NCBI GenBank assembly: GCA_947479085.1
Contig: CANJYB010000007.1
Coordinates: 1-64,000 of the forward strand
Reading direction: 5' to 3'
DNA length: 64,000 nt
Source: Bacteroidota bacterium
GTDB taxonomy: Bacteria > Bacteroidota > Bacteroidia > 2-12-FULL-35-15
Shown: in pieces, positions 1-64,000 of the stretch
Numbering within the stretch: position 1 is the stretch's first letter
Layout: the number at the start of each line of letters is the position of its first letter
The notes under the pieces: model-generated
Seen by the model: only the letters and a program-made list of their open reading frames with translations
Database searches by the model: none
What the model was told of the DNA's origin: nothing
Program-made: the position numbers and the translations under genes

Positions 1-40
1 AGTTTTTCCCCATCTTAGTTTTATCAAATACGATAGGCAT
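1..40 (-). CDS. Possible 5' end of a divergent gene (partial)
   Basis: On the minus strand an ATG at 40-38 opens a frame that runs off the left edge, giving MPIVFDKTKMGKN (13 codons). It would be divergent from the polysaccharide kinase gene at 222. Too little is visible to name a product, and an incidental frame cannot be excluded. No clear TAnnTTTG element precedes it on that strand. Confidence 0.3.
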   Translation of the reverse strand, partial: MPIVFDKTKMGKN

Positions 41-196
41 TTCGCCTGTGTATCGTACTGTTTTGCTACATTTAGTATATTTGTTGACATTTTATTGATT
101 TTTAATATGTTATAAAGTTAGAAAATAATCTTAGGGATATGTGCGCAAAACACCATGCAAAATCTTTGTAAAATAAGTAACTGCACGATATTTTGT

Positions 197-204
197 TATA
201 TTTG
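197..204 (+). promoter_or_regulatory. Putative Bacteroidota -7 element for the export operon
   Basis: TATATTTG matches the Bacteroidota housekeeping consensus TAnnTTTG and ends 17 bases before the ATG at 222. A second TATATTTG lies at 76-83. No well-spaced -33 TTG is visible for either, so the call rests on the -7 box and its position. Confidence 0.5.
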
Positions 205-221
205 CGCAATTTTTTAAAAAC

Positions 222-2642
222 ATGGCGGAAAAGAAAAAAACAAGTGTCATTGAACTGGACGACTTTAGGGCGTTCATGAAGGTGTTTTCTAAAAACTGGT
301 ACATAATGGTATTTTTTGTGCTGGTTTCTATGGTGGTAGCTTATTTTTATACCTATAAGTTGCCGGAAGTATATGCCGCCAAATCTCAGATATTATTAAA
401 GTCGGACAATACCTACGATTACCAGAAACAGTTATACAAAGGTTTAGGCTTTACCCAGGATTACCAGGATACTTATAACCAGATACGGGTACTCTCCTCA
501 AACGATTTGATTGAAAAGGCAGTTTCCAAGCTAAAACTGGACGTTGCTTATTTTATTGTTGGTCGTTTAAAAACCACCGAAGCTTACGAATCTACCCCTT
601 TTGAAGTAAACATTACCCTTACTAACAATGCCCTCTACGAGCAGGATATGAAATTTAAAATACTGGATAAAGGCCATTACCAGATAAGTTATAAAAAGGA
701 TGACAAAGAGGTGACAGCTAACTACCCTTTTGATACAGATGTTATTGGTGTTGACTTTTTATTGAATGCAAAGAAAAGCAGAAATATCAATGATAAGAGC
801 ATTGTTAAACTAAAAGAAAACAATTACCTGCTCAGGGTGCATAATCTTTACAATTTAATAGCCACTTTAAAAAACTCATTAAGTGTAGAAACACTTGAAA
901 ATACAACTATTCTGGAGTTAACCGTAGAAGATCAGATAGAACCAAGAGCCATTACCTTTCTGGATACCTTATCCAAGGTTTACCTTGATTACAGTGCCGA
1001 GGCTCAGATTGTAATAAATGAAAACACCTTAAACAATATTGATAAACAGTTAAAAGTGGTAGTGGAAAAGCTCGATTCTATTGAGTTTGACCTTGAGAAC
1101 TTTAAATCGAACCGTTCTGTGTTTGATTTAAGCAAACAATCAGATTCCTATTTTAATCAGTTGATTCAATACGATAATGACAAAAGAAAGCTAGTTTTAT
1201 GGGTGCAATCGTTAGAAGCTCTTGAAAAATATATTATCACAATTGGGGAATCAAAATACGAAAAACTATTACCTCCATCTTTTTATATCGATCCAACGGA
1301 TGATTATTTGAAAACAGCTTTGGGTGAATTATATAGCCTTCAGATGGACAGGAATACCCGTTTGTTTAACTCCACAGAAGGCAATAATAACATTTCGGAA
1401 TTAGACCAATCAGTAGGATTATTAAAGAAAAACATTCTTACCTATATTAAGAATTCAAAAATAGGTTTGAATCTTAAAATTGATGATGTAGATAAACAGA
1501 TAGCAGATTATACCGGCATTATTAAAGGTATTCCTAAAACGGAGATTGAAATGTTGAACATTCAGCGCAAGGTGGATGTGAACGAAAAGATGTACGAATA
1601 CTTATTGGAACAACGTGCAAACACTATTATAGCAAGAGCTGGTATTTTACCACAAACTGAAATTATTGAATCAGCACACACTATAGGGATAGTAAGACCA
1701 AACAAGAGAAAAATATTTTATTACTTTTTAATTGTTGGTATTGTTTTGAGTTTGATTTATGTGTTTATCCGTTCTGTATTGTTTTCAACTATCGAAAACA
1801 TTATGGAATTAAAACGCCTCACCAACCTTACCGTCCTGGGAGAAATTATGCTCTCGCAGGAAGCTGCGGATAATTATATAATTGTAAATAAGGATCCAAA
1901 GGCCGCTATTACGGAAAGTTTCCGGGCTATAAGAACTAACCTGGAGTATATGGCCAGTGAAGCTAATTCGAAGGTGGTGCTTATTACATCTTACAACCCG
2001 GGAGAAGGAAAGACATTTTGTTCAGTAAATCTGGCTACCATTCTTGCCAAAGCGGGTAAAAGAGTATGCCTCGTAGAGTTGGATTTGCATAAACCTAAAG
2101 TTCAGAAAGCATTTAAAATGTCATCTGATGTTGGAGTAAGTACCATTTTAATCGGGAAAAGTCATACTTCTGAATGTATTATTCCAACTGAGATAGAAAA
2201 TCTTTCGGTTATTCTTTCAGGACCAACTCCACCTAACGCCTCAGAGATAATTTTGAGTAAACACCTTAATGAAATGTTTAATTATGCACGTGAACATTTT
2301 GATTACATCATTGTCGATTCAGCTCCGGTTGGTTTGATTACAGATGCGTTGGTAATTATGAAGAGTGCAGACATATCATTATTTGTTCTGAATGCTAAGT
2401 TTGCAAAGAAACATGTGGTAACGATAGCACAGGAAATAGTGGACAATAACAAACTGAAAAATTTCGGATTGATATTAAATGGTGTAAAACGAAGCCGTTC
2501 GAGGTACTACTATAACTATGGATACGGATACGGATATGGTTATGGATACGGATACCGAAGTTCTTATGGTTACGGCCGTTCTTACGGATACGGGCAGGGA
2601 GCATACGGATATGGTTCGAACAAAAAGAAAGATAAAAAATAA
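222..2642 (+). CDS. Wzc-like polysaccharide co-polymerase / BY-type tyrosine autokinase
   Basis: Inner-membrane chain-length regulator fused to a bacterial tyrosine kinase, controlling assembly and export of capsule or exopolysaccharide. An N-terminal Wzz-type region is bounded by membrane segments at about residues 27-47 and 497-520, with a long coiled periplasmic part between. The cytoplasmic kinase follows: a Walker A motif (PGEGKT, about 593), a Walker A' region reading ELDLHKP in place of the usual D-x-D-L-R, and a Walker B-like IIVDSAP. The last 50 residues hold 16 tyrosines in a Gly-Tyr ladder, the expected autophosphorylation cluster. At 806 residues the length is typical of fused Bacteroidota Wzc proteins. 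It is first of four genes with gaps of 24, 11 and 42 bases. Its companions are ABC-exporter components, although Wzc is classically tied to the Wzy pathway. Confidence 0.93.
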   Translation: MAEKKKTSVIELDDFRAFMKVFSKNWYIMVFFVLVSMVVAYFYTYKLPEVYAAKSQILLKSDNTYDYQKQLYKGLGFTQDYQDTYNQIRVLSSNDLIEKAVSKLKLDVAYFIVGRLKTTEAYESTPFEVNITLTNNALYEQDMKFKILDKGHYQISYKKDDKEVTANYPFDTDVIGVDFLLNAKKSRNINDKSIVKLKENNYLLRVHNLYNLIATLKNSLSVETLENTTILELTVEDQIEPRAITFLDTLSKVYLDYSAEAQIVINENTLNNIDKQLKVVVEKLDSIEFDLENFKSNRSVFDLSKQSDSYFNQLIQYDNDKRKLVLWVQSLEALEKYIITIGESKYEKLLPPSFYIDPTDDYLKTALGELYSLQMDRNTRLFNSTEGNNNISELDQSVGLLKKNILTYIKNSKIGLNLKIDDVDKQIADYTGIIKGIPKTEIEMLNIQRKVDVNEKMYEYLLEQRANTIIARAGILPQTEIIESAHTIGIVRPNKRKIFYYFLIVGIVLSLIYVFIRSVLFSTIENIMELKRLTNLTVLGEIMLSQEAADNYIIVNKDPKAAITESFRAIRTNLEYMASEANSKVVLITSYNPGEGKTFCSVNLATILAKAGKRVCLVELDLHKPKVQKAFKMSSDVGVSTILIGKSHTSECIIPTEIENLSVILSGPTPPNASEIILSKHLNEMFNYAREHFDYIIVDSAPVGLITDALVIMKSADISLFVLNAKFAKKHVVTIAQEIVDNNKLKNFGLILNGVKRSRSRYYYNYGYGYGYGYGYGYRSSYGYGRSYGYGQGAYGYGSNKKKDKK
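2520..2555 (+). repeat. In-frame hexamer repeat coding the Gly-Tyr ladder
   Basis: Six consecutive hexamers of the form GGATAC/GGATAT/GGTTAT encode alternating Gly-Tyr in the kinase tail. Because the unit is six bases, gain or loss of units keeps the frame and changes only the number of tyrosines. Confidence 0.85.
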
Positions 2643-2666
2643 ATCAGTTGGTTTTTTGAAACGAGG

Positions 2667-3518
2667 ATGGATAAAAGTAATGAAGAATGGACGCTGATAG
2701 TAAAACCAAAATCTAACTGGTTAGATTTACATTTAAAAGATTTATGGCATTACCGTGATTTGGTAATGTTGTTTGTAAAAAGAGACTTTGTTTCGGCTTA
2801 TAAGCAAACAATACTGGGCCCTCTCTGGTATATTATTCAGCCTATATTAACTGCTATAATGTATTCAGTAATATTTGGTACCATTGCCAATATAGCTACT
2901 CCTCTTCCTAAATTTCTGTTTTATTTGTCAAGCATTACGATGTGGAATTATTTTTCCGAATCGTTGAATAAAACCTCCAACACTTTTATTTCCAATGCAC
3001 AGATTTTCGGTAAGGTTTATTTTCCACGACTTACCGTACCCTTGTCAATCATCATCAGTAATCTTATTACTTTTTCAATACAGTTATTTGTATTTATTGT
3101 TGTTCTGATTTATTACCATTTTAATAAAGATGCTTCAATCGCTCCCAATAACCATCTTTTTTTATTACCGGTATTGATTTTAATAATGGCCGGAACAGGA
3201 CTTGGAGTAGGAATCATCATTTCATCGTTAACCACCAAATACAGGGATTTAAGATTCTTAATTGCTTTTGGAGTTCAGTTGCTTATGTTTGCCACACCTG
3301 TTATTTACCCTTTGTCTTCGGTAACCGGATTGAAAAGAGCAGTAATTCTTGCCAACCCACTATCCTCTGTAATAGAAACCTTCCGTTATGCCTTTACAGG
3401 TGTGGGAGGATGTCATTGGCATTACCTTGCTTACAGCTTTGGTTTTATGGTAGTCGTGCTGGTTATTGGTATTTTGCTTTTTAATAAAGTGGAGAAATCA
3501 TTTATGGATACAGTTTAA
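2667..3518 (+). CDS. wzm: Polysaccharide ABC exporter, permease subunit (Wzm-like)
   Basis: Integral membrane half of an ABC-2 type exporter moving undecaprenyl-linked glycan across the inner membrane. The 283-residue protein starts with a cytoplasmic stretch containing the family-typical sequence DLVMLFVKRDF (about residues 30-40), then LGPLWYIIQP and about six hydrophobic segments, and ends in a short basic tail (KVEKSFMDTV). It lies 24 bases after the kinase gene and 11 bases before the ATPase gene, a normal wzm-wzt pair. The substrate could be O-antigen, capsule or teichoic-acid-like polymer; the sequence does not decide. Confidence 0.92.
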   Translation: MDKSNEEWTLIVKPKSNWLDLHLKDLWHYRDLVMLFVKRDFVSAYKQTILGPLWYIIQPILTAIMYSVIFGTIANIATPLPKFLFYLSSITMWNYFSESLNKTSNTFISNAQIFGKVYFPRLTVPLSIIISNLITFSIQLFVFIVVLIYYHFNKDASIAPNNHLFLLPVLILIMAGTGLGVGIIISSLTTKYRDLRFLIAFGVQLLMFATPVIYPLSSVTGLKRAVILANPLSSVIETFRYAFTGVGGCHWHYLAYSFGFMVVVLVIGILLFNKVEKSFMDTV

Positions 3519-3529
3519 GGAAAAGGGAA

Positions 3530-4801
3530 ATGAAAACTGTAATAAAGGTTGAAAATATTAGCAAAGAATACCGACTGGGAGAAGTTGGTACAGGAACGAT
3601 TTCACGGGATATTAACGGATGGTGGGCAAAAGTAAGAGGAAAAGAAAATCCGAACCTTAAAATTAACCTTGCCAATACCGGAAAACCTCAGGCTTCTCAT
3701 CACCAGGCTTTATCCAATGTTTCGTTTGATGTGAACGAAGGAGATGTATTGGGGATTATTGGAAAAAACGGGGCGGGAAAATCTACTATTCTTAAAATAT
3801 TGTCACGTGTTACCACTCCTACAGAAGGCTTATTTAAAGTAAAAGGTCGTATTGCCAGCCTGCTGGAAGTTGGTACAGGTTTTCATCCGGAACTTACCGG
3901 GAGGGAAAACATTTACCTGAATGGTGCTATTCTGGGCATGCGAAAAAATGAAATCACCAGTAAGTTTGATGAAATAGTTGATTTCTCTGGCGTGGAGAAA
4001 TTCATAGATACTCCTGTAAAAAGATATTCTTCCGGGATGTATGTGCGTTTGGCATTTGCTGTAGCTGCTCATTTAGAACCTGAAATATTGGTGGTGGACG
4101 AGGTGCTGGCAGTTGGAGATATTGCCTTTCAGAACAAATGCATGGGTAAAATGAGCGAGGTAAGTAAAAACGGGAGAACCATTTTATTTGTTTCGCATAA
4201 TATGCAAGCTATGAGTCACCTTTGTACAAGGGGAATTTTGCTTCAAAACGGATTGGTTACTTATGATGGAACTATCCAGGAATCGATTAAGAAATATTTA
4301 AGTTCTTCTATTGATACCACCGGTCCAACTTACGACCTTTCTGAAACAAGGGATAGAAAAGGAACCGGTATATTGAGGTTTACAAAACTGGAAATATATA
4401 GTAACAATGAACTTTGCAATAACTTTATAATAGGAGAGGAGATGGAACTCCGATTAACGGTTAAGGCAACTCAAGCGATGCGTAATCTTAGTATTGCCAT
4501 ACATATATATAGGTTTGATGAAATTAAGCTTGCCAATATTGAAAACATAGATTCTGATTTCAGAATTGATAGTATAGAAGGAGAGGCTGTGTATTCCATT
4601 AAATTTAAAAACCTTAATTTTTATCCTGAGTCTTATAAATTAGGCTTCTGGATAGCGAGCACGGATAGCCAGGAAACTCACGACCATTTAACGGTTTGTG
4701 CTGAATTTAATATGATGGAAGGAGCACCACAGGTGAAAAGGAAATTACTTAAATCGGGAGGATCTGTTTATTTAACCCCTGACTGGAAAAAGATAAAATA
4801 A
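3530..4801 (+). CDS. wzt: Polysaccharide ABC exporter, ATPase with Wzt C-terminal domain
   Basis: ATP-binding partner of the preceding permease. Walker A GKNGAGKST is at about residues 78-86, the ABC signature YSSGM at about 166, and Walker B ILVVDE at about 186, followed by the His-loop in FVSHNM. Residues from about 275 to 423 form an extra C-terminal domain that, in Wzt proteins, is a beta-sandwich recognising the chemically capped end of the finished glycan. At 423 residues it is clearly longer than TagH- or KpsT-type ATPases lacking this domain. An insertion of about 30 residues between the N-terminal strand and Walker A is also usual for Wzt. This suggests export of a polymer with a defined non-reducing terminus. 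Confidence 0.92.
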   Translation: MKTVIKVENISKEYRLGEVGTGTISRDINGWWAKVRGKENPNLKINLANTGKPQASHHQALSNVSFDVNEGDVLGIIGKNGAGKSTILKILSRVTTPTEGLFKVKGRIASLLEVGTGFHPELTGRENIYLNGAILGMRKNEITSKFDEIVDFSGVEKFIDTPVKRYSSGMYVRLAFAVAAHLEPEILVVDEVLAVGDIAFQNKCMGKMSEVSKNGRTILFVSHNMQAMSHLCTRGILLQNGLVTYDGTIQESIKKYLSSSIDTTGPTYDLSETRDRKGTGILRFTKLEIYSNNELCNNFIIGEEMELRLTVKATQAMRNLSIAIHIYRFDEIKLANIENIDSDFRIDSIEGEAVYSIKFKNLNFYPESYKLGFWIASTDSQETHDHLTVCAEFNMMEGAPQVKRKLLKSGGSVYLTPDWKKIK

Positions 4802-4843
4802 ATTAGATTCTTCTCTTTTGATTAAAGGGAAGGAAATGTAATA

Positions 4844-5875
4844 ATGGAAACTTCTCAATCGCTTACCAAACCATTTGTCACTGTTCTGATGACTGTTTAC
4901 AATGTAGACAAGTACATTCGTGAGGCGTTGGAAAGTGTTTTGAATCAAACCTACCGCGATTTTATTTTTCTTATTATTAACGATTGTTCGGAGGATAAAA
5001 GTGAAGAAATTATTCTTGAATACAAAGACAAACGAATCCGTTATTATAAAAACCCTAAAAATCTTGGATTAGCCAGAGCACTGAACAAGGGCCTGGAAAT
5101 GATAGATACAAAGTATTTTATTCGTATGGATTCTGATGATATTTCAGTACCCCATCGGTTTGAGGTACTTGTAAAGTATATGGAATCCCATCCTGAAATT
5201 GGAGTGTTCAGTTCCGGGTTGAAACGTTTTGGTAATGATAATTCTGTATGGCAATTTCCTGAACATGATGATGACATAAAAGCTTATTTGCTTTTCGGAC
5301 CTTCCATTGCTCATGCTCCAAGCATAATACGCACGCAGGTAATGAAAAAAAACAATATTTTTTACCGCGATGTTTACCAGCACATAGAAGATTATGATTT
5401 ATGGTACCGGTTAATGAAGGTTACTAAGTTTGCCAATACCAAAGAGGTATTGTATATGTACAGGGTGGCCACTCATAACGTAACCGTAATGTATTCCGAC
5501 ACTGCACTGGAACGCAAAAAAAGCATTTACCGCTGGGTGCTCGAATCTTTCGGGGTAATACCAACTGACGAAGAACTTTTGCTGCACATCGTATTAAATC
5601 AGAAAATCAGTAAGCCAGATCCCGAAAAAGTGAAGAAAGTAAGGACCTGGTTAAATAAATTACTTGAAACAAATAAAAAGAATCATTACTTCCCTCACCA
5701 GGCATTGGTAAAACAAGCCAATTTGAGATGGCAACGCATGTTTTACACCTTGCCTGAAACCAGTTATAAAAGCGTATTTACATATATCCGGCTTTCCGGA
5801 GGAATTAAACCTAAACAGTTATACTACCTTATAACATTTACCATGAACAAAATTCTTGGCAGAAAAAAAGCCTAA
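4844..5875 (+). CDS. Glycosyltransferase family 2
   Basis: GT-A fold sugar transferase, probably adding a residue to the glycan exported by the two preceding gene products. The N-terminal strand-helix VTVLMTVYNVDKYI and the nucleotide-binding region end in the metal-binding motif MDSDD near residue 97. The acceptor-side motif HIEDYDLWYRL follows at about 181-191. No membrane segment is visible, so the enzyme is probably cytosolic and membrane-associated. The start at 4844 lies 42 bases after wzt. The donor and acceptor sugars cannot be read from sequence. Confidence 0.88.
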   Translation: METSQSLTKPFVTVLMTVYNVDKYIREALESVLNQTYRDFIFLIINDCSEDKSEEIILEYKDKRIRYYKNPKNLGLARALNKGLEMIDTKYFIRMDSDDISVPHRFEVLVKYMESHPEIGVFSSGLKRFGNDNSVWQFPEHDDDIKAYLLFGPSIAHAPSIIRTQVMKKNNIFYRDVYQHIEDYDLWYRLMKVTKFANTKEVLYMYRVATHNVTVMYSDTALERKKSIYRWVLESFGVIPTDEELLLHIVLNQKISKPDPEKVKKVRTWLNKLLETNKKNHYFPHQALVKQANLRWQRMFYTLPETSYKSVFTYIRLSGGIKPKQLYYLITFTMNKILGRKKA

Positions 5876-5965
5876 GATTTGTTTTCGGTTTAATTACCAT
5901 GATATTTAAGTCATTGGTTTTATTCCAATTATATTTTCTACACTTCCATTCTGATTATAATTTCT

Positions 5966-6318
5966 GCCAAAGTATGTTTTTGGGCATGGCAGCCTGAACA
6001 TTATTTTCACCGAGGTTAGTTTTGGGCATGGCACCCTGAACATTTTTTCCACCGAGGTCAGTTTTGGGCATGGCACCCTGAACATTATTTGCACCAAGGT
6101 AAGTTTTGGGCATGGCACCCTGAACATTTTTTCCACCGAGGTTAGTTTTGGGCATGGCATTCTGAACATTATTTGCACCAAGGTTAATTTTTACAATGCC
6201 ATTCTGAACTTTTTTTCACCGAGGTTGGTTTTGGGTATGGTATTCCGAACATTATTTTAACCAAGGTTAATTTTTACAATGCCATTCTGAACATTTTTTT
6301 CACCGAGGTTGGTTTTAT
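5966..6318 (+). repeat. Intergenic tandem array A, 42-bp period
   Basis: About eight units carry the landmarks CACCGAGGT, TTTTGGGCATGGCA and CCTGAACATT. The CACC landmark recurs at 6008, 6050, 6092, 6134 and 6176, exactly 42 bases apart, then at about 6217, 6259 and 6301. Units alternate: one type reads ACATTATTT with CACCAAGG or CACCGAGG, the other ACATTTTTTCCACCGAGG, so there is also an 84-bp higher-order period. Divergence rises towards the right end, where GGGCATGGCA becomes ACAATGCCA. The frames are open on the minus strand only because 42 is a multiple of three; no ribosome-binding site or secretion signal is seen. Confidence 0.9.
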
Positions 6319-6622
6319 TTCCCCATTGCGAACCTTGCATGTCTCTTTATTTTGAATAACGGAAAAGTCTGTCACCTAAAAAGAACCATTTTATTTAAAT
6401 AAGTGTGCATTTTGAATAAGAATGAAAAGTTATTCTAACCGAGGTGTGAATGTAAATGGAAAACTTTCTAACAGAGAAACAAAAGCGTTCAGGCAACTTA
6501 ATATAGTGATTTCGTCTTCTGTTTATTTTCCTGAAAAATATTTTTGATCCGTTTATGGAATTTAAAATAAACCGGCATCTTATAGTTAAACAGTTTAATA
6601 TTTAACCTTAAAACTAAAAAAA
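6319..6622. other. Non-coding leader region before the macroglobulin gene
   Basis: About 300 AT-rich bases with no open frame of note. They should hold the promoter of the gene at 6623, but no clean TAnnTTTG element is visible; the closest sequences are TTATAGTTAAAC and TAATATTTAACC just upstream of the start. No terminator hairpin for the upstream operon is obvious. Confidence 0.4.
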
Positions 6623-9600
6623 ATGAAAAGTCAGAATTTAAAAAAAATGTTACCGGTAGCATTGCTAAGCATTGCATTACTGGCGTTGGTAGCCTGGATT
6701 AATCCGGGTAATTATTATGAATTGGCACAGGAAAATGATTTTATCCGAACGCTGAAAAAGAAATTATCTGTTTACAATGAACAAATGCCCGAAGACAGGA
6801 TATATGTTCAGTTTGATAAACCGTTTTACGAACCGGGAGATAATATCTGGTTTGGCGCTTATGTGCGCGATGGTTCCACACTGAAAGCTTCCGGCAAAAG
6901 TGATATTGTACATGTGGAGTTTGTTAATCCAAAAGGAACTATCGAAAAATCAATTATTCTGATTGCAAAAAACGGTATAGCTTCCGGAGATTTCACCTTA
7001 GATAAGGAAGCCTTGGGTGGAATGTATAAAGTAAGGGCTTACACCAACTGGATGAAAAATGAAGATGTGAATGCAGCATTTGAAAAGGAACTGCAGGTGC
7101 AGGATGTGATATTGCCGAATTTGAAAATGAAACTGGACTTTGAGCGCAAAGCTTTTGGGGCGGGAGATGAAGTGGTGGCAAAACTGGAATTGAATACAAA
7201 TGAAAATAAACCGTTGGGAAATTATAAAATAAATTTTGTTGCAAATCTCGATGGAAAACAACTATTGACCAAAGCAGACATTACGGATGAAGCAGGAATA
7301 AAATACATTCATTTTAATCTGCCAAAGGAATTAAAAACCAATGATGGATTGCTGAATGTGATGATAGATTATAACGGAAACACAGAGAGTATTTCGCGTT
7401 CCATACCAATAGTATTAAATAAAATAAAACTCGACATGTTCCCCGAAGGTGGTGATTTGGTGAGTGGTTTAAAGAGTAAAGTTGCTTTCCGTGCTTTGAA
7501 CGAATTTGATAAACCTGCGGATGTGGAAGGAATAGTTGTAAATGAAATGGGTTTGCAGGTGGCCACTTTCAATAGTTATCATCAGGGTATGGGAGCATTT
7601 GATTTTACACCGGTTGCAAATGAAAAGTACACTGTTAAAATTACTAAACCGGAAGGAATTAAAGAAACATTTGCTTTGCCTGAAACATTTGCAAGAGGAT
7701 ATGTGTTGGGTGTGGATAATTCAAAACCATCGGAACTAACCGTAAATATTAATACTACAGAAACAGAAGAATTATCGCTGGTAGCCCAGGTAAGAGGAAA
7801 GATATACTATTCAACTGCTGTAAATACAAAGAAGGGAAGTAATAAAATTGTTTTGCCCACTTCCGATTTCCCTATTGGTGTTTCACAAATTACGCTGTTT
7901 GATTCTAAAGGAATAGCCCGTGCGGAACGACTTGCCTTTGTAAATAAAGACAAACAACTTAGTATTTCGGTGGCAACTGATAAGGAAAAATACCTGCCAA
8001 GGGAAAAAGTGAAAATGACCTTAACCGTAAAAGATGAGCGGGGAATGCCAATGCCGGCCAACTTATCCATGTCGGTAGTTAATGACCAGTTACTTTCATT
8101 TGCCGATGATAAATCTGGAAATATGTTATCACAACTTTTATTGCAACAGGATATTAAAGATAAAGTGGAAGAACCTGCATTTTATTTTAATAAGAAAGAA
8201 GCAAAGGCTGATTTGGCGTTGGATTATTTATTAATGACTTCGGGCTGGAGAAGGTTTACATGGGAAAAACTGCAGGGAGATAATATGCCTGTGGTTGCTT
8301 ACCAATCTGAAAGAGCAATTGTATCAGGAATGGTAATGGATGCTTATACAGGCAAACCTTTACCAAGCGCTAAAATAAAAATAAATGCAGGAGCTGAATA
8401 CGAGACAGACGAGAACGGAAAATTTATATTTAATAAACTGGATTTAAGCAACCCTGTTAATCTAACACTTAGTAAAACTGCTTATACATCGGCTGTGCAG
8501 GCGGTTCCTAATTACGGAGACAACCAGGTTTATTATTTATATCCTGCAAATTATAATTATTATGGTTACTTCAGAGGAGCCGGAGGTGCAGGAAAAGCGG
8601 ATGCAGGAGTTCAGATGGACGAAATGGCAAACATTCCGATGGCTGCTGCCAGAGGAGAAAATGCTGAAGTGTTAAAAGTTGTAGAAATAAGGGAAGAAAT
8701 GGCATTGGAAAAAATGGCTGAGCCAAAAAGAGTAATGCAAAAACATGAAGGAAAAAGGGAAAGGGGCAAAAATCTTGAAAAGCCGATAGTCGAAAACATT
8801 GTAATGGCTGATAACAAAAAGGCAAAGGAAGAAAAGAACGAAGAGAAAGGATTGAAACAGGTAATTGTTAAAGCGAATGATAACCGCAACGACCGTTTTA
8901 ATAAGGATAAAGATATGGAGGCCGCTGATGATGAACAAATGAACTTGAATGGATTAGCGAAACAGCAGGCAGTTGTCGCAACTCCGGTTTATTACAGGGC
9001 ACGACAATTTGCTGCACCGGTTTATGACAAACAGGAAACAGTGGAAACCCGTAGAGATTTCAGAAACACAATTTACTGGAATCCCAATGTGGAAGTGGAC
9101 CGGACAGGAATGAAAACAGTAGAGTTTTATGCCAGCGATGATATTACATCATTCAGAGCAACAGTAGAAGGTCTTGCAACAGATGGTTCTTTAGGAAGAG
9201 CAGAGTCAACTATTTATACTCAATTGCCTTTTGCCATGTCAGCAAAAATACCTGTTGAGGTTGCTACTGAAGATAATGTGTCCATTCCGCTTACATTAAA
9301 AAACAATACAGATAAACCATTGGGTGGTTTTATTACCATCACATCTCCTGAAGGACTAAAATCCCTGGTTGAAGTTCCATCCGTGCAAACCATTATGCCG
9401 GGTAAAGCAAAAACAATTTACCTTGATTATAAAGTGCTTGATAAAGTTGGTTACGGAGATTTCACCATTAGTTTTAAATCCTGCGGGTTGGGAGATGCGT
9501 TTACTCAAAAAATAAAAATAGCTCCTAAAGGATTCCCTGTAAGTGCGTCTTTTTCCGGACAGGAAGTAGAAAAGGAATATTCTTTTGATATGAGTAATGT

Positions 9601-11128
9601 GGTGAATGGTTCACTTAAAGCGAATTTCACCGCCTATCCTAATGTGGTGAGTGATTTGATGAAGGGAGTGGAAGGTATATTGAGAGAGCCTTATGGTTGT
9701 TTTGAACAGACTTCTATGAGTTCTTATCCAAATGCAATGGTGCTTGATTATTTGAAATCTACAGATAGTAAGGATGATAAAACACTTTCCCGTGCAGAAG
9801 ACTTACTGGATAAAGGGTATAAACGATTGATAACATTTGAAACGAAAGATAGGGGATACGAGTGGTTTGGTTCCAATCCGGGACATGAAGCATTAACGGC
9901 TTATGGATTAATGCAGTTTAATGATATGAAAAGAGCAGGGGAGAAGGTGGATAATAAAATGATGGAACGCACTGCGAATTGGTTATTTAGCAGAATAGAT
10001 GGTGATGGAGGATTTAAAAGAAGTGCAGAAGCTTTGGATAATTTCGGAAGAGCAAGAAAAGAAATTACGGATGCATATATCGTTTATGCATTATCTGAAG
10101 CAGGGTTTACCGATATCAAGAAAGAATTTACAGCTTCTTATAATTATGCAATGAAAAGTAAAGACCCTTATGTATTAGGACTAGTGGCTTGTTCGGCATA
10201 TAACTTAAAAGAAAATACGAAAGCAGATGATGCATTGAATTTACTATTGGCTAAACAGGAAAAGAATGGAAGCTGGACAGGAGCAGAACATTCTATTACC
10301 TATTCTACCGGACAGTCTTTGACAATTGAAACAACTTCATTAGCGGTGATGGCAATTATTAAATCAGGAAATGGAAATGGGAATGCAATGGCCAATGGGG
10401 TAAAGTTTATTGTTGGTTCCCGGAGCGGTTATGGAGAGTTTGGAAATACACAGGGAACTATCCTTGCCCTGAAAGCATTAACAGAATATGCCAAGGCAAG
10501 CAAAAAAACAAATGAAAATGGAGAGATTGCTATTTATGTGGATGGAAAAAAGGTGACTGATAAAACATACAAAGCAGGAGAAAAGGAGGCCATTGTTATA
10601 GATAATATTGAACAGTATATAAACGGAGATGGCCAACATACTTTAAAAGTGAAATACATAGGTGTAAAAACTCCGTTGCCTTATTCTGTTTCTGTAAGTT
10701 GGAATACCAGTTTACCTTCAAGTTCAAAAGAATGCTCAGTTGGTTTTACAACAAAAATGTCAAGCAAAACTGCAAATGTGGGCGAGACTGTTCGATTAAG
10801 TGCAACTCTGACCAATAAAGAGAATAAAGGGATTCCAAGCACTATGGCAATCATTGGAATACCGGCAGGGTTTACTGTTCAACCATGGCAGTTAAAAGAA
10901 ATGCAGGAGAAGAAAGTGTTTGATTATTATGAAGTGGCTGGCAACAACATTGCAATTTATTACCGTTGCATGGCTCCCAATGCTGTGAAAGAAATTAACC
11001 TGGATTTGAAGGCTGAAATGCCTGGAGAATATGACGCGCCAGCTTCATCAGCATATTTATATTATACTAACGAATATAAAACATGGAGTGGTATGTATAG
11101 AGTTAAAATTTCAAAAAGTAAAATCTAA
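6623..11128 (+). CDS. Alpha-2-macroglobulin family protein with thioester motif
   Basis: Large envelope protein (1501 residues) of the bacterial alpha-2-macroglobulin family, thought to trap attacking proteases. An N-terminal hydrophobic segment (residues 12-24, PVALLSIALLALV) serves as signal or anchor; there is no lipobox. An MG2-type domain with YVQFDKPFYEPGD begins near residue 56. A carboxypeptidase-regulatory-like fold lies near 565-615, followed by a long, highly charged linker (about 660-780). The macroglobulin core begins near 810 and the thioester motif C-F-E-Q is at residues 1026-1029, followed by the alpha-alpha barrel of the thioester domain. In well-studied Proteobacteria the family is paired with penicillin-binding protein 1C; no such gene is nearby. 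There is no T9SS tail. The stop is immediately followed by the next ATG. Confidence 0.9.
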   Translation: MKSQNLKKMLPVALLSIALLALVAWINPGNYYELAQENDFIRTLKKKLSVYNEQMPEDRIYVQFDKPFYEPGDNIWFGAYVRDGSTLKASGKSDIVHVEFVNPKGTIEKSIILIAKNGIASGDFTLDKEALGGMYKVRAYTNWMKNEDVNAAFEKELQVQDVILPNLKMKLDFERKAFGAGDEVVAKLELNTNENKPLGNYKINFVANLDGKQLLTKADITDEAGIKYIHFNLPKELKTNDGLLNVMIDYNGNTESISRSIPIVLNKIKLDMFPEGGDLVSGLKSKVAFRALNEFDKPADVEGIVVNEMGLQVATFNSYHQGMGAFDFTPVANEKYTVKITKPEGIKETFALPETFARGYVLGVDNSKPSELTVNINTTETEELSLVAQVRGKIYYSTAVNTKKGSNKIVLPTSDFPIGVSQITLFDSKGIARAERLAFVNKDKQLSISVATDKEKYLPREKVKMTLTVKDERGMPMPANLSMSVVNDQLLSFADDKSGNMLSQLLLQQDIKDKVEEPAFYFNKKEAKADLALDYLLMTSGWRRFTWEKLQGDNMPVVAYQSERAIVSGMVMDAYTGKPLPSAKIKINAGAEYETDENGKFIFNKLDLSNPVNLTLSKTAYTSAVQAVPNYGDNQVYYLYPANYNYYGYFRGAGGAGKADAGVQMDEMANIPMAAARGENAEVLKVVEIREEMALEKMAEPKRVMQKHEGKRERGKNLEKPIVENIVMADNKKAKEEKNEEKGLKQVIVKANDNRNDRFNKDKDMEAADDEQMNLNGLAKQQAVVATPVYYRARQFAAPVYDKQETVETRRDFRNTIYWNPNVEVDRTGMKTVEFYASDDITSFRATVEGLATDGSLGRAESTIYTQLPFAMSAKIPVEVATEDNVSIPLTLKNNTDKPLGGFITITSPEGLKSLVEVPSVQTIMPGKAKTIYLDYKVLDKVGYGDFTISFKSCGLGDAFTQKIKIAPKGFPVSASFSGQEVEKEYSFDMSNVVNGSLKANFTAYPNVVSDLMKGVEGILREPYGCFEQTSMSSYPNAMVLDYLKSTDSKDDKTLSRAEDLLDKGYKRLITFETKDRGYEWFGSNPGHEALTAYGLMQFNDMKRAGEKVDNKMMERTANWLFSRIDGDGGFKRSAEALDNFGRARKEITDAYIVYALSEAGFTDIKKEFTASYNYAMKSKDPYVLGLVACSAYNLKENTKADDALNLLLAKQEKNGSWTGAEHSITYSTGQSLTIETTSLAVMAIIKSGNGNGNAMANGVKFIVGSRSGYGEFGNTQGTILALKALTEYAKASKKTNENGEIAIYVDGKKVTDKTYKAGEKEAIVIDNIEQYINGDGQHTLKVKYIGVKTPLPYSVSVSWNTSLPSSSKECSVGFTTKMSSKTANVGETVRLSATLTNKENKGIPSTMAIIGIPAGFTVQPWQLKEMQEKKVFDYYEVAGNNIAIYYRCMAPNAVKEINLDLKAEMPGEYDAPASSAYLYYTNEYKTWSGMYRVKISKSKI

Positions 11129-11530
11129 ATGATTTACCGCAGAGTACGCATAGCAATAAATGAAGTTCGCAGAGCAAAAGCTTTGCGTTCTCTGCGGTTT
11201 TTTACTGCGTTTCCTCTGCGGTTATTTTCCTTTTACTTCTTGTTGGGTTCGGTAAACTGCAAAGCAATACCATCTAAAGATAGCACCAAGGTGCAGTACC
11301 AATTGAACGACCCTCGAAATCCTGATTGTCCTTGCCATAAATATCAAAAGGTGGCAGAGAATGAATATGCTGAATCATTAAATAAAAAGTACACTTTAAA
11401 TAAGAGTAAAAATAAGCAACATTCTAAATCATCCTTTGAAATGTTTTTCAACAGAAAGAAAATGACAACGAGGAGCAGATGGAAAGGAAGGAAGCATAAA
11501 AACAAAACTAATTTATGTTATAAATTTTAA
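11129..11530 (+). CDS. Hypothetical small protein with repeat-derived 5' end
   Basis: A frame of 133 codons whose ATG abuts the macroglobulin stop. The first 30 or so codons are written by an interspersed repeat (CGCAGAG/CTCTGCG type), so they are unlikely to be ancestral protein sequence. The later part (DPRNPDCPCHKYQK, then a very basic tail) has normal composition, and the short hydrophobic stretch FLLGSVNCKA could be what is left of a signal peptide. The true start is uncertain: no good internal ATG precedes the conserved-looking part, so the repeat may have replaced the original 5' end. No function is recognised. Confidence 0.5.
   Translation: MIYRRVRIAINEVRRAKALRSLRFFTAFPLRLFSFYFLLGSVNCKAIPSKDSTKVQYQLNDPRNPDCPCHKYQKVAENEYAESLNKKYTLNKSKNKQHSKSSFEMFFNRKKMTTRSRWKGRKHKNKTNLCYKF
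11136..11224. repeat. Interspersed 'TTTGCG/CTCTGCGG' repeat
   Basis: The stretch contains ACCGCAGAG, CGCAGAG, CTTTGCGTTCTCTGCGG and CTGCGTTTCCTCTGCGG, with CGCAGAG pairing to CTCTGCG across a short loop. A related degenerate copy lies at 57809-57853. Such elements are scattered through many Bacteroidota genomes; their function is unknown. Confidence 0.65.
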
Positions 11531-11570
11531 TCGGGGAGGGTATTTAATGGTCAAAAGAAATCAATTTAAG

Positions 11571-11597
11571 TTGACTTTAAAAAAAATACTATCTTTG
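11571..11597 (+). promoter_or_regulatory. Promoter: TTG - 16 bp - TATCTTTG
   Basis: A perfect TAnnTTTG box at 11590-11597 with TTG at 11571-11573. The ATG follows only 7 bases after the box, so transcription should begin at or within a few bases of the start codon, giving a leaderless or near-leaderless message. Confidence 0.7.
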
Positions 11598-11604
11598 GGC
11601 TTTG

Positions 11605-13665
11605 ATGAACTTCACCTATCCCGCATTTCTATTCGCACTTTCGGCTGTAGCCATTCCAATCATTATCCATTTATTTAACTTCCGCAGGTTTAAAACGGTT
11701 TACTTTAGCGATATTCGTTATTTAAAAGAAGTAAAAGAAGAAACCCAGGCCAAATCCAAACTGAAAAACCTTCTCGTCCTGCTTTCACGTATACTCGCTC
11801 TGATTTTTCTTGTACTCGCTTTTGCTCAACCTTTTATCCCCTCAGAAAATAAAAAGGTAACCGTTGGCGATAAAACCATCAGTATATTTATCGATAATTC
11901 ATTCAGCATGGATGCTGTAAACAAAAACGGGACATTGCTGGGGGACGCAAAGAAAAGAGCATTAGAAATAGTGGCTGCGTATAAACCAACAGACAGAATT
12001 CAATTGCTTACCAATGATTTTGAAGGCAAACATCAACGTTTGGTTAATAAAGAGGAGTTTGCTGAACTGTTGGACGAAGTGAAAATCAGTCCTGCAACCA
12101 GAAGTCTTTCAGAGATAATGTCAAGACAAATGGATGTGTTGCAGCAATCAACCAATAAAATAAAATCCTCTTATATTATTTCTGATTTTCAAAAAAGTAT
12201 TGTAAACCTTGATAATATAAAGAATGATACTGGTGTTAGTTTTAATCTTGTTCCCTTAGCTGCTGCTGAGAAAAACAATGTTTATATAGATACTTGTTGG
12301 TTCGAAACTCCAGTTCGCCAATATAACCAGGTAGAAAGACTTCACGTAAAGATTAAGAATGTTTCAGATAAAGCTGTTGAAAACAATTCAATAAAACTGT
12401 TTATCAATAATATTCAGAAAACGCCTGCAAGTTTTACTGTTGATAAAGATGCCGAAACGGAAGTTATACTTTCATTTGCTTCAAAGGAATCGGGAATACA
12501 AAATTGCAGGGTGGAGATAAATGATTACCCGGTGACTTTTGATGATAAATTTTATTTCAGTTTTGAAGTTGCAAAAAATATTCCCGTGCTTTGTATCAAT
12601 GGTTCGGGAGCAAATGCAGAAAGCCCTTACCTGAATAAGTTATTTGGAAATGATTCTTTATTTATTTTAAAAAACACTGCCGAGAACAAATTGGATTATT
12701 CAGGTTTATCTCAAAATAAATTAATTATCCTGAATGAACTCAAAACAATATCTTCAGGGATGTCTCAGGAGTTGAACCGTTTTATTGCTGGAGGAGGAAG
12801 TGTTTTGTTATTTCCGGGTAGCGATATTGATTTTAATTCCTATAAGGAGTTTTTTATTGCGGCAAGGACAAATTTTTATGAGCGTTTAGATACGGTTAAT
12901 ACCAGGATAGATAAAATAAATATTGACAACCCGCTTTACAGAGATGTATTTGACAGGAAGACATTTACTGCCACCAATCTTGATTTGCCAAAAGTAAGTT
13001 CACATTATAGTTTTTCTAAAACTTCTCAAAACAATGAAGAGTATTTACTGAAATTGCAAAACGGAGATAATTTTTTAAGTAAATATGATGTAGGAAAAGG
13101 AAAGCTTTATATTTCTTCGGTTTCTTTAAGTGACAACTTTTCTAACTTTGCGAAGCATGCAATATTTGTTCCGACATTATATAAAATAGGAATGTACAGC
13201 CAAAATACTTCCCCATTGTTTTATACGATAGGAAATGAGCAAACAATAGAAACAGCAAATGTACTTACAGGTGAAAATGTTTTTCATATAAAAGGAAGAG
13301 ATAATAAGTTTGATGTCATTCCGGAGCATAAAGTGTTAGATTCAAAAACGGTAATTTCCATTCATAATCAAATTCAGGAAGCAGGAAATTATAATTTGCT
13401 TGCCGATAAAGATGTGGTTGCAGGACTTTCGTTTAATTTTAACCGTAAAGAATCAGACCTGAATTGCCTAACTTCAGAGGATTTGAGGAAGCAATTGGAA
13501 ACTAAAAATTTAACTAATATTAATGTAATAGAAGCCAACGCTCAGAGTTTAACACAATCGTTAACGGAGGCAGAACAAGGTAAAAAGCTGTGGAAACTAT
13601 GTATTATTTTAGCACTTTTGTTTTTGGCAGTGGAGGTGATGTTGTTAAGGTTCATGAAAGGATAA
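11605..13665 (+). CDS. BatA-domain / VWA-type inner-membrane protein
   Basis: Membrane protein of 686 residues from the ATG at 11605; an in-frame TTG one codon earlier is a poorer start. The N-terminus has the double-transmembrane BatA (aerotolerance regulator) signature: PAFLFALSAVAIPIIIHLFNF, the FRRFKTVYFSDIRYL motif and a second hydrophobic segment LLSRILALIFLVLAFAQP. A von Willebrand A-like domain follows with FIDNSFSMD, matching the MIDAS D-x-S-x-S pattern. A C-terminal hydrophobic helix (LCIILALLFLAVEVMLL) re-enters the membrane. These proteins are common in Bacteroidota outside the bat operon. Their role is unsettled. Confidence 0.85.
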   Translation: MNFTYPAFLFALSAVAIPIIIHLFNFRRFKTVYFSDIRYLKEVKEETQAKSKLKNLLVLLSRILALIFLVLAFAQPFIPSENKKVTVGDKTISIFIDNSFSMDAVNKNGTLLGDAKKRALEIVAAYKPTDRIQLLTNDFEGKHQRLVNKEEFAELLDEVKISPATRSLSEIMSRQMDVLQQSTNKIKSSYIISDFQKSIVNLDNIKNDTGVSFNLVPLAAAEKNNVYIDTCWFETPVRQYNQVERLHVKIKNVSDKAVENNSIKLFINNIQKTPASFTVDKDAETEVILSFASKESGIQNCRVEINDYPVTFDDKFYFSFEVAKNIPVLCINGSGANAESPYLNKLFGNDSLFILKNTAENKLDYSGLSQNKLIILNELKTISSGMSQELNRFIAGGGSVLLFPGSDIDFNSYKEFFIAARTNFYERLDTVNTRIDKINIDNPLYRDVFDRKTFTATNLDLPKVSSHYSFSKTSQNNEEYLLKLQNGDNFLSKYDVGKGKLYISSVSLSDNFSNFAKHAIFVPTLYKIGMYSQNTSPLFYTIGNEQTIETANVLTGENVFHIKGRDNKFDVIPEHKVLDSKTVISIHNQIQEAGNYNLLADKDVVAGLSFNFNRKESDLNCLTSEDLRKQLETKNLTNINVIEANAQSLTQSLTEAEQGKKLWKLCIILALLFLAVEVMLLRFMKG

Positions 13666-13724
13666 GATAATTTTAAAATGTAATAATTTGATAATTTGAA
13701 ATGAATAAATAAACTAATTTACCA

Positions 13725-14996
13725 ATGAATATCTTAATCAAATCCGCCACAATAGTTGATTCCAATTCTTCGCACAATGGAAAAACAATGGATGTATTAA
13801 TCGAAAATGGAATTATTACATCCATTAAGCCGAAAATTAATACTGACAAAAACGTTAAGGTTTTCGAGGAGAGTAATCTTCATATTTCAGCTGGTTGGTT
13901 GGATATGCAGGTTAACTTTTGTGATCCGGGGTTTGAACATAAGGAAGACCTGGAAACAGGTATTAAAGCTGCAAGTTTTGGCGGGTTTACCGGAGTCGCT
14001 GTTGTTTCATCCACCAACCCTCCCATTCATTCCAAATCAGAAGTGCAATACATAAAAAACAAAACTGCTGATTCAATTGTTGATGTTTATCCGATTGGAA
14101 CCCTATCTTACCGGCAGGAGGGACAGGATATATCCGAAATGTATGATATGCAGCAGGCCGGGGCGGTTGCATTTTCGGATGATAAAAAATCAATAGGTAA
14201 TGCAGGATTATTGATGCGTGCTTTATTATATGCTCAAAATTTTAATGGCTTGATAATTACACACTGTGATGAAAAATCAATCTCTCAGGATGGAAAGATA
14301 AACGAAGGTGAAACTTCCACCAAACTTGGATTAAAAGGAATACCTGCTTTGGCTGAAGAAGTAATGGTGAACCGTAATATTTTTCTTGCTGAATATACCA
14401 ATGCCTCCATTCATATTTCTAACATTTCAACTCTTAAATCGGTTGAACTTATCCGACAGGCAAAAGCAAAAGGGTTAAAAGTTACTGCTTCTGTAAATGC
14501 ATACAACTTGGCTTTGGATGATTCTGCTTTGATAGAATTCGACAGTAATTATAAACTAAATCCACCTTTGAGAACCAAATCTGATGTGGAAGCGTTGAAA
14601 AAGGGAATAGCTGATGGAACAATTGATTGCATTACCACTGACCATCGTCCTCAGGATATTGAATCTAAAAATCTTGAGTTTGATAATGCTTCAAATGGGA
14701 TGGTTGGTTTGGAAACTGCTTTTGGGCTAATAAATTCAAATAAAGGAAAAATAAAATCTGAAACAATAATTAATACTCTTACAATTAATCCCAGAAAGAT
14801 TTTTAAATTATCTAATGTGGAAATTGAGGAGGGGAAACCTGCAAATATTACTCTTTATAATCCAACATTAGAGTGGGTTTTCGAGAAGAAGCACATTTGT
14901 TCCAAATCAGTTAATACTCCGTTTATTGGTACAAAATTTACCGGTAAAGTAGTTGGAATAATAAATAACAAACAATCTTATATTAATAAGTATTAG
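13725..14996 (+). CDS. Dihydroorotase homologue lacking the HxH metal motif
   Basis: Amidohydrolase-fold protein of 423 residues aligned by eye with type I dihydroorotase (PyrC), the third step of pyrimidine synthesis. The usual D-x-H-x-H-x-R reads D60-M-Q62-V-N64-F-C66, so both metal-binding histidines of strand 1 and the substrate arginine are gone. The downstream signatures ITHCDE (His kept), TDHRP (Asp kept) and GLETAFG are present. Pseudo-dihydroorotases with this loss are known partners of aspartate transcarbamoylase in other bacteria; whether this copy is catalytic or structural cannot be told here. No other pyr gene is nearby. The short gap upstream is an AT-rich GATAATTTGATAATTTG repeat. 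Confidence 0.8.
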   Translation: MNILIKSATIVDSNSSHNGKTMDVLIENGIITSIKPKINTDKNVKVFEESNLHISAGWLDMQVNFCDPGFEHKEDLETGIKAASFGGFTGVAVVSSTNPPIHSKSEVQYIKNKTADSIVDVYPIGTLSYRQEGQDISEMYDMQQAGAVAFSDDKKSIGNAGLLMRALLYAQNFNGLIITHCDEKSISQDGKINEGETSTKLGLKGIPALAEEVMVNRNIFLAEYTNASIHISNISTLKSVELIRQAKAKGLKVTASVNAYNLALDDSALIEFDSNYKLNPPLRTKSDVEALKKGIADGTIDCITTDHRPQDIESKNLEFDNASNGMVGLETAFGLINSNKGKIKSETIINTLTINPRKIFKLSNVEIEEGKPANITLYNPTLEWVFEKKHICSKSVNTPFIGTKFTGKVVGIINNKQSYINKY

Positions 14997-15019
14997 AATA
15001 AAATTATTTGAAGGACGTA

Positions 15020-15048
15020 TTGCAGATTAATTATTTTTTGTAGTTTAG
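15020..15048 (+). promoter_or_regulatory. Putative promoter: TTG - 18 bp - TAGTTTAG
   Basis: TAGTTTAG (15041-15048) is one base off TAnnTTTG, and a TTG sits 18 bases upstream at 15020-15022. It lies about 50 bases before the lipoprotein start at 15100. Confidence 0.45.
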
Positions 15049-15099
15049 CCCTTGAAAATTTTTACATAATTGTATAAATCAATATTAAACAAAAAAAAT

Positions 15100-15984
15100 A
15101 TGTTTTCAAACAAAAAATTATTGGTGGTAAAAACTACATTGTTTATCGCATCTACAATGCTTTTCGTGGCATGTGGAAATGGTGAGGCTCCAAAAGAAGA
15201 TACTGCCGCAAAGGCTGTAGTAACCGAAGATTCGACAGCAAGCAATGATGTGCCTGAGACATCTTACTCTTTGCCTTCACCTTTGCAAATTGCTTCCATT
15301 TTCAAAAAATCAGGAATGAAATACAAAGCAGATCTGACCAGTCAGATGAAAGACCCGGCTAAATATAGCACCAATTTAAGCAAAGCACTTAATCTTGGGG
15401 TTTTTAGTGCGGATTTATCTTATTGCGTTTTAAACAAACAAAGTCAGGAAGCGATGCGCTATATGAAATTATGTCGTTCTTTGGCTGATAATTTGGGAAT
15501 GGGTTCTGTATTTGATGAATCCAACCTTTCAAAACGTTTTGAAAAAAACCTGGGGAATGAGGACTCGTTAGCATATATTATTGCGGAGTTGCAAATGGTC
15601 ACTGATATGTACCTTGATGAAAATGACCAGCAACAGATTACTTCAATTGTTTTTGCAGGAGCATGGACAGAAAGTATGTATGTAGGTTCTAAAGTGTATG
15701 AAAAAGGGAAGGAAAAAGGGCTGAATACAAAACTTGCAGAGCAAATGAATATTTTGGGCAGCATTGTTAATGCTTTAAAAGCAGTTGAAAAAAAGGATGC
15801 TGCAATTGGAGGATTGATTGCTGATATGAAGTCGGTTAAAGATATTTATGATGAATTGCCATCTGTAAAAAACAATCCGCAAGGAGAAGATTCAGATAAA
15901 CCAATGAGCTTTACGGAAGACGAAATAGTGAAATTAACTAAAAAAATTGATGAGCTACGTACCAAATTTATAAATGGTTTGTAA
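15100..15984 (+). CDS. Hypothetical lipoprotein
   Basis: 294 residues from the ATG at 15100. A non-ATG start 30 bases upstream is possible but would lengthen an already complete signal peptide. The N-terminus (FIASTMLFVACGNG) is a lipoprotein signal with the modifiable cysteine followed by Gly-Asn-Gly and an acidic, disordered linker. The mature part is mainly helical (for example AKYSTNLSKALNLGVFSADL) with conserved-looking charged helices. I do not recognise the family with certainty. It heads a group with the two small secreted proteins that follow. Confidence 0.8.
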   Translation: MFSNKKLLVVKTTLFIASTMLFVACGNGEAPKEDTAAKAVVTEDSTASNDVPETSYSLPSPLQIASIFKKSGMKYKADLTSQMKDPAKYSTNLSKALNLGVFSADLSYCVLNKQSQEAMRYMKLCRSLADNLGMGSVFDESNLSKRFEKNLGNEDSLAYIIAELQMVTDMYLDENDQQQITSIVFAGAWTESMYVGSKVYEKGKEKGLNTKLAEQMNILGSIVNALKAVEKKDAAIGGLIADMKSVKDIYDELPSVKNNPQGEDSDKPMSFTEDEIVKLTKKIDELRTKFINGL

Positions 15985-16022
15985 TTTTATTCTAAAGTTA
16001 ACTGTAGTTTAAACTTAATCTT

Positions 16023-16487
16023 ATGAAAAAAATATTATTTGCCGGTTTAATTGCAAGTTTAGTAGTTACCTATGGTTTTACTACTATTCAATCAATGGAT
16101 AATTGTGATAAAAAAGCTTTAACGGAAAAATGTAAAAAGAAATTAGAAGATTTTAAATATGATAGCCAGAAGTTTTCTAAAATTAATTTTCTCGAACGCG
16201 ATCAGAAGCTGGAAGTAGAGGTTCCTGTTTTTGTTGGTGAAAAATACAGAATGGTTTTTAACACTTCTTATTTACCTAAAAATGTTGTAATATCAGTTTA
16301 TACAAAAAGTAAGGATGCTAAAAAAAGGGAAGCCATTTATTCTACCAAAGATGCAATAGACGGAATCAAGGAATTTGTTTTTGATGCACCTCACGTCAGA
16401 AATATGTATGTTGATTACGATATTCCAATTGATTCTTCCAATCCGAAGCTTTCGGGATGTGTAATATTTATGATAGGCTATAAATAA
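16023..16487 (+). CDS. Hypothetical secreted protein, tandem paralogue 1
   Basis: 154 residues with an N-terminal signal (KKILFAGLIASLVVTYGFTT). The mature part shares its layout with the next gene: a cysteine pair (N-C-D-K-K, E-K-C-K-K), F-K-YDS, a strand E-V-E-V with KYRMVFNT, a segment VYTKSK, the motif DYDIP, and a C-terminal GCV-F-M-I-GYK. The pattern suggests a small disulphide-bonded beta-sandwich. The gene ends six bases before the start of its paralogue. No function is recognised. Confidence 0.75.
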   Translation: MKKILFAGLIASLVVTYGFTTIQSMDNCDKKALTEKCKKKLEDFKYDSQKFSKINFLERDQKLEVEVPVFVGEKYRMVFNTSYLPKNVVISVYTKSKDAKKREAIYSTKDAIDGIKEFVFDAPHVRNMYVDYDIPIDSSNPKLSGCVIFMIGYK

Positions 16488-16493
16488 AATTAT

Positions 16494-16979
16494 ATGAAAA
16501 ACACAAAACTAATTATCACCCTGGCTTTCGCATTTAGCGTTTCCTTAATTTCAAATAATAAAATATTTGCTCAAACAGCATGTAAAGCAAAACAAATTGC
16601 TTCCGGTTGCAAAGCCAATATTAAAAAGCCTTTTCGTTACGACAGTTATGCCGTTAACGAATTTACCTTTGATTCCAAGCCACATGAAATAGAAGTTCAG
16701 TTTACTGCTTTTCAGGGACAGAAATATAAAATTGTATTTTGTTCTAATGGTTTTGACGAAGCAGTAACCATGAATATTTTTGATAAAAGCAACAAAATAA
16801 AAAACAACCGTCATAAGTTATGGGACAGTTCAAATGGTATAGACAGCGATTTTTGGTCTTTTGAGCCAGCCAAGTCAGGTAACTATTTTATTGAATACGA
16901 AATTCCAAAATCAAAGGATGGCAAAGTGAAAAAGGGATGTGTGGTTATGTTGGTTGGTTATACAGAACCTGAAGACTAA
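16494..16979 (+). CDS. Hypothetical secreted protein, tandem paralogue 2
   Basis: 161 residues with signal peptide (LAFAFSVSLISNNKIFAQ, cleavage after FAQ). It shares with the preceding gene the two N-terminal cysteines, F-R-YDS, EIEVQF, KYKIVF, a F-D-KSN segment, YEIP and a C-terminal GCVVMLVGY. Overall identity looks low, so the duplication is old. It is closed by a strong terminator at 17011. No function is recognised. Confidence 0.75.
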   Translation: MKNTKLIITLAFAFSVSLISNNKIFAQTACKAKQIASGCKANIKKPFRYDSYAVNEFTFDSKPHEIEVQFTAFQGQKYKIVFCSNGFDEAVTMNIFDKSNKIKNNRHKLWDSSNGIDSDFWSFEPAKSGNYFIEYEIPKSKDGKVKKGCVVMLVGYTEPED

Positions 16980-17010
16980 ATTAATTGCATATTTAAATAA
17001 TGTTTTAGTA

Positions 17011-17046
17011 AATCCTGCTTTGAAATATCAAAGCAGGATTTTTTTA
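17011..17046 (+). terminator. Rho-independent terminator
   Basis: A perfect 13-bp stem (AATCCTGCTTTGA with TCAAAGCAGGATT) and an AATA loop are followed by a run of Ts. Confidence 0.92.
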
Positions 17047-17179
17047 TTATATTAAAGTGAACTTAATACAGGTTGAAATAAAGAGTTAAATGTAAATGTG
17101 ATTCTATAGATCAATAATTTTTTTGCCGATTGCTATAAGTTATTTAACTTAGCATTTTAATAATTAAAAAATAAAACCA

Positions 17180-19864
17180 ATGTTAAACAAGTGTTCCGTT
17201 TCTTTAATTGTTTTTTTACTTTTGAGTTATTCTTTTGCGGGAAATATATTTGGATTTATTCCAAATCCTTCTCATGTTGTTGTTTTAGTGTTGGAGAACC
17301 ATGGTTATAATTCTGTAGTAGGTTCCTCTGCCGCTCCTTATATTAACAGTCTTATTAATGATCCTTATTCCGCCTTGTTTAATGAGTCTTATGCGCTTTC
17401 TCATCCTAGTCAGCCCAATTACATTCAATTGTTTTCAGGTTCTACCCAGGGTGTAACCAATGATAATATACCAGCCGGTATACCTTTTACTGCTCCTAAC
17501 CTTGGTGCAGCATTATTAAATGCTTCACATACTTTTACAGCTTTTTCTGAAGGCTTGCCTTCCGTTGGATATACAGGGGCTGTTTCGGGTAGTTATGCAA
17601 GTAAACATAATCCATGGGTTAATTGGCAGGGTACCGGTGTAAATGGAATACCGGCAGCTTGTAATCAACCGTTTTCTGCATTCCCCACTAATTTCAATTT
17701 ACTTCCCGATGTTTCGTTTGTAATTCCTAACCAGGATAATGATATGCACAATGGAACAGACCCATTGCGAATAAATACCTGTGATACATGGGTTCAAACA
17801 AATCTGGATGCTTATATACAATGGGCAAAAACTAACAACAGTTTATTAATAGTGACTTTTGATGAAGACGATAATGTTTCTATTCAGCATATATTAACTT
17901 TTATAATTGGTTCAGGTGTACAGCATGGTGTTTACTCTGTTCCAATTGATCACTATTCCCTCCTTAGTCTTATTGAAGATATGTATAATCTTCCAAATTC
18001 AGGAAGCGCAGCATCAGCTGCTCCAATTGATTATTGCTGGACTACCTGCAGCTCATTAAACGTTACTATTTCCGGAAATAATCCAATCCAGGTTTGTGCA
18101 GGAAATACTGTAACTCTTTTGGCAAGTGGAGTATCTGCTTATAATTGGTTGCCTGGCAATATTACCGGTTCATCCATTACTGTTTCACCAACGGTTAACA
18201 CTACTTATTATGTTACAGGAACAGATGTTAATGGTTGTACTAAAACAACAAACAAATCAATTTCAATTAATGCTGCTATTCCTTCTGTTCCGGGAACTAT
18301 TTCCGGCAGTACAATAGTTTGTGCGAATTCTATCAATAAAACATATTCGGTTTCGGCTGCTGCAGGGGTAACTTATAACTGGACTCCTCCTTCGGGTGTG
18401 ACAATACTATCCGGACAGGGGACTAATAGCATTATATGTAATTTTAATAGTAATTGGAGTGCTGGAAACCTGAGTGTAACCGGAAGCAATGCATGTGGAA
18501 TTAGTGGAGCCAGAACTTTAGCAATAAAATCAATTCTTGCGGCACCGACTGCAATCACCGGAAGTGTTTATCAATGTGCTTCTACTACAGGAACATTTGG
18601 TTGCACCGCTGTTTCAGGAGCAACTTCCTATTTATGGAGCATCACAGGAGATGCAACAATATCAGGGAACGGTATTAGTTCAACAGTTTCTTTTGGACCA
18701 ACTTTTACTACCGGGGTTTTATCGGTTATGTCAGTTAACCTTTGTGGTAATAGTTCCGCAAGAACAATTACCTTAAAAAATACAGTTGCAGCTCCTACTG
18801 CCATAAGTGGACCTACATCAGGTTTATGTTCCTCTGGGACCTCTTCGGCTACTTATACAGCAACAGCCGTGGCAGGGGCGGTTTCCTATATCTGGACATT
18901 ACCTTCGGGCGCAACAGGGAGTTCTTCCTCTAATAGTATTTCAGTTACTTTCGGACCTTTATTTACGTTAGGAAATATTTCAGTTGCAGCGGTATCGCCA
19001 TGTGGAATTGCAAGCGGTGCTAAAATTTTAGCAGTTAAGTCAGTGCTTACTGCTCCCACTACTATAACCGGTTCTGCAAGTGGACTATGCAATGTAAGTG
19101 GTATTTCCTATACATGTGCCACTGTTACTGGAGCTACTAGTTATACATGGACTGCTCCTGCTGGAGCAACAATTGTTAGCGGTCAGGGAACAGCCACTTT
19201 AGTTGTTAATTTTGGTTCTTTTTCTTCAGGCAACATAACAGTTAAAGCAAACAATGGTTGTGGTAGCAGCCCTGCAAAAGTTTTAGCATTAAAAGGTTCT
19301 CCTGCTGTTCCTGCTGCTATCATTGGCGTTACTGGAATATGCGCCATGCAAACCGGAGCAGTTTATTCCATTGCAGCAGTTGCCAATGCAAGCAGTTATA
19401 CATGGACAGTGCCTACGGGAGCGGTTATTGTAAGCGGGCAGTCAACCAATTCTATTGTTGTTAATTTCGGTTCAACAGCTGGTAATATTACTGTAAAATC
19501 AAATAATGCCTGTGGCTCAAGCGCAGTAAAAACGCTTGTTACCTCTATAACCTGTCTTGGTTTATTTAATAGTAATTTAAAATCAATTGACTCTTATGAG
19601 GAAAATCAATCATCCTTTTTTGTTTATCCCAATCCTGTAGGAAAGGAGTTAACTCTTAGTGCTTACGTTGAATCAGGCAAAGAAATTAGTTTTGAAATTT
19701 ATGATATAAATGGAAAAAAGATAATTGGTCAAAAGCGAAACTTAATAAAAGGGGAGAACCTGTTAACAAGCACTGCTGAAGGTTTAGAAAGCGGGATGTA
19801 TTTGTTAAGAATAACAGATAATGATAAAAATGTTCTTTATTCGGAAAAGATAATTAAAGATTAA
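17180..19864 (+). CDS. T9SS-secreted phosphoesterase with PKD-like modules
   Basis: 894 residues. After a signal peptide (VFLLLSYSFAGN), residues about 28-285 form an acid-phosphatase/phospholipase C-type phosphoesterase domain: VVVLVLENHGYNSV with the metal-binding Glu-Asn, ALSHPSQPNY with the nucleophile region, PNQDNDMHNG, and LIVTFDEDD. One Ig-like module with PIQVCAGNTV and then five PKD-like modules of about 85 residues follow; each has a P-x-x-I-x-G start, Y-W-T core and CG-x-S end. The tail (about 810-894) is a T9SS type A sorting domain: VYPNPVGKEL, YDINGK, GLESGMYLLRI and a basic end. The protein should be exported by Sec, then T9SS, to the surface. The natural substrate is unknown. 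Confidence 0.88.
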   Translation: MLNKCSVSLIVFLLLSYSFAGNIFGFIPNPSHVVVLVLENHGYNSVVGSSAAPYINSLINDPYSALFNESYALSHPSQPNYIQLFSGSTQGVTNDNIPAGIPFTAPNLGAALLNASHTFTAFSEGLPSVGYTGAVSGSYASKHNPWVNWQGTGVNGIPAACNQPFSAFPTNFNLLPDVSFVIPNQDNDMHNGTDPLRINTCDTWVQTNLDAYIQWAKTNNSLLIVTFDEDDNVSIQHILTFIIGSGVQHGVYSVPIDHYSLLSLIEDMYNLPNSGSAASAAPIDYCWTTCSSLNVTISGNNPIQVCAGNTVTLLASGVSAYNWLPGNITGSSITVSPTVNTTYYVTGTDVNGCTKTTNKSISINAAIPSVPGTISGSTIVCANSINKTYSVSAAAGVTYNWTPPSGVTILSGQGTNSIICNFNSNWSAGNLSVTGSNACGISGARTLAIKSILAAPTAITGSVYQCASTTGTFGCTAVSGATSYLWSITGDATISGNGISSTVSFGPTFTTGVLSVMSVNLCGNSSARTITLKNTVAAPTAISGPTSGLCSSGTSSATYTATAVAGAVSYIWTLPSGATGSSSSNSISVTFGPLFTLGNISVAAVSPCGIASGAKILAVKSVLTAPTTITGSASGLCNVSGISYTCATVTGATSYTWTAPAGATIVSGQGTATLVVNFGSFSSGNITVKANNGCGSSPAKVLALKGSPAVPAAIIGVTGICAMQTGAVYSIAAVANASSYTWTVPTGAVIVSGQSTNSIVVNFGSTAGNITVKSNNACGSSAVKTLVTSITCLGLFNSNLKSIDSYEENQSSFFVYPNPVGKELTLSAYVESGKEISFEIYDINGKKIIGQKRNLIKGENLLTSTAEGLESGMYLLRITDNDKNVLYSEKIIKD

Positions 19865-19954
19865 ACGTATTTTTATTTTAAACATACTTCAACCATTATT
19901 GGGAACATTTTAGTTAATACCTGTTTTCAAATCACCTCATTTTCAAATTAATTC

Positions 19955-19962
19955 TATCTTTG
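19955..19962 (+). promoter_or_regulatory. Bacteroidota -7 element for the thrS operon
   Basis: TATCTTTG is a perfect TAnnTTTG, giving a transcript start near 19969 and a leader of about 57 bases. The leader contains a small hairpin (CTCCC...GGGAG, about 19988-20005); no T-box is evident. Confidence 0.65.
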
Positions 19963-20025
19963 CAATCTTAAAAAAATAAACCACCTGCTCCCCTTTGTAT
20001 GGGAGTTTGGACAAATTAATAAATT

Positions 20026-21960
20026 ATGATAAAAATAACTTTACCCGATGGCAGTATTCGTGAATACGAAAAAGGAACTACCGCATTGCAAGTAGCCCTG
20101 TCTATTTCAGAAGGATTAGCAAGAAATGTATTAGCTGCAAAAGTAAATGGAGAAGTGTGGGATGCTACCCGCGCTATCAATGATGATGCTAAATTAGTAT
20201 TGTTAACCATGAATGATGCCGAAGGGAAATCCACCTTATGGCATTCCTCAGCTCACTTAATGGCAGAGGCGTTAGAAGCATTGTATCCGGGAACTAAGTT
20301 TGGTATCGGACCTCCTATCGACTCAGGATTTTATTATGATATTGACCTTTGTGGTAAAAGCATTTCCCAGGAAGATTTTAAAAAGATAGAAGATAAAATG
20401 CTTGAACTGGCTCGCCAGGGTAATGCTTATGTAAGAAAGGAAGTTTCGAAAGCTGATGCTATTGCTTATTTCAAAGAAAAAAATGATGAGTATAAATTAG
20501 ATTTGCTGGAAGGACTGGAAGACGGGCAAATTACTTTTTACCAGCAAGGAAATTTTACAGATTTGTGCAGAGGACCGCATATACCTAACACAGGATTTAT
20601 TAAGGCTGCAAAGTTGATGAATGTGGCCGGAGCCTACTGGAGAGGGGATGAAAAAAATAAAATGCTTACCCGTATTTATGCAGTAACTTTTACCAAACAA
20701 AAAGAATTAACTGAATATTTAGAATTACTGGAGCAAGCTAAAGCCCGCGACCATCGTAAACTTGGTAAGGAACTGGAATTATTTGCATTTTCTGAAAAAG
20801 TAGGAATGGGTTTGCCATTGTGGCTACCTAAAGGTGCAGCTTTGCGCGAACGATTGGTACAATTTTTACAAAAAGCACAGGTTAAAGATGGTTATTTACC
20901 TGTGGTAACCCCGCATATTGGGAATAAGAATTTATATATTACTTCAGGACATTATGAAAAGTATGGTGCTGATTCGTTTCAGCCTATCCGAACTCCGCAT
21001 GAAGGAGAGGAGTTTTTCCTGAAACCGATGAACTGCCCTCATCATTGCGAGATTTATAAAGTAACACCTAAATCTTATAAGGATTTACCTGTTCGCTATG
21101 CTGAATTTGGTACAGTTTATCGTTATGAACAGGCAGGTGAATTACATGGATTGACAAGGGTAAGAGGATTTACACAGGATGATGCTCACTTGTTTTGTCG
21201 TCCTGACCAGGTAAAAGAAGAGTTTTGTAAGGTAATTGATTTGGTACTTTATGTTTTAAAAGCATTGGATTTTCCAACATTTACCGCACAAATATCATTG
21301 CGCGACCCGGAAAATAAAACAAAATACATTGGTTCTGATGAAAATTGGGCATTGGCTGAATCTGCTATTATCGAATCGGCTAAAGAAAAAGGATTAAACA
21401 CGGTTATTGAATATGGAGAGGCTGCTTTCTACGGTCCTAAACTGGACTTTATGGTAAAAGATGCCATCGGTAGAAAATGGCAATTGGGAACCATTCAGGT
21501 GGATTATAATTTGCCGGAACGATTTGAACTGGAATATACCGGAAGTGATAATCAAAAACACCGCCCTGTAATGATTCACCGTGCACCTTTTGGTTCTTTA
21601 GAGCGATTTGTGGCTGTTTTAATTGAGCATTGTGCCGGAAAATTCCCTTTGTGGTTGACTCCGGAGCAATTTTGTATCCTGCCAATAAGTGAAAAGTACA
21701 ACGATTATGCAAAAAAAGTGTTGGAATTGCTAAAAAATTCCGATATTCGCGGCCTTGTTGATGACAGAAACGAGAAAATAGGCAAAAAAATACGTGACAC
21801 TGAATTACAGAAAGTGCCGTATATGCTGATAGTAGGGGAGAAAGAAGAGGCCGAAAACATGGTCTCTGTTCGTAAACAGGGAGAAGGGGATTTAGGAAGT
21901 TTTTCAATAGAAAACTTTGTAAAACTTGTTCAAACAGAAATAGAAAACAGATTTAAATAA
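20026..21960 (+). CDS. thrS: Threonine-tRNA ligase
   Basis: Class II aminoacyl-tRNA synthetase charging tRNA-Thr. The order is: TGS domain (residues 1-62); N2 editing domain with H-S-S-A-H near 76 and C-R-G-P-H near 183, the zinc-like site that hydrolyses Ser-tRNA-Thr; catalytic core with MNCPHH (zinc Cys), motif 2 [23 protein letters not shown] (zinc His), and motif 3 [13 protein letters not shown] (zinc His); then the C-terminal anticodon-binding domain. At 644 residues the length is standard. It heads the thrS-infC-rpmI-rplT operon, a common bacterial order. Confidence 0.98.
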
Positions 21961-21982
21961 TAAACAGAGTATTAACTAATAT

Positions 21983-21989
21983 AGGAGGA
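21983..21989 (+). promoter_or_regulatory. Strong Shine-Dalgarno deciding the infC start
   Basis: AGGAGGA, unusually strong for a phylum that often lacks Shine-Dalgarno sites, lies seven bases before the in-frame AUA at 21997. It identifies that AUA rather than the GTG at 22153 as the start. Confidence 0.8.
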
Positions 21990-21996
21990 ACTAGTA

Positions 21997-22617
21997 ATAG
22001 CAGCACCATTTAACAATAACAACAGCTTTAAACCGCCATTTAAAAAACCAGCAGCACCTGCAGGACCACGTCCTGACAATCGTTTTGGTAGAGGAGGGCA
22101 AAGAAAAAAGGATGATTTACACAACATCAATGAGCGCATCAGAGCAAAAGAGGTGCGCGTGGTGGGTGAAGGAATAGAAACCGGAGTTTATCCTATTGCT
22201 AAAGCACTGGAGATTGCAAAGGAAGCCGGATTGGATTTGGTGGAAATTTCACCAACAGCTGAACCGCCTGTTTGTAAAGTTATTGATTATAAAAAGTTCT
22301 TATACGATCAGAAAAAGAAACAAAAGGAACTAAAAGCAAAAGCTGCTAAAACTGTTATCAAAGAAATCCGGTTCGGACCACAAACAGATGACCACGATTT
22401 TACTTTTAAAAAGAACCATGCAATTAAGTTTTTGCAGGAAGGATGTAAAGTAAAAGCGTTTGTGTTTTTCAAAGGACGTTCCATTGTATTTAAAGAACAG
22501 GGAGAGATATTATTACTTCGGTTTGTAAATGAACTGGAAGAATATGGTAAGCCGGAACAAATGCCATTACTGGAAGGAAAGAAAATGATAATGGTGATTG
22601 CACCAAAAAAGAAATAA
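21997..22617 (+). CDS. infC: Translation initiation factor IF-3 (AUA start)
   Basis: IF-3 binds the 30S subunit, keeps 50S off and proofreads the start codon. From AUA at 21997 the product is 206 residues. It has a basic, Asn/Pro/Gly-rich extension ([17 protein letters not shown]...) of about 47 residues, then the N-domain beginning [15 protein letters not shown], linker [15 protein letters not shown], and the C-domain [15 protein letters not shown] to [10 protein letters not shown]. The GTG at 22153 would delete INERIRAKE, the conserved start of the N-domain, so it is not the start. The frame upstream is open from the stop at 21982. A non-AUG start is a family trait (AUU in E. coli) and allows IF-3 to repress its own translation; AUA is rarer. 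It is 36 bases after thrS. Confidence 0.92.
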
Positions 22618-22653
22618 GCAATAAAACAATTAACAATAAAACAATAAATCAAG

Positions 22654-22854
22654 ATGCCAAAAATGAAAACCATGTCGGGAGCTAAGAAGAGATTCAAAGT
22701 AACCGCTTCAGGAAAAGTAAAAAGAAAACATGCTTTTAAAAGTCACATTCTGACCAAAAAAACTACCAAAGCAAAACGTGCTTTGTCTCACACCGGATTA
22801 GTGGACAAATCGGATATGCCAAGAGTAAAAGCAATGCTTACTATAGGTAAGTAG
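22654..22854 (+). CDS. rpmI: 50S ribosomal protein L35
   Basis: 66 residues, highly basic, with the family core [32 protein letters not shown] and a C-terminal MLTIGK. It sits between infC and rplT as in most bacteria. It is 36 bases after infC. Confidence 0.97.
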
Positions 22855-22987
22855 CAACAAACTTCGGTCATCCTTCATCGGACATCGGATAATTTTAAAA
22901 ATACAGTTCAACTAATAATAAACCAGGATTTCAGTATTAAGATTCTTTAAACTGTAAGAACGCTGAAGCCAAAAAACAAAAAACAAA

Positions 22988-23332
22988 ATGCCTAGATCGG
23001 TTAACTCGGTGGCTTCAAGAGCCAGAAGAAAAAAAGTCCTCAAACAAACAAAAGGGTATTGGGGTGCAAGAAAAAATGTTCTTACTATTGCTAAGAACGT
23101 ATTGGAAAAAGGTTTGACTTATGCTTATCGCGACAGAAAAACCAAAAAACGTAATTTCCGTGCTATCTGGATTCAGCGTATCAACGCTGGTGTTCGTCCT
23201 TACGGATTATCGTATTCTCAATTTATGGGAAAAATTCATGCTAAAAATGTTAACCTGAACCGTAAGGTTTTGGCTGATTTGGCAATGAACAATCCTGAAG
23301 CTTTTAAAGCTGTTGTGGAGAGTGTGAAATAA
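22988..23332 (+). CDS. rplT: 50S ribosomal protein L20
   Basis: 114 residues, with the start [19 protein letters not shown], the helix [24 protein letters not shown] and the globular C-domain [15 protein letters not shown]20 is needed early in 50S assembly and in several bacteria represses this operon. The 133-base gap after rpmI holds a short CGGTCATCCTTCATCGGACAT repeat-like stretch, also echoed near 33705. A terminator follows. Confidence 0.97.
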
Positions 23333-23356
23333 AATTAATATTAAATGCTACGACAG

Positions 23357-23396
23357 AAAATCCTGTTTCGATTTATTTCGAAACGGGATTTTTTGT
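23357..23396 (+). terminator. Rho-independent terminator after rplT
   Basis: AAAATCCTGTTTCGA pairs with TCGAAACGGGATTTT (one G-U pair), with a six-base loop, followed by Ts. Confidence 0.9.
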
Positions 23397-23401
23397 TTAA
23401 A

Positions 23402-23473
23402 GGAGGAATATATTTCTTGAGATTGCAACAAGTTGATTCAAATGTAATCCATTCACAAACGATCATTAAATAG
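23402..23473 (+). pseudogene. Relic of a T9SS sorting domain
   Basis: These 72 bases translate as GGIYFLRLQQVDSNVIHSQT then IIK and a stop. The last residues of the giant adhesin at 32409-32475 read NGMYFVRLLDVDSNVIHSQT then VIKQ and a stop. The DNA is also close (for example GTTGATTCAAATGT in both). An in-frame stop lies just upstream, so only the last two dozen codons remain. The relic therefore marks a lost T9SS gene directly upstream of its paralogue, or the scar of an unequal recombination between two such genes. Confidence 0.8.
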
Positions 23474-23885
23474 TAAGAGTATTAAATGCAAAGTATCAGG
23501 TATTAAGAAAACCTCTGGGCCAAAATGTCGGAAGGTTTTTGTTTTAGTGAAGATATAATTTGAGAGCAATAATAATATGTCTGGCTTAAGAAGGGGATAG
23601 GAAAGCCGGGACGAAAAAAATAAGATTGTGATGTCAGGAAGGAGATTTTGTGTCAGAAAGTGTTGTGCTGCTCAACTTGTTTTTATTGTTATACATAAAT
23701 TTGTACAATAGCTTTATCTCCCTCTAATCGATACTTCAAACCATTTTTTTCTGAATGAATTTCCAATTAAACCTTTTGAAAAATCGGAAATGGATTCTAT
23801 TATGAAGTTTGGTAAAATTAAGATGAACTGGTGTTATTTGCTTGTTAAGATGGTATAGAATTGTTGTTTATTAAAAGTAATTAGA
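23474..23885. other. Non-coding stretch with possible decayed coding sequence
   Basis: About 410 bases without a credible gene. A weak hairpin with T-run (AAAACCT...AAGGTTTTTG, about 23507-23543) could have terminated the lost gene. A frame from about 23711 to 23857 reads LIDTSNHFFLNEFPIKPFEK and onward for about 48 codons without an early start; it may be a fragment or chance. The stretch ends at the promoter of the leader RNA. Confidence 0.4.
23677..23703 (+). promoter_or_regulatory. Putative promoter: TTG - 16 bp - TAAATTTG
   Basis: A perfect TAnnTTTG at 23696-23703 with TTG at 23677-23679. No gene lies close downstream; it could be an outer promoter for the adhesin or a remnant. Confidence 0.4.
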
Positions 23886-23893
23886 TATATTTG
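23864..23893 (+). promoter_or_regulatory. Promoter: TTG - 19 bp - TATATTTG
   Basis: TTG at 23864-23866 and a perfect TAnnTTTG at 23886-23893, ideally spaced. The predicted start near 23899 gives a leader of about 210 bases before the adhesin gene. Confidence 0.7.
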
Positions 23894-23898
23894 TAAAC

Positions 23899-24049
23899 TT
23901 ATTAAAAAATATGATAAGAAAAAAGTAAAGCAACATAAAACAGGTAATATTCTAAGTACAGTCATACCGAAAGGTAAGGGCTGATTCGACTTCAAAAATA
24001 TTTATAAAACGACTTGATTTTTTATTAACAAAATCAGGTCTTTTTTTTT
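23899..24049 (+). ncRNA. Structured leader RNA or small RNA upstream of the giant adhesin
   Basis: Between the promoter at 23886 and a terminator at 24011 lies about 110 bases with a clear hairpin. CAGTC (23958-23962) pairs with GGCTG, and inside it TACC-GAAA-GGTA (23965-23976) is a four-base stem capped by a GNRA tetraloop. It then runs into a terminator. No open frame is present. It is either an attenuating leader of the adhesin or an independent short RNA. I do not recognise an Rfam family; the sequence GGGCTGATTCGAC recalls a tmRNA 5' end, but the unit is far too short. Start position is inferred from the promoter. Confidence 0.5.
24011..24049 (+). terminator. Rho-independent terminator inside the adhesin leader
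   Basis: GACTTGATTTT pairs with AAAATCAGGTC (one G-U), nine-base loop, followed by nine Ts. It lies 60 bases before the adhesin ATG with no promoter between, so expression of the adhesin probably needs read-through. Confidence 0.85.
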
Positions 24050-24108
24050 GAAATGCTCCAATAAAGAATAAATAAACAATCAAAACAAAACCCAAAACAA
24101 AAAACAAA

Positions 24109-27100
24109 ATGAAAAAAACAATTACCATCATTGCAACTATTGCCTATTGCTTATTAGTAATAGGGACAGTAAAAGGTCAAACCAATCCATCTCCTGCATT
24201 GTTATCAAATTTGTATGCGCAAAGCTTTTCATTAGCAGCTACATCCACTACCTATCCGGTAGGTTGGCAGGGCTGGACAGTAGGTACCACATCAGGAGCA
24301 ACTTTCCGCACAACGGACCCCACCGCAGATGCAGCAATGATTGCTTCCAGTGGAGCATCAATTGCCACAGGCGGAGTGCATAATTACAATGGCAAAATAG
24401 GAATGTTGGCAAGCGGTAGTACCGATCCATCCATTTGTTTTGCCATAAGCACAAGTAGCCGCTCAGATGTAAAAGTTAATTTTGATTTAATGACAATCCG
24501 TAATCCTTATGATGGAGCCGCTAATACACGTATTAATGCTGTTGACTTACAATACCGGGTAGGAACATCAGGTGCATTTACTTCCGTAACCGGAATAGCA
24601 AACGGTATTTATCAGAACAATACCACCACACAAGTTGGCTCAGGAGTAACCACCCCACAAAATGTTCAGGCAATAGCAATAACACTACCTGCTGCTTGCG
24701 ATGGTCAAGCTAACATACAACTAAGATTAGTGCAACGCGATATTTCCGGAGTTGGCTCCAGACCAAGTTTTGCAATAGATAATGTAACAATAGTTGCAAA
24801 TTTACCTAAAATCACCTCCTTTGCACCGGCTTCAGGTGCAATAGGCAGTAGTGTGGTAATTACAGGTACAGGGTTTAGTGCCACCGCAAGCCAAAACACA
24901 GTTTTCTTTGGAGCTACCAAAGCCACAGTAACAGCCACAAGTACCACCAGTTTAACAGTTACCGTGCCCATTGGCGCTACTTATCAAAATATATCAGTTA
25001 GAAATTCGGTTTTTGGTTTAACAGGATATTCCTCCAAGCCCTTTATAGTAACATTGGCAGGTAATATTGCTTTTGCTAACAAACAGAATATAGCAACAGG
25101 AACAAATTCTAACTCCGTTTGCTTAGGGGATATAGATGGCGATGGTAAACCCGATATGGCTGTGGCTAATACAGGTAACAATACAGTTTCAGTATACAGA
25201 AATATCTCCACTTCAGGTACAATTGTTTATGCTACCAAAGTTGATTTTACAACAGGTAGTTTCCCTGTTTCAGTAGTTATTGGTGATGTAAATGGAGATG
25301 GCAAACCTGATTTAGTTGTAGCCAATCAATCAAGTAATACCGTATCTTATTTTGTTAACACCTCTGTATCCGGAACAGTAAACTTTAATCCAAAGGTTGA
25401 TTTAGCTACAGGTTCAGCACCAAATATGGCAAGTATAGGAGATATTGATGGAGATGGAAAGCCTGAAATAGTTGTGGCCAATATTAGCAGTAGTACTATC
25501 TCAGTATTTCAATATTCTTTTGGTACTTATGCCCCGGCAGTAAATTATAGTGTAGGTTCAAATCCTATGTCAGTAACTATAGGAGATATAGATGGAGATA
25601 ATAAACCCGATTTAGTATCAGCAAATAGCAGTAGTGCAAATGTATCTGTTTTACGAAATACTTCAACCTTAGGTACAATTAATTTTGCCGGAGTTGTAAA
25701 TTTCACAGCAGGTACTAATCCAATGTACGCCTGTATAGGAGATTTGGATGGCGATGGCAAACCCGATTTGGCAGTGGCAAACCAAGGCAGTGCCACTGTA
25801 TCTGTCTTACGTAACAATTCCACCTCAGGGACTATAGCATTTATACCTAAAGTAGATTTCACCACAGGTACTCAACCCAATACAGTAATTATTGGCGATA
25901 TAGATGGAGATGGTAAACCCGATATGGCAGTAGCTAATCAAGGAAGCGCATCAACATCAATGTTAGCTAATACCTCCACCAGCGGAACCATTAGCTTTTT
26001 ACCTAAAGCCGATTTCGGAACCAATTCGCCCCCTGTTTCAGTATTTATAGGTGATATTGATGGAGATGGCAAACCAGATGTATCGGTTGCCACTTATGGC
26101 GGCACTATTTCAATACTAAAACAAATAATACCATTTACCATTACCAACTTTGCACCTGCCACAGGCGCTATAGGGAGTAGTGTAACCATTACCGGTACAG
26201 GATTCAATACCACCGCAAACCAAAATATAGTATTCTTTGGTGCTACGCAAGCAACAGTAACTGCCGCAAGCAACACCAGCTTAACAGTTACAGTACCAAT
26301 TGGAGCTACATACGAGAATATTTCAGTAACCAATCTATCAGCTAACTTAACAAGATATACTTCCAATCCATTTAATGTAACCCTAAACGGAAATATCGCT
26401 TTTACAGCCAAGGTGGATTTTACTACAGGAACAAGTCCTCATTCAGTAAGTATCGGAGATTTTGATGGTGATGGCAAATCGGATCTGGCAGTGGCTAATC
26501 AAAACAGCAACACTATATCTTTATTTCGCAACACTTCCATTTCCGGTACTGTAAGTTTTGCTGCCAAAATTGATTTCACAACTGGTACGCAGCCTTATTC
26601 AGTAATTTCCGGAGATATAGATGGTGATGGAAAACCTGATTTGGCTGTCGCTAATTTAAGCAGTAACACTGTATCTGTTTTTCGAAATTCTTCCTTCCCT
26701 GGCACTATCAGCTTTGCTATTAAAGTTGATTTCGCGACAGCTTCAAATCCTATTTCAGTAGGTATAGGTGATATGGATGGTGATGGCAAACCTGATTTGG
26801 CAGTGGCTAATAATGGCAGCAATACTGTTTCGGTTTTGCGCAATACCTCCGTTTCCGGAACTGTCAGTTTTGCAACCAAAGTTGATTTTACTTCAGGTGT
26901 ACAACCTGTTTCAATAAGTATCGGTGATCTGGATGGCGATGGGAAAGTTGAAATGGCAGAAGTTAACCTAGGTTCAGGCACTGTATCGGTTTTTAGGAAT
27001 ACATCTTCACCTGCAACAATTAGTTTTGCAGCAAGACTTGATTTTTCAATAGGCTTTTTTAATAACAACCCCGGTTCAGTTATTATAGTTGATATGGATG

Positions 27101-30100
27101 GGGACGGGAAACCTGAAATGTCTGTAGGGGATCAGGTTTATGGTATTGTAGCCGTATTCAGGAATAATTGCACCCCGGGAACAATTGGTTTTTATAGTCC
27201 GGTAAATACAGTGCAAACAGGTTCTTCCAATTCTATTGATATCGGAGATATAGATGGTGATGGTAAACCTGATTTGGCCGTGGCTAATGTCGGCATCAAT
27301 ACAGTATCAGTAGTACGAAGCACTAGTTCCATTGGAAATATTAGTTTTGCCTCCAATCTTGATTTTGCCACAGGTAATAGTCCTCAATCAGTAATTATTG
27401 GTGATATAGATGGAGATGGCAAACCTGATTTGGTTACGGCAAATACAAACAGTAACACAGTATCAGTAATTCGGCAAATAATACCTATAATAATTACCTC
27501 CTTTACTCCTTCAGCCGGATGTATAAATACAAGTGTAGTAATCACAGGCAGTAATTTTACAGGTGCCACTGCAGTTACCTTTGGTGGAACCAATGCACTT
27601 AGTTTTACGGTTAACTCTTCCACTCAAATTACAGCAATTGTTGGCAACAATCCTTCCGGAACTATAGTTGTATCTAGCCCTATTACTAGCGGTGTAAGCT
27701 CAGGTGTATTTTCAGTTAGTAATTTACCAATAGCTCCTGTAGCATCCAGTAATAGTCCTGTATGTGCAGGTACTTCTATAAATCTATCTTCCGTATCAAC
27801 AAATTTATTTGTCGTTTTATCGACCAGCGGGACTCACTCGCTTGGCATTAAATCGGACGGAACCTTATGGGCGTGGGGAACGAACAATTATGGTCAGTTT
27901 GGAACAGGAAATACTTCTAGTTCTGTTATACCCGTGCAGGTGGGAAACGCAACAGATTGGGTTAATGTTGCCTGCGGGGGGTACTTTTCAATTGCATTAA
28001 AAGGAAATGGTTCTGTTTGGTCATGGGGAAGAAATGACCAGGGACAATTAGGGGATGGAACAACTACTCTAAGTCTAAGTCCTGTAACAGTTATTGGTTT
28101 AACCGGGGTTACTGCCATAGCTGCAGGAACTTCTCATTCCCTCGCAACCACCGGTGGAATTGTAAAAAGTTGGGGGAATAATACCAACGGACAATTAGGG
28201 GATGGAACAACAACAATGAGAACAACACCTGTTACAGTTACTGGTTTATCGGGAATTACGGCAATTGCGGCAGGAGATAGCCATTCACTTGCTATCCAAG
28301 GCGGAATTGTAAAAAGCTGGGGAAAAAATGCCAATGGACAACTGGGTGATGGAACAACAACTCAAAGGGTAACTCCTGTAAATGCATCAGGTTTGTCAGG
28401 TGTTACAGCTATTGCAGCTGGAGCTAATCACTCACTTGCAATCATAAGTGGAAGTGTAAAAAGTTGGGGGTTTAATTCCAACGGGCAATTAGGAGATGGG
28501 ACAACCACTCAAAGAACAACTCCGGTGATAGTTTCGGGTTTATTAGGTATTACTGCTATTGCAGCAGGCTCTATTCATTCTCTGGCAATTACAGGCGGGA
28601 TTGTAAAAAGCTGGGGGTACAATGCCTTTGGTCAATTAGGCGATGGGACCACTACTCAAAGGACCACTCCTGTAACCGTTTCCGGTTTATCAGGTGTTAC
28701 TTTAATTAGCTCGGGTACCGGCAGTCTTTCTTCCTTCGCAATTACAGGTGGAATCGGTAAGTCATGGGGACAAAATCAAGGTTTATTAGGGGATGGAACA
28801 ACCGTTGATAGATTAACTCCTGTAAACATTGTGAACAGTTACAGCATAATAAATTATAACTGGACAGGCCCCGATAATTTTGTTTTATCAGCACAGAACC
28901 CAACCATCACAAATAGTACAACTGCTAGCGCAGGTACTTATTCAGTAGTGGCAGTAAATGATTTGGGTTGTATTTCTGCACCTGCTACTACTTCTGTTAC
29001 TATAAATCCTGCACCAAACATTGGAATATCAGTATCACCTAATGCTTTTGTATGCACAGGAACATCAGTAACACTTACGGCAACAGGTGCGGTTTCTTAT
29101 AGCTGGTCAGGTGGAATAAATAATGGCGTATCATTTATTCCTGGTGCAACTACTACATATACTGTTACAGGTACGGGAGCAAACGGATGTACAACCGCAG
29201 TAACACAAACCATAAATGTATTATCCAATTACAACCTTGTTGCTTCATCTGGAGCAAACGGAAGTATTACACCTAATGGAACTACCACACTGTGTTCAGG
29301 AGCTAACCAACTTTATGCAATAACTCCGGCAGGCGGTTATCATATTTTGGATGTATTAGTAGATGGAGTTTCAAATGCAGGAGCAATAGCAGTTGGAACT
29401 TACACATTTTCGAATGTAACCGCTACACATACCATAACTGTTACATTTGCACCTAATTGCACAGCACCTTTATTTACAGTCTGCCCGGGAACGCAAACCT
29501 CAGCAACTTCATTGGGGCTTTGCAGCAATGCGGTTTCTTATACTTCTGCAACATCAGGAACAATACCAACTGTAACTTATGCATTCAGCGGAGCTACAAC
29601 AGGAAGCGGAAACGGAGATGGAAGTGGTTCAACATTTAATACAGGAACTACAACGGTAGCCTTAACAGCAACCAATGGATGCGGAATAGCATCCTGTAAC
29701 TTTAATATTTTAGTCACAGATAACCAGGCACCGGTTGCGAACATTACAATTTTACCAATAATAACAGGGCAATGTTCAGCATCAGCAATAGCTCCAACTG
29801 CTACTGATAATTGTTCAGGAACTATAACTGGAACAACCATTGATGCACTTAGTTATTCAACCCAGGGAACATTTACCATTCACTGGACATACAATGATGG
29901 CAATGGAAATACTTCTACGCAAAATCAAACAGTGATTGTAGCTGACAATCTTGCACCGGTTGCTAACGTAAGCACATTGCCAACCATTACTGGGCAATGT
30001 ACCGCAACAACCACAACACCAACCGCAACAGATAATTGTGCAGGAGTAATATCAGGAATTACAGTTGATCCTACATCTTATTCAGCGCAGGGAACATATA

Positions 30101-32475
30101 CCATTCACTGGACCTACAATGATGGAAATGGAAACACATCAACGCAAACACAAACAGTTGTTGTAGCTGATGTGACAGCACCGGTAGCAGACTTAGCTTC
30201 ATTACCAACGGTAACCGGACAATGTTCAGCAACAGTAACCGCACCAACCGCAGCAGATAATTGTGTTGGATTAGTAACAGGTACTACAGCAAGTCCAATG
30301 AGCTATACAGCACAAGGTACTTACAGCATTACCTGGGCATACAATGATGGTAATGGAAACACATCAACGCAAACACAAACAGTTGTTGTAGCTGATGTGA
30401 CAGCACCGGTAGCTAACGTAGCTTCATTGCCTACAGTATCAGGACAGTGTTCAGCAACAGCAACCGCACCAACAGCAACAGATAATTGTGCAGGAAGTGT
30501 AACAGGAACAACTACTGACCCTACTTCTTACAATGCTCAAGGTGCTTATACGATTACCTGGAGCTACAATGATGGCAATGGAAATTCGTCTACACAAACA
30601 CAATCAGTATTTGTGTTAGATAACACTCCACCATCTATAGCTGCACCAGCAGATGTAACCGTTTGTAGCTTAACAGCAACAACAGTTGCAATAGGAACAG
30701 CAACTGGAAGCGACAATTGCGGAACAGTAACATTCAGCAATGATGCACCTGGAACATTCCCAATCGGAACTACTTCAGTAATCTGGACAGCAGATGACGG
30801 AAACGGAAATACAGCAACCGCTACACAAAACGTAACTGTAAACCAAACGCCAATCGGTTTAGCTTCAGATATCGTTATATGTAATGGAGACCCAAGCAAC
30901 TTGCCATTAAGTGCAGACATAATGGGAACAACCTTTACATGGACTTCAATGGTAACAGCCGGAGGAGTGATTGGAAACGGTTCATGTTCATCAGGGTGTA
31001 CATCTACTATTTCTGATGTATTAACCAATACAGGATTTGTACATGGTGTGGTAACATATACTGTTACACCAACATCACCTGACGGCTGCGTAGGTCCAGA
31101 CTTTATGCCAACCATAACAGTAGGAGCAGCACCAGCTACACCAGTAATATCAGGACCATCAGTAGTTTGTAACATGACCACAGCTACTTATTCAGTAGTA
31201 CCTGTTCCTGAAGCAATGCTATATACATGGACAGTACCAACAGGAGTAACCGGAATGACCATTACAAGCGGACAGGGAACACCAACCATTACTGTAACTA
31301 TATCAGCAGGAACAGTAATAGGAAACGTAACTTGCCAGACATCAAACAATTGTTTACCAAGCAATGCAGCAGCATCAATGGCAGTGACTAAAAAACCGGC
31401 AGTACCGGGATTAATATCAGGTCCAACATCAACCTGCGGACAAACTACCGCAAGCTACTCAATAGCATCAGTTTTTGGAGCAACTTCTTATGCATGGACA
31501 GTACCAGCTAACATGACTATTACAAGTGGTCAGGGAACTACCGCAATATCTGTATCAATGACCACTGCATTTGTTTACGGACAAGTGAAAGTATCAGCGG
31601 TAAACAATTGCGGAAACATTCCGGGAACTGCATTAAACGTAACAGGAAATGTACCACCGGCACCGGTAACCGTATCCGGACCATCTAACGTTTGCGGATT
31701 AACAACAGCTACTTATTCGATAGCACCTGTAACAGGAGCAACAGGATACAACTGGACGATAACAGGAGCAGGAACCATAATAGGTTCTAACACCGGAACA
31801 TCGGTAACAGTAGCTTTAAACGGAACATCAGGAGGAAGTATCTCTTGTGCATCAACTAATGCATGTGCAAACGGAACAGCAAGAACGTTGAACTTAGTAG
31901 TAACTGCAACAGTACCTTCAGTTATATCAGGTCCAACTACCATCTGTGGAGTAAACACAGCAACATATTCAGTTTCATCATTAGGAGCAGGATATACTTA
32001 TAACTGGAGTTTAGCTTTAGGAACAGGTTGGACAATAACAGCAGGCCAAGGAACTCCTTCTATCACCATTAGCGGAACATCAATTTCAACAAACCCTTTA
32101 TCAGGATTAGTGAAAGTGACTTCAACTAACGGTTGCGGAATGACCAGTGCATTCAGAAGTATGGCAGTTACTTATTGCCACGATGGAATTGCAATGAGCG
32201 GTACCGAAACAAACAGCAATACCTTCTCTAACATTTATCCAAATCCAACATCATCAGAATTTACAATAGATGTAACATCAGATGTGGATAAAGATGTAAC
32301 TGTTGAAGTGTATGATGTGTTAGGTAACCTTGTTATCCATGCAAAACATCAATTAGTGAGTGGAACAAACACAATGAAAACCAACATTGAAGATTTCGAA
32401 AACGGAATGTATTTCGTGAGATTGTTAGATGTTGATTCAAATGTTATTCATTCTCAAACGGTGATTAAACAGTAA
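24109..32475 (+). CDS. Giant T9SS-secreted multi-propeller adhesin
   Basis: 2788 residues, presumably a surface or matrix protein. After the signal (IIATIAYCLLVIGTVKG) comes a jelly-roll-like domain (about 25-225). TIG 1 (233-310) is followed by seven FG-GAP/VCBS blades (about 320-667), each with a calcium-loop motif like DIDGDGKPD. TIG 2 (677-755) is followed by seven more blades (764-1120). TIG 3 spans 1128-1202. An Ig-like domain starts with SNSPVCAGTSINLSS near 1215, is interrupted by seven RCC1 repeats (about 1245-1575, core NGQLGDGTTT), and resumes with YNWTGPDNF. Further Ig-like modules, five HYR modules (about 1873-2245; 75-residue units) and four PKD-like modules (about 2290-2690) follow, then a T9SS type A tail (IYPNPTSSEF, GMYFVRLLDVD). 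Calcium binding is inferred from the motifs; the ligand is unknown. Expression passes the terminator-bearing leader. Confidence 0.92.
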   Translation: MKKTITIIATIAYCLLVIGTVKGQTNPSPALLSNLYAQSFSLAATSTTYPVGWQGWTVGTTSGATFRTTDPTADAAMIASSGASIATGGVHNYNGKIGMLASGSTDPSICFAISTSSRSDVKVNFDLMTIRNPYDGAANTRINAVDLQYRVGTSGAFTSVTGIANGIYQNNTTTQVGSGVTTPQNVQAIAITLPAACDGQANIQLRLVQRDISGVGSRPSFAIDNVTIVANLPKITSFAPASGAIGSSVVITGTGFSATASQNTVFFGATKATVTATSTTSLTVTVPIGATYQNISVRNSVFGLTGYSSKPFIVTLAGNIAFANKQNIATGTNSNSVCLGDIDGDGKPDMAVANTGNNTVSVYRNISTSGTIVYATKVDFTTGSFPVSVVIGDVNGDGKPDLVVANQSSNTVSYFVNTSVSGTVNFNPKVDLATGSAPNMASIGDIDGDGKPEIVVANISSSTISVFQYSFGTYAPAVNYSVGSNPMSVTIGDIDGDNKPDLVSANSSSANVSVLRNTSTLGTINFAGVVNFTAGTNPMYACIGDLDGDGKPDLAVANQGSATVSVLRNNSTSGTIAFIPKVDFTTGTQPNTVIIGDIDGDGKPDMAVANQGSASTSMLANTSTSGTISFLPKADFGTNSPPVSVFIGDIDGDGKPDVSVATYGGTISILKQIIPFTITNFAPATGAIGSSVTITGTGFNTTANQNIVFFGATQATVTAASNTSLTVTVPIGATYENISVTNLSANLTRYTSNPFNVTLNGNIAFTAKVDFTTGTSPHSVSIGDFDGDGKSDLAVANQNSNTISLFRNTSISGTVSFAAKIDFTTGTQPYSVISGDIDGDGKPDLAVANLSSNTVSVFRNSSFPGTISFAIKVDFATASNPISVGIGDMDGDGKPDLAVANNGSNTVSVLRNTSVSGTVSFATKVDFTSGVQPVSISIGDLDGDGKVEMAEVNLGSGTVSVFRNTSSPATISFAARLDFSIGFFNNNPGSVIIVDMDGDGKPEMSVGDQVYGIVAVFRNNCTPGTIGFYSPVNTVQTGSSNSIDIGDIDGDGKPDLAVANVGINTVSVVRSTSSIGNISFASNLDFATGNSPQSVIIGDIDGDGKPDLVTANTNSNTVSVIRQIIPIIITSFTPSAGCINTSVVITGSNFTGATAVTFGGTNALSFTVNSSTQITAIVGNNPSGTIVVSSPITSGVSSGVFSVSNLPIAPVASSNSPVCAGTSINLSSVSTNLFVVLSTSGTHSLGIKSDGTLWAWGTNNYGQFGTGNTSSSVIPVQVGNATDWVNVACGGYFSIALKGNGSVWSWGRNDQGQLGDGTTTLSLSPVTVIGLTGVTAIAAGTSHSLATTGGIVKSWGNNTNGQLGDGTTTMRTTPVTVTGLSGITAIAAGDSHSLAIQGGIVKSWGKNANGQLGDGTTTQRVTPVNASGLSGVTAIAAGANHSLAIISGSVKSWGFNSNGQLGDGTTTQRTTPVIVSGLLGITAIAAGSIHSLAITGGIVKSWGYNAFGQLGDGTTTQRTTPVTVSGLSGVTLISSGTGSLSSFAITGGIGKSWGQNQGLLGDGTTVDRLTPVNIVNSYSIINYNWTGPDNFVLSAQNPTITNSTTASAGTYSVVAVNDLGCISAPATTSVTINPAPNIGISVSPNAFVCTGTSVTLTATGAVSYSWSGGINNGVSFIPGATTTYTVTGTGANGCTTAVTQTINVLSNYNLVASSGANGSITPNGTTTLCSGANQLYAITPAGGYHILDVLVDGVSNAGAIAVGTYTFSNVTATHTITVTFAPNCTAPLFTVCPGTQTSATSLGLCSNAVSYTSATSGTIPTVTYAFSGATTGSGNGDGSGSTFNTGTTTVALTATNGCGIASCNFNILVTDNQAPVANITILPIITGQCSASAIAPTATDNCSGTITGTTIDALSYSTQGTFTIHWTYNDGNGNTSTQNQTVIVADNLAPVANVSTLPTITGQCTATTTTPTATDNCAGVISGITVDPTSYSAQGTYTIHWTYNDGNGNTSTQTQTVVVADVTAPVADLASLPTVTGQCSATVTAPTAADNCVGLVTGTTASPMSYTAQGTYSITWAYNDGNGNTSTQTQTVVVADVTAPVANVASLPTVSGQCSATATAPTATDNCAGSVTGTTTDPTSYNAQGAYTITWSYNDGNGNSSTQTQSVFVLDNTPPSIAAPADVTVCSLTATTVAIGTATGSDNCGTVTFSNDAPGTFPIGTTSVIWTADDGNGNTATATQNVTVNQTPIGLASDIVICNGDPSNLPLSADIMGTTFTWTSMVTAGGVIGNGSCSSGCTSTISDVLTNTGFVHGVVTYTVTPTSPDGCVGPDFMPTITVGAAPATPVISGPSVVCNMTTATYSVVPVPEAMLYTWTVPTGVTGMTITSGQGTPTITVTISAGTVIGNVTCQTSNNCLPSNAAASMAVTKKPAVPGLISGPTSTCGQTTASYSIASVFGATSYAWTVPANMTITSGQGTTAISVSMTTAFVYGQVKVSAVNNCGNIPGTALNVTGNVPPAPVTVSGPSNVCGLTTATYSIAPVTGATGYNWTITGAGTIIGSNTGTSVTVALNGTSGGSISCASTNACANGTARTLNLVVTATVPSVISGPTTICGVNTATYSVSSLGAGYTYNWSLALGTGWTITAGQGTPSITISGTSISTNPLSGLVKVTSTNGCGMTSAFRSMAVTYCHDGIAMSGTETNSNTFSNIYPNPTSSEFTIDVTSDVDKDVTVEVYDVLGNLVIHAKHQLVSGTNTMKTNIEDFENGMYFVRLLDVDSNVIHSQTVIKQ
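30127..30413 (+). repeat. Near-identical HYR module repeats within the adhesin
   Basis: A 62-base stretch (30127-30188) recurs exactly at 30352-30413, an offset of 225 bases (75 codons, one HYR module). Flanking sequence is diverged, which points to recent gene conversion or duplication between neighbouring modules. Confidence 0.85.
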
Positions 32476-32494
32476 GAGATAATTTAATTATAAG

Positions 32495-32537
32495 AACTCC
32501 CCCTTCCGGAATTTCCGGGAGGGGGAGTTTCTTTTTT
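32495..32537 (+). terminator. Rho-independent terminator after the adhesin
   Basis: AACTCCCCCTTCCGGA and TCCGGGAGGGGGAGTT form a long GC-rich stem with a minimal loop, followed by TTCTTTTTT. Confidence 0.9.
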
Positions 32538-32629
32538 AGAGCAAGCTATTATAAAAACGCATCCTCCTTTTTCCACTTTTATTCTGCAAATCAGCAATCA
32601 ATTTTCCTGTCCTCCCGACACTTTTTTAG

Positions 32630-32902
32630 TTTCCGAGGGAATCAGTCGCGTTTCCGAGGGAATCAGACGCGTTCCCGAAGGAATCAGACGCGTTCCCGAA
32701 GGAATCAGTCACGTTCCCGAGGGAATCAGACACGTTTCCGAGGGAATCAGACGCGTTCCCGAAGGAATCAGACGCGTTTCCGAGGGAATCAGACACGTTT
32801 CCGAGGGAATCAGTCGCGTTCCCGAAGGAATCAGACGTGTTTCCGAGGGAATCAGACGCGTTCCCGAGGGAATCAGACGTGTTCCCGAAGGAATCAGACG
32901 CG
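32630..32902 (+). repeat. Intergenic tandem array B, 21-bp period (13 units)
   Basis: Thirteen contiguous units of exactly 21 bases fit TT(T/C)CCGA(A/G)GGAATCAG(A/T)C(G/A)(C/T)G, then a degenerate fourteenth to about 32922. The core TTCCCGAGGGAA is palindromic. Variation is limited to four positions per unit and is reshuffled between units, as expected from unequal exchange. All minus-strand frames are open because 21 is divisible by three; the best begins at GTG and has no ribosome site, so I do not call a protein. The rest of the 680-base gap (32538-32629 and 32923-33155) shows no gene; the right part should carry the sigma-factor promoter (TAAATTTA at 33124 is a near match). Confidence 0.95.
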
Positions 32903-33155
32903 TTCCTTCGGGAATCAAGCGGATTTTGCACGAACACAGGTTTGCAGTCGTTTTTTCGGCTTAAGTAATAGATGAAAATGAGCAGGGGTAAGGAAGAACA
33001 GATTAAAAATACCTAACAAGCGTTGTTTTAAGCAGTCAATCATGCTCCTGTGAAAAATTTCTTTACTGATATCATACTGCTTAATACCCTTTTTACTTTA
33101 TTTCACCACCTCATTAAACTTAGTAAATTTACCAACGTCTAAACTCTAAAAAGTA

Positions 33156-33719
33156 ATGCAGGAATACACCGATGAAGAAATTATGGAAATGTACCGGAAG
33201 GAAGACTCCCGGAATATGTCCCTGCATCATTTGATAAAAAAGTACGAAGTGAGGCTTTACTGGCACATACGCAAAATAGTGATAGACCATGATGACACGG
33301 ATGATGTGCTTCAGAATTCGTTTATTAAGGTATGGAAAGGAATGGCAAAGTTTAATGAAGATTCGAAATTATACACCTGGCTTTACCGCATAGCTACCAA
33401 TGAATCCATTGATTTTTTGAGGAAAAAGAAGAGGGCCAACCTGGTTTCCATTCATCCGATAGAATATGAATTGGGCAAAAGTATGGAATCGGATGGGTAT
33501 TTTAAAGGGGATGAAATACAGATGAAGCTGCAGAAAGCTATATTGACCTTGCCGGAAAAACAACGTATAGTATTTAATATGCGGTATTATGATGAAACAC
33601 CTTACCAGCAAATGGCCGAAATACTGGAAACATCGGAAGGTGCATTAAAAGCTTCGTATCATATAGCAGCCAAAAAGGTAGAGGAGTATTTGTTGAGAAC
33701 AATGTCCGATGTCAGATGA
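33156..33719 (+). CDS. ECF-type RNA polymerase sigma factor
   Basis: 187 residues. Region 2 contains YWHIRKIVIDHDDTDDVLQN (core binding) and SFIKVWKGM...YTWLYRIATNESIDFLRKKKR (-10 recognition). Region 4 contains LTLPEKQRIVFNMRYYDETP and a helix-turn-helix QQMAEILETSEGALKASYHI. There is no region 3, as expected for extracytoplasmic-function sigma factors. It heads a group of four genes; the next begins 131 bases later across a gap containing CCGATGTCAGATGACGGATG-type repeat sequence. It probably controls its own operon in response to an envelope signal. Confidence 0.94.
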   Translation: MQEYTDEEIMEMYRKEDSRNMSLHHLIKKYEVRLYWHIRKIVIDHDDTDDVLQNSFIKVWKGMAKFNEDSKLYTWLYRIATNESIDFLRKKKRANLVSIHPIEYELGKSMESDGYFKGDEIQMKLQKAILTLPEKQRIVFNMRYYDETPYQQMAEILETSEGALKASYHIAAKKVEEYLLRTMSDVR

Positions 33720-33850
33720 CGGATGTAATATGGCCGCTGCCGATGACAGATGATTCAGTATAGTTTGAAAAGAAAAAATAGTAAGTATAAAGTAATAAAA
33801 ATTAAGTAAAAAACAATTCGCAATTCGTTAAGATTCGTTATTCGTAAAAA

Positions 33851-34648
33851 ATGTCAGACAATAATAACATAGATAATAAAGAGAGGGAAGAGGAAAACTT
33901 TTTGTTTGGGAAAAACAAAAATGTTCCGTTTACTGCCCCTCCTCGTTATTTTGATTCATTGTCGGAACGAATTATAAATAAGATAGAAGCAGCCGAAGAA
34001 CTCAGCGAATTCAGCGTGTTGTCGGGTATCAATAAACAAACTTCATTTGAGATTCCGGCCCATTATTTTTCAAAAATAGAAAATGAAATAGAATACAAAG
34101 CAGAGTTGGAAGAACTAACCGAGTTAAGTAAAATTGCCAAACCTGTTTTTAAACCTTTAGATGAAGCGTATGCTGATTCATTAAAAGAAAGAATAACGGG
34201 TAAAATTGCACTCCAGGACGAACTCCGTGAATTTGCTACCTTGTATTCCTTGGAGAAACAACAGAATTTCGAGGTTAAGGTAGATTACTTTGAAAATCTT
34301 TCGGATAAAATAAAAGAAAAGATACATGCATCTCCCTCCAACCCATTAGCTGTAATTCAAAAAGTTTTGTTTGCACTACTTAAACCTAAATTTGGTATTG
34401 CCTTTGGTGTGGTGCTGATTACGGGTATTGCTATCTTGTTTTATACCAACAAACCAACTGAAATAATCGAATCCGGAGACTGTAAAACATTGGCCTGCCT
34501 TGAAAAAAGAGAGATGCTGAACGAACATACCATCCGCGAAATGGATGACGATAATTTATACGACATGGTGGATGTGGATAAGTTGGATGAACAGATTGGC
34601 GGGGGAAGTGAAGTGGATTCTACAAAGGTTAATAAGAATAATAATTAA
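33851..34648 (+). CDS. Single-pass membrane protein with four-fold repeat, candidate anti-sigma
   Basis: 265 residues. The cytoplasmic part (1-170) holds four copies of a motif of about 35-40 residues: F-x-x-P-x-x-YF-x-x-L-x-x-x-I-x-x-KI followed by an acidic helix E-L-x-E-F-S-x-L (starts near residues 27, 66, 100 and 140). One membrane helix (FGIAFGVVLITGIAILFYT, 181-199) follows and then a short acidic periplasmic tail with a C-x-x-L-A-C pair. Position right after an ECF sigma factor suggests an anti-sigma factor, but the usual zinc-binding anti-sigma signature is absent. The role is inferred from context only. The next gene starts directly after its stop. Confidence 0.75.
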   Translation: MSDNNNIDNKEREEENFLFGKNKNVPFTAPPRYFDSLSERIINKIEAAEELSEFSVLSGINKQTSFEIPAHYFSKIENEIEYKAELEELTELSKIAKPVFKPLDEAYADSLKERITGKIALQDELREFATLYSLEKQQNFEVKVDYFENLSDKIKEKIHASPSNPLAVIQKVLFALLKPKFGIAFGVVLITGIAILFYTNKPTEIIESGDCKTLACLEKREMLNEHTIREMDDDNLYDMVDVDKLDEQIGGGSEVDSTKVNKNNN

Positions 34649-34649
34649 A

Positions 34650-35087
34650 ATGAAACAGTATTACAGAATTATCTTTTTGTTTTCATTTGCACTGTTTTTT
34701 GCTGGCGCTTCGTTAGCCCAAACAGATGCAAAGCGCGATAAAATAGATGCATTAAGAACGGCTTTTATCAATAAGAAAGTAAATTTTACTACCAGGGAAG
34801 CAGAAGCATTCTGGCCCCTTTATAATGAAATGAATGATAAACTGGATGCAGCCAGAAAAACATTCAGATTACGGTATAATTCTCAAACTAATTATAACTT
34901 TGAAACGGACAAGGAAGCTGATGATTACCTGAATGCAGAATTGACATTGAAACAAAAGGAAACGGAAATAAACAAAGACTATATCGAACGATTTAAAAGA
35001 ATACTACCTGTTAAAAAAGTGGCTGCATACAGAAGGGCGGAAGAGGACTTTAAAAAGGAATTAATAAGGACCATTAAGGATAACTAA
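34650..35087 (+). CDS. Small periplasmic helical protein (Spy/CpxP-like)
   Basis: 145 residues from the ATG at 34650, which follows the previous stop by one base; a longer frame from 34545 would overlap the upstream gene and lose the signal peptide. The signal is FLFSFALFFAGASLAQ. The mature chain is all-helical and charged, with EAEAFWPLYNEMNDKLDAAR, a pattern common in Bacteroidota proteins downstream of ECF sigma factors and reminiscent of Spy/CpxP periplasmic chaperones. It may sense or buffer misfolded envelope proteins. Confidence 0.75.
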   Translation: MKQYYRIIFLFSFALFFAGASLAQTDAKRDKIDALRTAFINKKVNFTTREAEAFWPLYNEMNDKLDAARKTFRLRYNSQTNYNFETDKEADDYLNAELTLKQKETEINKDYIERFKRILPVKKVAAYRRAEEDFKKELIRTIKDN

Positions 35088-35093
35088 AATAGG

Positions 35094-36281
35094 ATGGCGA
35101 ACAGGAAGTGGATGGGTGCGTTAGTGCTTAGCTTTGTATTTAATATTACAAGGCTTTTGGCTTTTGGTAACGATAGTGCTGTGGTTAAAGCCAGGACTGT
35201 TAAAGTTCCGAAGCATTATTTTAACCGCACCATCTATGTGGATTTATATGCCCCCAATAAAAGAATCCTGGATACTGTCAACCGTGTTTCACAACAACTG
35301 AAATCTTACCAGATGAGTCAGTTTACATTGGGGTTTAATCTGCCATTGGTTACTCAGGATTTTTATAACAAGGATAGCACAAGGATAAAGAACATTCATT
35401 TTCTGCTTACCGGAGGATTAACCAGTCTTCATGTTAATTTTGAAGGAATAACACCTCATACCTTCACAAAAACGTATGTAGGTCTTAGAGGGCTTTATAA
35501 CAATGGAAAAAAGAGCCTGTTTTTTCTGGAAATAGCACCTTTTATTACACAGGACAGGGGATACAGAAATACAACCAAGTTGAGAATGTCCACCACTTTA
35601 TTGTATAATTGCTCAGTGAACGAATACTTTGCTTTTCGTGTTGGGTTTACCCGTTCATTTTTGTATGGTAATCTTTTTAATCTTCCTTATATAGGTATAC
35701 GTGTAGGAAAACTGGATAAAGTAAATTTCAGTATACAATTCCCGAGAAGCATTACTTTAAATATTCCGGCAGGCAAATATATCAGAACGAGTTTATATGC
35801 CAAGCCGCAAGGTGGGTTTTATACCTTTGCGAATACTGATTCAATAAAGCTTGGAAGCATTTACGAAAACAAAACCTTGTATTTTGGCAGGTCAGAGTTT
35901 TTGCTTGGAACCAGAATAGACGTATTGCCTTCAAAGCATTTTGATATTTACCTTAGCGGAGGGCTGACTACTCAAAACAGGATTCAGTTTTTCCCTACCA
36001 CATCAAAATCCAATGTATTGACCACTTATAGCCATAATTATAATCAGAAGATTGATGGTGGAATTTTCCTGAATTTCGGCATGGTGTTCCGTTTCGGGAA
36101 AACAAAGTCACTTTATAATAATTACCAGATGTATAATGCCATTGATATGAATAACAGCAGCGATTCCGGGGATAATAATGTGAACCATACCAATGCGGAG
36201 ATTAATACAGGAAAACAAAAGATGGGTAAAAACAAAACCGATGATGTAATCGATTTAATAGAAACCCAGGATTTGTATTAA
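35094..36281 (+). CDS. Hypothetical outer-membrane protein of the sigma-factor operon
   Basis: 395 residues, starting six bases after the preceding stop. The N-terminal signal (MGALVLSFVFNITRLLAFG) is followed by alternating amphipathic strands (for example FFLEIAPFITQDRGY, FAFRVGFTRSFLYG, GGIFLNFGMVFRFGK), the look of an outer-membrane beta-barrel. The C-terminal 60 residues are polar and asparagine-rich (NNSSDSGDNN). The family is not recognised. As the last gene of the sigma operon it may be the envelope component whose state is monitored. Confidence 0.7.
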   Translation: MANRKWMGALVLSFVFNITRLLAFGNDSAVVKARTVKVPKHYFNRTIYVDLYAPNKRILDTVNRVSQQLKSYQMSQFTLGFNLPLVTQDFYNKDSTRIKNIHFLLTGGLTSLHVNFEGITPHTFTKTYVGLRGLYNNGKKSLFFLEIAPFITQDRGYRNTTKLRMSTTLLYNCSVNEYFAFRVGFTRSFLYGNLFNLPYIGIRVGKLDKVNFSIQFPRSITLNIPAGKYIRTSLYAKPQGGFYTFANTDSIKLGSIYENKTLYFGRSEFLLGTRIDVLPSKHFDIYLSGGLTTQNRIQFFPTTSKSNVLTTYSHNYNQKIDGGIFLNFGMVFRFGKTKSLYNNYQMYNAIDMNNSSDSGDNNVNHTNAEINTGKQKMGKNKTDDVIDLIETQDLY

Positions 36282-36311
36282 TTTAGTTCTAAACTGTTTC
36301 GTATTTTTAAA

Positions 36312-36443
36312 GAGATTCTTCACTTCGTTCAGAATGACAGGTCTTTCGGAGTCAGGAATGGAGAGCGGACGGCTGCGAAGCAGCCGTCCGCTCTCCATTA
36401 TTTATTAAATGATATTGTCATTCTGAACGGAGTGAAGAATCTC
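36312..36443. repeat. Nested inverted repeat (MITE-like) between operons
   Basis: Outer arms of 28 bases (36312-36339 and 36416-36443; 27 of 28 match, core ATTCTTCACTTCGTTCAGAA) enclose a perfect 20-bp stem (36357-36376 with 36380-36399; core GAGAGCGGACGGCTGC) with a GAA loop. The outer sequence 'gtcattctgaac...gtgaagaatct' is a widespread interspersed element of Bacteroidota. No transposase is encoded. Confidence 0.85.
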
Positions 36444-36461
36444 AAATTTCTATTGCAATTT

Positions 36462-36495
36462 AAAAAAGTCCCATCATTTTCGGGACTTTTTTCAT
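36462..36495 (+). terminator. Rho-independent terminator
   Basis: AAAAAAGTCCC pairs with GGGACTTTTTT across a nine-base loop, with a T-run. It closes the sigma-factor operon. Confidence 0.85.
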
Positions 36496-36581
36496 TTTAT
36501 TCAAACAATATTTCCATATCTCAAATATTAATCTCACTTTTGAATTGTTAAATTTTAAAAATCAACCGAAATAATAAATAC

Positions 36582-37502
36582 ATGAAAAAGACAACTGCAC
36601 TTTGCTTGTTGATTATTGTATTAATAGTTAACAGGAGCCTGTCTCAGGATGCCGATATCCCTTTTACAGGTATATTAAATACAGTAGAAGATGTTAATGT
36701 CAATTTGCAACCGAATGAAAATTCCGAAGAGTTGATGCTGTCCACCAGTTGTGATAGTTTGCTCACAACCATGGCCGGAGGCAACGGACACCGTGGAAAT
36801 ATGTTTAATGTTACAGCATTGCATGAATTGACTATTACAAAATTTGATGTACATTTGGATAGTTTCAAAACCACCAACTACAGGGTCTACTACCAACCTG
36901 CAAGTTATTACGGAACAGAAAATAATCCTTCAGCATGGACCTTGGTTGGTCACAGAGATTCGGTACATGCCAAACCTCCACATCGCCCAACACCTTTAAC
37001 AATACCTATTAACATTACTATTCCGGCAGGATTAACATATTCTTTTTACATAACCTCTACATTTGTGAATAAAAACAATAATTATACAAACGGGACTACT
37101 TTGGGTGCTCCTTTCCAGCAGGATGCAAACCTGATAGTATACGAAGGTTGTGGTATTGAATATCCTTTTTCAGGAACACCACTTGCACCCAGAAAGTGGA
37201 ATGGAAGGATTCATTATTGTCTGGAACCCGTTGGTATTGATGAAGAAAATGTAACTACTGTTCAGACTTCTTTGGCTCCCAACCCTTTTACAAATTCAAC
37301 CACTTTAAAGATTACCGGCAAAACTCCGAAAAACTATTCACTTAAAATAGTGGATCTGCCTGGAAATACAGTAAGCGAAATAACAGGCATCTCTGCTAAT
37401 GAAGTAAATCTTGAAAAAGGAAAAATGTCGGCAGGAATGTATCTCTATAAGTTATACAACAAGGAAAATGTAATTGCAAACGGAAAACTGATTATTCAAT
37501 AA
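36582..37502 (+). CDS. T9SS-secreted hypothetical protein
   Basis: 306 residues. Signal peptide (LCLLIIVLIVNRSLSQ), then a beta-rich domain (about 20-215) with the segments MAGGNGHRGNMFNVTAL, FDVHLDSFKTTNYRVYYQ and TIPAGLTYSFYITST. I read this as a jelly-roll-like carbohydrate or matrix domain without certainty. The C-terminal 80 residues are a T9SS type A sorting domain (LAPNPFTNSTTLKI, KIVDLPGN, MSAGMYLYKLY). It is 12 bases upstream of pepT, closer than needed for separate units, but the functions are unrelated. Confidence 0.8.
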   Translation: MKKTTALCLLIIVLIVNRSLSQDADIPFTGILNTVEDVNVNLQPNENSEELMLSTSCDSLLTTMAGGNGHRGNMFNVTALHELTITKFDVHLDSFKTTNYRVYYQPASYYGTENNPSAWTLVGHRDSVHAKPPHRPTPLTIPINITIPAGLTYSFYITSTFVNKNNNYTNGTTLGAPFQQDANLIVYEGCGIEYPFSGTPLAPRKWNGRIHYCLEPVGIDEENVTTVQTSLAPNPFTNSTTLKITGKTPKNYSLKIVDLPGNTVSEITGISANEVNLEKGKMSAGMYLYKLYNKENVIANGKLIIQ

Positions 37503-37514
37503 ACCAAACTTTTT

Positions 37515-38750
37515 ATGAACCATACTGTAACCGAACGATTTTTAAAATATGTAAAAATAGATACACAGAGTGATGCTTCATCACCTACCTGTCCATCCAC
37601 TGAAAAGCAAAAAGACCTTGCAAAAGTGTTGGTTATGGAATTGCTGGAAATGGGAGTGAAGGATGCTCACATGGATGAAAACGGTTATGTGTACGGAACC
37701 ATAGAAAGTAATACAAGTAAAAAAGTACCTGTAATTTGCTTTTGTTCACACATGGATACTTCTCCTGATTGTTCGGGTAAAAATGTAAATCCACAGGTGA
37801 ATAAGAATTATGATGGGAAGGATATTGTCTTGATAAATGATAAAAGCCAAATAATAAAGGTGAGTGAACATCCATCCTTGTTGAAACAAGTAGGGAACGA
37901 TATTATCACCACCGATGGAACTACTTTATTAGGTGCAGATAACAAAGCAGGTGTTGCTGAAATAATGGATGCCGCCTATCACCTGATGAAAAACCCTGAA
38001 GTGAAACATGGTACTATTAAAATATTATTTACGCCTGATGAAGAGATAGGAAGAGGCGCAGACAAGGCAGACCTTAAAAAGGTAGGAGCAGATTTTGGTT
38101 ATACCATAGACGGTGAGGAACTGGGGCATATTGAAAACGAAACTTTTTCGGCTGATGGGTTAACTATCAATATCCATGGGGTAAGTACGCATCCTGGTTT
38201 TGCAAAAAACAAAATGGAAAGTGCCATAAAAATAGCATCAGAAATAGTAGCGGCTTTGCCAACAGATGAAATGAGTCCGGAAAGCACCGAAAAGAAACAA
38301 CCTTTTGTTCACCCTGTTGCTATTTCCGGTGCAGTGGAAGAGGCAAGCATTCAATTTATTATTCGGGCTTTTGATGAGGAAGGATTAAAAAGACAGGAAA
38401 ATTTTCTGAAAGAATTAACTGAACTGATATTAAAAACATATCCTCATTCTACGTATGATATAGTGATAAAACAACAATACCGCAATATGAAACAGGTATT
38501 GGATAAAAACCCGGAGATAGTGGAGAATGCTATGGAAGCAGTGAGAAGGGCAGGAGTAGAGCCTGTTTTGTCAAGCATTCGCGGAGGGACAGATGGTTCG
38601 CGTTTTTCCTACATGGGTTTACCTTGTCCCAATATATTTGCAGGCGAGCATGCCTTTCATTCCAAACACGAATGGGTTTCTGTTCAGGACATGCAAAAAG
38701 CAGTACAAACAATTGTTAACCTTGCTGTGGTTTGGGAGGAGCGAAGTTAA
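37515..38750 (+). CDS. pepT: Peptidase T (tripeptide aminopeptidase)
   Basis: Cytosolic dizinc M20 peptidase removing N-terminal residues from tripeptides. At 411 residues the length is standard. Metal and catalytic sites are visible in order: CSHMDTSPD (His and catalytic Asp), TLLGADNKAGVAEI (bridging Asp), FTPDEEIGRGAD (catalytic Glu-Glu), DGEELG, and the C-terminal HAFHSKHEW (His). The lid domain lies between about 205 and 325. The bshC promoter overlaps its 3' end. Confidence 0.95.
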   Translation: MNHTVTERFLKYVKIDTQSDASSPTCPSTEKQKDLAKVLVMELLEMGVKDAHMDENGYVYGTIESNTSKKVPVICFCSHMDTSPDCSGKNVNPQVNKNYDGKDIVLINDKSQIIKVSEHPSLLKQVGNDIITTDGTTLLGADNKAGVAEIMDAAYHLMKNPEVKHGTIKILFTPDEEIGRGADKADLKKVGADFGYTIDGEELGHIENETFSADGLTINIHGVSTHPGFAKNKMESAIKIASEIVAALPTDEMSPESTEKKQPFVHPVAISGAVEEASIQFIIRAFDEEGLKRQENFLKELTELILKTYPHSTYDIVIKQQYRNMKQVLDKNPEIVENAMEAVRRAGVEPVLSSIRGGTDGSRFSYMGLPCPNIFAGEHAFHSKHEWVSVQDMQKAVQTIVNLAVVWEERS

Positions 38751-38762
38751 TACTTACCTTTG
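38731..38762 (+). promoter_or_regulatory. Promoter: TTTG - 20 bp - TACCTTTG for bshC
   Basis: A perfect TAnnTTTG at 38755-38762 with TTTG at 38731-38734 inside the end of pepT. The ATG follows six bases after the box, so the message should be leaderless or nearly so. Confidence 0.7.
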
Positions 38763-38768
38763 CAACCT

Positions 38769-40310
38769 ATGTCTTTAAAAAAATCAACACTTAAATTAGC
38801 AGATACAAAGCAGTTTTCCAAGCTGATGATGGATTACATCAATGGGAATGAAAATCTGCGTCCGTTCTATTCCTATGCTCCTGTTATTGATTCATTCAAA
38901 CAGGTAATTGAGGATAAAAGTAAGGAGTCCATCAACCGTGAGGTATTGGTAGAAGTTCTTTCTTCTCAATATGGGAAATCAAGCATCAAACATCCTGATG
39001 CCATTATTCAATCTCTTTTGGATAAAAATACATTTACGGTTTGCACAGGTCACCAGCTATGCCTGTTTACCGGACCATTGTATTTTATTTATAAAATTAT
39101 TACCACCATCAATCTTGCGGAAGAATTAAAAAAGAAATATCCGGCATATAATTTTGTTCCTGTTTATTGGATGGCTTCCGAAGACCATGATTTTGATGAA
39201 ATAAAGTCTATTCATTTATACGGGCAAATGCTATCATGGTATATGCATACTGCCAAAGGACCTGTTGGCAGACTGGAAACAGGAACATTGGATGTAATGA
39301 TTAATGAATTAAAGAAAATTCTTGGAGAATCTGCCAATGCGAATGAGCTGATGGAACTTTTCTCTGATGCTTATTTAAAACATTCCAACCTGGCGGATGC
39401 AACCCGTTATTTGGTTCATACTCTTTTCGAAGGATACAATCTTTTAATACTGGATGCAGATGATGCAAGATTGAAGAATGAATTCCTTGACATTATGAAG
39501 GATGACATTAAGAACAATACGAATTATAAAATTGTAAATAAAACCATTGACGAGCTAAAACAGGCGGGATACGATGCACAGGTGAACCCGAGAGAAATTA
39601 ACCTGTTTGATATATCAGGAAATGACCGTGTACGAATTGAAAAATCTACTGAGGAAACATTGAACATTACTCCGGAAAATTATAGTCCTAATGTAGTGCT
39701 TAGACCTTTATATCAACAAAAGATATTACCCAATCTTGCTTATGTGGGTGGTCCGGGCGAATTGGCCTACTGGCTGGAATACAAAGCCATGTTCGACCAT
39801 CATAAAATTAATTTCCCGGTATTGATACCAAGAAATTTTGCAATGATGATGGATGAAAAATCGGCTCAGCAAATGAAGAAATTGGGTATTACTATTATTG
39901 ATTTATTTAAAGATACAGAGATATTAATCAAAGAGATGGTTACCAGAAATTCATCTGCTGACCTTTCATTAAAGCAGGAGGAAGAACAGTTGGTGGCTAC
40001 GTTTAAAGAAATAATGGACAAGGCTGTTAAATTTGATGTGACCTTAAAAGGGGCTGTGGAAGCGGAAATGCAAAAGGCATTAAACAGTCTTAAAAACATA
40101 GAAAGTAAACTGGTGAAAGCGGAAAAACAAAAACAGGAAACCAATATTAACCAGTTAAAAAAATTAAAAGAAAAGTTTTTCCCTGAAGGAATGTTGCAGG
40201 AACGTTATGATACGCTTGCTCCTTATTACCTTAAATCAGGGAAACAATTAATTGCCGATTTGAAAGAACAATTTAATCCGTTTCAGTTTGAGATGATGAT
40301 ATTAGAATAA
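38769..40310 (+). CDS. bshC: Bacillithiol biosynthesis cysteine-adding enzyme
   Basis: BshC joins cysteine to GlcN-malate in the last step of bacillithiol synthesis. The product is 513 residues from the ATG at 38769 (an in-frame TTG three codons earlier lies within the promoter box). Recognisable family segments are FTVCTGHQLCLFTGPLYFIY (about 92-111), VPVYWMASEDHDFDEI, GPVGRLETG and YVGGPGELAYWLEYK, then a long coiled coil with KAEKQKQETNINQLKKLKEK and the terminal YLKSGKQLIADLKEQFNPF. BshA and BshB are not in the window. It is directly followed by queE with no gap. Confidence 0.95.
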   Translation: MSLKKSTLKLADTKQFSKLMMDYINGNENLRPFYSYAPVIDSFKQVIEDKSKESINREVLVEVLSSQYGKSSIKHPDAIIQSLLDKNTFTVCTGHQLCLFTGPLYFIYKIITTINLAEELKKKYPAYNFVPVYWMASEDHDFDEIKSIHLYGQMLSWYMHTAKGPVGRLETGTLDVMINELKKILGESANANELMELFSDAYLKHSNLADATRYLVHTLFEGYNLLILDADDARLKNEFLDIMKDDIKNNTNYKIVNKTIDELKQAGYDAQVNPREINLFDISGNDRVRIEKSTEETLNITPENYSPNVVLRPLYQQKILPNLAYVGGPGELAYWLEYKAMFDHHKINFPVLIPRNFAMMMDEKSAQQMKKLGITIIDLFKDTEILIKEMVTRNSSADLSLKQEEEQLVATFKEIMDKAVKFDVTLKGAVEAEMQKALNSLKNIESKLVKAEKQKQETNINQLKKLKEKFFPEGMLQERYDTLAPYYLKSGKQLIADLKEQFNPFQFEMMILE

Positions 40311-40949
40311 ATGGAAACGAAAGAAAAAGAAAAAACACTATTGGAACAGGGACTTGAATTGCCTTTAATGGAAGAGTTTTACACCATACAAGGGGAAGGA
40401 TTTCATTCAGGTAAACCTGCCTATTTCATTCGTGTGGGTGGTTGCGATGTTGGTTGCCATTGGTGTGATGTAAAGGAAAGCTGGGATGCCAGTTTACATC
40501 CGCCAACTAAGGTGGATGACATTGTAACCAATGCAATTCAATATCCCGGAAAGGCTGTGGTAGTAACCGGTGGAGAACCCAGCATGTATAACCTCGATTA
40601 TATTACAGCGCAACTAAAATCAAAAGGAATTGAAACTTTTATTGAAACATCTGGTGCCTATAATTTAACCGGTCAATGGGATTGGGTTTGTCTTTCTCCC
40701 AAAAAAACAAGTCCACCGTTAAAAGATAATTTTGCGAAAGCAAATGAATTAAAAATTATTGTTCATAATAAAAGCGATTTTGAATGGGCAGAAAAAAATG
40801 CAGCACAGGTAACACCCAGTTGCAAACTTTTTCTTCAGCCCGAGTGGAGCAAAGCTAAGGAAATGATGCCATTGATAGTGGAGTATGTAATGGCTCATCC
40901 GGAATGGAATGTTTCCCTTCAAACTCATAAGTATATGAATATTCCATAG
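40311..40949 (+). CDS. queE: 7-carboxy-7-deazaguanine synthase (radical SAM)
   Basis: Queuosine pathway enzyme contracting carboxytetrahydropterin to 7-carboxy-7-deazaguanine. The 212-residue length and start EEFYTIQGEGFHSGKPAYF are typical. The cluster-binding cysteines are Cys45, Cys49 and Cys52 (C-D-V-G-C-H-W-C), a standard C-x3-C-x2-C. The SAM-binding TGGEPSMYNL and the C-terminal LQTHKYMNIP follow. Its ATG comes directly after the bshC stop, so the two are co-transcribed, although bacillithiol and queuosine are unrelated pathways. Confidence 0.95.
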   Translation: METKEKEKTLLEQGLELPLMEEFYTIQGEGFHSGKPAYFIRVGGCDVGCHWCDVKESWDASLHPPTKVDDIVTNAIQYPGKAVVVTGGEPSMYNLDYITAQLKSKGIETFIETSGAYNLTGQWDWVCLSPKKTSPPLKDNFAKANELKIIVHNKSDFEWAEKNAAQVTPSCKLFLQPEWSKAKEMMPLIVEYVMAHPEWNVSLQTHKYMNIP

Positions 40950-40955
40950 ATTCTC

Positions 40956-40988
40956 AAACCTTCAAGGTTTTAAAAACCTTGAAGGTTT
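40956..40988. repeat. Interspersed palindrome 'AACCTTCAAGGTT'
   Basis: Two 15-base arms (AAACCTTCAAGGTTT and AAACCTTGAAGGTTT) separated by TAA form a perfect hairpin, and each arm is itself almost palindromic. No T-run follows, so this is not a typical terminator. The motif is common between genes in Bacteroidota. Confidence 0.75.
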
Positions 40989-41022
40989 AAAATATGGCTC
41001 AATAATTGAAAATATCTTATCA

Positions 41023-42969
41023 ATGAAAAAACTTTTACTCTTTATCTCTCTTATTATAGTTGCAACTTCTTACGCGCAACTTCCTCCGGGGCAATATTCC
41101 TCTACCAACAAAAAAGCAATTTCTGTTTTTGAAGATGCTGTAAATGATTACCAGAACAGGAATGATGACAAGGCCAAAGAAGGAGCACTGAAGGCTATTG
41201 AAAAGGATCCGAATTTTATAGAGCCTCATTTATTGCTTGCAGAAATATACGAAACACGAAACCAGATTCAGAATTCAATTGATGAATATATCAAAGCCAT
41301 TACCATTAATCCGAAGTTTAACCTTAGTAATTTTTTCAACCTTGCCCAGGTAGAAATAAGGATAGGTAAATACGAAGATGCGAAGAAAGATTTTGAAGCA
41401 TTTCTTAAAAAGCCCAATATTAATCCTGATACCAAGGATGTTGCTGAACAACAATTGGACAATTGTAATTTTGCTATTGACGCCATAAAACACCCGGTGC
41501 CATTCGACCCGAAAAATATGGGTGAAGCCATCAATTCTAATCTTGACGAATATTTTCCGGCCGTAACTGCCGATGATCAGATGTTTTTGTTCACCCGCAA
41601 TAACCGCACTGAAACCATTCATCAGCAGGAAGATTTTATGATAAGCACTAAAGTGAACGGTGCCTGGCAAAAGGCGCAACTGATAGGCTCCGGAATTAAT
41701 ACTCCGGGAAACGAAGGTGCGCCAACGCTTTCGGCTGACGGACAACTTTTGTTTTTTACTGTATGTGTTGACAAAATAAATGGTTGGGGGCCGGGCAGAA
41801 AAGGGCTTGGAGCCTGCGATATTTTTTATACCGAAAAAGTAGGCAATGGCTGGTCGAAAACATATAACCTTGGAAACTCAGTAAATACTGAATTCAGAGA
41901 GACACAACCAAGTTTTGGAGCAGATGGTAAGCATCTTTATTTTGTGAGCAATCGCCCGGGAGGTTATGGGCAGCACGATATTTATGTGTCTACTTTAAAT
42001 GATAACGGTGCCTGGGAACACCCTGTAAACCTTGGTAATAAGGTAAACTCACCGGGAGATGAAGAATCGGTTTGTATTTCCACCGATGGCAAAAGCCTTT
42101 ATTTCGGGTCTAACGGGCATACCGGCATGGGTGGTTATGACATTTACGTGTCGCGCATGGATGATAACGGCAACTGGGGACCGGCACGAAACCTGGGTTA
42201 TCCTATTAATACCTATGCTGACGACCATAGTTTGCTGGTGAGCCCAAATGGTAACCTGGCCTATATAGCAAGTAACAGGGCCGGTGGTTTTGGAGGTCTG
42301 GATTTATATCAGTTCGATTTATATGAAGATGTTCGTCCGGGAAAAATTACCTATGTAAAAGGTAAAGTATATGATGCTAAAACCAAGGCCCCGCTGGGTG
42401 CACATTTTGAACTGATTGACCTGGAAACAGCCAAACAGGTGATAGCTTCGGATGCCAATACCGGCAATGGTGAGTTCCTGGTGACATTGCCTGTCAATAA
42501 AAATTATGCGCTTAATGTTTCCATGGCAGGTTATTTATTTTATTCCGAAAATTTTTCGTTGAAAGAAATGCCTAATTCCTCCCGTCCATTTTTTATGGAT
42601 GTGCCCATGCAACCAATAGATACAGGCAGTGTGGTGGAACTGAAAAATATATTTTTCGAAACAGCCAAGTTTGATTTAAAACCCGAATCGAAAGTGGAAC
42701 TGAATAAATTAGTTTCTTTTCTTAATCTGAACAAAACACTTCGCATCGAAATTGGCGGACATACAGACAATGCCGGGGAGAAAAAAATGAACCAACTGCT
42801 GTCGCAAAACAGGGCGAAATCGGTGTATGATTTTCTGATAGCAAACGGTATTGATGTAAAACGCCTCAGCTACAAAGGCTATGGTGATACCCGACCAAAG
42901 GAAAAAAACGATACCCCCGAACACATGGCCATGAACCGGAGAACAGAGTTTAAGGTGATTGGGAAATAG
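41023..42969 (+). CDS. PorE-like TPR / beta-propeller / OmpA protein
   Basis: 648 residues with signal peptide (LLLFISLIIVATSYAQ). TPR helices occupy about 25-155 (DKAKEGALKAIEKDPNFIEP), then a PD40-type beta-propeller (about 170-435) with repeats such as LSADGQLLFF, FGADGKHLYFVSNRPGG and STDGKSLYFGSNG. A carboxypeptidase-regulatory-like domain spans about 445-525. A C-terminal OmpA domain (about 540-648) has GGHTDN and NRRTEF, the residues that bind diaminopimelate of peptidoglycan. This four-domain order is that of PorE, a T9SS component tethering the complex to the cell wall. Bacteroidota carry several paralogues of this shape, so PorE itself is not proven; no other T9SS machinery gene is here. 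Confidence 0.85.
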   Translation: MKKLLLFISLIIVATSYAQLPPGQYSSTNKKAISVFEDAVNDYQNRNDDKAKEGALKAIEKDPNFIEPHLLLAEIYETRNQIQNSIDEYIKAITINPKFNLSNFFNLAQVEIRIGKYEDAKKDFEAFLKKPNINPDTKDVAEQQLDNCNFAIDAIKHPVPFDPKNMGEAINSNLDEYFPAVTADDQMFLFTRNNRTETIHQQEDFMISTKVNGAWQKAQLIGSGINTPGNEGAPTLSADGQLLFFTVCVDKINGWGPGRKGLGACDIFYTEKVGNGWSKTYNLGNSVNTEFRETQPSFGADGKHLYFVSNRPGGYGQHDIYVSTLNDNGAWEHPVNLGNKVNSPGDEESVCISTDGKSLYFGSNGHTGMGGYDIYVSRMDDNGNWGPARNLGYPINTYADDHSLLVSPNGNLAYIASNRAGGFGGLDLYQFDLYEDVRPGKITYVKGKVYDAKTKAPLGAHFELIDLETAKQVIASDANTGNGEFLVTLPVNKNYALNVSMAGYLFYSENFSLKEMPNSSRPFFMDVPMQPIDTGSVVELKNIFFETAKFDLKPESKVELNKLVSFLNLNKTLRIEIGGHTDNAGEKKMNQLLSQNRAKSVYDFLIANGIDVKRLSYKGYGDTRPKEKNDTPEHMAMNRRTEFKVIGK

Positions 42970-42994
42970 TTTTTTTTAATCGAAAGTTAAAAAG

Positions 42995-43034
42995 AAAAAG
43001 TCCAAAGTTAGCAGTGTAACTTTGGACTTTTTAA
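42995..43034. terminator. Bidirectional terminator between convergent genes
   Basis: AAAAAGTCCAAAGTTA pairs perfectly with TAACTTTGGACTTTTT (16 bp, six-base loop), with A- and T-runs on the two sides. A third half-copy (AACTTTGGACTT) lies at 43033-43044. Confidence 0.9.
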
Positions 43035-43055
43035 CTTTGGACTTGAAACTAAAAA

Positions 43056-44027
43056 CTATACCGTTACTCTTTCCACCACATAACTAATAGTGATGCCGGC
43101 AGTGCTGGTAATATTCAAATATTTTTTTACACCGGGAGTATACCCCAACACACCAGCCGAGTAGATTTTCGGAGCTGTCTGGTCAACCGGTTTTCCACTT
43201 GTAGCATCAATGGCTGTTTCCGGAGTTTCAGCAAACCCTACATATACAGTGCCTTCGCCCGACACAGTAGTTTTATAATTTGTTTCGTTTGATGCAGTGT
43301 TATCAAAACAGTTTTGAGTTTCGTTTGTAGTAATTTCATTTTCCACTCTCGATTCGGCCTGTGCAAATGCAGTATTAATCATCGACTGATCAAAATACAC
43401 ATCCGCTTTCGATTCGTTACCAATGCACTGAATGGCTATGGTAAGCAGGTTCACGGTTAATTGTTTGCAAACAGCGGCTTTGGTAGTTATAATATCGTTG
43501 CGTTCGCCTGCCACATTACCAAAAGCCTGATGTTGCGCCACACGGGCATCTTTATACGCCTGAAAAGTATCGTCATATTCCGTTACAAAATCAGCATCAA
43601 AATCGGCCGAATGAGAAGCCAATACTGCCTTGTAGGCTGCTGCATCAGTTTCCAATGTGGGCAGGTCGTCTTCCGAAAATTTAGTAACTCCCTGCGGATA
43701 AAACTGCTCATAAATTTCGGAACCTTCGCCATATTTATAGGAAATCAGTCCGGCATTTTTACTTATTAAAGTAGTAAGCGCCACATGCGTATTGTCCATG
43801 GCTATAGTTTTTCCTTCCTGCAATCTTACTTTCAAAGCTTCTGCATCCAGGTCACCAAAATAGCTGTTGTATGCATTGGTGATGTTGGTAAGAATGGTGG
43901 CAAAAATACCACCCGGATTGTTGGTTGTTAACCGTGCAATGTGGTCAGCCGTAAAGTCTTTTAATAATTGTCGGCTGATGTTTTTGTTAGTAAATAGAAT
44001 ACTGAAGTATTTGAATAGTTGTATCAT
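43056..44027 (-). CDS. Hypothetical protein, 323 residues
   Basis: No signal peptide or membrane helix is evident; the chain is acidic and helical in the first 220 residues (for example DLDAEALKVRLQEGKTIAMD, AHQ-rich segments) with a beta-rich end (GEGTVYVGFAETPETAID, YLNITSTAGITISYVVERV). Base and codon use look richer in GC than the surrounding intergenic DNA, so it is a genuine gene. I do not recognise the family. It lies convergent to the PorE-like gene, shares its terminator, and its promoter should lie in 44028-44107, directly next to array C, though no TAnnTTTG is seen there. Confidence 0.75.
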   Translation of the reverse strand: MIQLFKYFSILFTNKNISRQLLKDFTADHIARLTTNNPGGIFATILTNITNAYNSYFGDLDAEALKVRLQEGKTIAMDNTHVALTTLISKNAGLISYKYGEGSEIYEQFYPQGVTKFSEDDLPTLETDAAAYKAVLASHSADFDADFVTEYDDTFQAYKDARVAQHQAFGNVAGERNDIITTKAAVCKQLTVNLLTIAIQCIGNESKADVYFDQSMINTAFAQAESRVENEITTNETQNCFDNTASNETNYKTTVSGEGTVYVGFAETPETAIDATSGKPVDQTAPKIYSAGVLGYTPGVKKYLNITSTAGITISYVVERVTV

Positions 44028-44107
44028 TTTGTTTTGATTTTGTTTTTAATTAATTGATATTTAGTTTATTGTTTGATTTAAGTTTTAATTTTATCATTAT
44101 AAATGCT

Positions 44108-44383
44108 TTCTCTTTTTCGGGAACCGTATTCCGACTCTTCGGAATAACGTTCTCTTTTTTGGGAACCCGATTCCGACTTTTCGGAATAGCGTTCTCTTTT
44201 TCGGGAACCCGATTCCGACTCTTCGGAATAGCATTCTCTTTTTCGGGAACCCGATTCCGACTCTTCGGAATAACATTCTCTTTTTCGGGAACCCGATTCC
44301 GATGCTTCGGAATAACATTCTCTTTTTCGAGAACCCGATTCCGACTCTTCGGAATAACGTTCTCTTTTTCGGGAACCCGATTT
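44108..44383 (+). repeat. Intergenic tandem array C, 42-bp period
   Basis: Six full 42-base units (44108, 44150, 44192, 44234, 44276, 44318) and one partial fit TTCTCTTTTTCGGGAACCCG followed by ATTCCGACTCTTCGGAATAACG. Each unit can fold twice: CGGG-AA-CCCG and TTCCGA-CTCT-TCGGAA. Several frames are open on both strands because 42 is a multiple of three; none has a ribosome site or plausible start, so no protein is called. It fills the 497-base gap between two minus-strand genes. The rest of the gap (44384-44524) contains only an imperfect inverted repeat (GTACCCCTAT with ATAGGGTGTAC, 44459-44501). Confidence 0.93.
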
Positions 44384-44524
44384 CAATAAAGAATGAACTA
44401 TGTTTTAATTTGCTGGCGCAAGTACGGAAATGTTTTTACGCCATTTTCAGGAATCCATGTACCCCTATAGGAGACAATTATTCAATATTAATAGGGTGTA
44501 CAGCCAAATGAAGGGGGGACACGG

Positions 44525-44989
44525 CTATGAGTTCTCTATCAGAAAATTTGCCTGAAAAAAGGATTTGACCCCTAATTTATAGAAAATACTTTTTTTAATT
44601 ACTTCTAATTGCGCTTCAGTGATTACTCTTTTTTTTGCCAAATCTTCGTCCTTTGTTCCCGCCCTTACCAGCAACATCACATCGGTTTCCGGGCTGTCCA
44701 GCTTTTTGAAGGCACATTTGCTGATGTATTCTACCAGTATGTTTTGCTCCGAAAACAGGGAAGGTTGTGTGCATTTTTGTTCGTTTATCATTATAATGGC
44801 CATCCCTCCTTTATTAATGTAGCTGATGGTTCTATCCTTTTTTAACAGGTTGTTTGAAATGTCGGACCGTAATTGTAAGCCTGTAGAAAAGTTCTTTGGT
44901 TGACCAAAATGAATACGACAATTCGTTTCAACTTTGTGGAGTTTATAACTGAATTTCATGATGCAATGGAGTTTTGAGTTTGCAATCAT
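44525..44989 (-). CDS. Hypothetical protein, about 150 residues
   Basis: The frame starts at 44989; an internal ATG at 44959 (MKFSYKLHKVE) is an equally good start. No signal peptide. The N-terminal half is beta-rich and basic (NCRIHFGQPKNFSTGLQLRS), the C-terminal half has helices (AQLEVIKKSIFYKLGVKSFF). The segment FSTGLQL faintly recalls the arm-binding domain of Bacteroidota tyrosine recombinases, but nothing else supports that. No function is assigned. Confidence 0.55.
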   Translation of the reverse strand: MIANSKLHCIMKFSYKLHKVETNCRIHFGQPKNFSTGLQLRSDISNNLLKKDRTISYINKGGMAIIMINEQKCTQPSLFSEQNILVEYISKCAFKKLDSPETDVMLLVRAGTKDEDLAKKRVITEAQLEVIKKSIFYKLGVKSFFQANFLIENS

Positions 44990-45060
44990 AAATTTAAAAT
45001 GAAATTATTTTTTCTGAATAAAAAAAATAAAGGATTTATTAACGGGGGAGTGTTGAAAAT

Positions 45061-45069
45061 GGGGGGGGG
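45061..45069 (+). repeat. Homopolymer G9 followed by T8 upstream of a surface-protein gene
   Basis: Nine consecutive Gs (45061-45069), then AG, then eight Ts, 120 bases before the T9SS gene at 45189. It is the only such G-run noticed in this AT-rich window and is a candidate slippage site. Confidence 0.7.
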
Positions 45070-45188
45070 AGTTTTTTTTGAAGTTCTTTAATTAATTGGA
45101 AATTAATGGTTAGTTTTGAGAAGATATTATAAATCTTAGAAACATTTCTAATTTAGTACTTTGAAAATGTTTTTGTTATTTCAAAAAA

Positions 45189-48059
45189 ATGAAGTCTCGA
45201 ATAACAATTTTAATTATTTTATATTTTTTGAATTTTAATTCTGTTTTTTCCCAATGGCAGGTTATTAATTCAGGAACTTCAAATGATTTGGTCGATGGTT
45301 GCTTTCTCAATGATTCTATTGGATTTATTATTAGTTCCAATGGTGTAATTTTAAAAACAATCAATAGAGGTAATACATGGAATATAAATACAACCTTGTC
45401 TGGGAATTTCACCTCTATATGTAATGTTGGTAATGATACTTTATATGCTGGGGGCAATTGTATTTACAAAAGTTACAACAGAGGGAATACTTGGAGTTTA
45501 GTAACAACTCTAACTTTTACTTTAACAGATTTAGGGTTCTTTAGTTCAAAAAATGGACTTGCAATTGTACCAAACTATACTTATTGCACCTGGAATAATT
45601 ATCAAAATGTATTTGATGATTACCATGTTTATAAAACTACTAATTACGGGAGTTCCTGGCAATCAAGTTTTGGAAATATAGAACATACAAGTCGTTTTCA
45701 ATTTATTTTTGATAGCGTAGCTATTATAACAGGAGGAGTGCGTGCAATTCAATACCATTGCGGTGGACCTTGGTATAATACTTCAGCAAGGACAAATAAT
45801 AAAGGAGTTACATGGTTTGGAATAGTGCAACCTTATTCTGGACTTTCTTATTTTTCTTTCGTTGACCCTAACATTGGTTATTTTGTTCAATCAGGAAATT
45901 CATATAATATATATAAAACTATTGATGGAGGAGCTACACTTTCTTCCTCTTATACTGAAATTTATGATAATACAATTCATCAATGTAAGTTTATTAACGA
46001 ACACGATGGTTACTTACTTGGGAATAATAAAATATATGTTACTAAATCTGATGGATTTGGATGGGATAGTGATTATTCTTCAACAGACACCTTAAACTTA
46101 TTAATTAATAATCCTTCAAATGTTCTCATTGCAATTGGACGAAATGGTTTGATATTAAAAAAGCATCTTATTCCAAGTTTATATGCAGATAGTGTTTATA
46201 GAGTAAAGGTTATTAGTGATTCATTAAATTTTGGATTTGTTAATGTTGATAGTTTATCAATAAAACCAATAACCATAGAAAATACTGGAAGTACACCACT
46301 AAATCTCTCATTAACTGCATCAAATTCTTTCAAAATTAGTTTTGATACCATTAATTTTGCAAATAATTTATCCGTAACTCTAATACCCTTTCAGGATACT
46401 GTAGTTAATGTTCAATTCAGCCCACTGCTTGTACAAAATTATTTAGATACATTGCTTATTGAAGCGGATAGTTTAAAACCTGTTAAAATCCCCCTTTCAG
46501 GAATTGGCTTTCATGGTCTGAGTGGAACAGTTTTTCATGATACATTAATATGTGTTGACACTCTGAGAATAGGTGGAGACATTACCATCGATACTTCAGT
46601 TACTGTAACAATTTGTGCAGGTACTTATGTTAAGATGATGGGAAATTATAGTATCACCGTTCAGGGAATTCTAAAATGTTTAGGTGACTCACTCCATAAT
46701 ATAACATTTGGGGTGAATGACACAATTTCTCTTTGGAATGGCATTTTTATGATGAATCCAAATTACAATGACATTTCTATTTTTAATTATTGCAATATCA
46801 CATCGAAGTGTAATTCTACTTCAATACAAATTAAGAAAGGGTATGCTCAAATTGACCATTGCAATATTAGTAATGAAAAGAATGGAGGAGCAATTAATAT
46901 TGAAGATTCATACGGACAATGCAAAGCAAGTGTAACAAACAGTAATTTATATAACAATAGAGGAAATGCGATAAATTGTTATAATTGTGATCAAACCTTT
47001 ATCGTAAATAATAATATATACAATAATTATCATGGAATTTCCAGTTCCTCAAATCACACCATTACCATTACAGGAAATAATATTTATGATAATTCAGAAG
47101 AGGGTATATATGGCTTTGGAAAATTTTTAATTAAAAAAAATAGGATTTATAACAATGGGGGAGGCATTTATGTTCAAGGTTCATCTCCGCGAATTGAAAA
47201 TAATGAAGTTTATAATAATAAGTCGATTTCTACTGGAGGTATCACGTGTTTCCCAAATGATGGTGGTGCATATATAATACAAAATTTAATTTTTAACAAC
47301 GAAAGTATTTATGGTAATGGAGCAGGTCTTGAACTTGCACCTGATAATAATTTTGACTTACCTGCTTATGTAATAAATAATACAATATGTAATAATAAAG
47401 TCGGGCCAACTTCAAAAGGAAATAATTTTTATGCCACCACAAATACTGCTTCAGGACTTGATATTAAACTTTATAATAATATTATTTATGGCGTATCAAA
47501 TGCGAATAATAATATAGATTGGCTTCATTTCGTAACCCATGACATTAGTTTTAATTGCATTAATCAGGATAGCATTAACATTTGGGGGCAAAATAATGTT
47601 TTTGCGAATCCAATGTTTGTAAAACCAACAAATAGTATAGGGGTTATAACTAACATTGGGTTATATGACTGGTCATTGAAAAATTATTCACTTTGCATTA
47701 ATACAGGAGATTCCTTGAATTTAACATATACTTTACCGTCTGATTTTGCAGGTAATCCAAGAATATATAATAATAGAATAGATATTGGTGCTTATGAATA
47801 TCAGGGTAATTATTCTCCTTATATAAATCCAAATATTTTAGTTTTTCCAAACCCTATGGGAAATGAACTTAATATTATTATGAATAATAGCAATCTTTCA
47901 ACAATTACCCTTTATGATATTACCTCTAAATTACTTTTTACAAGACAGTTTACAAGCACTATTATCATCGACACGTATAGCTTTTCCAAAGGTTTTTACA
48001 TTTATGAAATAACAAATGAAGATGGTTTGAGGTTCAAAGGGAAGGTTATCAAAGATTAG
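45189..48059 (+). CDS. T9SS-secreted protein with Ycf48-like propeller and beta-helix
   Basis: 956 residues. Signal peptide (ILIILYFLNFNSVFSQ). Residues about 22-325 form a Ycf48/BNR-type propeller with repeats such as GVILKTINRGNTWN and IYKTIDGGATLSS. About 345-435 is a choice-of-anchor/ASPM-SPD2-type domain (LNFGFVNVDSLSIKPI, IENTGSTPLNLSL). About 470-850 is a right-handed parallel beta-helix rich in N-N-I-Y-N-N turns (NNNIYNNYHGISSSS). The end (about 875-956) is a T9SS type A sorting domain (VFPNPMGNEL, YDITSK, FSKGFYIYEI). The order matches secreted carbohydrate-binding or host/particle-contact proteins; no catalytic motif is evident. The gene is much richer in AT than its neighbours. Confidence 0.87.
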   Translation: MKSRITILIILYFLNFNSVFSQWQVINSGTSNDLVDGCFLNDSIGFIISSNGVILKTINRGNTWNINTTLSGNFTSICNVGNDTLYAGGNCIYKSYNRGNTWSLVTTLTFTLTDLGFFSSKNGLAIVPNYTYCTWNNYQNVFDDYHVYKTTNYGSSWQSSFGNIEHTSRFQFIFDSVAIITGGVRAIQYHCGGPWYNTSARTNNKGVTWFGIVQPYSGLSYFSFVDPNIGYFVQSGNSYNIYKTIDGGATLSSSYTEIYDNTIHQCKFINEHDGYLLGNNKIYVTKSDGFGWDSDYSSTDTLNLLINNPSNVLIAIGRNGLILKKHLIPSLYADSVYRVKVISDSLNFGFVNVDSLSIKPITIENTGSTPLNLSLTASNSFKISFDTINFANNLSVTLIPFQDTVVNVQFSPLLVQNYLDTLLIEADSLKPVKIPLSGIGFHGLSGTVFHDTLICVDTLRIGGDITIDTSVTVTICAGTYVKMMGNYSITVQGILKCLGDSLHNITFGVNDTISLWNGIFMMNPNYNDISIFNYCNITSKCNSTSIQIKKGYAQIDHCNISNEKNGGAINIEDSYGQCKASVTNSNLYNNRGNAINCYNCDQTFIVNNNIYNNYHGISSSSNHTITITGNNIYDNSEEGIYGFGKFLIKKNRIYNNGGGIYVQGSSPRIENNEVYNNKSISTGGITCFPNDGGAYIIQNLIFNNESIYGNGAGLELAPDNNFDLPAYVINNTICNNKVGPTSKGNNFYATTNTASGLDIKLYNNIIYGVSNANNNIDWLHFVTHDISFNCINQDSINIWGQNNVFANPMFVKPTNSIGVITNIGLYDWSLKNYSLCINTGDSLNLTYTLPSDFAGNPRIYNNRIDIGAYEYQGNYSPYINPNILVFPNPMGNELNIIMNNSNLSTITLYDITSKLLFTRQFTSTIIIDTYSFSKGFYIYEITNEDGLRFKGKVIKD

Positions 48060-48205
48060 CTACCAGAGAGGCGTGTTAAATATTTCTAACCTGCGTTGGC
48101 TAATCTGGGTCATTTAAAAGTATGTCATGTCTTAGACAGTATATTTATTACATCTTGCCCTTCCAAAAAATCCCCCCGAATAAACCATATAGAATACATT
48201 TTACT

Positions 48206-48213
48206 TACTTTTG
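48206..48213 (+). promoter_or_regulatory. Bacteroidota -7 element deciding the deacetylase start
   Basis: TACTTTTG matches TAnnTTTG and lies 25 bases before the ATG at 48239. Because it falls inside the longer frame starting at 48122, it argues for the later start. Confidence 0.55.
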
Positions 48214-48238
48214 GCAAAAATTGAGTACTGATACAATA

Positions 48239-48994
48239 ATGGAAGAGAAGACCTATAGTTTACCGGTATTGCTTTATCACCGGGTGGTGAATAAAGATTC
48301 GGTAACGGGAAACCATAAAATATATGTTTGGGAAAAGGACATGGAAAAACAACTTGCTTATTTAAAAAGCGAGGGTTTTGAGGCCATTACTTTTGTGGAT
48401 TTGAAAAATAATCCCGGCATGGATTTAAAGAAAAAGGTGATTATTACCTTTGATGACGGGTATGAGGACAATTACACCTTGCTGTTTCCGATGCTGAAAA
48501 AGTATGGTTTTAAAGCGGTGATTTACCTGGTTACCCAGGCGGACCATAATGCCTGGGGTGTGCGCGAAGGGGAACCAAGAATAAACATGATGACTGACCG
48601 CCAAAAGCAGGAAATGAGTAATTACGGGATAGAGATGGGAGGCCATACCCAAAGCCATGTGGACCTTTCCAAATGTTCGGAAAAGGAAATGATAAGGGAA
48701 ATAGCAGGCTGCAAGGCCGATGTGGAACGGCTGACCAATAAAAAAGCCATTAGTTTTGCTTATCCTTTCGGGGGGCTTAATGCGGATGTAAAACGAATAA
48801 CAGAGGAGGCAGGTTACCTGTATGCAGTCTCCACCAATACGGGCCCAAAGCAGTTTGGGGAAGACCGGATGCAGATAAGGAGAATAGAAGTAACACCAAG
48901 AACTTCGTTAAGGAGTTTTAAAAATAAAGTGAGCGGGTATTATTTTTACCCAACTTTTTTGAAATCATTTTTTACCGGGAAACAGACAAAGTAA
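48239..48994 (+). CDS. Polysaccharide deacetylase (NodB family)
   Basis: Carbohydrate esterase 4 fold, 251 residues from the ATG at 48239 (MEEKTYSLPVLLYHRVV). A start at 48122 would add 39 residues with no conserved content and would precede the promoter. Motif 1 TFDDGYEDN (about 70-78) carries the catalytic base and a zinc Asp; motif 2 GGHTQSHVDL provides zinc histidines; motif 3 FAYPFGG follows. No signal peptide is visible, so it probably acts on cytosolic, lipid-linked sugar rather than secreted polymer, in line with the glycosyltransferase two genes downstream. Confidence 0.9.
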   Translation: MEEKTYSLPVLLYHRVVNKDSVTGNHKIYVWEKDMEKQLAYLKSEGFEAITFVDLKNNPGMDLKKKVIITFDDGYEDNYTLLFPMLKKYGFKAVIYLVTQADHNAWGVREGEPRINMMTDRQKQEMSNYGIEMGGHTQSHVDLSKCSEKEMIREIAGCKADVERLTNKKAISFAYPFGGLNADVKRITEEAGYLYAVSTNTGPKQFGEDRMQIRRIEVTPRTSLRSFKNKVSGYYFYPTFLKSFFTGKQTK

Positions 48995-49009
48995 ACAGGG
49001 ATGGAACGC

Positions 49010-49080
49010 GGATTATTATGATTGGGAATGATGAAAAATGATTGATGATTTGGGTTATGATTATTGCCTTCGGCAATAGG
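49010..49080. repeat. Degenerate interspersed repeat with small hairpin
   Basis: AACGCGGATTATTATGATT followed by GATGATTTGGGTTATGATTA resembles the 'AACGCGGAT...TGATTTGATTATG' filler sequences seen between Bacteroidota genes. It ends in the perfect hairpin ATTGCC-TTC-GGCAAT (about 49063-49077). It occupies the gap between the deacetylase and the next gene. Confidence 0.4.
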
Positions 49081-49125
49081 ATGTAAGGGAGAAAGGCATT
49101 AATAGTTAAAAGGAAATAAAATAAT

Positions 49126-49668
49126 ATGGAAAAAGAATTGACACCGGGCACACGCATAGACCATGAAAAATATGGTGAAGGAATAGTGAGTACAGTCAGC
49201 ATTGCAGGATACGAAGTGTTTTTTGCAAGAGGAGGGAAGATGGAGCTTTCGCGCTCGAATACGGATTTTGAAATTATAGAAGCTGTTGAATCTACTGACG
49301 ATTCGCCAAAGGTGAGTGTAGCCGACCTTGAAAAAGTATTTAATTACCTGCTCGAACAAACCGGTACAGTGCCCGAAATAATTGAATTTGCGGATAAATG
49401 GACCGGAGGTACATTAGTATTGAAACCACAGGATGATAAACTAAAGCCGCATGAAATGCCACTGGATGGCTTTTTTCATAAGATAGTGATGGTGAGAGAC
49501 AGGCTGAGGGTATTGGAACAAAACATTAACAGTCACCCGAAACTAACGGATGAAGACAAAGTAAACCTGCAGCAATACATTACCAGGATATACGGCAGCC
49601 TGACAAGTTTTAATATTATTTTTAAAAATAAAGAAGAGCACTTTGTTGGTACTTCTTCTAATAAATAA
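49126..49668 (+). CDS. Hypothetical protein with N-terminal SH3-like barrel
   Basis: 180 residues, cytosolic by appearance. The first 45 residues (GTRIDHEKYGEGIVSTV, then VFFARGGKMELSRS) resemble the small barrel found at the end of UvrD-type helicases and in DUF3553-like proteins. The remainder is helical with acidic stretches (FNYLLEQTGTVPEIIEFADK). It is 12 bases before a glycosyltransferase gene and probably co-transcribed. The function is unknown. Confidence 0.75.
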   Translation: MEKELTPGTRIDHEKYGEGIVSTVSIAGYEVFFARGGKMELSRSNTDFEIIEAVESTDDSPKVSVADLEKVFNYLLEQTGTVPEIIEFADKWTGGTLVLKPQDDKLKPHEMPLDGFFHKIVMVRDRLRVLEQNINSHPKLTDEDKVNLQQYITRIYGSLTSFNIIFKNKEEHFVGTSSNK

Positions 49669-49680
49669 GAAGAACAGCAA

Positions 49681-50562
49681 ATGAAAGTAACCGGATTTTC
49701 TTTTATAAAAAATGCTTTAAAATTTGATTACCCCGTTATAGAGGCCATCACTTCCATTCTGCCAGTATGCGATGAATTTGTAATTGCAGTCGGCAAATCG
49801 GATGATGACACTTTGAATTTTATTAAGTCGATTAATTCGCCCAAAATAAAAATCATAGAAACCGTTTGGGATGAAACCCTGAGAGAAGGAGGGAGGGTAT
49901 TGTCTGATGAAACCAACAAAGCATTTAAAGCTATTTCACCTGATACCGATTGGTGTTTTTATATCCAGGGCGATGAAGTGATTCATGAAAAATACCTGGA
50001 TAATATTAAGAATGCCATGATTAAATACAAGGATGATGATAAGGTGGATGGATTGCTTTTTGAACATCTTAATTTTTATGGTTCGTATGATTACATAGCC
50101 GACTCGAGGAACTGGAACAAAAAGGAAATACGGGTAATCAGGAATAAAAAGAATTTTTATTCATACAAAGATGCCATGAGTTTCAGAAAAGACAATGATG
50201 TAAAACTGGATGTGGTGTTTGTGGATGCCTGTATTTATCACTACGGATGGGTGAAACAACCGGAAGCCATGCAGCGGAAACAACTGGAATTTCATAAACT
50301 CTGGCACGATGATAAATGGGTGGAAGAAAATATTCCTAAAGTAGATGAGTTTGATTATTCAAAGATAGACTCGGTTTCAAAGTTTATTGGAACACATCCC
50401 AAAGTGATGGAAGAGCGGCTGAAAAGATTAAACTGGAAATTCAGTTTCGACCCCACAAAGGGAAAAAAACAATCAGTAAGAAAGAGAATTCTTAATTATA
50501 TTTACCAAAAAACCGGAGTGCATATCGGGGAGTTTAAAAATTATAACCAGATAAAAAGATAG
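49681..50562 (+). CDS. Glycosyltransferase family 2
   Basis: 293 residues with an N-terminal GT-A domain: GFSFIKNALKFDYPVIEAI, DEFVIAVGKSDDDT, then WCFYIQGDEVIHEKYL with the acidic metal-binding region. The C-terminal part contains FVDACIYHYGWVKQPEAMQR, a pattern typical of this Bacteroidota GT2 subgroup, and a basic tail (KKQSVRKRILNYIYQK) that may touch the membrane. It follows the unknown gene by 12 bases and precedes the hotdog protein by 26, so the three form one unit. Donor and acceptor are unknown. Confidence 0.85.
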   Translation: MKVTGFSFIKNALKFDYPVIEAITSILPVCDEFVIAVGKSDDDTLNFIKSINSPKIKIIETVWDETLREGGRVLSDETNKAFKAISPDTDWCFYIQGDEVIHEKYLDNIKNAMIKYKDDDKVDGLLFEHLNFYGSYDYIADSRNWNKKEIRVIRNKKNFYSYKDAMSFRKDNDVKLDVVFVDACIYHYGWVKQPEAMQRKQLEFHKLWHDDKWVEENIPKVDEFDYSKIDSVSKFIGTHPKVMEERLKRLNWKFSFDPTKGKKQSVRKRILNYIYQKTGVHIGEFKNYNQIKR

Positions 50563-50588
50563 ATTGTACTTTATTAAAAATTAGCAAT

Positions 50589-50963
50589 ATGCTTTTAAAT
50601 GATTTTTTTAAAATAAAAGGAATTGAGGGTACTGAAAAGTACACCATCAGTATTGAAATGAACCCTGACCATAAAATATATGAAGGTCATTTTCCAGGAA
50701 ATCCCGTTGCACCGGGAGTATGTTTGACCCAGATGGTAAAAGAAACTGTGGAGCATATTACCAACCAGCAATTGACCATGGTAACAGGTGATAATATAAA
50801 ATTTACTGCCGTACTTAACCCTGTGCTAACTCCCAATGTAACTATGCTATTAAGTATGAAAACAAAGGAAAACGGATTGTTGCAGGCGGATAGTTCTATT
50901 TCGGATGGTACGGTTAGTTTCTTTTCATTCAAAGGAAGTTTTAAAGTAAAGGAAAGCGTTTAA
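50589..50963 (+). CDS. FabZ-like hotdog protein with Glu-to-Gln change
   Basis: 124 residues of the 3-hydroxyacyl-ACP dehydratase (FabA/FabZ) hotdog family. The active-site loop GHFPGNPVAPGVCLTQ is clear: catalytic His34 is present, but the position of the catalytic Glu (14 residues later in FabZ) is Gln48. This suggests reduced or absent dehydratase activity, or a thioesterase or binding role. Its neighbours are a glycosyltransferase and a deacetylase, so it may take part in acyl decoration of a glycolipid or in an aryl-polyene/flexirubin-type pathway; no ketosynthase is nearby. Confidence 0.85.
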   Translation: MLLNDFFKIKGIEGTEKYTISIEMNPDHKIYEGHFPGNPVAPGVCLTQMVKETVEHITNQQLTMVTGDNIKFTAVLNPVLTPNVTMLLSMKTKENGLLQADSSISDGTVSFFSFKGSFKVKESV

Positions 50964-51008
50964 TACTTCTTAACTATTTTTGGCTTAAAAATTGTGAGGT
51001 GAAATACT

Positions 51009-51016
51009 TAATTTCG
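51009..51016 (+). promoter_or_regulatory. Putative -7 element TAATTTCG
   Basis: One base off TAnnTTTG, 23 bases before the ATG at 51040. The same TTCG variant is seen at 56402 and 56603. Confidence 0.45.
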
Positions 51017-51039
51017 CACTTAATTAAAAATAAATATTT

Positions 51040-52476
51040 ATGGCAACAAAACTTACAAAAACTCTCTCCGCATTTACATTACTAAGTTCGGCAATAGTAT
51101 TTGCCGGAAATCCCGAAGGATATAACATAAAGATTACAGCAAAAGGTCTTAAAGAAGGAGACAAGTGCCTGCTTGCTAATTATTATGGCGATAAGCAATA
51201 CATAAAGGATTCAGCTAGAGCCAATGCCAAAGGAGAAGTGATATTTAAAGGAACTGAAAAGTATGCTCAGGGAGTTTATTTATTTGTTCCGCCAAACAAA
51301 AACAAATATTTTGATTTCATTATGGATGAAGGTCAGAATTTTTCGCTAGAAACAGATACACTTGATTTTGTAAAAAACATGAAAGTGAAAGGGTCGGATG
51401 AAAATAAGTTTTTTTACGACTACCAAAACTTCATGTCTTCGAAACAAAAACAAGTAGAACCATTAAGAGCAAAATACAATTCATTTAAAAAGGGGGATGA
51501 TTCTTTAAAATTTTATCAGGATAAATTAACTACCATAGATAAAGATGTAAAAGATTATAAAATTAATTTTATTAAAAATAATCCGAAATCGTTTGTTTCA
51601 AAATTATTCAGAACGATGGAGGAAGTGGAGATTCCGGAAGCACCGATTTTATCAAACGGAAGAAAAGATTCCACATTTGCCTACCATTATTATAAAACCC
51701 ACTTTTTCGACAACTTCGATTTCAGTGACGACCGTTTATTAAGAACACCCATATTCGGAAATAAAATAAAACAATACATGGAAAAGCTGACCCCACAGAC
51801 TCCTGATTCTATTAATATTTCATGTGATTACTTGGTAACAAAAGCAAGAGCCAACAAAGAAATGTTTAAGTACATTGTTTATTGGTTAACCTTTACTTAC
51901 GAAGATTCAAAGATAATGGGTATGGATGCTGTGTTTTATCACATGGTGGATAAGTATTTGCCGGAGTCGGATTGGGTAGATTCCACGCATCGTGAGAAAA
52001 TGAAAGACAGGATAAGAACCATCGGACCGCTATTAATAGGTAAAAAAGCACCGGGAATTAATATGCCGGACTCGTTGGGTAAAAATGTTTCTTTATACGA
52101 TATAAAATCAAAATATACAGTGGTGATATTTTGGGACCATGGATGTTCGCATTGTAAAAAAGAAGTTCCTAAACTAGTGGAAGCCTATAATACCAAACTG
52201 AAAGCAAAAGGAGTGCAGGTATTAGCTGTAGAAACGGAAGATAAACCGGAAGACTGGAAGAAGTTTATCAGGGATAATAAAATGAACTGGTTAAATGTTC
52301 ACCAGCCCGATGAATACAGTCGTGCTGTAACCAAGAAGATTTATGATATATACAGTACTCCTGTTATTTATCTTTTGGATGAAAATAAAACTATCAAAGC
52401 CAAACGAATTGATAGTGATCAGTTAGATGGCTTAATTGATATGCTAGATAAAGAAAAGGACAAAAACAAAAAGTAA
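51040..52476 (+). CDS. Periplasmic thioredoxin-like oxidoreductase (DUF4369/DUF5106 type)
   Basis: 478 residues. Signal peptide (FTLLSSAIVFAG). The N-terminal beta domain (about 25-110) resembles DUF4369 (YNIKITAKGLKEGDKCLLA, DSARANAKGEVIFKG). A helical middle part (about 115-330) is DUF5106-like. The C-terminal domain (about 335-478) is a TlpA/ResA-type thioredoxin fold with the active site C369-S-H-C372 in DHGCSHCKKEVPKL and the cis-proline segment YSTPVIYLLDENK. The CSHC pair differs from the usual CxPC, which should alter redox potential. It probably handles disulphides of envelope proteins. Confidence 0.87.
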   Translation: MATKLTKTLSAFTLLSSAIVFAGNPEGYNIKITAKGLKEGDKCLLANYYGDKQYIKDSARANAKGEVIFKGTEKYAQGVYLFVPPNKNKYFDFIMDEGQNFSLETDTLDFVKNMKVKGSDENKFFYDYQNFMSSKQKQVEPLRAKYNSFKKGDDSLKFYQDKLTTIDKDVKDYKINFIKNNPKSFVSKLFRTMEEVEIPEAPILSNGRKDSTFAYHYYKTHFFDNFDFSDDRLLRTPIFGNKIKQYMEKLTPQTPDSINISCDYLVTKARANKEMFKYIVYWLTFTYEDSKIMGMDAVFYHMVDKYLPESDWVDSTHREKMKDRIRTIGPLLIGKKAPGINMPDSLGKNVSLYDIKSKYTVVIFWDHGCSHCKKEVPKLVEAYNTKLKAKGVQVLAVETEDKPEDWKKFIRDNKMNWLNVHQPDEYSRAVTKKIYDIYSTPVIYLLDENKTIKAKRIDSDQLDGLIDMLDKEKDKNKK

Positions 52477-52480
52477 GTAA

Positions 52481-52506
52481 AAAGGCCCTGTTCTCGGGGC
52501 TTTTTT
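52481..52506. terminator. Terminator between convergent genes
   Basis: AAAAGGCCCTG pairs with CGGGGCTTTT (one bulged G) over a four-base loop, followed by Ts that overlap the minus-strand stop codon. Confidence 0.75.
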
Positions 52507-52939
52507 ATTTAATATGATTTATTGCTATCGTATTGCCACCGGAAAAATCAAACTTCCAACTACTGTCAAATATTAAAGGAAGGTAGCGTTTGTAAAGATT
52601 TATGCGAGCAGTCAGTTTATTTTCGGGTTCATCCGCTTTTGCAAGTCCTGTAAATTCATAGGTTACCATTTTAGGGTGCTGCTCCATGAATATTTTAACT
52701 ACCGCTACAATGGTATTCATCACCTTATATATTTCACCTTTATTGGTAAGAGAATACTCTTCTCCTTCGTATTCATCATTAGTAACGCCAAAAACAATAG
52801 TGGCATGAAGAATATTGTCTTGTCTTCTTCCAAAGCGAACTTCGTAATTGACTCCGCTGCCGGTTGTAAAATAATAAACCCCGGCAGTGCTAATAGGAGG
52901 AGGAATGATTTTATAAATTTCAATCGGGCGTTCACCCAT
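52505..52939 (-). CDS. Hypothetical protein, 144 residues
   Basis: Compact alpha/beta protein without signal or membrane segment. It has well-formed strands (YEVRFGRRQDNILHATIVFG) and a long amphipathic helix (IYKVMNTIVAVVKIFMEQHP), then YEFTGLAKADEPENKLTARI. The composition is that of a real, folded protein. I do not recognise the family. It stands alone, convergent with the thioredoxin-like gene; on the minus strand its upstream region contains TAATTTTA, a weak promoter match. Confidence 0.75.
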   Translation of the reverse strand: MGERPIEIYKIIPPPISTAGVYYFTTGSGVNYEVRFGRRQDNILHATIVFGVTNDEYEGEEYSLTNKGEIYKVMNTIVAVVKIFMEQHPKMVTYEFTGLAKADEPENKLTARINLYKRYLPLIFDSSWKFDFSGGNTIAINHIK

Positions 52940-53024
52940 ATATTTCTTTTATGTTTCGGGTAAAATTAGAAAATAAATTTTAAAAAACGTTGTTTAAATA
53001 AAGATATACGATGAGAATATTAAA

Positions 53025-53032
53025 TACCTTTG
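53025..53032 (+). promoter_or_regulatory. Bacteroidota -7 element TACCTTTG
   Basis: A perfect TAnnTTTG, 27 bases before the ATG at 53060. It also shows that a TTG start at 53030, inside the box, is not used. Confidence 0.6.
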
Positions 53033-53059
53033 AGGTCACTTATCCAAGAAAATTGCAGA

Positions 53060-53458
53060 ATGAAAATTCAATTCAAAATTAATTCGAAAGTTACCCCGGA
53101 ACAGGTTATTGAAGTATTCAAAAGTTCAGGCATAAATCGTCCTGTTGATGATATAAAAAGAATAAAGGGAATGATTGAAAATTCCAACTTAATTATTACC
53201 GCCTGGGATGGTATTGAACTAATTGGTATCGCCAGGTCGTTAACTGATTTTCATTATTGTTGCTACATGTCTGATCTGTCTGTAAAAAAGGAGTATCAGA
53301 AAACAGGAATAGGAAAATCACTGATTGAAATAACCCAGGATACTATTGGCGAGCAAACAATGTTGTTACTTCTTTCGGCAACTCCAGCCCTTGAATATTA
53401 TCCTAAAGTAGGATTTGAAAAAGTAGAAAACGGTTTTATTATTAAAAGAAAGTCATAG
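53060..53458 (+). CDS. GNAT family N-acetyltransferase
   Basis: 132 residues from the ATG at 53060. The acetyl-CoA binding motif A is present: LSVKKEYQKTGIGKSLIEI (Q/R-x-x-G-x-G/A). A preceding strand pair with IARSLTDFHYCCYMSDL and a terminal YYPKVGFEKVENGF complete the fold. The size fits small-molecule GNAT enzymes. The substrate is unknown. It is directly followed, with one base between, by a thioredoxin-like gene. Confidence 0.88.
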   Translation: MKIQFKINSKVTPEQVIEVFKSSGINRPVDDIKRIKGMIENSNLIITAWDGIELIGIARSLTDFHYCCYMSDLSVKKEYQKTGIGKSLIEITQDTIGEQTMLLLLSATPALEYYPKVGFEKVENGFIIKRKS

Positions 53459-53459
53459 A

Positions 53460-53939
53460 GTGCGTTTTTTAATTTTAATTTCTTTCCTTTTGTTATTGGT
53501 TCTTTCAGGTTATTCGCAAAATGTTCCTGTAATTAAAATTACTGATTTGGAAAAAAGGATTCAAAATAATTCCGATACCACTTATATAGTTAATTTATGG
53601 GCTACCTGGTGTGCCCCATGTGTTAAAGAACTTCCTGGCTTTGATAGCATAAATAGAGTTTATAAAGATAAAAAAGTAAAAGTACTTTTGGTAACCATGG
53701 ATTTTAAAGAAGATTTGACAACAAAGGTTCTCCCCTTTATGCAAAGAAAGCATATTAAATCTGAGGTGCTGTTGCTGGATGAGTCGAATGGAAATTATTT
53801 TATTCCTAAAGTGTCGGAAGAGTGGAGCGGTTCTATTCCTGCCACATTAATTGTAAATAATAAGTTTAAGGTGAAACATTTTTTTGAAAAGACCTTGACG
53901 TATGATTTCCTGAAAAGTGAAATAGAAAATATTAAATAA
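53460..53939 (+). CDS. TlpA-like thiol-disulphide oxidoreductase (GTG start)
   Basis: 159 residues; the start is GTG at 53460, one base after the preceding stop, because it gives a full signal peptide (FLILISFLLLLVLSGYSQ) and no ATG does. The active site is W-C51-A-P-C54 in LWATWCAPCVKELPGF, followed by the cis-Pro segment SIPATLIVNNK. It should be periplasmic and reduce disulphides, plausibly those of the SCO protein encoded 19 bases downstream, whose cysteines must be reduced to bind copper. Confidence 0.9.
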   Translation: MRFLILISFLLLLVLSGYSQNVPVIKITDLEKRIQNNSDTTYIVNLWATWCAPCVKELPGFDSINRVYKDKKVKVLLVTMDFKEDLTTKVLPFMQRKHIKSEVLLLDESNGNYFIPKVSEEWSGSIPATLIVNNKFKVKHFFEKTLTYDFLKSEIENIK

Positions 53940-53958
53940 GTATAAAGAAAAAATCAGA

Positions 53959-54627
53959 ATGAAAATTAAAATTGTCAATGTTATTCTCTTAGTAGTGGCA
54001 GCAAGTGTATTTGTATATGCCTTCTTTATTTTTAATAAGAAAAAACCGATTCGTTATCTTGCCATTTTTGGAGATAAAAGCTATGAAGCAAAAGGAGGTT
54101 CAACGGATACCGTTTATCATACTATAGGTAATTTTAGTTTTACCAACCAGGATGGAAAAACGTTAACTGAAAAAGACTTTAAAAACAGTGTGTATGTTGC
54201 CGACTTTTTTTTCACTACCTGTCATAGCATATGTCCGATAATGAGCAGCCAGATGGAAAAGGTATATGAAAAATACAAAGGAAATATGGCTGTTAAATTT
54301 TTATCACATACGGTTGACCCGGAAATTGATACAGTAGAGCAATTAAAAAGATATGCTATCAAGCACAATGCCGATGCTAATCAATGGAGTTTTGTAACAG
54401 GAAGTAAAAAGGACCTGTATGCTATAGCCCGCACCGGTTATTTATTAAATGCAGAACAGGGAGATGGGGGACCCGATGATTTTATTCATACTCAGAATTT
54501 TGCTTTGATTGATAAGGAAAAACGTATTCGTGGGTTTTACGATGGAACAGATTCTACCGATATGAATCAGTTAACCAAGGATATCGGGTTACTGCTGAAG
54601 GAATATGATTACAAGGAAAATAAATAA
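53959..54627 (+). CDS. SCO1/SenC family copper chaperone
   Basis: 222 residues. An N-terminal membrane anchor (VILLVVAASVFVYAFFIFN), then a thioredoxin-like fold carrying the copper site Cys88-x3-Cys92 in TTCHSICPIMSSQM and His177 in FIHTQNFALID. VDPEIDTVEQLKRYA is also family-typical. SCO proteins deliver copper to the CuA site of cytochrome c oxidase. No oxidase gene is in the window. The TlpA-like gene just upstream is a likely functional partner. Confidence 0.92.
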   Translation: MKIKIVNVILLVVAASVFVYAFFIFNKKKPIRYLAIFGDKSYEAKGGSTDTVYHTIGNFSFTNQDGKTLTEKDFKNSVYVADFFFTTCHSICPIMSSQMEKVYEKYKGNMAVKFLSHTVDPEIDTVEQLKRYAIKHNADANQWSFVTGSKKDLYAIARTGYLLNAEQGDGGPDDFIHTQNFALIDKEKRIRGFYDGTDSTDMNQLTKDIGLLLKEYDYKENK

Positions 54628-54668
54628 AGGAAATTCCTAATTAATACGGATTAAGAAGAGACAGTGCA

Positions 54669-54708
54669 AAAAAAGAGGGACAACATTTGTTGTCCCTCTT
54701 TTTTATTC
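54669..54708. terminator. Bidirectional terminator between convergent genes
   Basis: A perfect 17-base stem with core AAGAGGGACAACA and TGTTGTCCCTCTT, a two-base loop, A-run on the left and T-run on the right. Confidence 0.93.
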
Positions 54709-54716
54709 CAAAACTA

Positions 54717-56360
54717 TTATTTTATCAGATTTATCTTTTTTACTGTTTTTTCAGTTGCGGTATTTATTTCAACAAAATACAATCCTTTTTCTTCCTTGGT
54801 TAAATCTATCGAATATACTCCATTAGAAATATTGGAATATTTTTTTTGAGATACAATTTCACCTAAAAGATTAAAAACGTTAACTGTAATCATTTGAGAA
54901 GCATTTAAACTAACCTCAAGGTTAAAAAGTCCACTGGAAGGGTTAGGATAAATGGAAAAAGAATTTTCAGAAATTTTGTTATCTGAAATACCAACTGTAG
55001 AACTTGGGTTGAAACCATCAAGAGTTCCGGTAGTATTCGATGAGTTAGGATCGAGCCAATGTTTCAGTTGGGTAGCATTAGTACCACCTCCTAACCATGA
55101 TACAGAAAATTTACCATATACATCATTCATATTGGCTGCAGATTGTCCGCAGGCTGAAGGCCCTCCATGAAGTTGTCCTACAATTCGGTGATTTTGGTCG
55201 TAAAGTGGAGAACCTGAAGAACCCGGCTCTGTGCAAGCGGTAGTCCATTGTCCAACCTGCCAGTGGCTATTAGCGGATGTTCCTGACCATGTGGCGGAAA
55301 TGCATGAGTTGTTGGCTACGGATATTTTTTTGATATCTCCGCTTGGGTGATGAATACATGTTGCAGCAGTTGCAGCAGTATTTACATTAGACCATCCTGA
55401 AAAATAAGGTCCAAAAGAAGCAGGAATAGTACCACCGGATAAACCACCGGTAATTTCTACAAGACTGAAATCGGAATTGGCACTTGCAGCACGCTGAACA
55501 CCTCCTGTAAGCGATTGGGTAGTTGAAGGAGATGATCCAGGGTTAGTACATCCCGTAGCTTCCCAGTTAAAGCGAAAAATCCATGTACTGAATCCGGTAG
55601 AACCACAATGGTTAGCTGTTAAAATATAAGGCTTGCCATCCTGAGGTACATCATTAATCAAGGCTCCTGTACAAAATTCGCTACCTCCGGAAACTAAACA
55701 TACGACAGAATGTTTTTCGTTTTGCCATGCTACACCGGTAGGGCAATTGACATTTACTTGGCATGCTCCTGAATTTCCGAAGGATTTCAAATATTCAGTA
55801 ATACCTCTGTATCCATGGGTAACCCTAAAAATATTTATTCTTCCCTGATTAATCACCGTTGTAGGCTCTCTGTACTCCAAAATTAACTCTTCTCCCGGGA
55901 CAAGATCAGTAGCAAACGCCTTATCATCCTGGTTGTTAACACTTGTGAATGCACCAATTACAAAATCTTTGCTGGAATTGTAAATAAATAAATCAGCACC
56001 TTGGGGCATAAAAAAATCATCAAAAGCTAGATTGATGCTTTGTGCATTGGTACACTTTATTCCAAGCTGCCATAAACGGTCGCCATTTGAAAGAGTGCTC
56101 CAGGTTCCTGAATTTGCTAAATTAAGATTTACATAATGATTGAATCCAAAACGAAAAGGCCCTTTGCTCTGATCATTAATTGCATCCTGCGCTCGTAAAG
56201 ATTCGAGATCAAATGCTGGCATAGTTTTGATTTCTATGTCAGATTCTGCGTCTGAATGGTTAAAGCTGTAAGGTTTTCCTCCCTGACTTAGCTGTGCATT
56301 TGCATTTTGAATTGCTAAAGAAGTTGTAAAAAGTAAAACAGATAGTAAAAGTTTTTTCAT
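54717..56360 (-). CDS. T9SS-secreted lysyl-endopeptidase-like serine protease
   Basis: 547 residues from the ATG at 56360; a longer frame to 56432 would bury the signal peptide (LLLSVLLFTTSLAIQNANAQ). The trypsin-like domain carries His251 in ILTANHCG, Asp297 in SDFSLVEI and Ser382 in GSSGSPLYD, with SSPSTTQSLTGG and NPGSS features close to Achromobacter/Lysobacter lysyl endopeptidase. A large N-terminal part (about 25-190) looks like a propeptide or accessory beta domain. The end (about 465-547) is a T9SS type A sorting domain (IYPNPSSGLFNLEV, VFNLLGE, GLYFVEI). It is probably a surface-bound or released protease. Lys specificity is inferred from resemblance only. Confidence 0.9.
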   Translation of the reverse strand: MKKLLLSVLLFTTSLAIQNANAQLSQGGKPYSFNHSDAESDIEIKTMPAFDLESLRAQDAINDQSKGPFRFGFNHYVNLNLANSGTWSTLSNGDRLWQLGIKCTNAQSINLAFDDFFMPQGADLFIYNSSKDFVIGAFTSVNNQDDKAFATDLVPGEELILEYREPTTVINQGRINIFRVTHGYRGITEYLKSFGNSGACQVNVNCPTGVAWQNEKHSVVCLVSGGSEFCTGALINDVPQDGKPYILTANHCGSTGFSTWIFRFNWEATGCTNPGSSPSTTQSLTGGVQRAASANSDFSLVEITGGLSGGTIPASFGPYFSGWSNVNTAATAATCIHHPSGDIKKISVANNSCISATWSGTSANSHWQVGQWTTACTEPGSSGSPLYDQNHRIVGQLHGGPSACGQSAANMNDVYGKFSVSWLGGGTNATQLKHWLDPNSSNTTGTLDGFNPSSTVGISDNKISENSFSIYPNPSSGLFNLEVSLNASQMITVNVFNLLGEIVSQKKYSNISNGVYSIDLTKEEKGLYFVEINTATEKTVKKINLIK

Positions 56361-56401
56361 CAATGAGTAATTTATTAGTGAGATTAATAATATATAGCGC
56401 A

Positions 56402-56409
56402 CGAAAGTA
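56402..56409 (-). promoter_or_regulatory. Putative -7 element for the protease gene
   Basis: On the minus strand TACTTTCG lies 41 bases before the ATG at 56360; it is one base off TAnnTTTG. Confidence 0.5.
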
Positions 56410-56602
56410 GAAATTAAAAAAAGCAAATACAAGAAAATAAGACGAAAGCGCTCTAACCTTCTTTATAGGTCTGCTTTTTCTTTTTTATTAAGTTATATTT
56501 CTCTTTTGCTTTGTATTTTTATTCCCCTGTTTCTTCTGTTAATTCGTAAATTTCAACTACAAACAACCTGCCTTAAACCGACAAACCAATTCATATTTTT
56601 AT

Positions 56603-56610
56603 TACCTTCG
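56603..56610 (+). promoter_or_regulatory. Putative -7 element for the nucleotide-sugar operon
   Basis: TACCTTCG, one base off TAnnTTTG, lies 29 bases before the ATG at 56640. With the element at 56402 it forms a divergent promoter region of about 280 bases that is otherwise empty. Confidence 0.5.
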
Positions 56611-56639
56611 CCCCCCTATAATTTTTGAACCATAAATCA

Positions 56640-57782
56640 ATGGAAAAAGTAATGAAGAAAATACAAATGGTTGACCTTAAAAGTCAATACGAAAAAATAA
56701 AAACCGAAGTAGATGCTTCCATTCAGAATGTGTTGAACAACACTGCATTTATTAACGGTCCCGAAGTAAAGGAATTTCAGAAAGAACTGGAAGCTTACCT
56801 GGATGTAAAACATGTAATCCCTTGTGCCAATGGTACTGATGCCTTGCAGATAGCAATGATGGCCTTGGATTTAAAGCCGGGAGATGAAGTGATAACTGCC
56901 AATTTTACCTATGTGGCTACAGCCGAAGTAATTGGTTTATTAGGATTAAAACCGGTATTGGTCGATGTAATTCCTGATACTTTCGATATTGATGTAAAAG
57001 CCATCGAACGTGCTATTACACCAAAAACAAAAGCCATTGTTCCGGTTCACCTGTTTGGTCAATGTGCCAATATGGAGGCCATTATGGAACTGGCAAAAAA
57101 GCATAATCTATTTGTTATTGAAGATACAGCTCAGGCCATTGGTGCTGAATATATTTATGCTGATGGCAAAAAGAAGAAAGCCGGAGCAATAGGAACTGTT
57201 GGATGTACCAGCTTTTTTCCTTCCAAAAATTTAGGTTGTTATGGTGATGGTGGAGCCTTGTTTACCAATGATGATGCCCTTGCTGCTAAAATAAGAATCA
57301 TTGCCAATCACGGGCAAACTGCTTTATACATTCATGATTTGATTGGAGTTAATTCTCGTTTAGACAGCATTCAGGCAGGAGTATTGCGAATCAAATTACG
57401 TCAATTAGATAATTATTGTTCGGCCCGCGGCAAGGCTGCAGCTTATTACGATAAGGCATTTGCAAACAATCCAAAACTAAAAACACCGGAAAGGGCAACC
57501 TATTCAAACCATGTTTTTCATCAATACACGTTGCAATTAGTTGATGTGGACAGGGCAGCGTTGCGTGATTTTTTAACCACCAAAGAAATACCAGCCATGA
57601 TTTATTATCCTATTCCATTGCACCTGCAAAAGGCATATATGGATCCGAGATACAAAGCTGGCGATTTCCCTGTAACCGAAGCATTATGTGCTTCTGTGGT
57701 TTCTCTTCCTATGCATACCGAGTTGGATGAAGAAACTTTGAAATACATCACAGATTCTGTTTTAGAATTTGTAAATAAATAA
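56640..57782 (+). CDS. DegT/DnrJ aminotransferase, WbpE/WlbC type
   Basis: PLP enzyme of 380 residues, start ATG at 56640. Features: NGTDALQIAMMALDLKPGDE (cofactor phosphate region), EDTAQAIGAEY (Asp binding the pyridine nitrogen), FFPSKNLGCYGDGGALF with the PLP lysine in SKN, and ANHGQTALYIHDLIGVNSRL. In WbpE this step aminates UDP-2-acetamido-3-oxoglucuronate at C3. The presence nearby of matching dehydrogenase, oxidase and acetyltransferase genes supports that role over the many other sugar aminotransferase roles of this family. Confidence 0.88.
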   Translation: MEKVMKKIQMVDLKSQYEKIKTEVDASIQNVLNNTAFINGPEVKEFQKELEAYLDVKHVIPCANGTDALQIAMMALDLKPGDEVITANFTYVATAEVIGLLGLKPVLVDVIPDTFDIDVKAIERAITPKTKAIVPVHLFGQCANMEAIMELAKKHNLFVIEDTAQAIGAEYIYADGKKKKAGAIGTVGCTSFFPSKNLGCYGDGGALFTNDDALAAKIRIIANHGQTALYIHDLIGVNSRLDSIQAGVLRIKLRQLDNYCSARGKAAAYYDKAFANNPKLKTPERATYSNHVFHQYTLQLVDVDRAALRDFLTTKEIPAMIYYPIPLHLQKAYMDPRYKAGDFPVTEALCASVVSLPMHTELDEETLKYITDSVLEFVNK

Positions 57783-57808
57783 ATTAATTGTAACAATCAG
57801 ATAACCTG

Positions 57809-57853
57809 CTTTGTGAACTTTGTGTAAGATCTTTGCGAACTTTGTGGTTAATG
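57809..57853. repeat. Degenerate 'CTTTGTGAACTTTGTG' repeat
   Basis: CTTTGTGAACTTTGTG, CTTTGCGAACTTTGTGG: tandem variants of the same family as the repeat at 11136. It fills the 95-base gap between the aminotransferase and ugd genes. Confidence 0.5.
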
Positions 57854-57877
57854 AATAAAATAACTTTAAACTAAATT

Positions 57878-59188
57878 ATGAATATTGCAGTTGTAGGAAC
57901 AGGATACGTAGGATTAGTAACAGGAACATGTTTGGCCGAAACAGGTAATCATGTAATATGTGTGGATATCAATGAATCCAAAGTGAAAAAAATGCAGGCA
58001 GGGGTTATTCCCATTTTCGAACCTCATTTGGATTTATTATTTGAAAGAAATATTAAACAGGGAAGACTTACATTCACTACCAATCTTGCCGAAGCAGTGG
58101 AAAATGCAAAAGTTATTTTTCTTGCTTTACCAACCCCTCCTGGAGAAGATGGCTCAGCCGATTTGAGTTACATACTTGGGGTGGCGGATGATTTGGGGAA
58201 AATAATCAAGGAATATAAAGTAATAATTGACAAAAGCACTGTTCCTGTGGGAACTGCCGAGAAAGTAAAAACAGCTGTTGCGAAAAACACCTCCATCGAA
58301 TTTGATGTGGTATCCAATCCGGAGTTTTTGCGTGAAGGTTTTGCGGTAGATGATTTTATGAAACCAGACAGAGTAGTGATTGGAACACAATCCGAAAGGG
58401 CACGAAAAGTAATGGACGAATTATACAAACCATTTGTTCGCCAGGGAAACCCGGTAATTTATATGGATGAACGCTCTGCTGAATTAACTAAGTATGCGGC
58501 TAATTCTTTTCTTGCTACTAAAATTACATTCATGAATGAAATTGCTAACCTCTGTGAAAAACTAGGAGCAGATGTGGATGCCGTGCGGATAGGTATTGGT
58601 AGTGACGAGCGTATTGGAAAACGTTTTTTATTTCCCGGAATTGGTTACGGTGGAAGTTGTTTCCCGAAAGACGTGCAGGCATTAGCTAAATCAGCATCTG
58701 AAGTAGGGTATGAATTTAAAATACTTGATTCGGTTATGGACATCAATGAAAAACAAAAAACAATCATTGTTCCAAAAATAAAAGAACATTACAAAGGGGA
58801 ATTGAAAGGAAAGAAAATAGCATTGTGGGGATTGGCTTTTAAACCTGATACAGATGACATTCGTGAAGCACCTGCTTTGTATATTATCGAAGAACTTTTG
58901 AAATTGGGTGTTTCCATTTCTGCATACGACCCTGAAGCAATGGATAATGTCAAAAATCTGATTGGAGATAAAATTACTTATGCAGCTGATGAGTACGATG
59001 CGCTGAAAGGTGCAGATGCTTTATTGATTGCAACAGAATGGAGTTTGTTCCGTACACCTGATTTTGATAAAGTATCAGAATTATTAAAATCCAAAACCAT
59101 ATTTGACGGTCGTAATTTATATGGCATCGACCAGATGAAAGAATTGGGATATTTTTATTCTTCTATAGGAAGAGAAACGGTAAAATAA
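57878..59188 (+). CDS. ugd: UDP-glucose 6-dehydrogenase
   Basis: Oxidises UDP-glucose to UDP-glucuronate with two NAD. 436 residues. The N-terminal Rossmann motif is [18 protein letters not shown], then [18 protein letters not shown] and [13 protein letters not shown]. The nucleophile Cys261 is in [14 protein letters not shown], and the C-terminal UDP-binding part has [16 protein letters not shown]. The sequence FPKD and absence of the H-x-I-x-V-D-P-Y signature separate it from the UDP-GlcNAc enzyme at 61835. Two bases separate it from the decarboxylase gene that consumes its product. Confidence 0.95.
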
Positions 59189-59190
59189 GT

Positions 59191-60159
59191 ATGAAAAGAG
59201 TTTTAATAACCGGTGCGGCAGGCTTTTTAGGTTCTCACCTTTGCGATAGATTTATGAAAGAAGGCTTCCATGTTATCGGCATGGACAACCTTATTACAGG
59301 AGATTTAAAAAACATTGAACACCTGATGAAACTCGAACATTTTGAGTTTTATCATCATGATGTTTCCAAATTTGTTTTTGTTCCGGGTGAATTGGATTAT
59401 ATCCTGCACTTTGCTTCACCGGCTTCACCTATTGATTACTTAAAAATTCCAATTCAGACTTTAAAAGTAAGTTCTCTTGGAACCCATAATTTGCTTGGAT
59501 TAGCGAAAGCTAAAAAGGCAAGAATACTGGTAGCTTCTACTTCTGAAGTATATGGTGACCCCTTGGTTCATCCGCAAACGGAAGAATATTGGGGCAATGT
59601 AAATCCTGTTGGCCCCAGAGGAGTATACGATGAAGCAAAACGTTTTATGGAAGCCATGACTATGGCTTATCATACTTTTCATGGATTGGAAACAAGAATT
59701 ATAAGAATATTCAATACTTACGGTCCTCGCATGAGGTTGAATGATGGACGGGTATTACCTGCCTTTATTGGTCAGGCATTGCGTGGTGAAGATTTAACCA
59801 TGTTTGGTGATGGTTCTCAAACACGTTCTTTCTGTTATGTTGATGATTTGGTGGAAGGCATTTATCGTTTATTGATGAGTGACTATGTTCAGCCAATGAA
59901 TATAGGTAATCCAAGTGAGATAACAATTAAGGAATTTGGTGAGGAAATAATTAAACTTACTGGTACTTCACAAAAACTAATATCATTGCCATTGCCTCAG
60001 GATGATCCGAAACAAAGAAAACCAGATATTACAAAAGCAAGAAGTATATTAGGCTGGGAACCAAAAGTGTCAAGAGCAGAAGGATTAAAAATTACGTATG
60101 AGTATTTTAAATCCTTGTCAAAAGACGAATTAAATAAAACCGAACATCGGCAATTTTAA
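59191..60159 (+). CDS. UDP-glucuronate decarboxylase (UDP-xylose synthase type)
   Basis: Extended short-chain dehydrogenase, 322 residues. NAD motif [14 protein letters not shown] (G-x-x-G-x-x-G), catalytic Thr/Ser in STSEVYGDP, Tyr146 and Lys150 in [18 protein letters not shown], and [17 protein letters not shown]. The [10 protein letters not shown] pattern and the [12 protein letters not shown] region are typical of UXS enzymes that make UDP-xylose from UDP-glucuronate. Coupling to ugd at two bases supports this. An epimerase role is less likely. Confidence 0.9.
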
Positions 60160-60164
60160 AAACT

Positions 60165-60734
60165 ATGGAGTATTTTGCTCACGAAAGTGCAGTTATTGAT
60201 GAAGGTTGCAAAATAGGCAAGGGTACAAAAATCTGGCATTTTTCTCACATCATGGCTAACTGTATCATTGGGGAGGATTGCAACATAGGGCAAAATGTGG
60301 TGGTTTCACCGCAGGTGGTATTGGGAAGAAATGTAAAGGTGCAAAATAATGTATCTATTTATACTGGTGTAACCTGTGATGATGATGTGTTTTTAGGGCC
60401 TTCCATGGTTTTTACAAATGTAATTAATCCAAGAAGTGCAATAAACAGGAAAAGTGAATATGCAAAAACGCATGTAGGGAAGGGAGCTACCATTGGGGCA
60501 AACGCCACTGTGGTTTGTGGACACAGCATAGGGGAATATGCATTTATAGGGGCAGGTGCTGTGGTTACTAAAAACGTACAACCTTATTCGTTATGGGTAG
60601 GGAATCCTGCCAAACAGTTAGGTTGGGTTAGTGAATATGGCCTTCGTTTAAGTTTTGATAACAATAGAATAGCCGTTTGTAATGAAAGTAACGAGAAGTA
60701 TAAACTTGAAAACGGGCAGGTCAGCAAAATTTAA
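60165..60734 (+). CDS. UDP-3-amino sugar N-acetyltransferase, WbpD/WlbB type
   Basis: Left-handed beta-helix acyltransferase of 189 residues with hexapeptide repeats (IGKGTKIWHFSHIMANCIIG, IGQNVVVSPQVVLG, GATIGANATVVCG). The start YFAHESAVIDEGCKIGKGTKIWHFSH and the segment VFTNVINPRSAINRKSEY match WbpD/WlbB, which acetylates the C3 amine of UDP-GlcNAc(3NH2)A. It is five bases after the previous gene, and the next gene follows with no gap. Confidence 0.92.
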   Translation: MEYFAHESAVIDEGCKIGKGTKIWHFSHIMANCIIGEDCNIGQNVVVSPQVVLGRNVKVQNNVSIYTGVTCDDDVFLGPSMVFTNVINPRSAINRKSEYAKTHVGKGATIGANATVVCGHSIGEYAFIGAGAVVTKNVQPYSLWVGNPAKQLGWVSEYGLRLSFDNNRIAVCNESNEKYKLENGQVSKI

Positions 60735-61760
60735 ATGTCGAAAATAAAGTTTGCTGTAATAGGGCAGGGACATATTGGAAAGCGACATGCAGAAATGATT
60801 CGCAGGAGCAGTGAAGGGGAGCTGGTTGCCGTTTGCGACCGACATTCGAGGGAGCACCTGGATTTGCATCATGTAAAAGAAAAATATTATACTGACATTG
60901 ATGAGCTTTTAGCAGCTCATCCTGAGGTAGACGTGGTAACCATTTGCACACCGAATGGGTTACATGCTGTACAGGCATTAAAAGCAATTGAAGCGGATAA
61001 ACATGTGGTTTGCGAAAAACCAATGGCGCTAACAAAGGCAGATTGTGAGGAAGTTATTTTTAAAGCGCTGCAACGAAATAAGAATGTTTTTTGTGTAATG
61101 CAGAACCGTTTTTCTCCTCCATCCATCTGGATGAAGCAGATAGTAGAAGAAAAAATAATTGGAAATGTTTACATCGTTCAGTTAAATTGTTTTTGGAACA
61201 GGGACGAACGATATTATAAAAAAGGCGGATGGAAAGGGGTACAGGAACTGGATGGCGGAACATTGTTCACACAGTTTTCTCACTTCATTGATATTATGTA
61301 TTGGTTGTTCGGTGATATTAAAGATATTCAGGCACGTTTCAATGATTTTAATCATTCTGAGTTAACTGAATTTGAAGACAGTGGTTTTGTAAATTTCAAT
61401 TTTGTAAAAGGGGGAGTTGGGAGTATTAATTATTCCACGTCTGTTTGGGACAGGAATTTTGAAAGCAGCATTACCATAATAGGTGAAAAGGGAACAGTTA
61501 AAGTGGGTGGGCAGTATATGGATAAGGTGGAATATTGTAATATTAAAGATTACACTATGCCTGATTTGCAGCCGACCAATGAAGCGAATGATTATGGCAA
61601 TTACAAAGGTTCTGCTAATAATCATCCTCAGATAATATCAAATGTTATTGATACATTAAAAGGAAGAACAACTATTACTACCAATGCAATGGAAGGATTG
61701 AAAGTGGTAGATATTATTGAAAGAATTTATTCATTAAGAAATAAGAACAGAAAAAGTTAA
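60735..61760 (+). CDS. Gfo/Idh/MocA oxidoreductase, WbpB/WlbA type
   Basis: 341 residues. Rossmann start FAVIGQGHIGKRHAEMI, then VDVVTICTPNGLHAVQALKA and the family's EKPMALT with the active-site lysine. The C-terminal alpha/beta domain contains GGWKGVQELDGGTLFTQFSH with the expected catalytic His in SHFIDIMYWLFG. In the pathway WbpB/WlbA oxidises UDP-GlcNAc-uronate at C3. The directly adjoining acetyltransferase gene and nearby WbpA and WbpE types support this assignment. Confidence 0.92.
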   Translation: MSKIKFAVIGQGHIGKRHAEMIRRSSEGELVAVCDRHSREHLDLHHVKEKYYTDIDELLAAHPEVDVVTICTPNGLHAVQALKAIEADKHVVCEKPMALTKADCEEVIFKALQRNKNVFCVMQNRFSPPSIWMKQIVEEKIIGNVYIVQLNCFWNRDERYYKKGGWKGVQELDGGTLFTQFSHFIDIMYWLFGDIKDIQARFNDFNHSELTEFEDSGFVNFNFVKGGVGSINYSTSVWDRNFESSITIIGEKGTVKVGGQYMDKVEYCNIKDYTMPDLQPTNEANDYGNYKGSANNHPQIISNVIDTLKGRTTITTNAMEGLKVVDIIERIYSLRNKNRKS

Positions 61761-61834
61761 AAGGAAAGCGTTTGTAGTTCACAAACAATCTTCTTGAAAC
61801 AACAGACTAAAAACAACAAACAACAAACGATAAT

Positions 61835-63124
61835 ATGATAAATAAAATTAAAAACAAGGAAGCAAAAATTGCAGTCATCGGTCTTGGATATGTAGGTTTA
61901 CCTATTGCTTTGGCATTCGCAAGAAAAGTTAAAGTACTTGGATTCGACATCAATGAAGAAAGGGTAAAAATGATGCAAAATAACATCGACCCTTCTCAGG
62001 AACTGGAAGCAAAAGATTTTGAAGGATGCGATATTGAATTCACAGCTTCCATTGATGTGTTAAAAACGGCTAACTTTTTTATTGTAGCAGTTCCTACACC
62101 TATTGATGAGGCCAATCGCCCGGATTTAAAACCTTTGATTGGAGCATCTCGTTCTGTTGGTATGGCGCTTAAAAAAGGAGATTACGTTGTTTACGAATCT
62201 ACCGTATATCCTGGTTGTACAGAAGAAGATTGTATTCCTGTTTTGGAAGAAGTTTCCGGCTTGAAATTTAAAACGGATTTTAAAGTGGGTTATTCTCCTG
62301 AACGTATTAATCCGGGTGATAAGGAACATACTATTACTAAAATATTAAAAGTAGTTTCCGGTTGTGATGATGAGTCGCTGGAGGTAATTGCTGAAACGTA
62401 TAAAATTATTGTGGAACCGGGTGTTCACAAAGCTCCTTCTATTAAAGTGGCGGAAGCTGCAAAGATTATTGAAAACACACAAAGGGATGTAAATATTTCA
62501 TTGATGAATGAATTGTCCATGATTTTCAAAAGAATAGGTATCAATACCTTTGATGTTTTGGATGCTGCAGGAACTAAATGGAACTTTTTAAAATTCTCTC
62601 CGGGGCTTGTTGGTGGGCATTGTATTGGTGTCGACCCTTATTATTTAACTCATAAGGCGGAAGAACTTGGATACCATTCCAGGGTAATTAATTCAGGGCG
62701 TTATGTAAATGACTCCATGGGTTTTTATGTGGCTAAACAAACCGTTAAACAAATCATTGCTGCTAAAAAGAACCTGACAGTATCAAGAGTTTTGATTATG
62801 GGTGCTACGTTCAAGGAAAATGTAAGCGATATTCGTAATTCAAAAGTGTCGGATGTGGTAAAGGAATTCAAATCTTTTGGTGTTCATGTTGACATCATTG
62901 ACCCGTATGCTGATTCGGATGAATTAAAGCATGAATATGGTTTTGAATTAACTACAAAAGTGGGAACAGGATACGATGCAGTAGTAGTATGTGTTAATCA
63001 CAAAGAATATCTTGGCTTGGATGAATCTTATTACAAATCATTGCTTTCCGAAGGTGGAATAGTGGTGGATGTAAAAGGGATTTTAAGAGGAAAAATAAAG
63101 GAATTAAATTATTGGAGCCTTTAG
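61835..63124 (+). CDS. UDP-N-acetylglucosamine 6-dehydrogenase, WbpA/WecC type
   Basis: 429 residues. N-terminal AVIGLGYVGLPIALAFARK, then VAVPTPIDEANRPDLKPL, YESTVYPGCTEEDCIP, and GYSPERINPGDKEH. The nucleophile Cys263 is in LVGGHCIGVDPYYLTHKA, the signature that distinguishes UDP-N-acetylhexosamine dehydrogenases from UDP-glucose dehydrogenase; MGATFKENVSDIRNSK follows. It would supply UDP-GlcNAc-uronate to the WbpB/E/D steps. It lies 74 bases after the oxidoreductase gene across an A-rich gap and is followed by rmlB. Confidence 0.94.
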   Translation: MINKIKNKEAKIAVIGLGYVGLPIALAFARKVKVLGFDINEERVKMMQNNIDPSQELEAKDFEGCDIEFTASIDVLKTANFFIVAVPTPIDEANRPDLKPLIGASRSVGMALKKGDYVVYESTVYPGCTEEDCIPVLEEVSGLKFKTDFKVGYSPERINPGDKEHTITKILKVVSGCDDESLEVIAETYKIIVEPGVHKAPSIKVAEAAKIIENTQRDVNISLMNELSMIFKRIGINTFDVLDAAGTKWNFLKFSPGLVGGHCIGVDPYYLTHKAEELGYHSRVINSGRYVNDSMGFYVAKQTVKQIIAAKKNLTVSRVLIMGATFKENVSDIRNSKVSDVVKEFKSFGVHVDIIDPYADSDELKHEYGFELTTKVGTGYDAVVVCVNHKEYLGLDESYYKSLLSEGGIVVDVKGILRGKIKELNYWSL

Positions 63125-63166
63125 GTACGGATAACAAATCAAAACGAATTTACGAATTATTAATAA

Positions 63167-64000
63167 ATGAAAAAAATACTAATCACCGGAGGTGCTGGTT
63201 TTATTGGTTCGCACGTGGTCAGGTTGTTTGTAAATAAATACCCTGATTACCAGATTGTCAATCTTGACAAGTTAACCTATGCCGGGAACCTTGCTAATTT
63301 AAAGGACATTGAAAACAAACCTAATTATACTTTTATCAAAGGAGATATAGTTGATGGAGGTTTTATTAATGAACTTTTCGCACAGCATAAATTTAACGGG
63401 GTAATTCACCTTGCTGCGGAAAGCCATGTAGACAGAAGCATCAGCAATCCTTTGGAATTTGTAATGACCAATGTTATTGGGACGGTTAATCTTTTAAATG
63501 CTTCCAAAGCCTATTGGTTTCAACATCATAACAATGAAAAAACGCCAATAGATTTTCGTTTTTATCATGTTTCTACTGACGAAGTATATGGAACATTGGG
63601 AGAAACAGGTATGTTCACCGAAACTACTGCTTACGATCCTCACAGTCCTTATTCCGCTTCAAAAGCCAGTTCCGATCATTTTGTTCGTGCTTACCATGAT
63701 ACCTTTGGATTGAATACAGTAATTTCAAATTGTTCCAACAATTATGGTTCTTACCATTTTCCTGAAAAACTGATACCTCTTTCTATTTACAATATAAAAA
63801 ATAGCAAACCTATTCCGGTTTACGGAAAAGGGGAGAACATCCGCGACTGGCTGTTTGTGGAAGATCATGCAAGGGCTATTGATGTTATTTTTCACAATGC
63901 TAAAACAGGAACAACTTATAATATTGGCGGACATAACGAATGGACCAATATTGATTTGATTCGTTTGCTTTGTAAAATAATGGATAAAAAATTGAATCGT
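63167..64000 (+). CDS. rmlB: dTDP-glucose 4,6-dehydratase (partial, cut by window end)
   Basis: 278 codons are visible from the ATG at 63167; the rest lies beyond the window. Seen are ITGGAGFIGSHVVRLFVNKY (NAD motif), DKLTYAGNLANL, HLAAESHVDRSI, STDEVYGTLGETG with the catalytic Asp-Glu of the dehydratase, YSASKASSDHFVRAYHDTFG (Tyr-x3-Lys) and NCSNNYGSYHFPEKLIPL. These are diagnostic for RmlB, the second step to dTDP-rhamnose and related deoxysugars. The upstream gap contains an 'AACGAATTTACGAATTATTAAT' type repeat. Confidence 0.95.
   Translation, partial: MKKILITGGAGFIGSHVVRLFVNKYPDYQIVNLDKLTYAGNLANLKDIENKPNYTFIKGDIVDGGFINELFAQHKFNGVIHLAAESHVDRSISNPLEFVMTNVIGTVNLLNASKAYWFQHHNNEKTPIDFRFYHVSTDEVYGTLGETGMFTETTAYDPHSPYSASKASSDHFVRAYHDTFGLNTVISNCSNNYGSYHFPEKLIPLSIYNIKNSKPIPVYGKGENIRDWLFVEDHARAIDVIFHNAKTGTTYNIGGHNEWTNIDLIRLLCKIMDKKLNR

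Follow-up and report, generated by a model that had tools for sequence, protein, structure and literature searches.

In a single open reading frame of a 64,000-nucleotide stretch of Bacteroidota DNA (the whole of the stretch analysed, referred to here as the window), seven RCC1 repeats stand between two pieces of Ig-like sequence. The question raised by this locus is whether those pieces are the two halves of one Ig-like domain, with a β-propeller nested inside it, as was proposed in the original prediction from the DNA letters, or whether they belong to separate domains that happen to flank the repeats.

The host protein and its interrupted Ig-like module

The frame encoding the repeats is open throughout, with no frameshift over 2788 codons, and the layout of its product is given in Table 1. 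Pfam analysis matched PF13517 across both FG-GAP blocks (8.6e-118, 14 stretches) and PF01833 (TIG) in three stretches, and HYR-like and PKD-like modules were also detected. At the C terminus, the type A sorting domain of the type IX secretion system (T9SS) was recognized by NCBIfam (TIGR04183, 40.2 bits against a cut-off of 23) and the same tail was matched by PF18962 at 4.5e-15, while the N terminus resembles a signal peptide as judged by eye only. The T9SS translocon protein SprA is encoded in the same genome (TIGR04189, 2569 bits). The 2788-residue multidomain protein is probably secreted and surface-exposed. None of its 19 Pfam matches is to an RTX family. Further downstream in the gene, tandem HYR-like repeats with a period of 225 and 76% matches in the DNA were observed at positions 29764-30608.

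Table 1. Features of the gene carrying the interrupted Ig-like module (positions in the window)
Feature	Position	Strand	Basis
Protein of 2788 residues, probably secreted, host of the nested domain	24109..32475	+	Single ORF; Pfam/NCBIfam domains
FG-GAP repeat block 1	25060..26113 (ends approximate, by eye)	+	PF13517
FG-GAP repeat block 2	26377..27469 (ends approximate, by eye)	+	PF13517
IPT/TIG domain directly before the split Ig	27484..27732 (approximate)	+	PF01833; aligned to the TIG of L192
Ig-like first half, predicted strands A-B, residues 1209-1229	27733..27795	+	Profile; Ig-guided model
Inserted RCC1 propeller, predicted seven-bladed, residues 1234-1573	27808..28827	+	PF00415/PF25390; model; UVR8 match
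Ig-like second half, predicted strands C-G, residues 1578-1633	28840..29007	+	Profile; model; GhpA fit
Next Ig-like module, intact but diverged, residues 1642-1702	29032..29214	+	Profile positions 4-73, 7.5 bits
T9SS sorting tail, residues 2709-2788	32233..32472	+	TIGR04183; PF18962

The relationship between the two Ig-like pieces was studied using a profile of 77 positions prepared from 18 intact modules, which were picked by pattern from loci of the same genus. The first piece (APVASSNSPVCAGTSINLSSV) matched positions 1-21 of the 77 with 16.0 bits (i-E 5.5e-7), and the second, inside which the motif YNWTGPDNF starts at Y1583, matched positions 23-77 with 57.5 bits (i-E 6.3e-20). When excised singly, the halves scored 24.6 and 65.1 bits against the same 77-position profile. 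Joining them artificially generated a single full-length match of 88.4 bits, which is within the range of intact copies. Pfam gave no match for either half, and in this nested region of the protein it annotated the guest alone.

Intact copies of this Ig type are numerous in the genome itself and in the genus, with eight modules scoring at least 70 bits in 20 stretches of the same genome. Across the ORFs of loci L001-L342 together with the window, 216 distinct intact modules (at least 40 bits) were counted against two split ones, namely that of the present protein and that of locus L070. Given the adjoining profile matches, the score of the joined halves and the rarity of split copies against 216 intact ones, the halves are, at the level of sequence, complementary and the cut is clean.

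The inserted propeller and the fold of the Ig halves

Between the Ig halves lie seven WGxN motifs at a spacing of 49-51 residues, and the Pfam RCC1 family matched the insert at 2.4e-67, with six stretches significant individually. The structure of the insert was predicted by AlphaFold2 from an alignment of 23 RCC1 homologues that contained no Ig rows. The resulting model has a pLDDT of ~97 over the insert and 28 strands, arranged as three, then six sets of four, then one. The first three strands and the last strand are predicted to share one blade, giving one closed seven-bladed propeller, in keeping with the original view that the repeats suffice for such a fold. Comparison of the model with UVR8 gave a Z score of 55.5 and an rmsd of 1.7 Å over 352 residues, and a Foldseek search returned TM scores to the target of up to 0.89. 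Since three strands from one end and one from the other would complete the same blade, both ends of the propeller should sit together on one side, a closeness that we infer from the strand order, and a propeller with both ends in one blade can occupy a loop without disturbing its host domain.

A foreign origin for the insert was considered and dropped, as its GC3 (28.7%) is near that of the flanks (25.4 and 22.9%) and blade 1 alone deviates. Blade 1 (27799-27948) has a GC3 of 44%, compared with 22-32% in blades 2-7, and its DNA is just 33-36% identical to that of blades 3-6.

In the model prepared without Ig rows, both Ig halves had pLDDT values mostly below 50. A second, Ig-guided model was then based on alignment A6, which contains 16 intact Ig modules from viral-collection contigs. 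All 16 of these rows skip the insert and align to about residues 1209-1231 and 1578-1633. In this case, the first half reached a pLDDT of ~94 and the second one of 93-97, the propeller part being poor (mostly below 50). Note, however, that these values depend on A6, in which the Ig rows already span both halves. Two models were used because MAFFT placed Ig rows among the RCC1 repeats in a deep mixed alignment, and the Ig and the propeller are each of high confidence in separate models, never jointly in one.

The modelled Ig halves were compared with known folds by VIA-align 2. Both halves fitted on one contiguous Ig domain of 83 residues in the grappling hook protein GhpA of Aureispira (9flw_A, residues 3911-3993), with a Z score of 13.0 and an rmsd of 1.4 Å over 82 aligned residues. 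The top of the list consisted of eight GhpA entries, the seven besides 9flw_A having Z scores of 11.6-12.6, and by sequence, too, the Ig part found its best PDB match in GhpA. The evidence that the halves are to be modelled as one Ig fold is strong, though it comes from two models rather than a joint one.

Taken with the WGxN motifs, the RCC1 family match and the complementary profile halves, these data confirm an Ig-like module cut by seven RCC1 repeats. The original prediction had placed the arrangement at 27730-28990, with the halves at residues 1215-1230 and from 1583, and was right to within a few residues. Its description of a nested insertion with both halves still recognizable is supported by the profile halves, by the A6 rows, by the model and by the single GhpA Ig. 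The structure prediction that it had recommended returned a closed propeller and, in the Ig-guided model, Ig halves above 90 pLDDT. The contrary case, in which each half belongs to a separate complete domain, was sought and not encountered, the profile halves being complementary and both fitting, as modelled, on one Ig.

Searches for the same nesting and other guests in stalk modules

A site without the insert was found in a sister species (genome G012, locus L192), where an uninterrupted TIG-Ig pair is ~60% identical over query residues 6-111 (106 residues) and continues directly into the remainder of the Ig module; past the TIG and the opening strands of the Ig, the BLAST alignment is not meaningful. 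Homologues of two kinds had been named as search targets, and this uninterrupted module is the kind that was recovered, while the RCC1 insertion was not encountered elsewhere in the genus, class or wider scans.

In the 36 genomes of the genus, which were also all those searched of the family and order, no second case of RCC1 within an Ig loop was present among the matches listed. Among these listed matches, two rows from outside the window passed query residue 378, which is the start of the second Ig half, reaching residues 380 and 390, and both came from genome G033. One of them, L040, was rejected as an instance of the same nesting, the RCC1 there being followed by a HYDIN-like module, and the other is on contig C31, within a frame of 492 residues. 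Across 395 genomes of the class, no row but that of the window went beyond residue 350 of the full query, and with a query covering the C-side junction all matches except the window's own were to Ig alone. Scanning 84,980 genomes by pattern (best 80 of 237), and viral contigs likewise (69 loci), gave no RCC1-in-Ig arrangement. Among 237 RCC1-bearing frames in the loci collected, copies of the window included, L056 and L281 were the only others with an Ig profile match of at least 6 bits, and both were set aside as the Ig there is a separate downstream domain. Scans of viral contigs with the A1 profile or with single Ig queries returned few relatives or none. Viral-collection contigs do encode RCC1 repeats, as well as Ig modules of the present type (L098-L166, L403-L423), and one such contig is 155 kb in length (L403/L421).

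RCC1 as a guest was thus confined to one genome among the genus, class, 84,980-genome and viral-contig searches, and conservation therefore cannot vouch for its function. Propellers also occur un-nested in proteins of this sort, mostly at the N terminus, and un-nested RCC1 proteins are encoded in the same genome, so nesting is not required for them.

Other guests were found in stalk modules of relatives. The split module of L070 (G023:C239, residues 263-556) is of the same Ig subtype and is cut at the same profile position, with a different guest that has no Pfam match but for which L197 has homologous domains (33% identity, 2e-18). In three loci (L199, L402 and L228), LamG was assigned, with the halves judged by eye, to the B-C loop of an Ig-like module, the last of these loci being from another family (Chitinophagaceae bacterium LGM1). 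When 30 LamG loci were inspected, four were judged by eye to be nested, three in modules of HYDIN/ASH type (L382, L384 and L385) and one in an Ig (L402). In L168 (G058:C117, about residues 155-365), a discoidin-like domain splits an SprB repeat, again by eye in the B-C loop. Very large proteins likewise contain HYDIN/ASH-like stalk modules that are split, as judged by eye, by GEVED (L040) or LamG, and L043 contains a weak ThuA-like stretch (E 0.0067) between HYDIN/ASH-like halves that were also assigned by eye.

A further acceptor was seen in the Ig_7 modules of 30 genus loci (L343-L372). The subtype ending TTYxAE was interrupted before its last strand, in the F-G loop, in 13 of 14 modules, by guests that include glycine-rich, GEVED, DUF4082-like and other domains. 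One of two modules ending VE was interrupted, and all 23 modules with VQ, VT, VS or AL endings were intact; two further Ig_7 modules lie at a frame end. These counts were made by pattern, with an AE module that is itself interrupted as the query, a choice that favours the AE subtype.

The varied guests in the same kind of loop suggest, from sequence comparison, a reusable acceptor site, and T9SS proteins seem to have attached binding heads to Ig stalks in this manner repeatedly. It could be that the T9SS stalk proteins of Bacteroidota possess dedicated acceptor modules whose ligand-binding guests have been swapped in evolution, making up a general head-mounting system independent of RTX proteins, a broader proposal on which we are evenly divided. 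The acceptors would then comprise the Ig B-C loop, the F-G loop of the Ig_7 'AE' subtype, HYDIN/ASH modules and SprB repeats, and the RCC1 propeller would be one interchangeable head; here too the case for and against seems to us balanced.

Comparison with known systems and proposed role of the split module

Among known designs, the split Ig domain of RTX adhesins comes closest, and the present case is its T9SS counterpart. In two reports on the RTX adhesins FrhA, AhLap and MpIBP, split Ig-like domains are proposed to project ligand-binding domains off the stalk; some of the guests are sugar-binding domains, for which arrays revealed glycan binding (PMC10865825, PMC12077191). As in those proteins, a large, probably secreted surface protein carries tandem Ig-like stalk domains, one of which is discontinuous in sequence, with a globular guest budding from it and the Ig completed after the guest. 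The ends of RTX adhesin guests emerge near each other, which is implied here by the predicted 3+1 blade closure. Unlike the RTX adhesins, this protein has a T9SS tail in place of an RTX β-roll and type I signal, and it bears an RCC1 propeller as guest. Its Ig is broken after two strands (21 residues), whereas in FrhA the break follows a single strand, the first stretch being 12 residues. Membership of the RTX adhesin family was considered and rejected, as the protein lacks RTX and type I features and ends in a T9SS tail. A term search of PMC12077191 found no mention of Bacteroidota.

The closest solved relative of the Ig part, by both sequence and fold, is GhpA (grappling hook protein A) of Aureispira sp. 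CCB-QB1 (PDB 9flp, 9flw and others), a protein of 5898 residues that has tandem Ig modules like the host protein; the comparison concerns the Ig modules only. The GhpA ranges that were matched are contiguous Ig domains, unlike the split Ig described here.

The insert has RCC1 repeats and a closed propeller, the closure being predicted, in common with UVR8, the RLDs of HERC2, RCC1 and BLIP-II. It is unlike these propellers in being nested in another domain and in a secreted protein, and its identity to UVR8 is ~32%. RCC1-type propellers of solved structure are protein-binding scaffolds. The integrin α-I domain is inserted in a propeller, which is the acceptor there, and the nesting described here is the reverse, with the propeller as guest. 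In both cases nesting would equip an adhesion receptor with a domain for ligand binding, although binding by the present guest is only proposed. A literature search, with most subscription journals outside its reach, found neither an RCC1 domain nested in an Ig nor a T9SS protein with split or nested domains. What appears new, within that search, is the T9SS protein as host and the RCC1 propeller as guest; the split-Ig design itself is known from RTX adhesins.

The interpretation that we hold to be very probable is that an Ig stalk module accommodates the seven-bladed RCC1 propeller in its B-C loop and that the split Ig serves as a display bracket. Strands A and B are predicted to come before the propeller, and the remainder of the sandwich, located after it, to complete the same Ig fold. 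By analogy with the RTX adhesins, the split Ig may act as a rigid bracket that keeps the stalk continuous, with the propeller held sideways by its two chain connections and its far side left free for an extracellular protein or glycan. That the propeller does bind a ligand is a guess, to which we incline slightly.

It is rather unlikely, in our estimation, that a genuine nesting is without selective value or purely architectural, with a propeller that arrived through recombination between the repeat-rich genes of secreted proteins and acts as a bulky spacer or does nothing. Such genes are indeed rich in repeats able to recombine, the same genome has un-nested RCC1 proteins, and the insert is not conserved in the other genomes searched. 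However, the frame is unbroken and each half of the fold is preserved, and a GC3 near that of the flanks, together with blades 3-6 that have diverged to 71-77% DNA identity, argues against a recent accident. LamG and discoidin-like guests also recur in the same type of loop, which speaks against a neutral origin.

Far less probable is an assembly of unrelated remnants, in which gene fusion has left, as debris, a propeller between two truncated Igs. Repeat arrays can yield truncated modules, and neither half acquired a fold in the model without Ig rows; yet one half stops at profile position 21 and the other starts at 23 without any overlap, an exact fit that a truncated pair would be unlikely to show, L070 is split at the same position around another guest, and one solved Ig accommodates both halves. 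An artefact of assembly or translation, conceivable in a repetitive region of a draft genome of 50 contigs, is the least credible account of all, since 2788 codons are read in one frame, the blades differ from one another and both junctions lie inside the contig.

Returning to the split Ig as a display bracket, a single case would be a structural curiosity, and when taken together with its relatives it points to the recurrent mounting of binding domains on T9SS Ig stalks. If the split-domain sign holds for T9SS proteins, it would help to locate binding domains within the large Ig-stalk proteins of Bacteroidota. Most of these lack annotation, and in simple domain searches they come out as beads on a string or are overlooked. 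Natural cases of one kind of loop taking very different folds can, in addition, aid those who study or design domain insertions.

Two further genes of the window deserve mention. A protein of 1501 residues encoded at 6623-11128 contains a PYGCFEQT stretch, which we take to resemble the thioester motif of alpha-2-macroglobulin, and a phosphoesterase encoded at 17180-19864 has five PKD_6 stretches and a T9SS tail.
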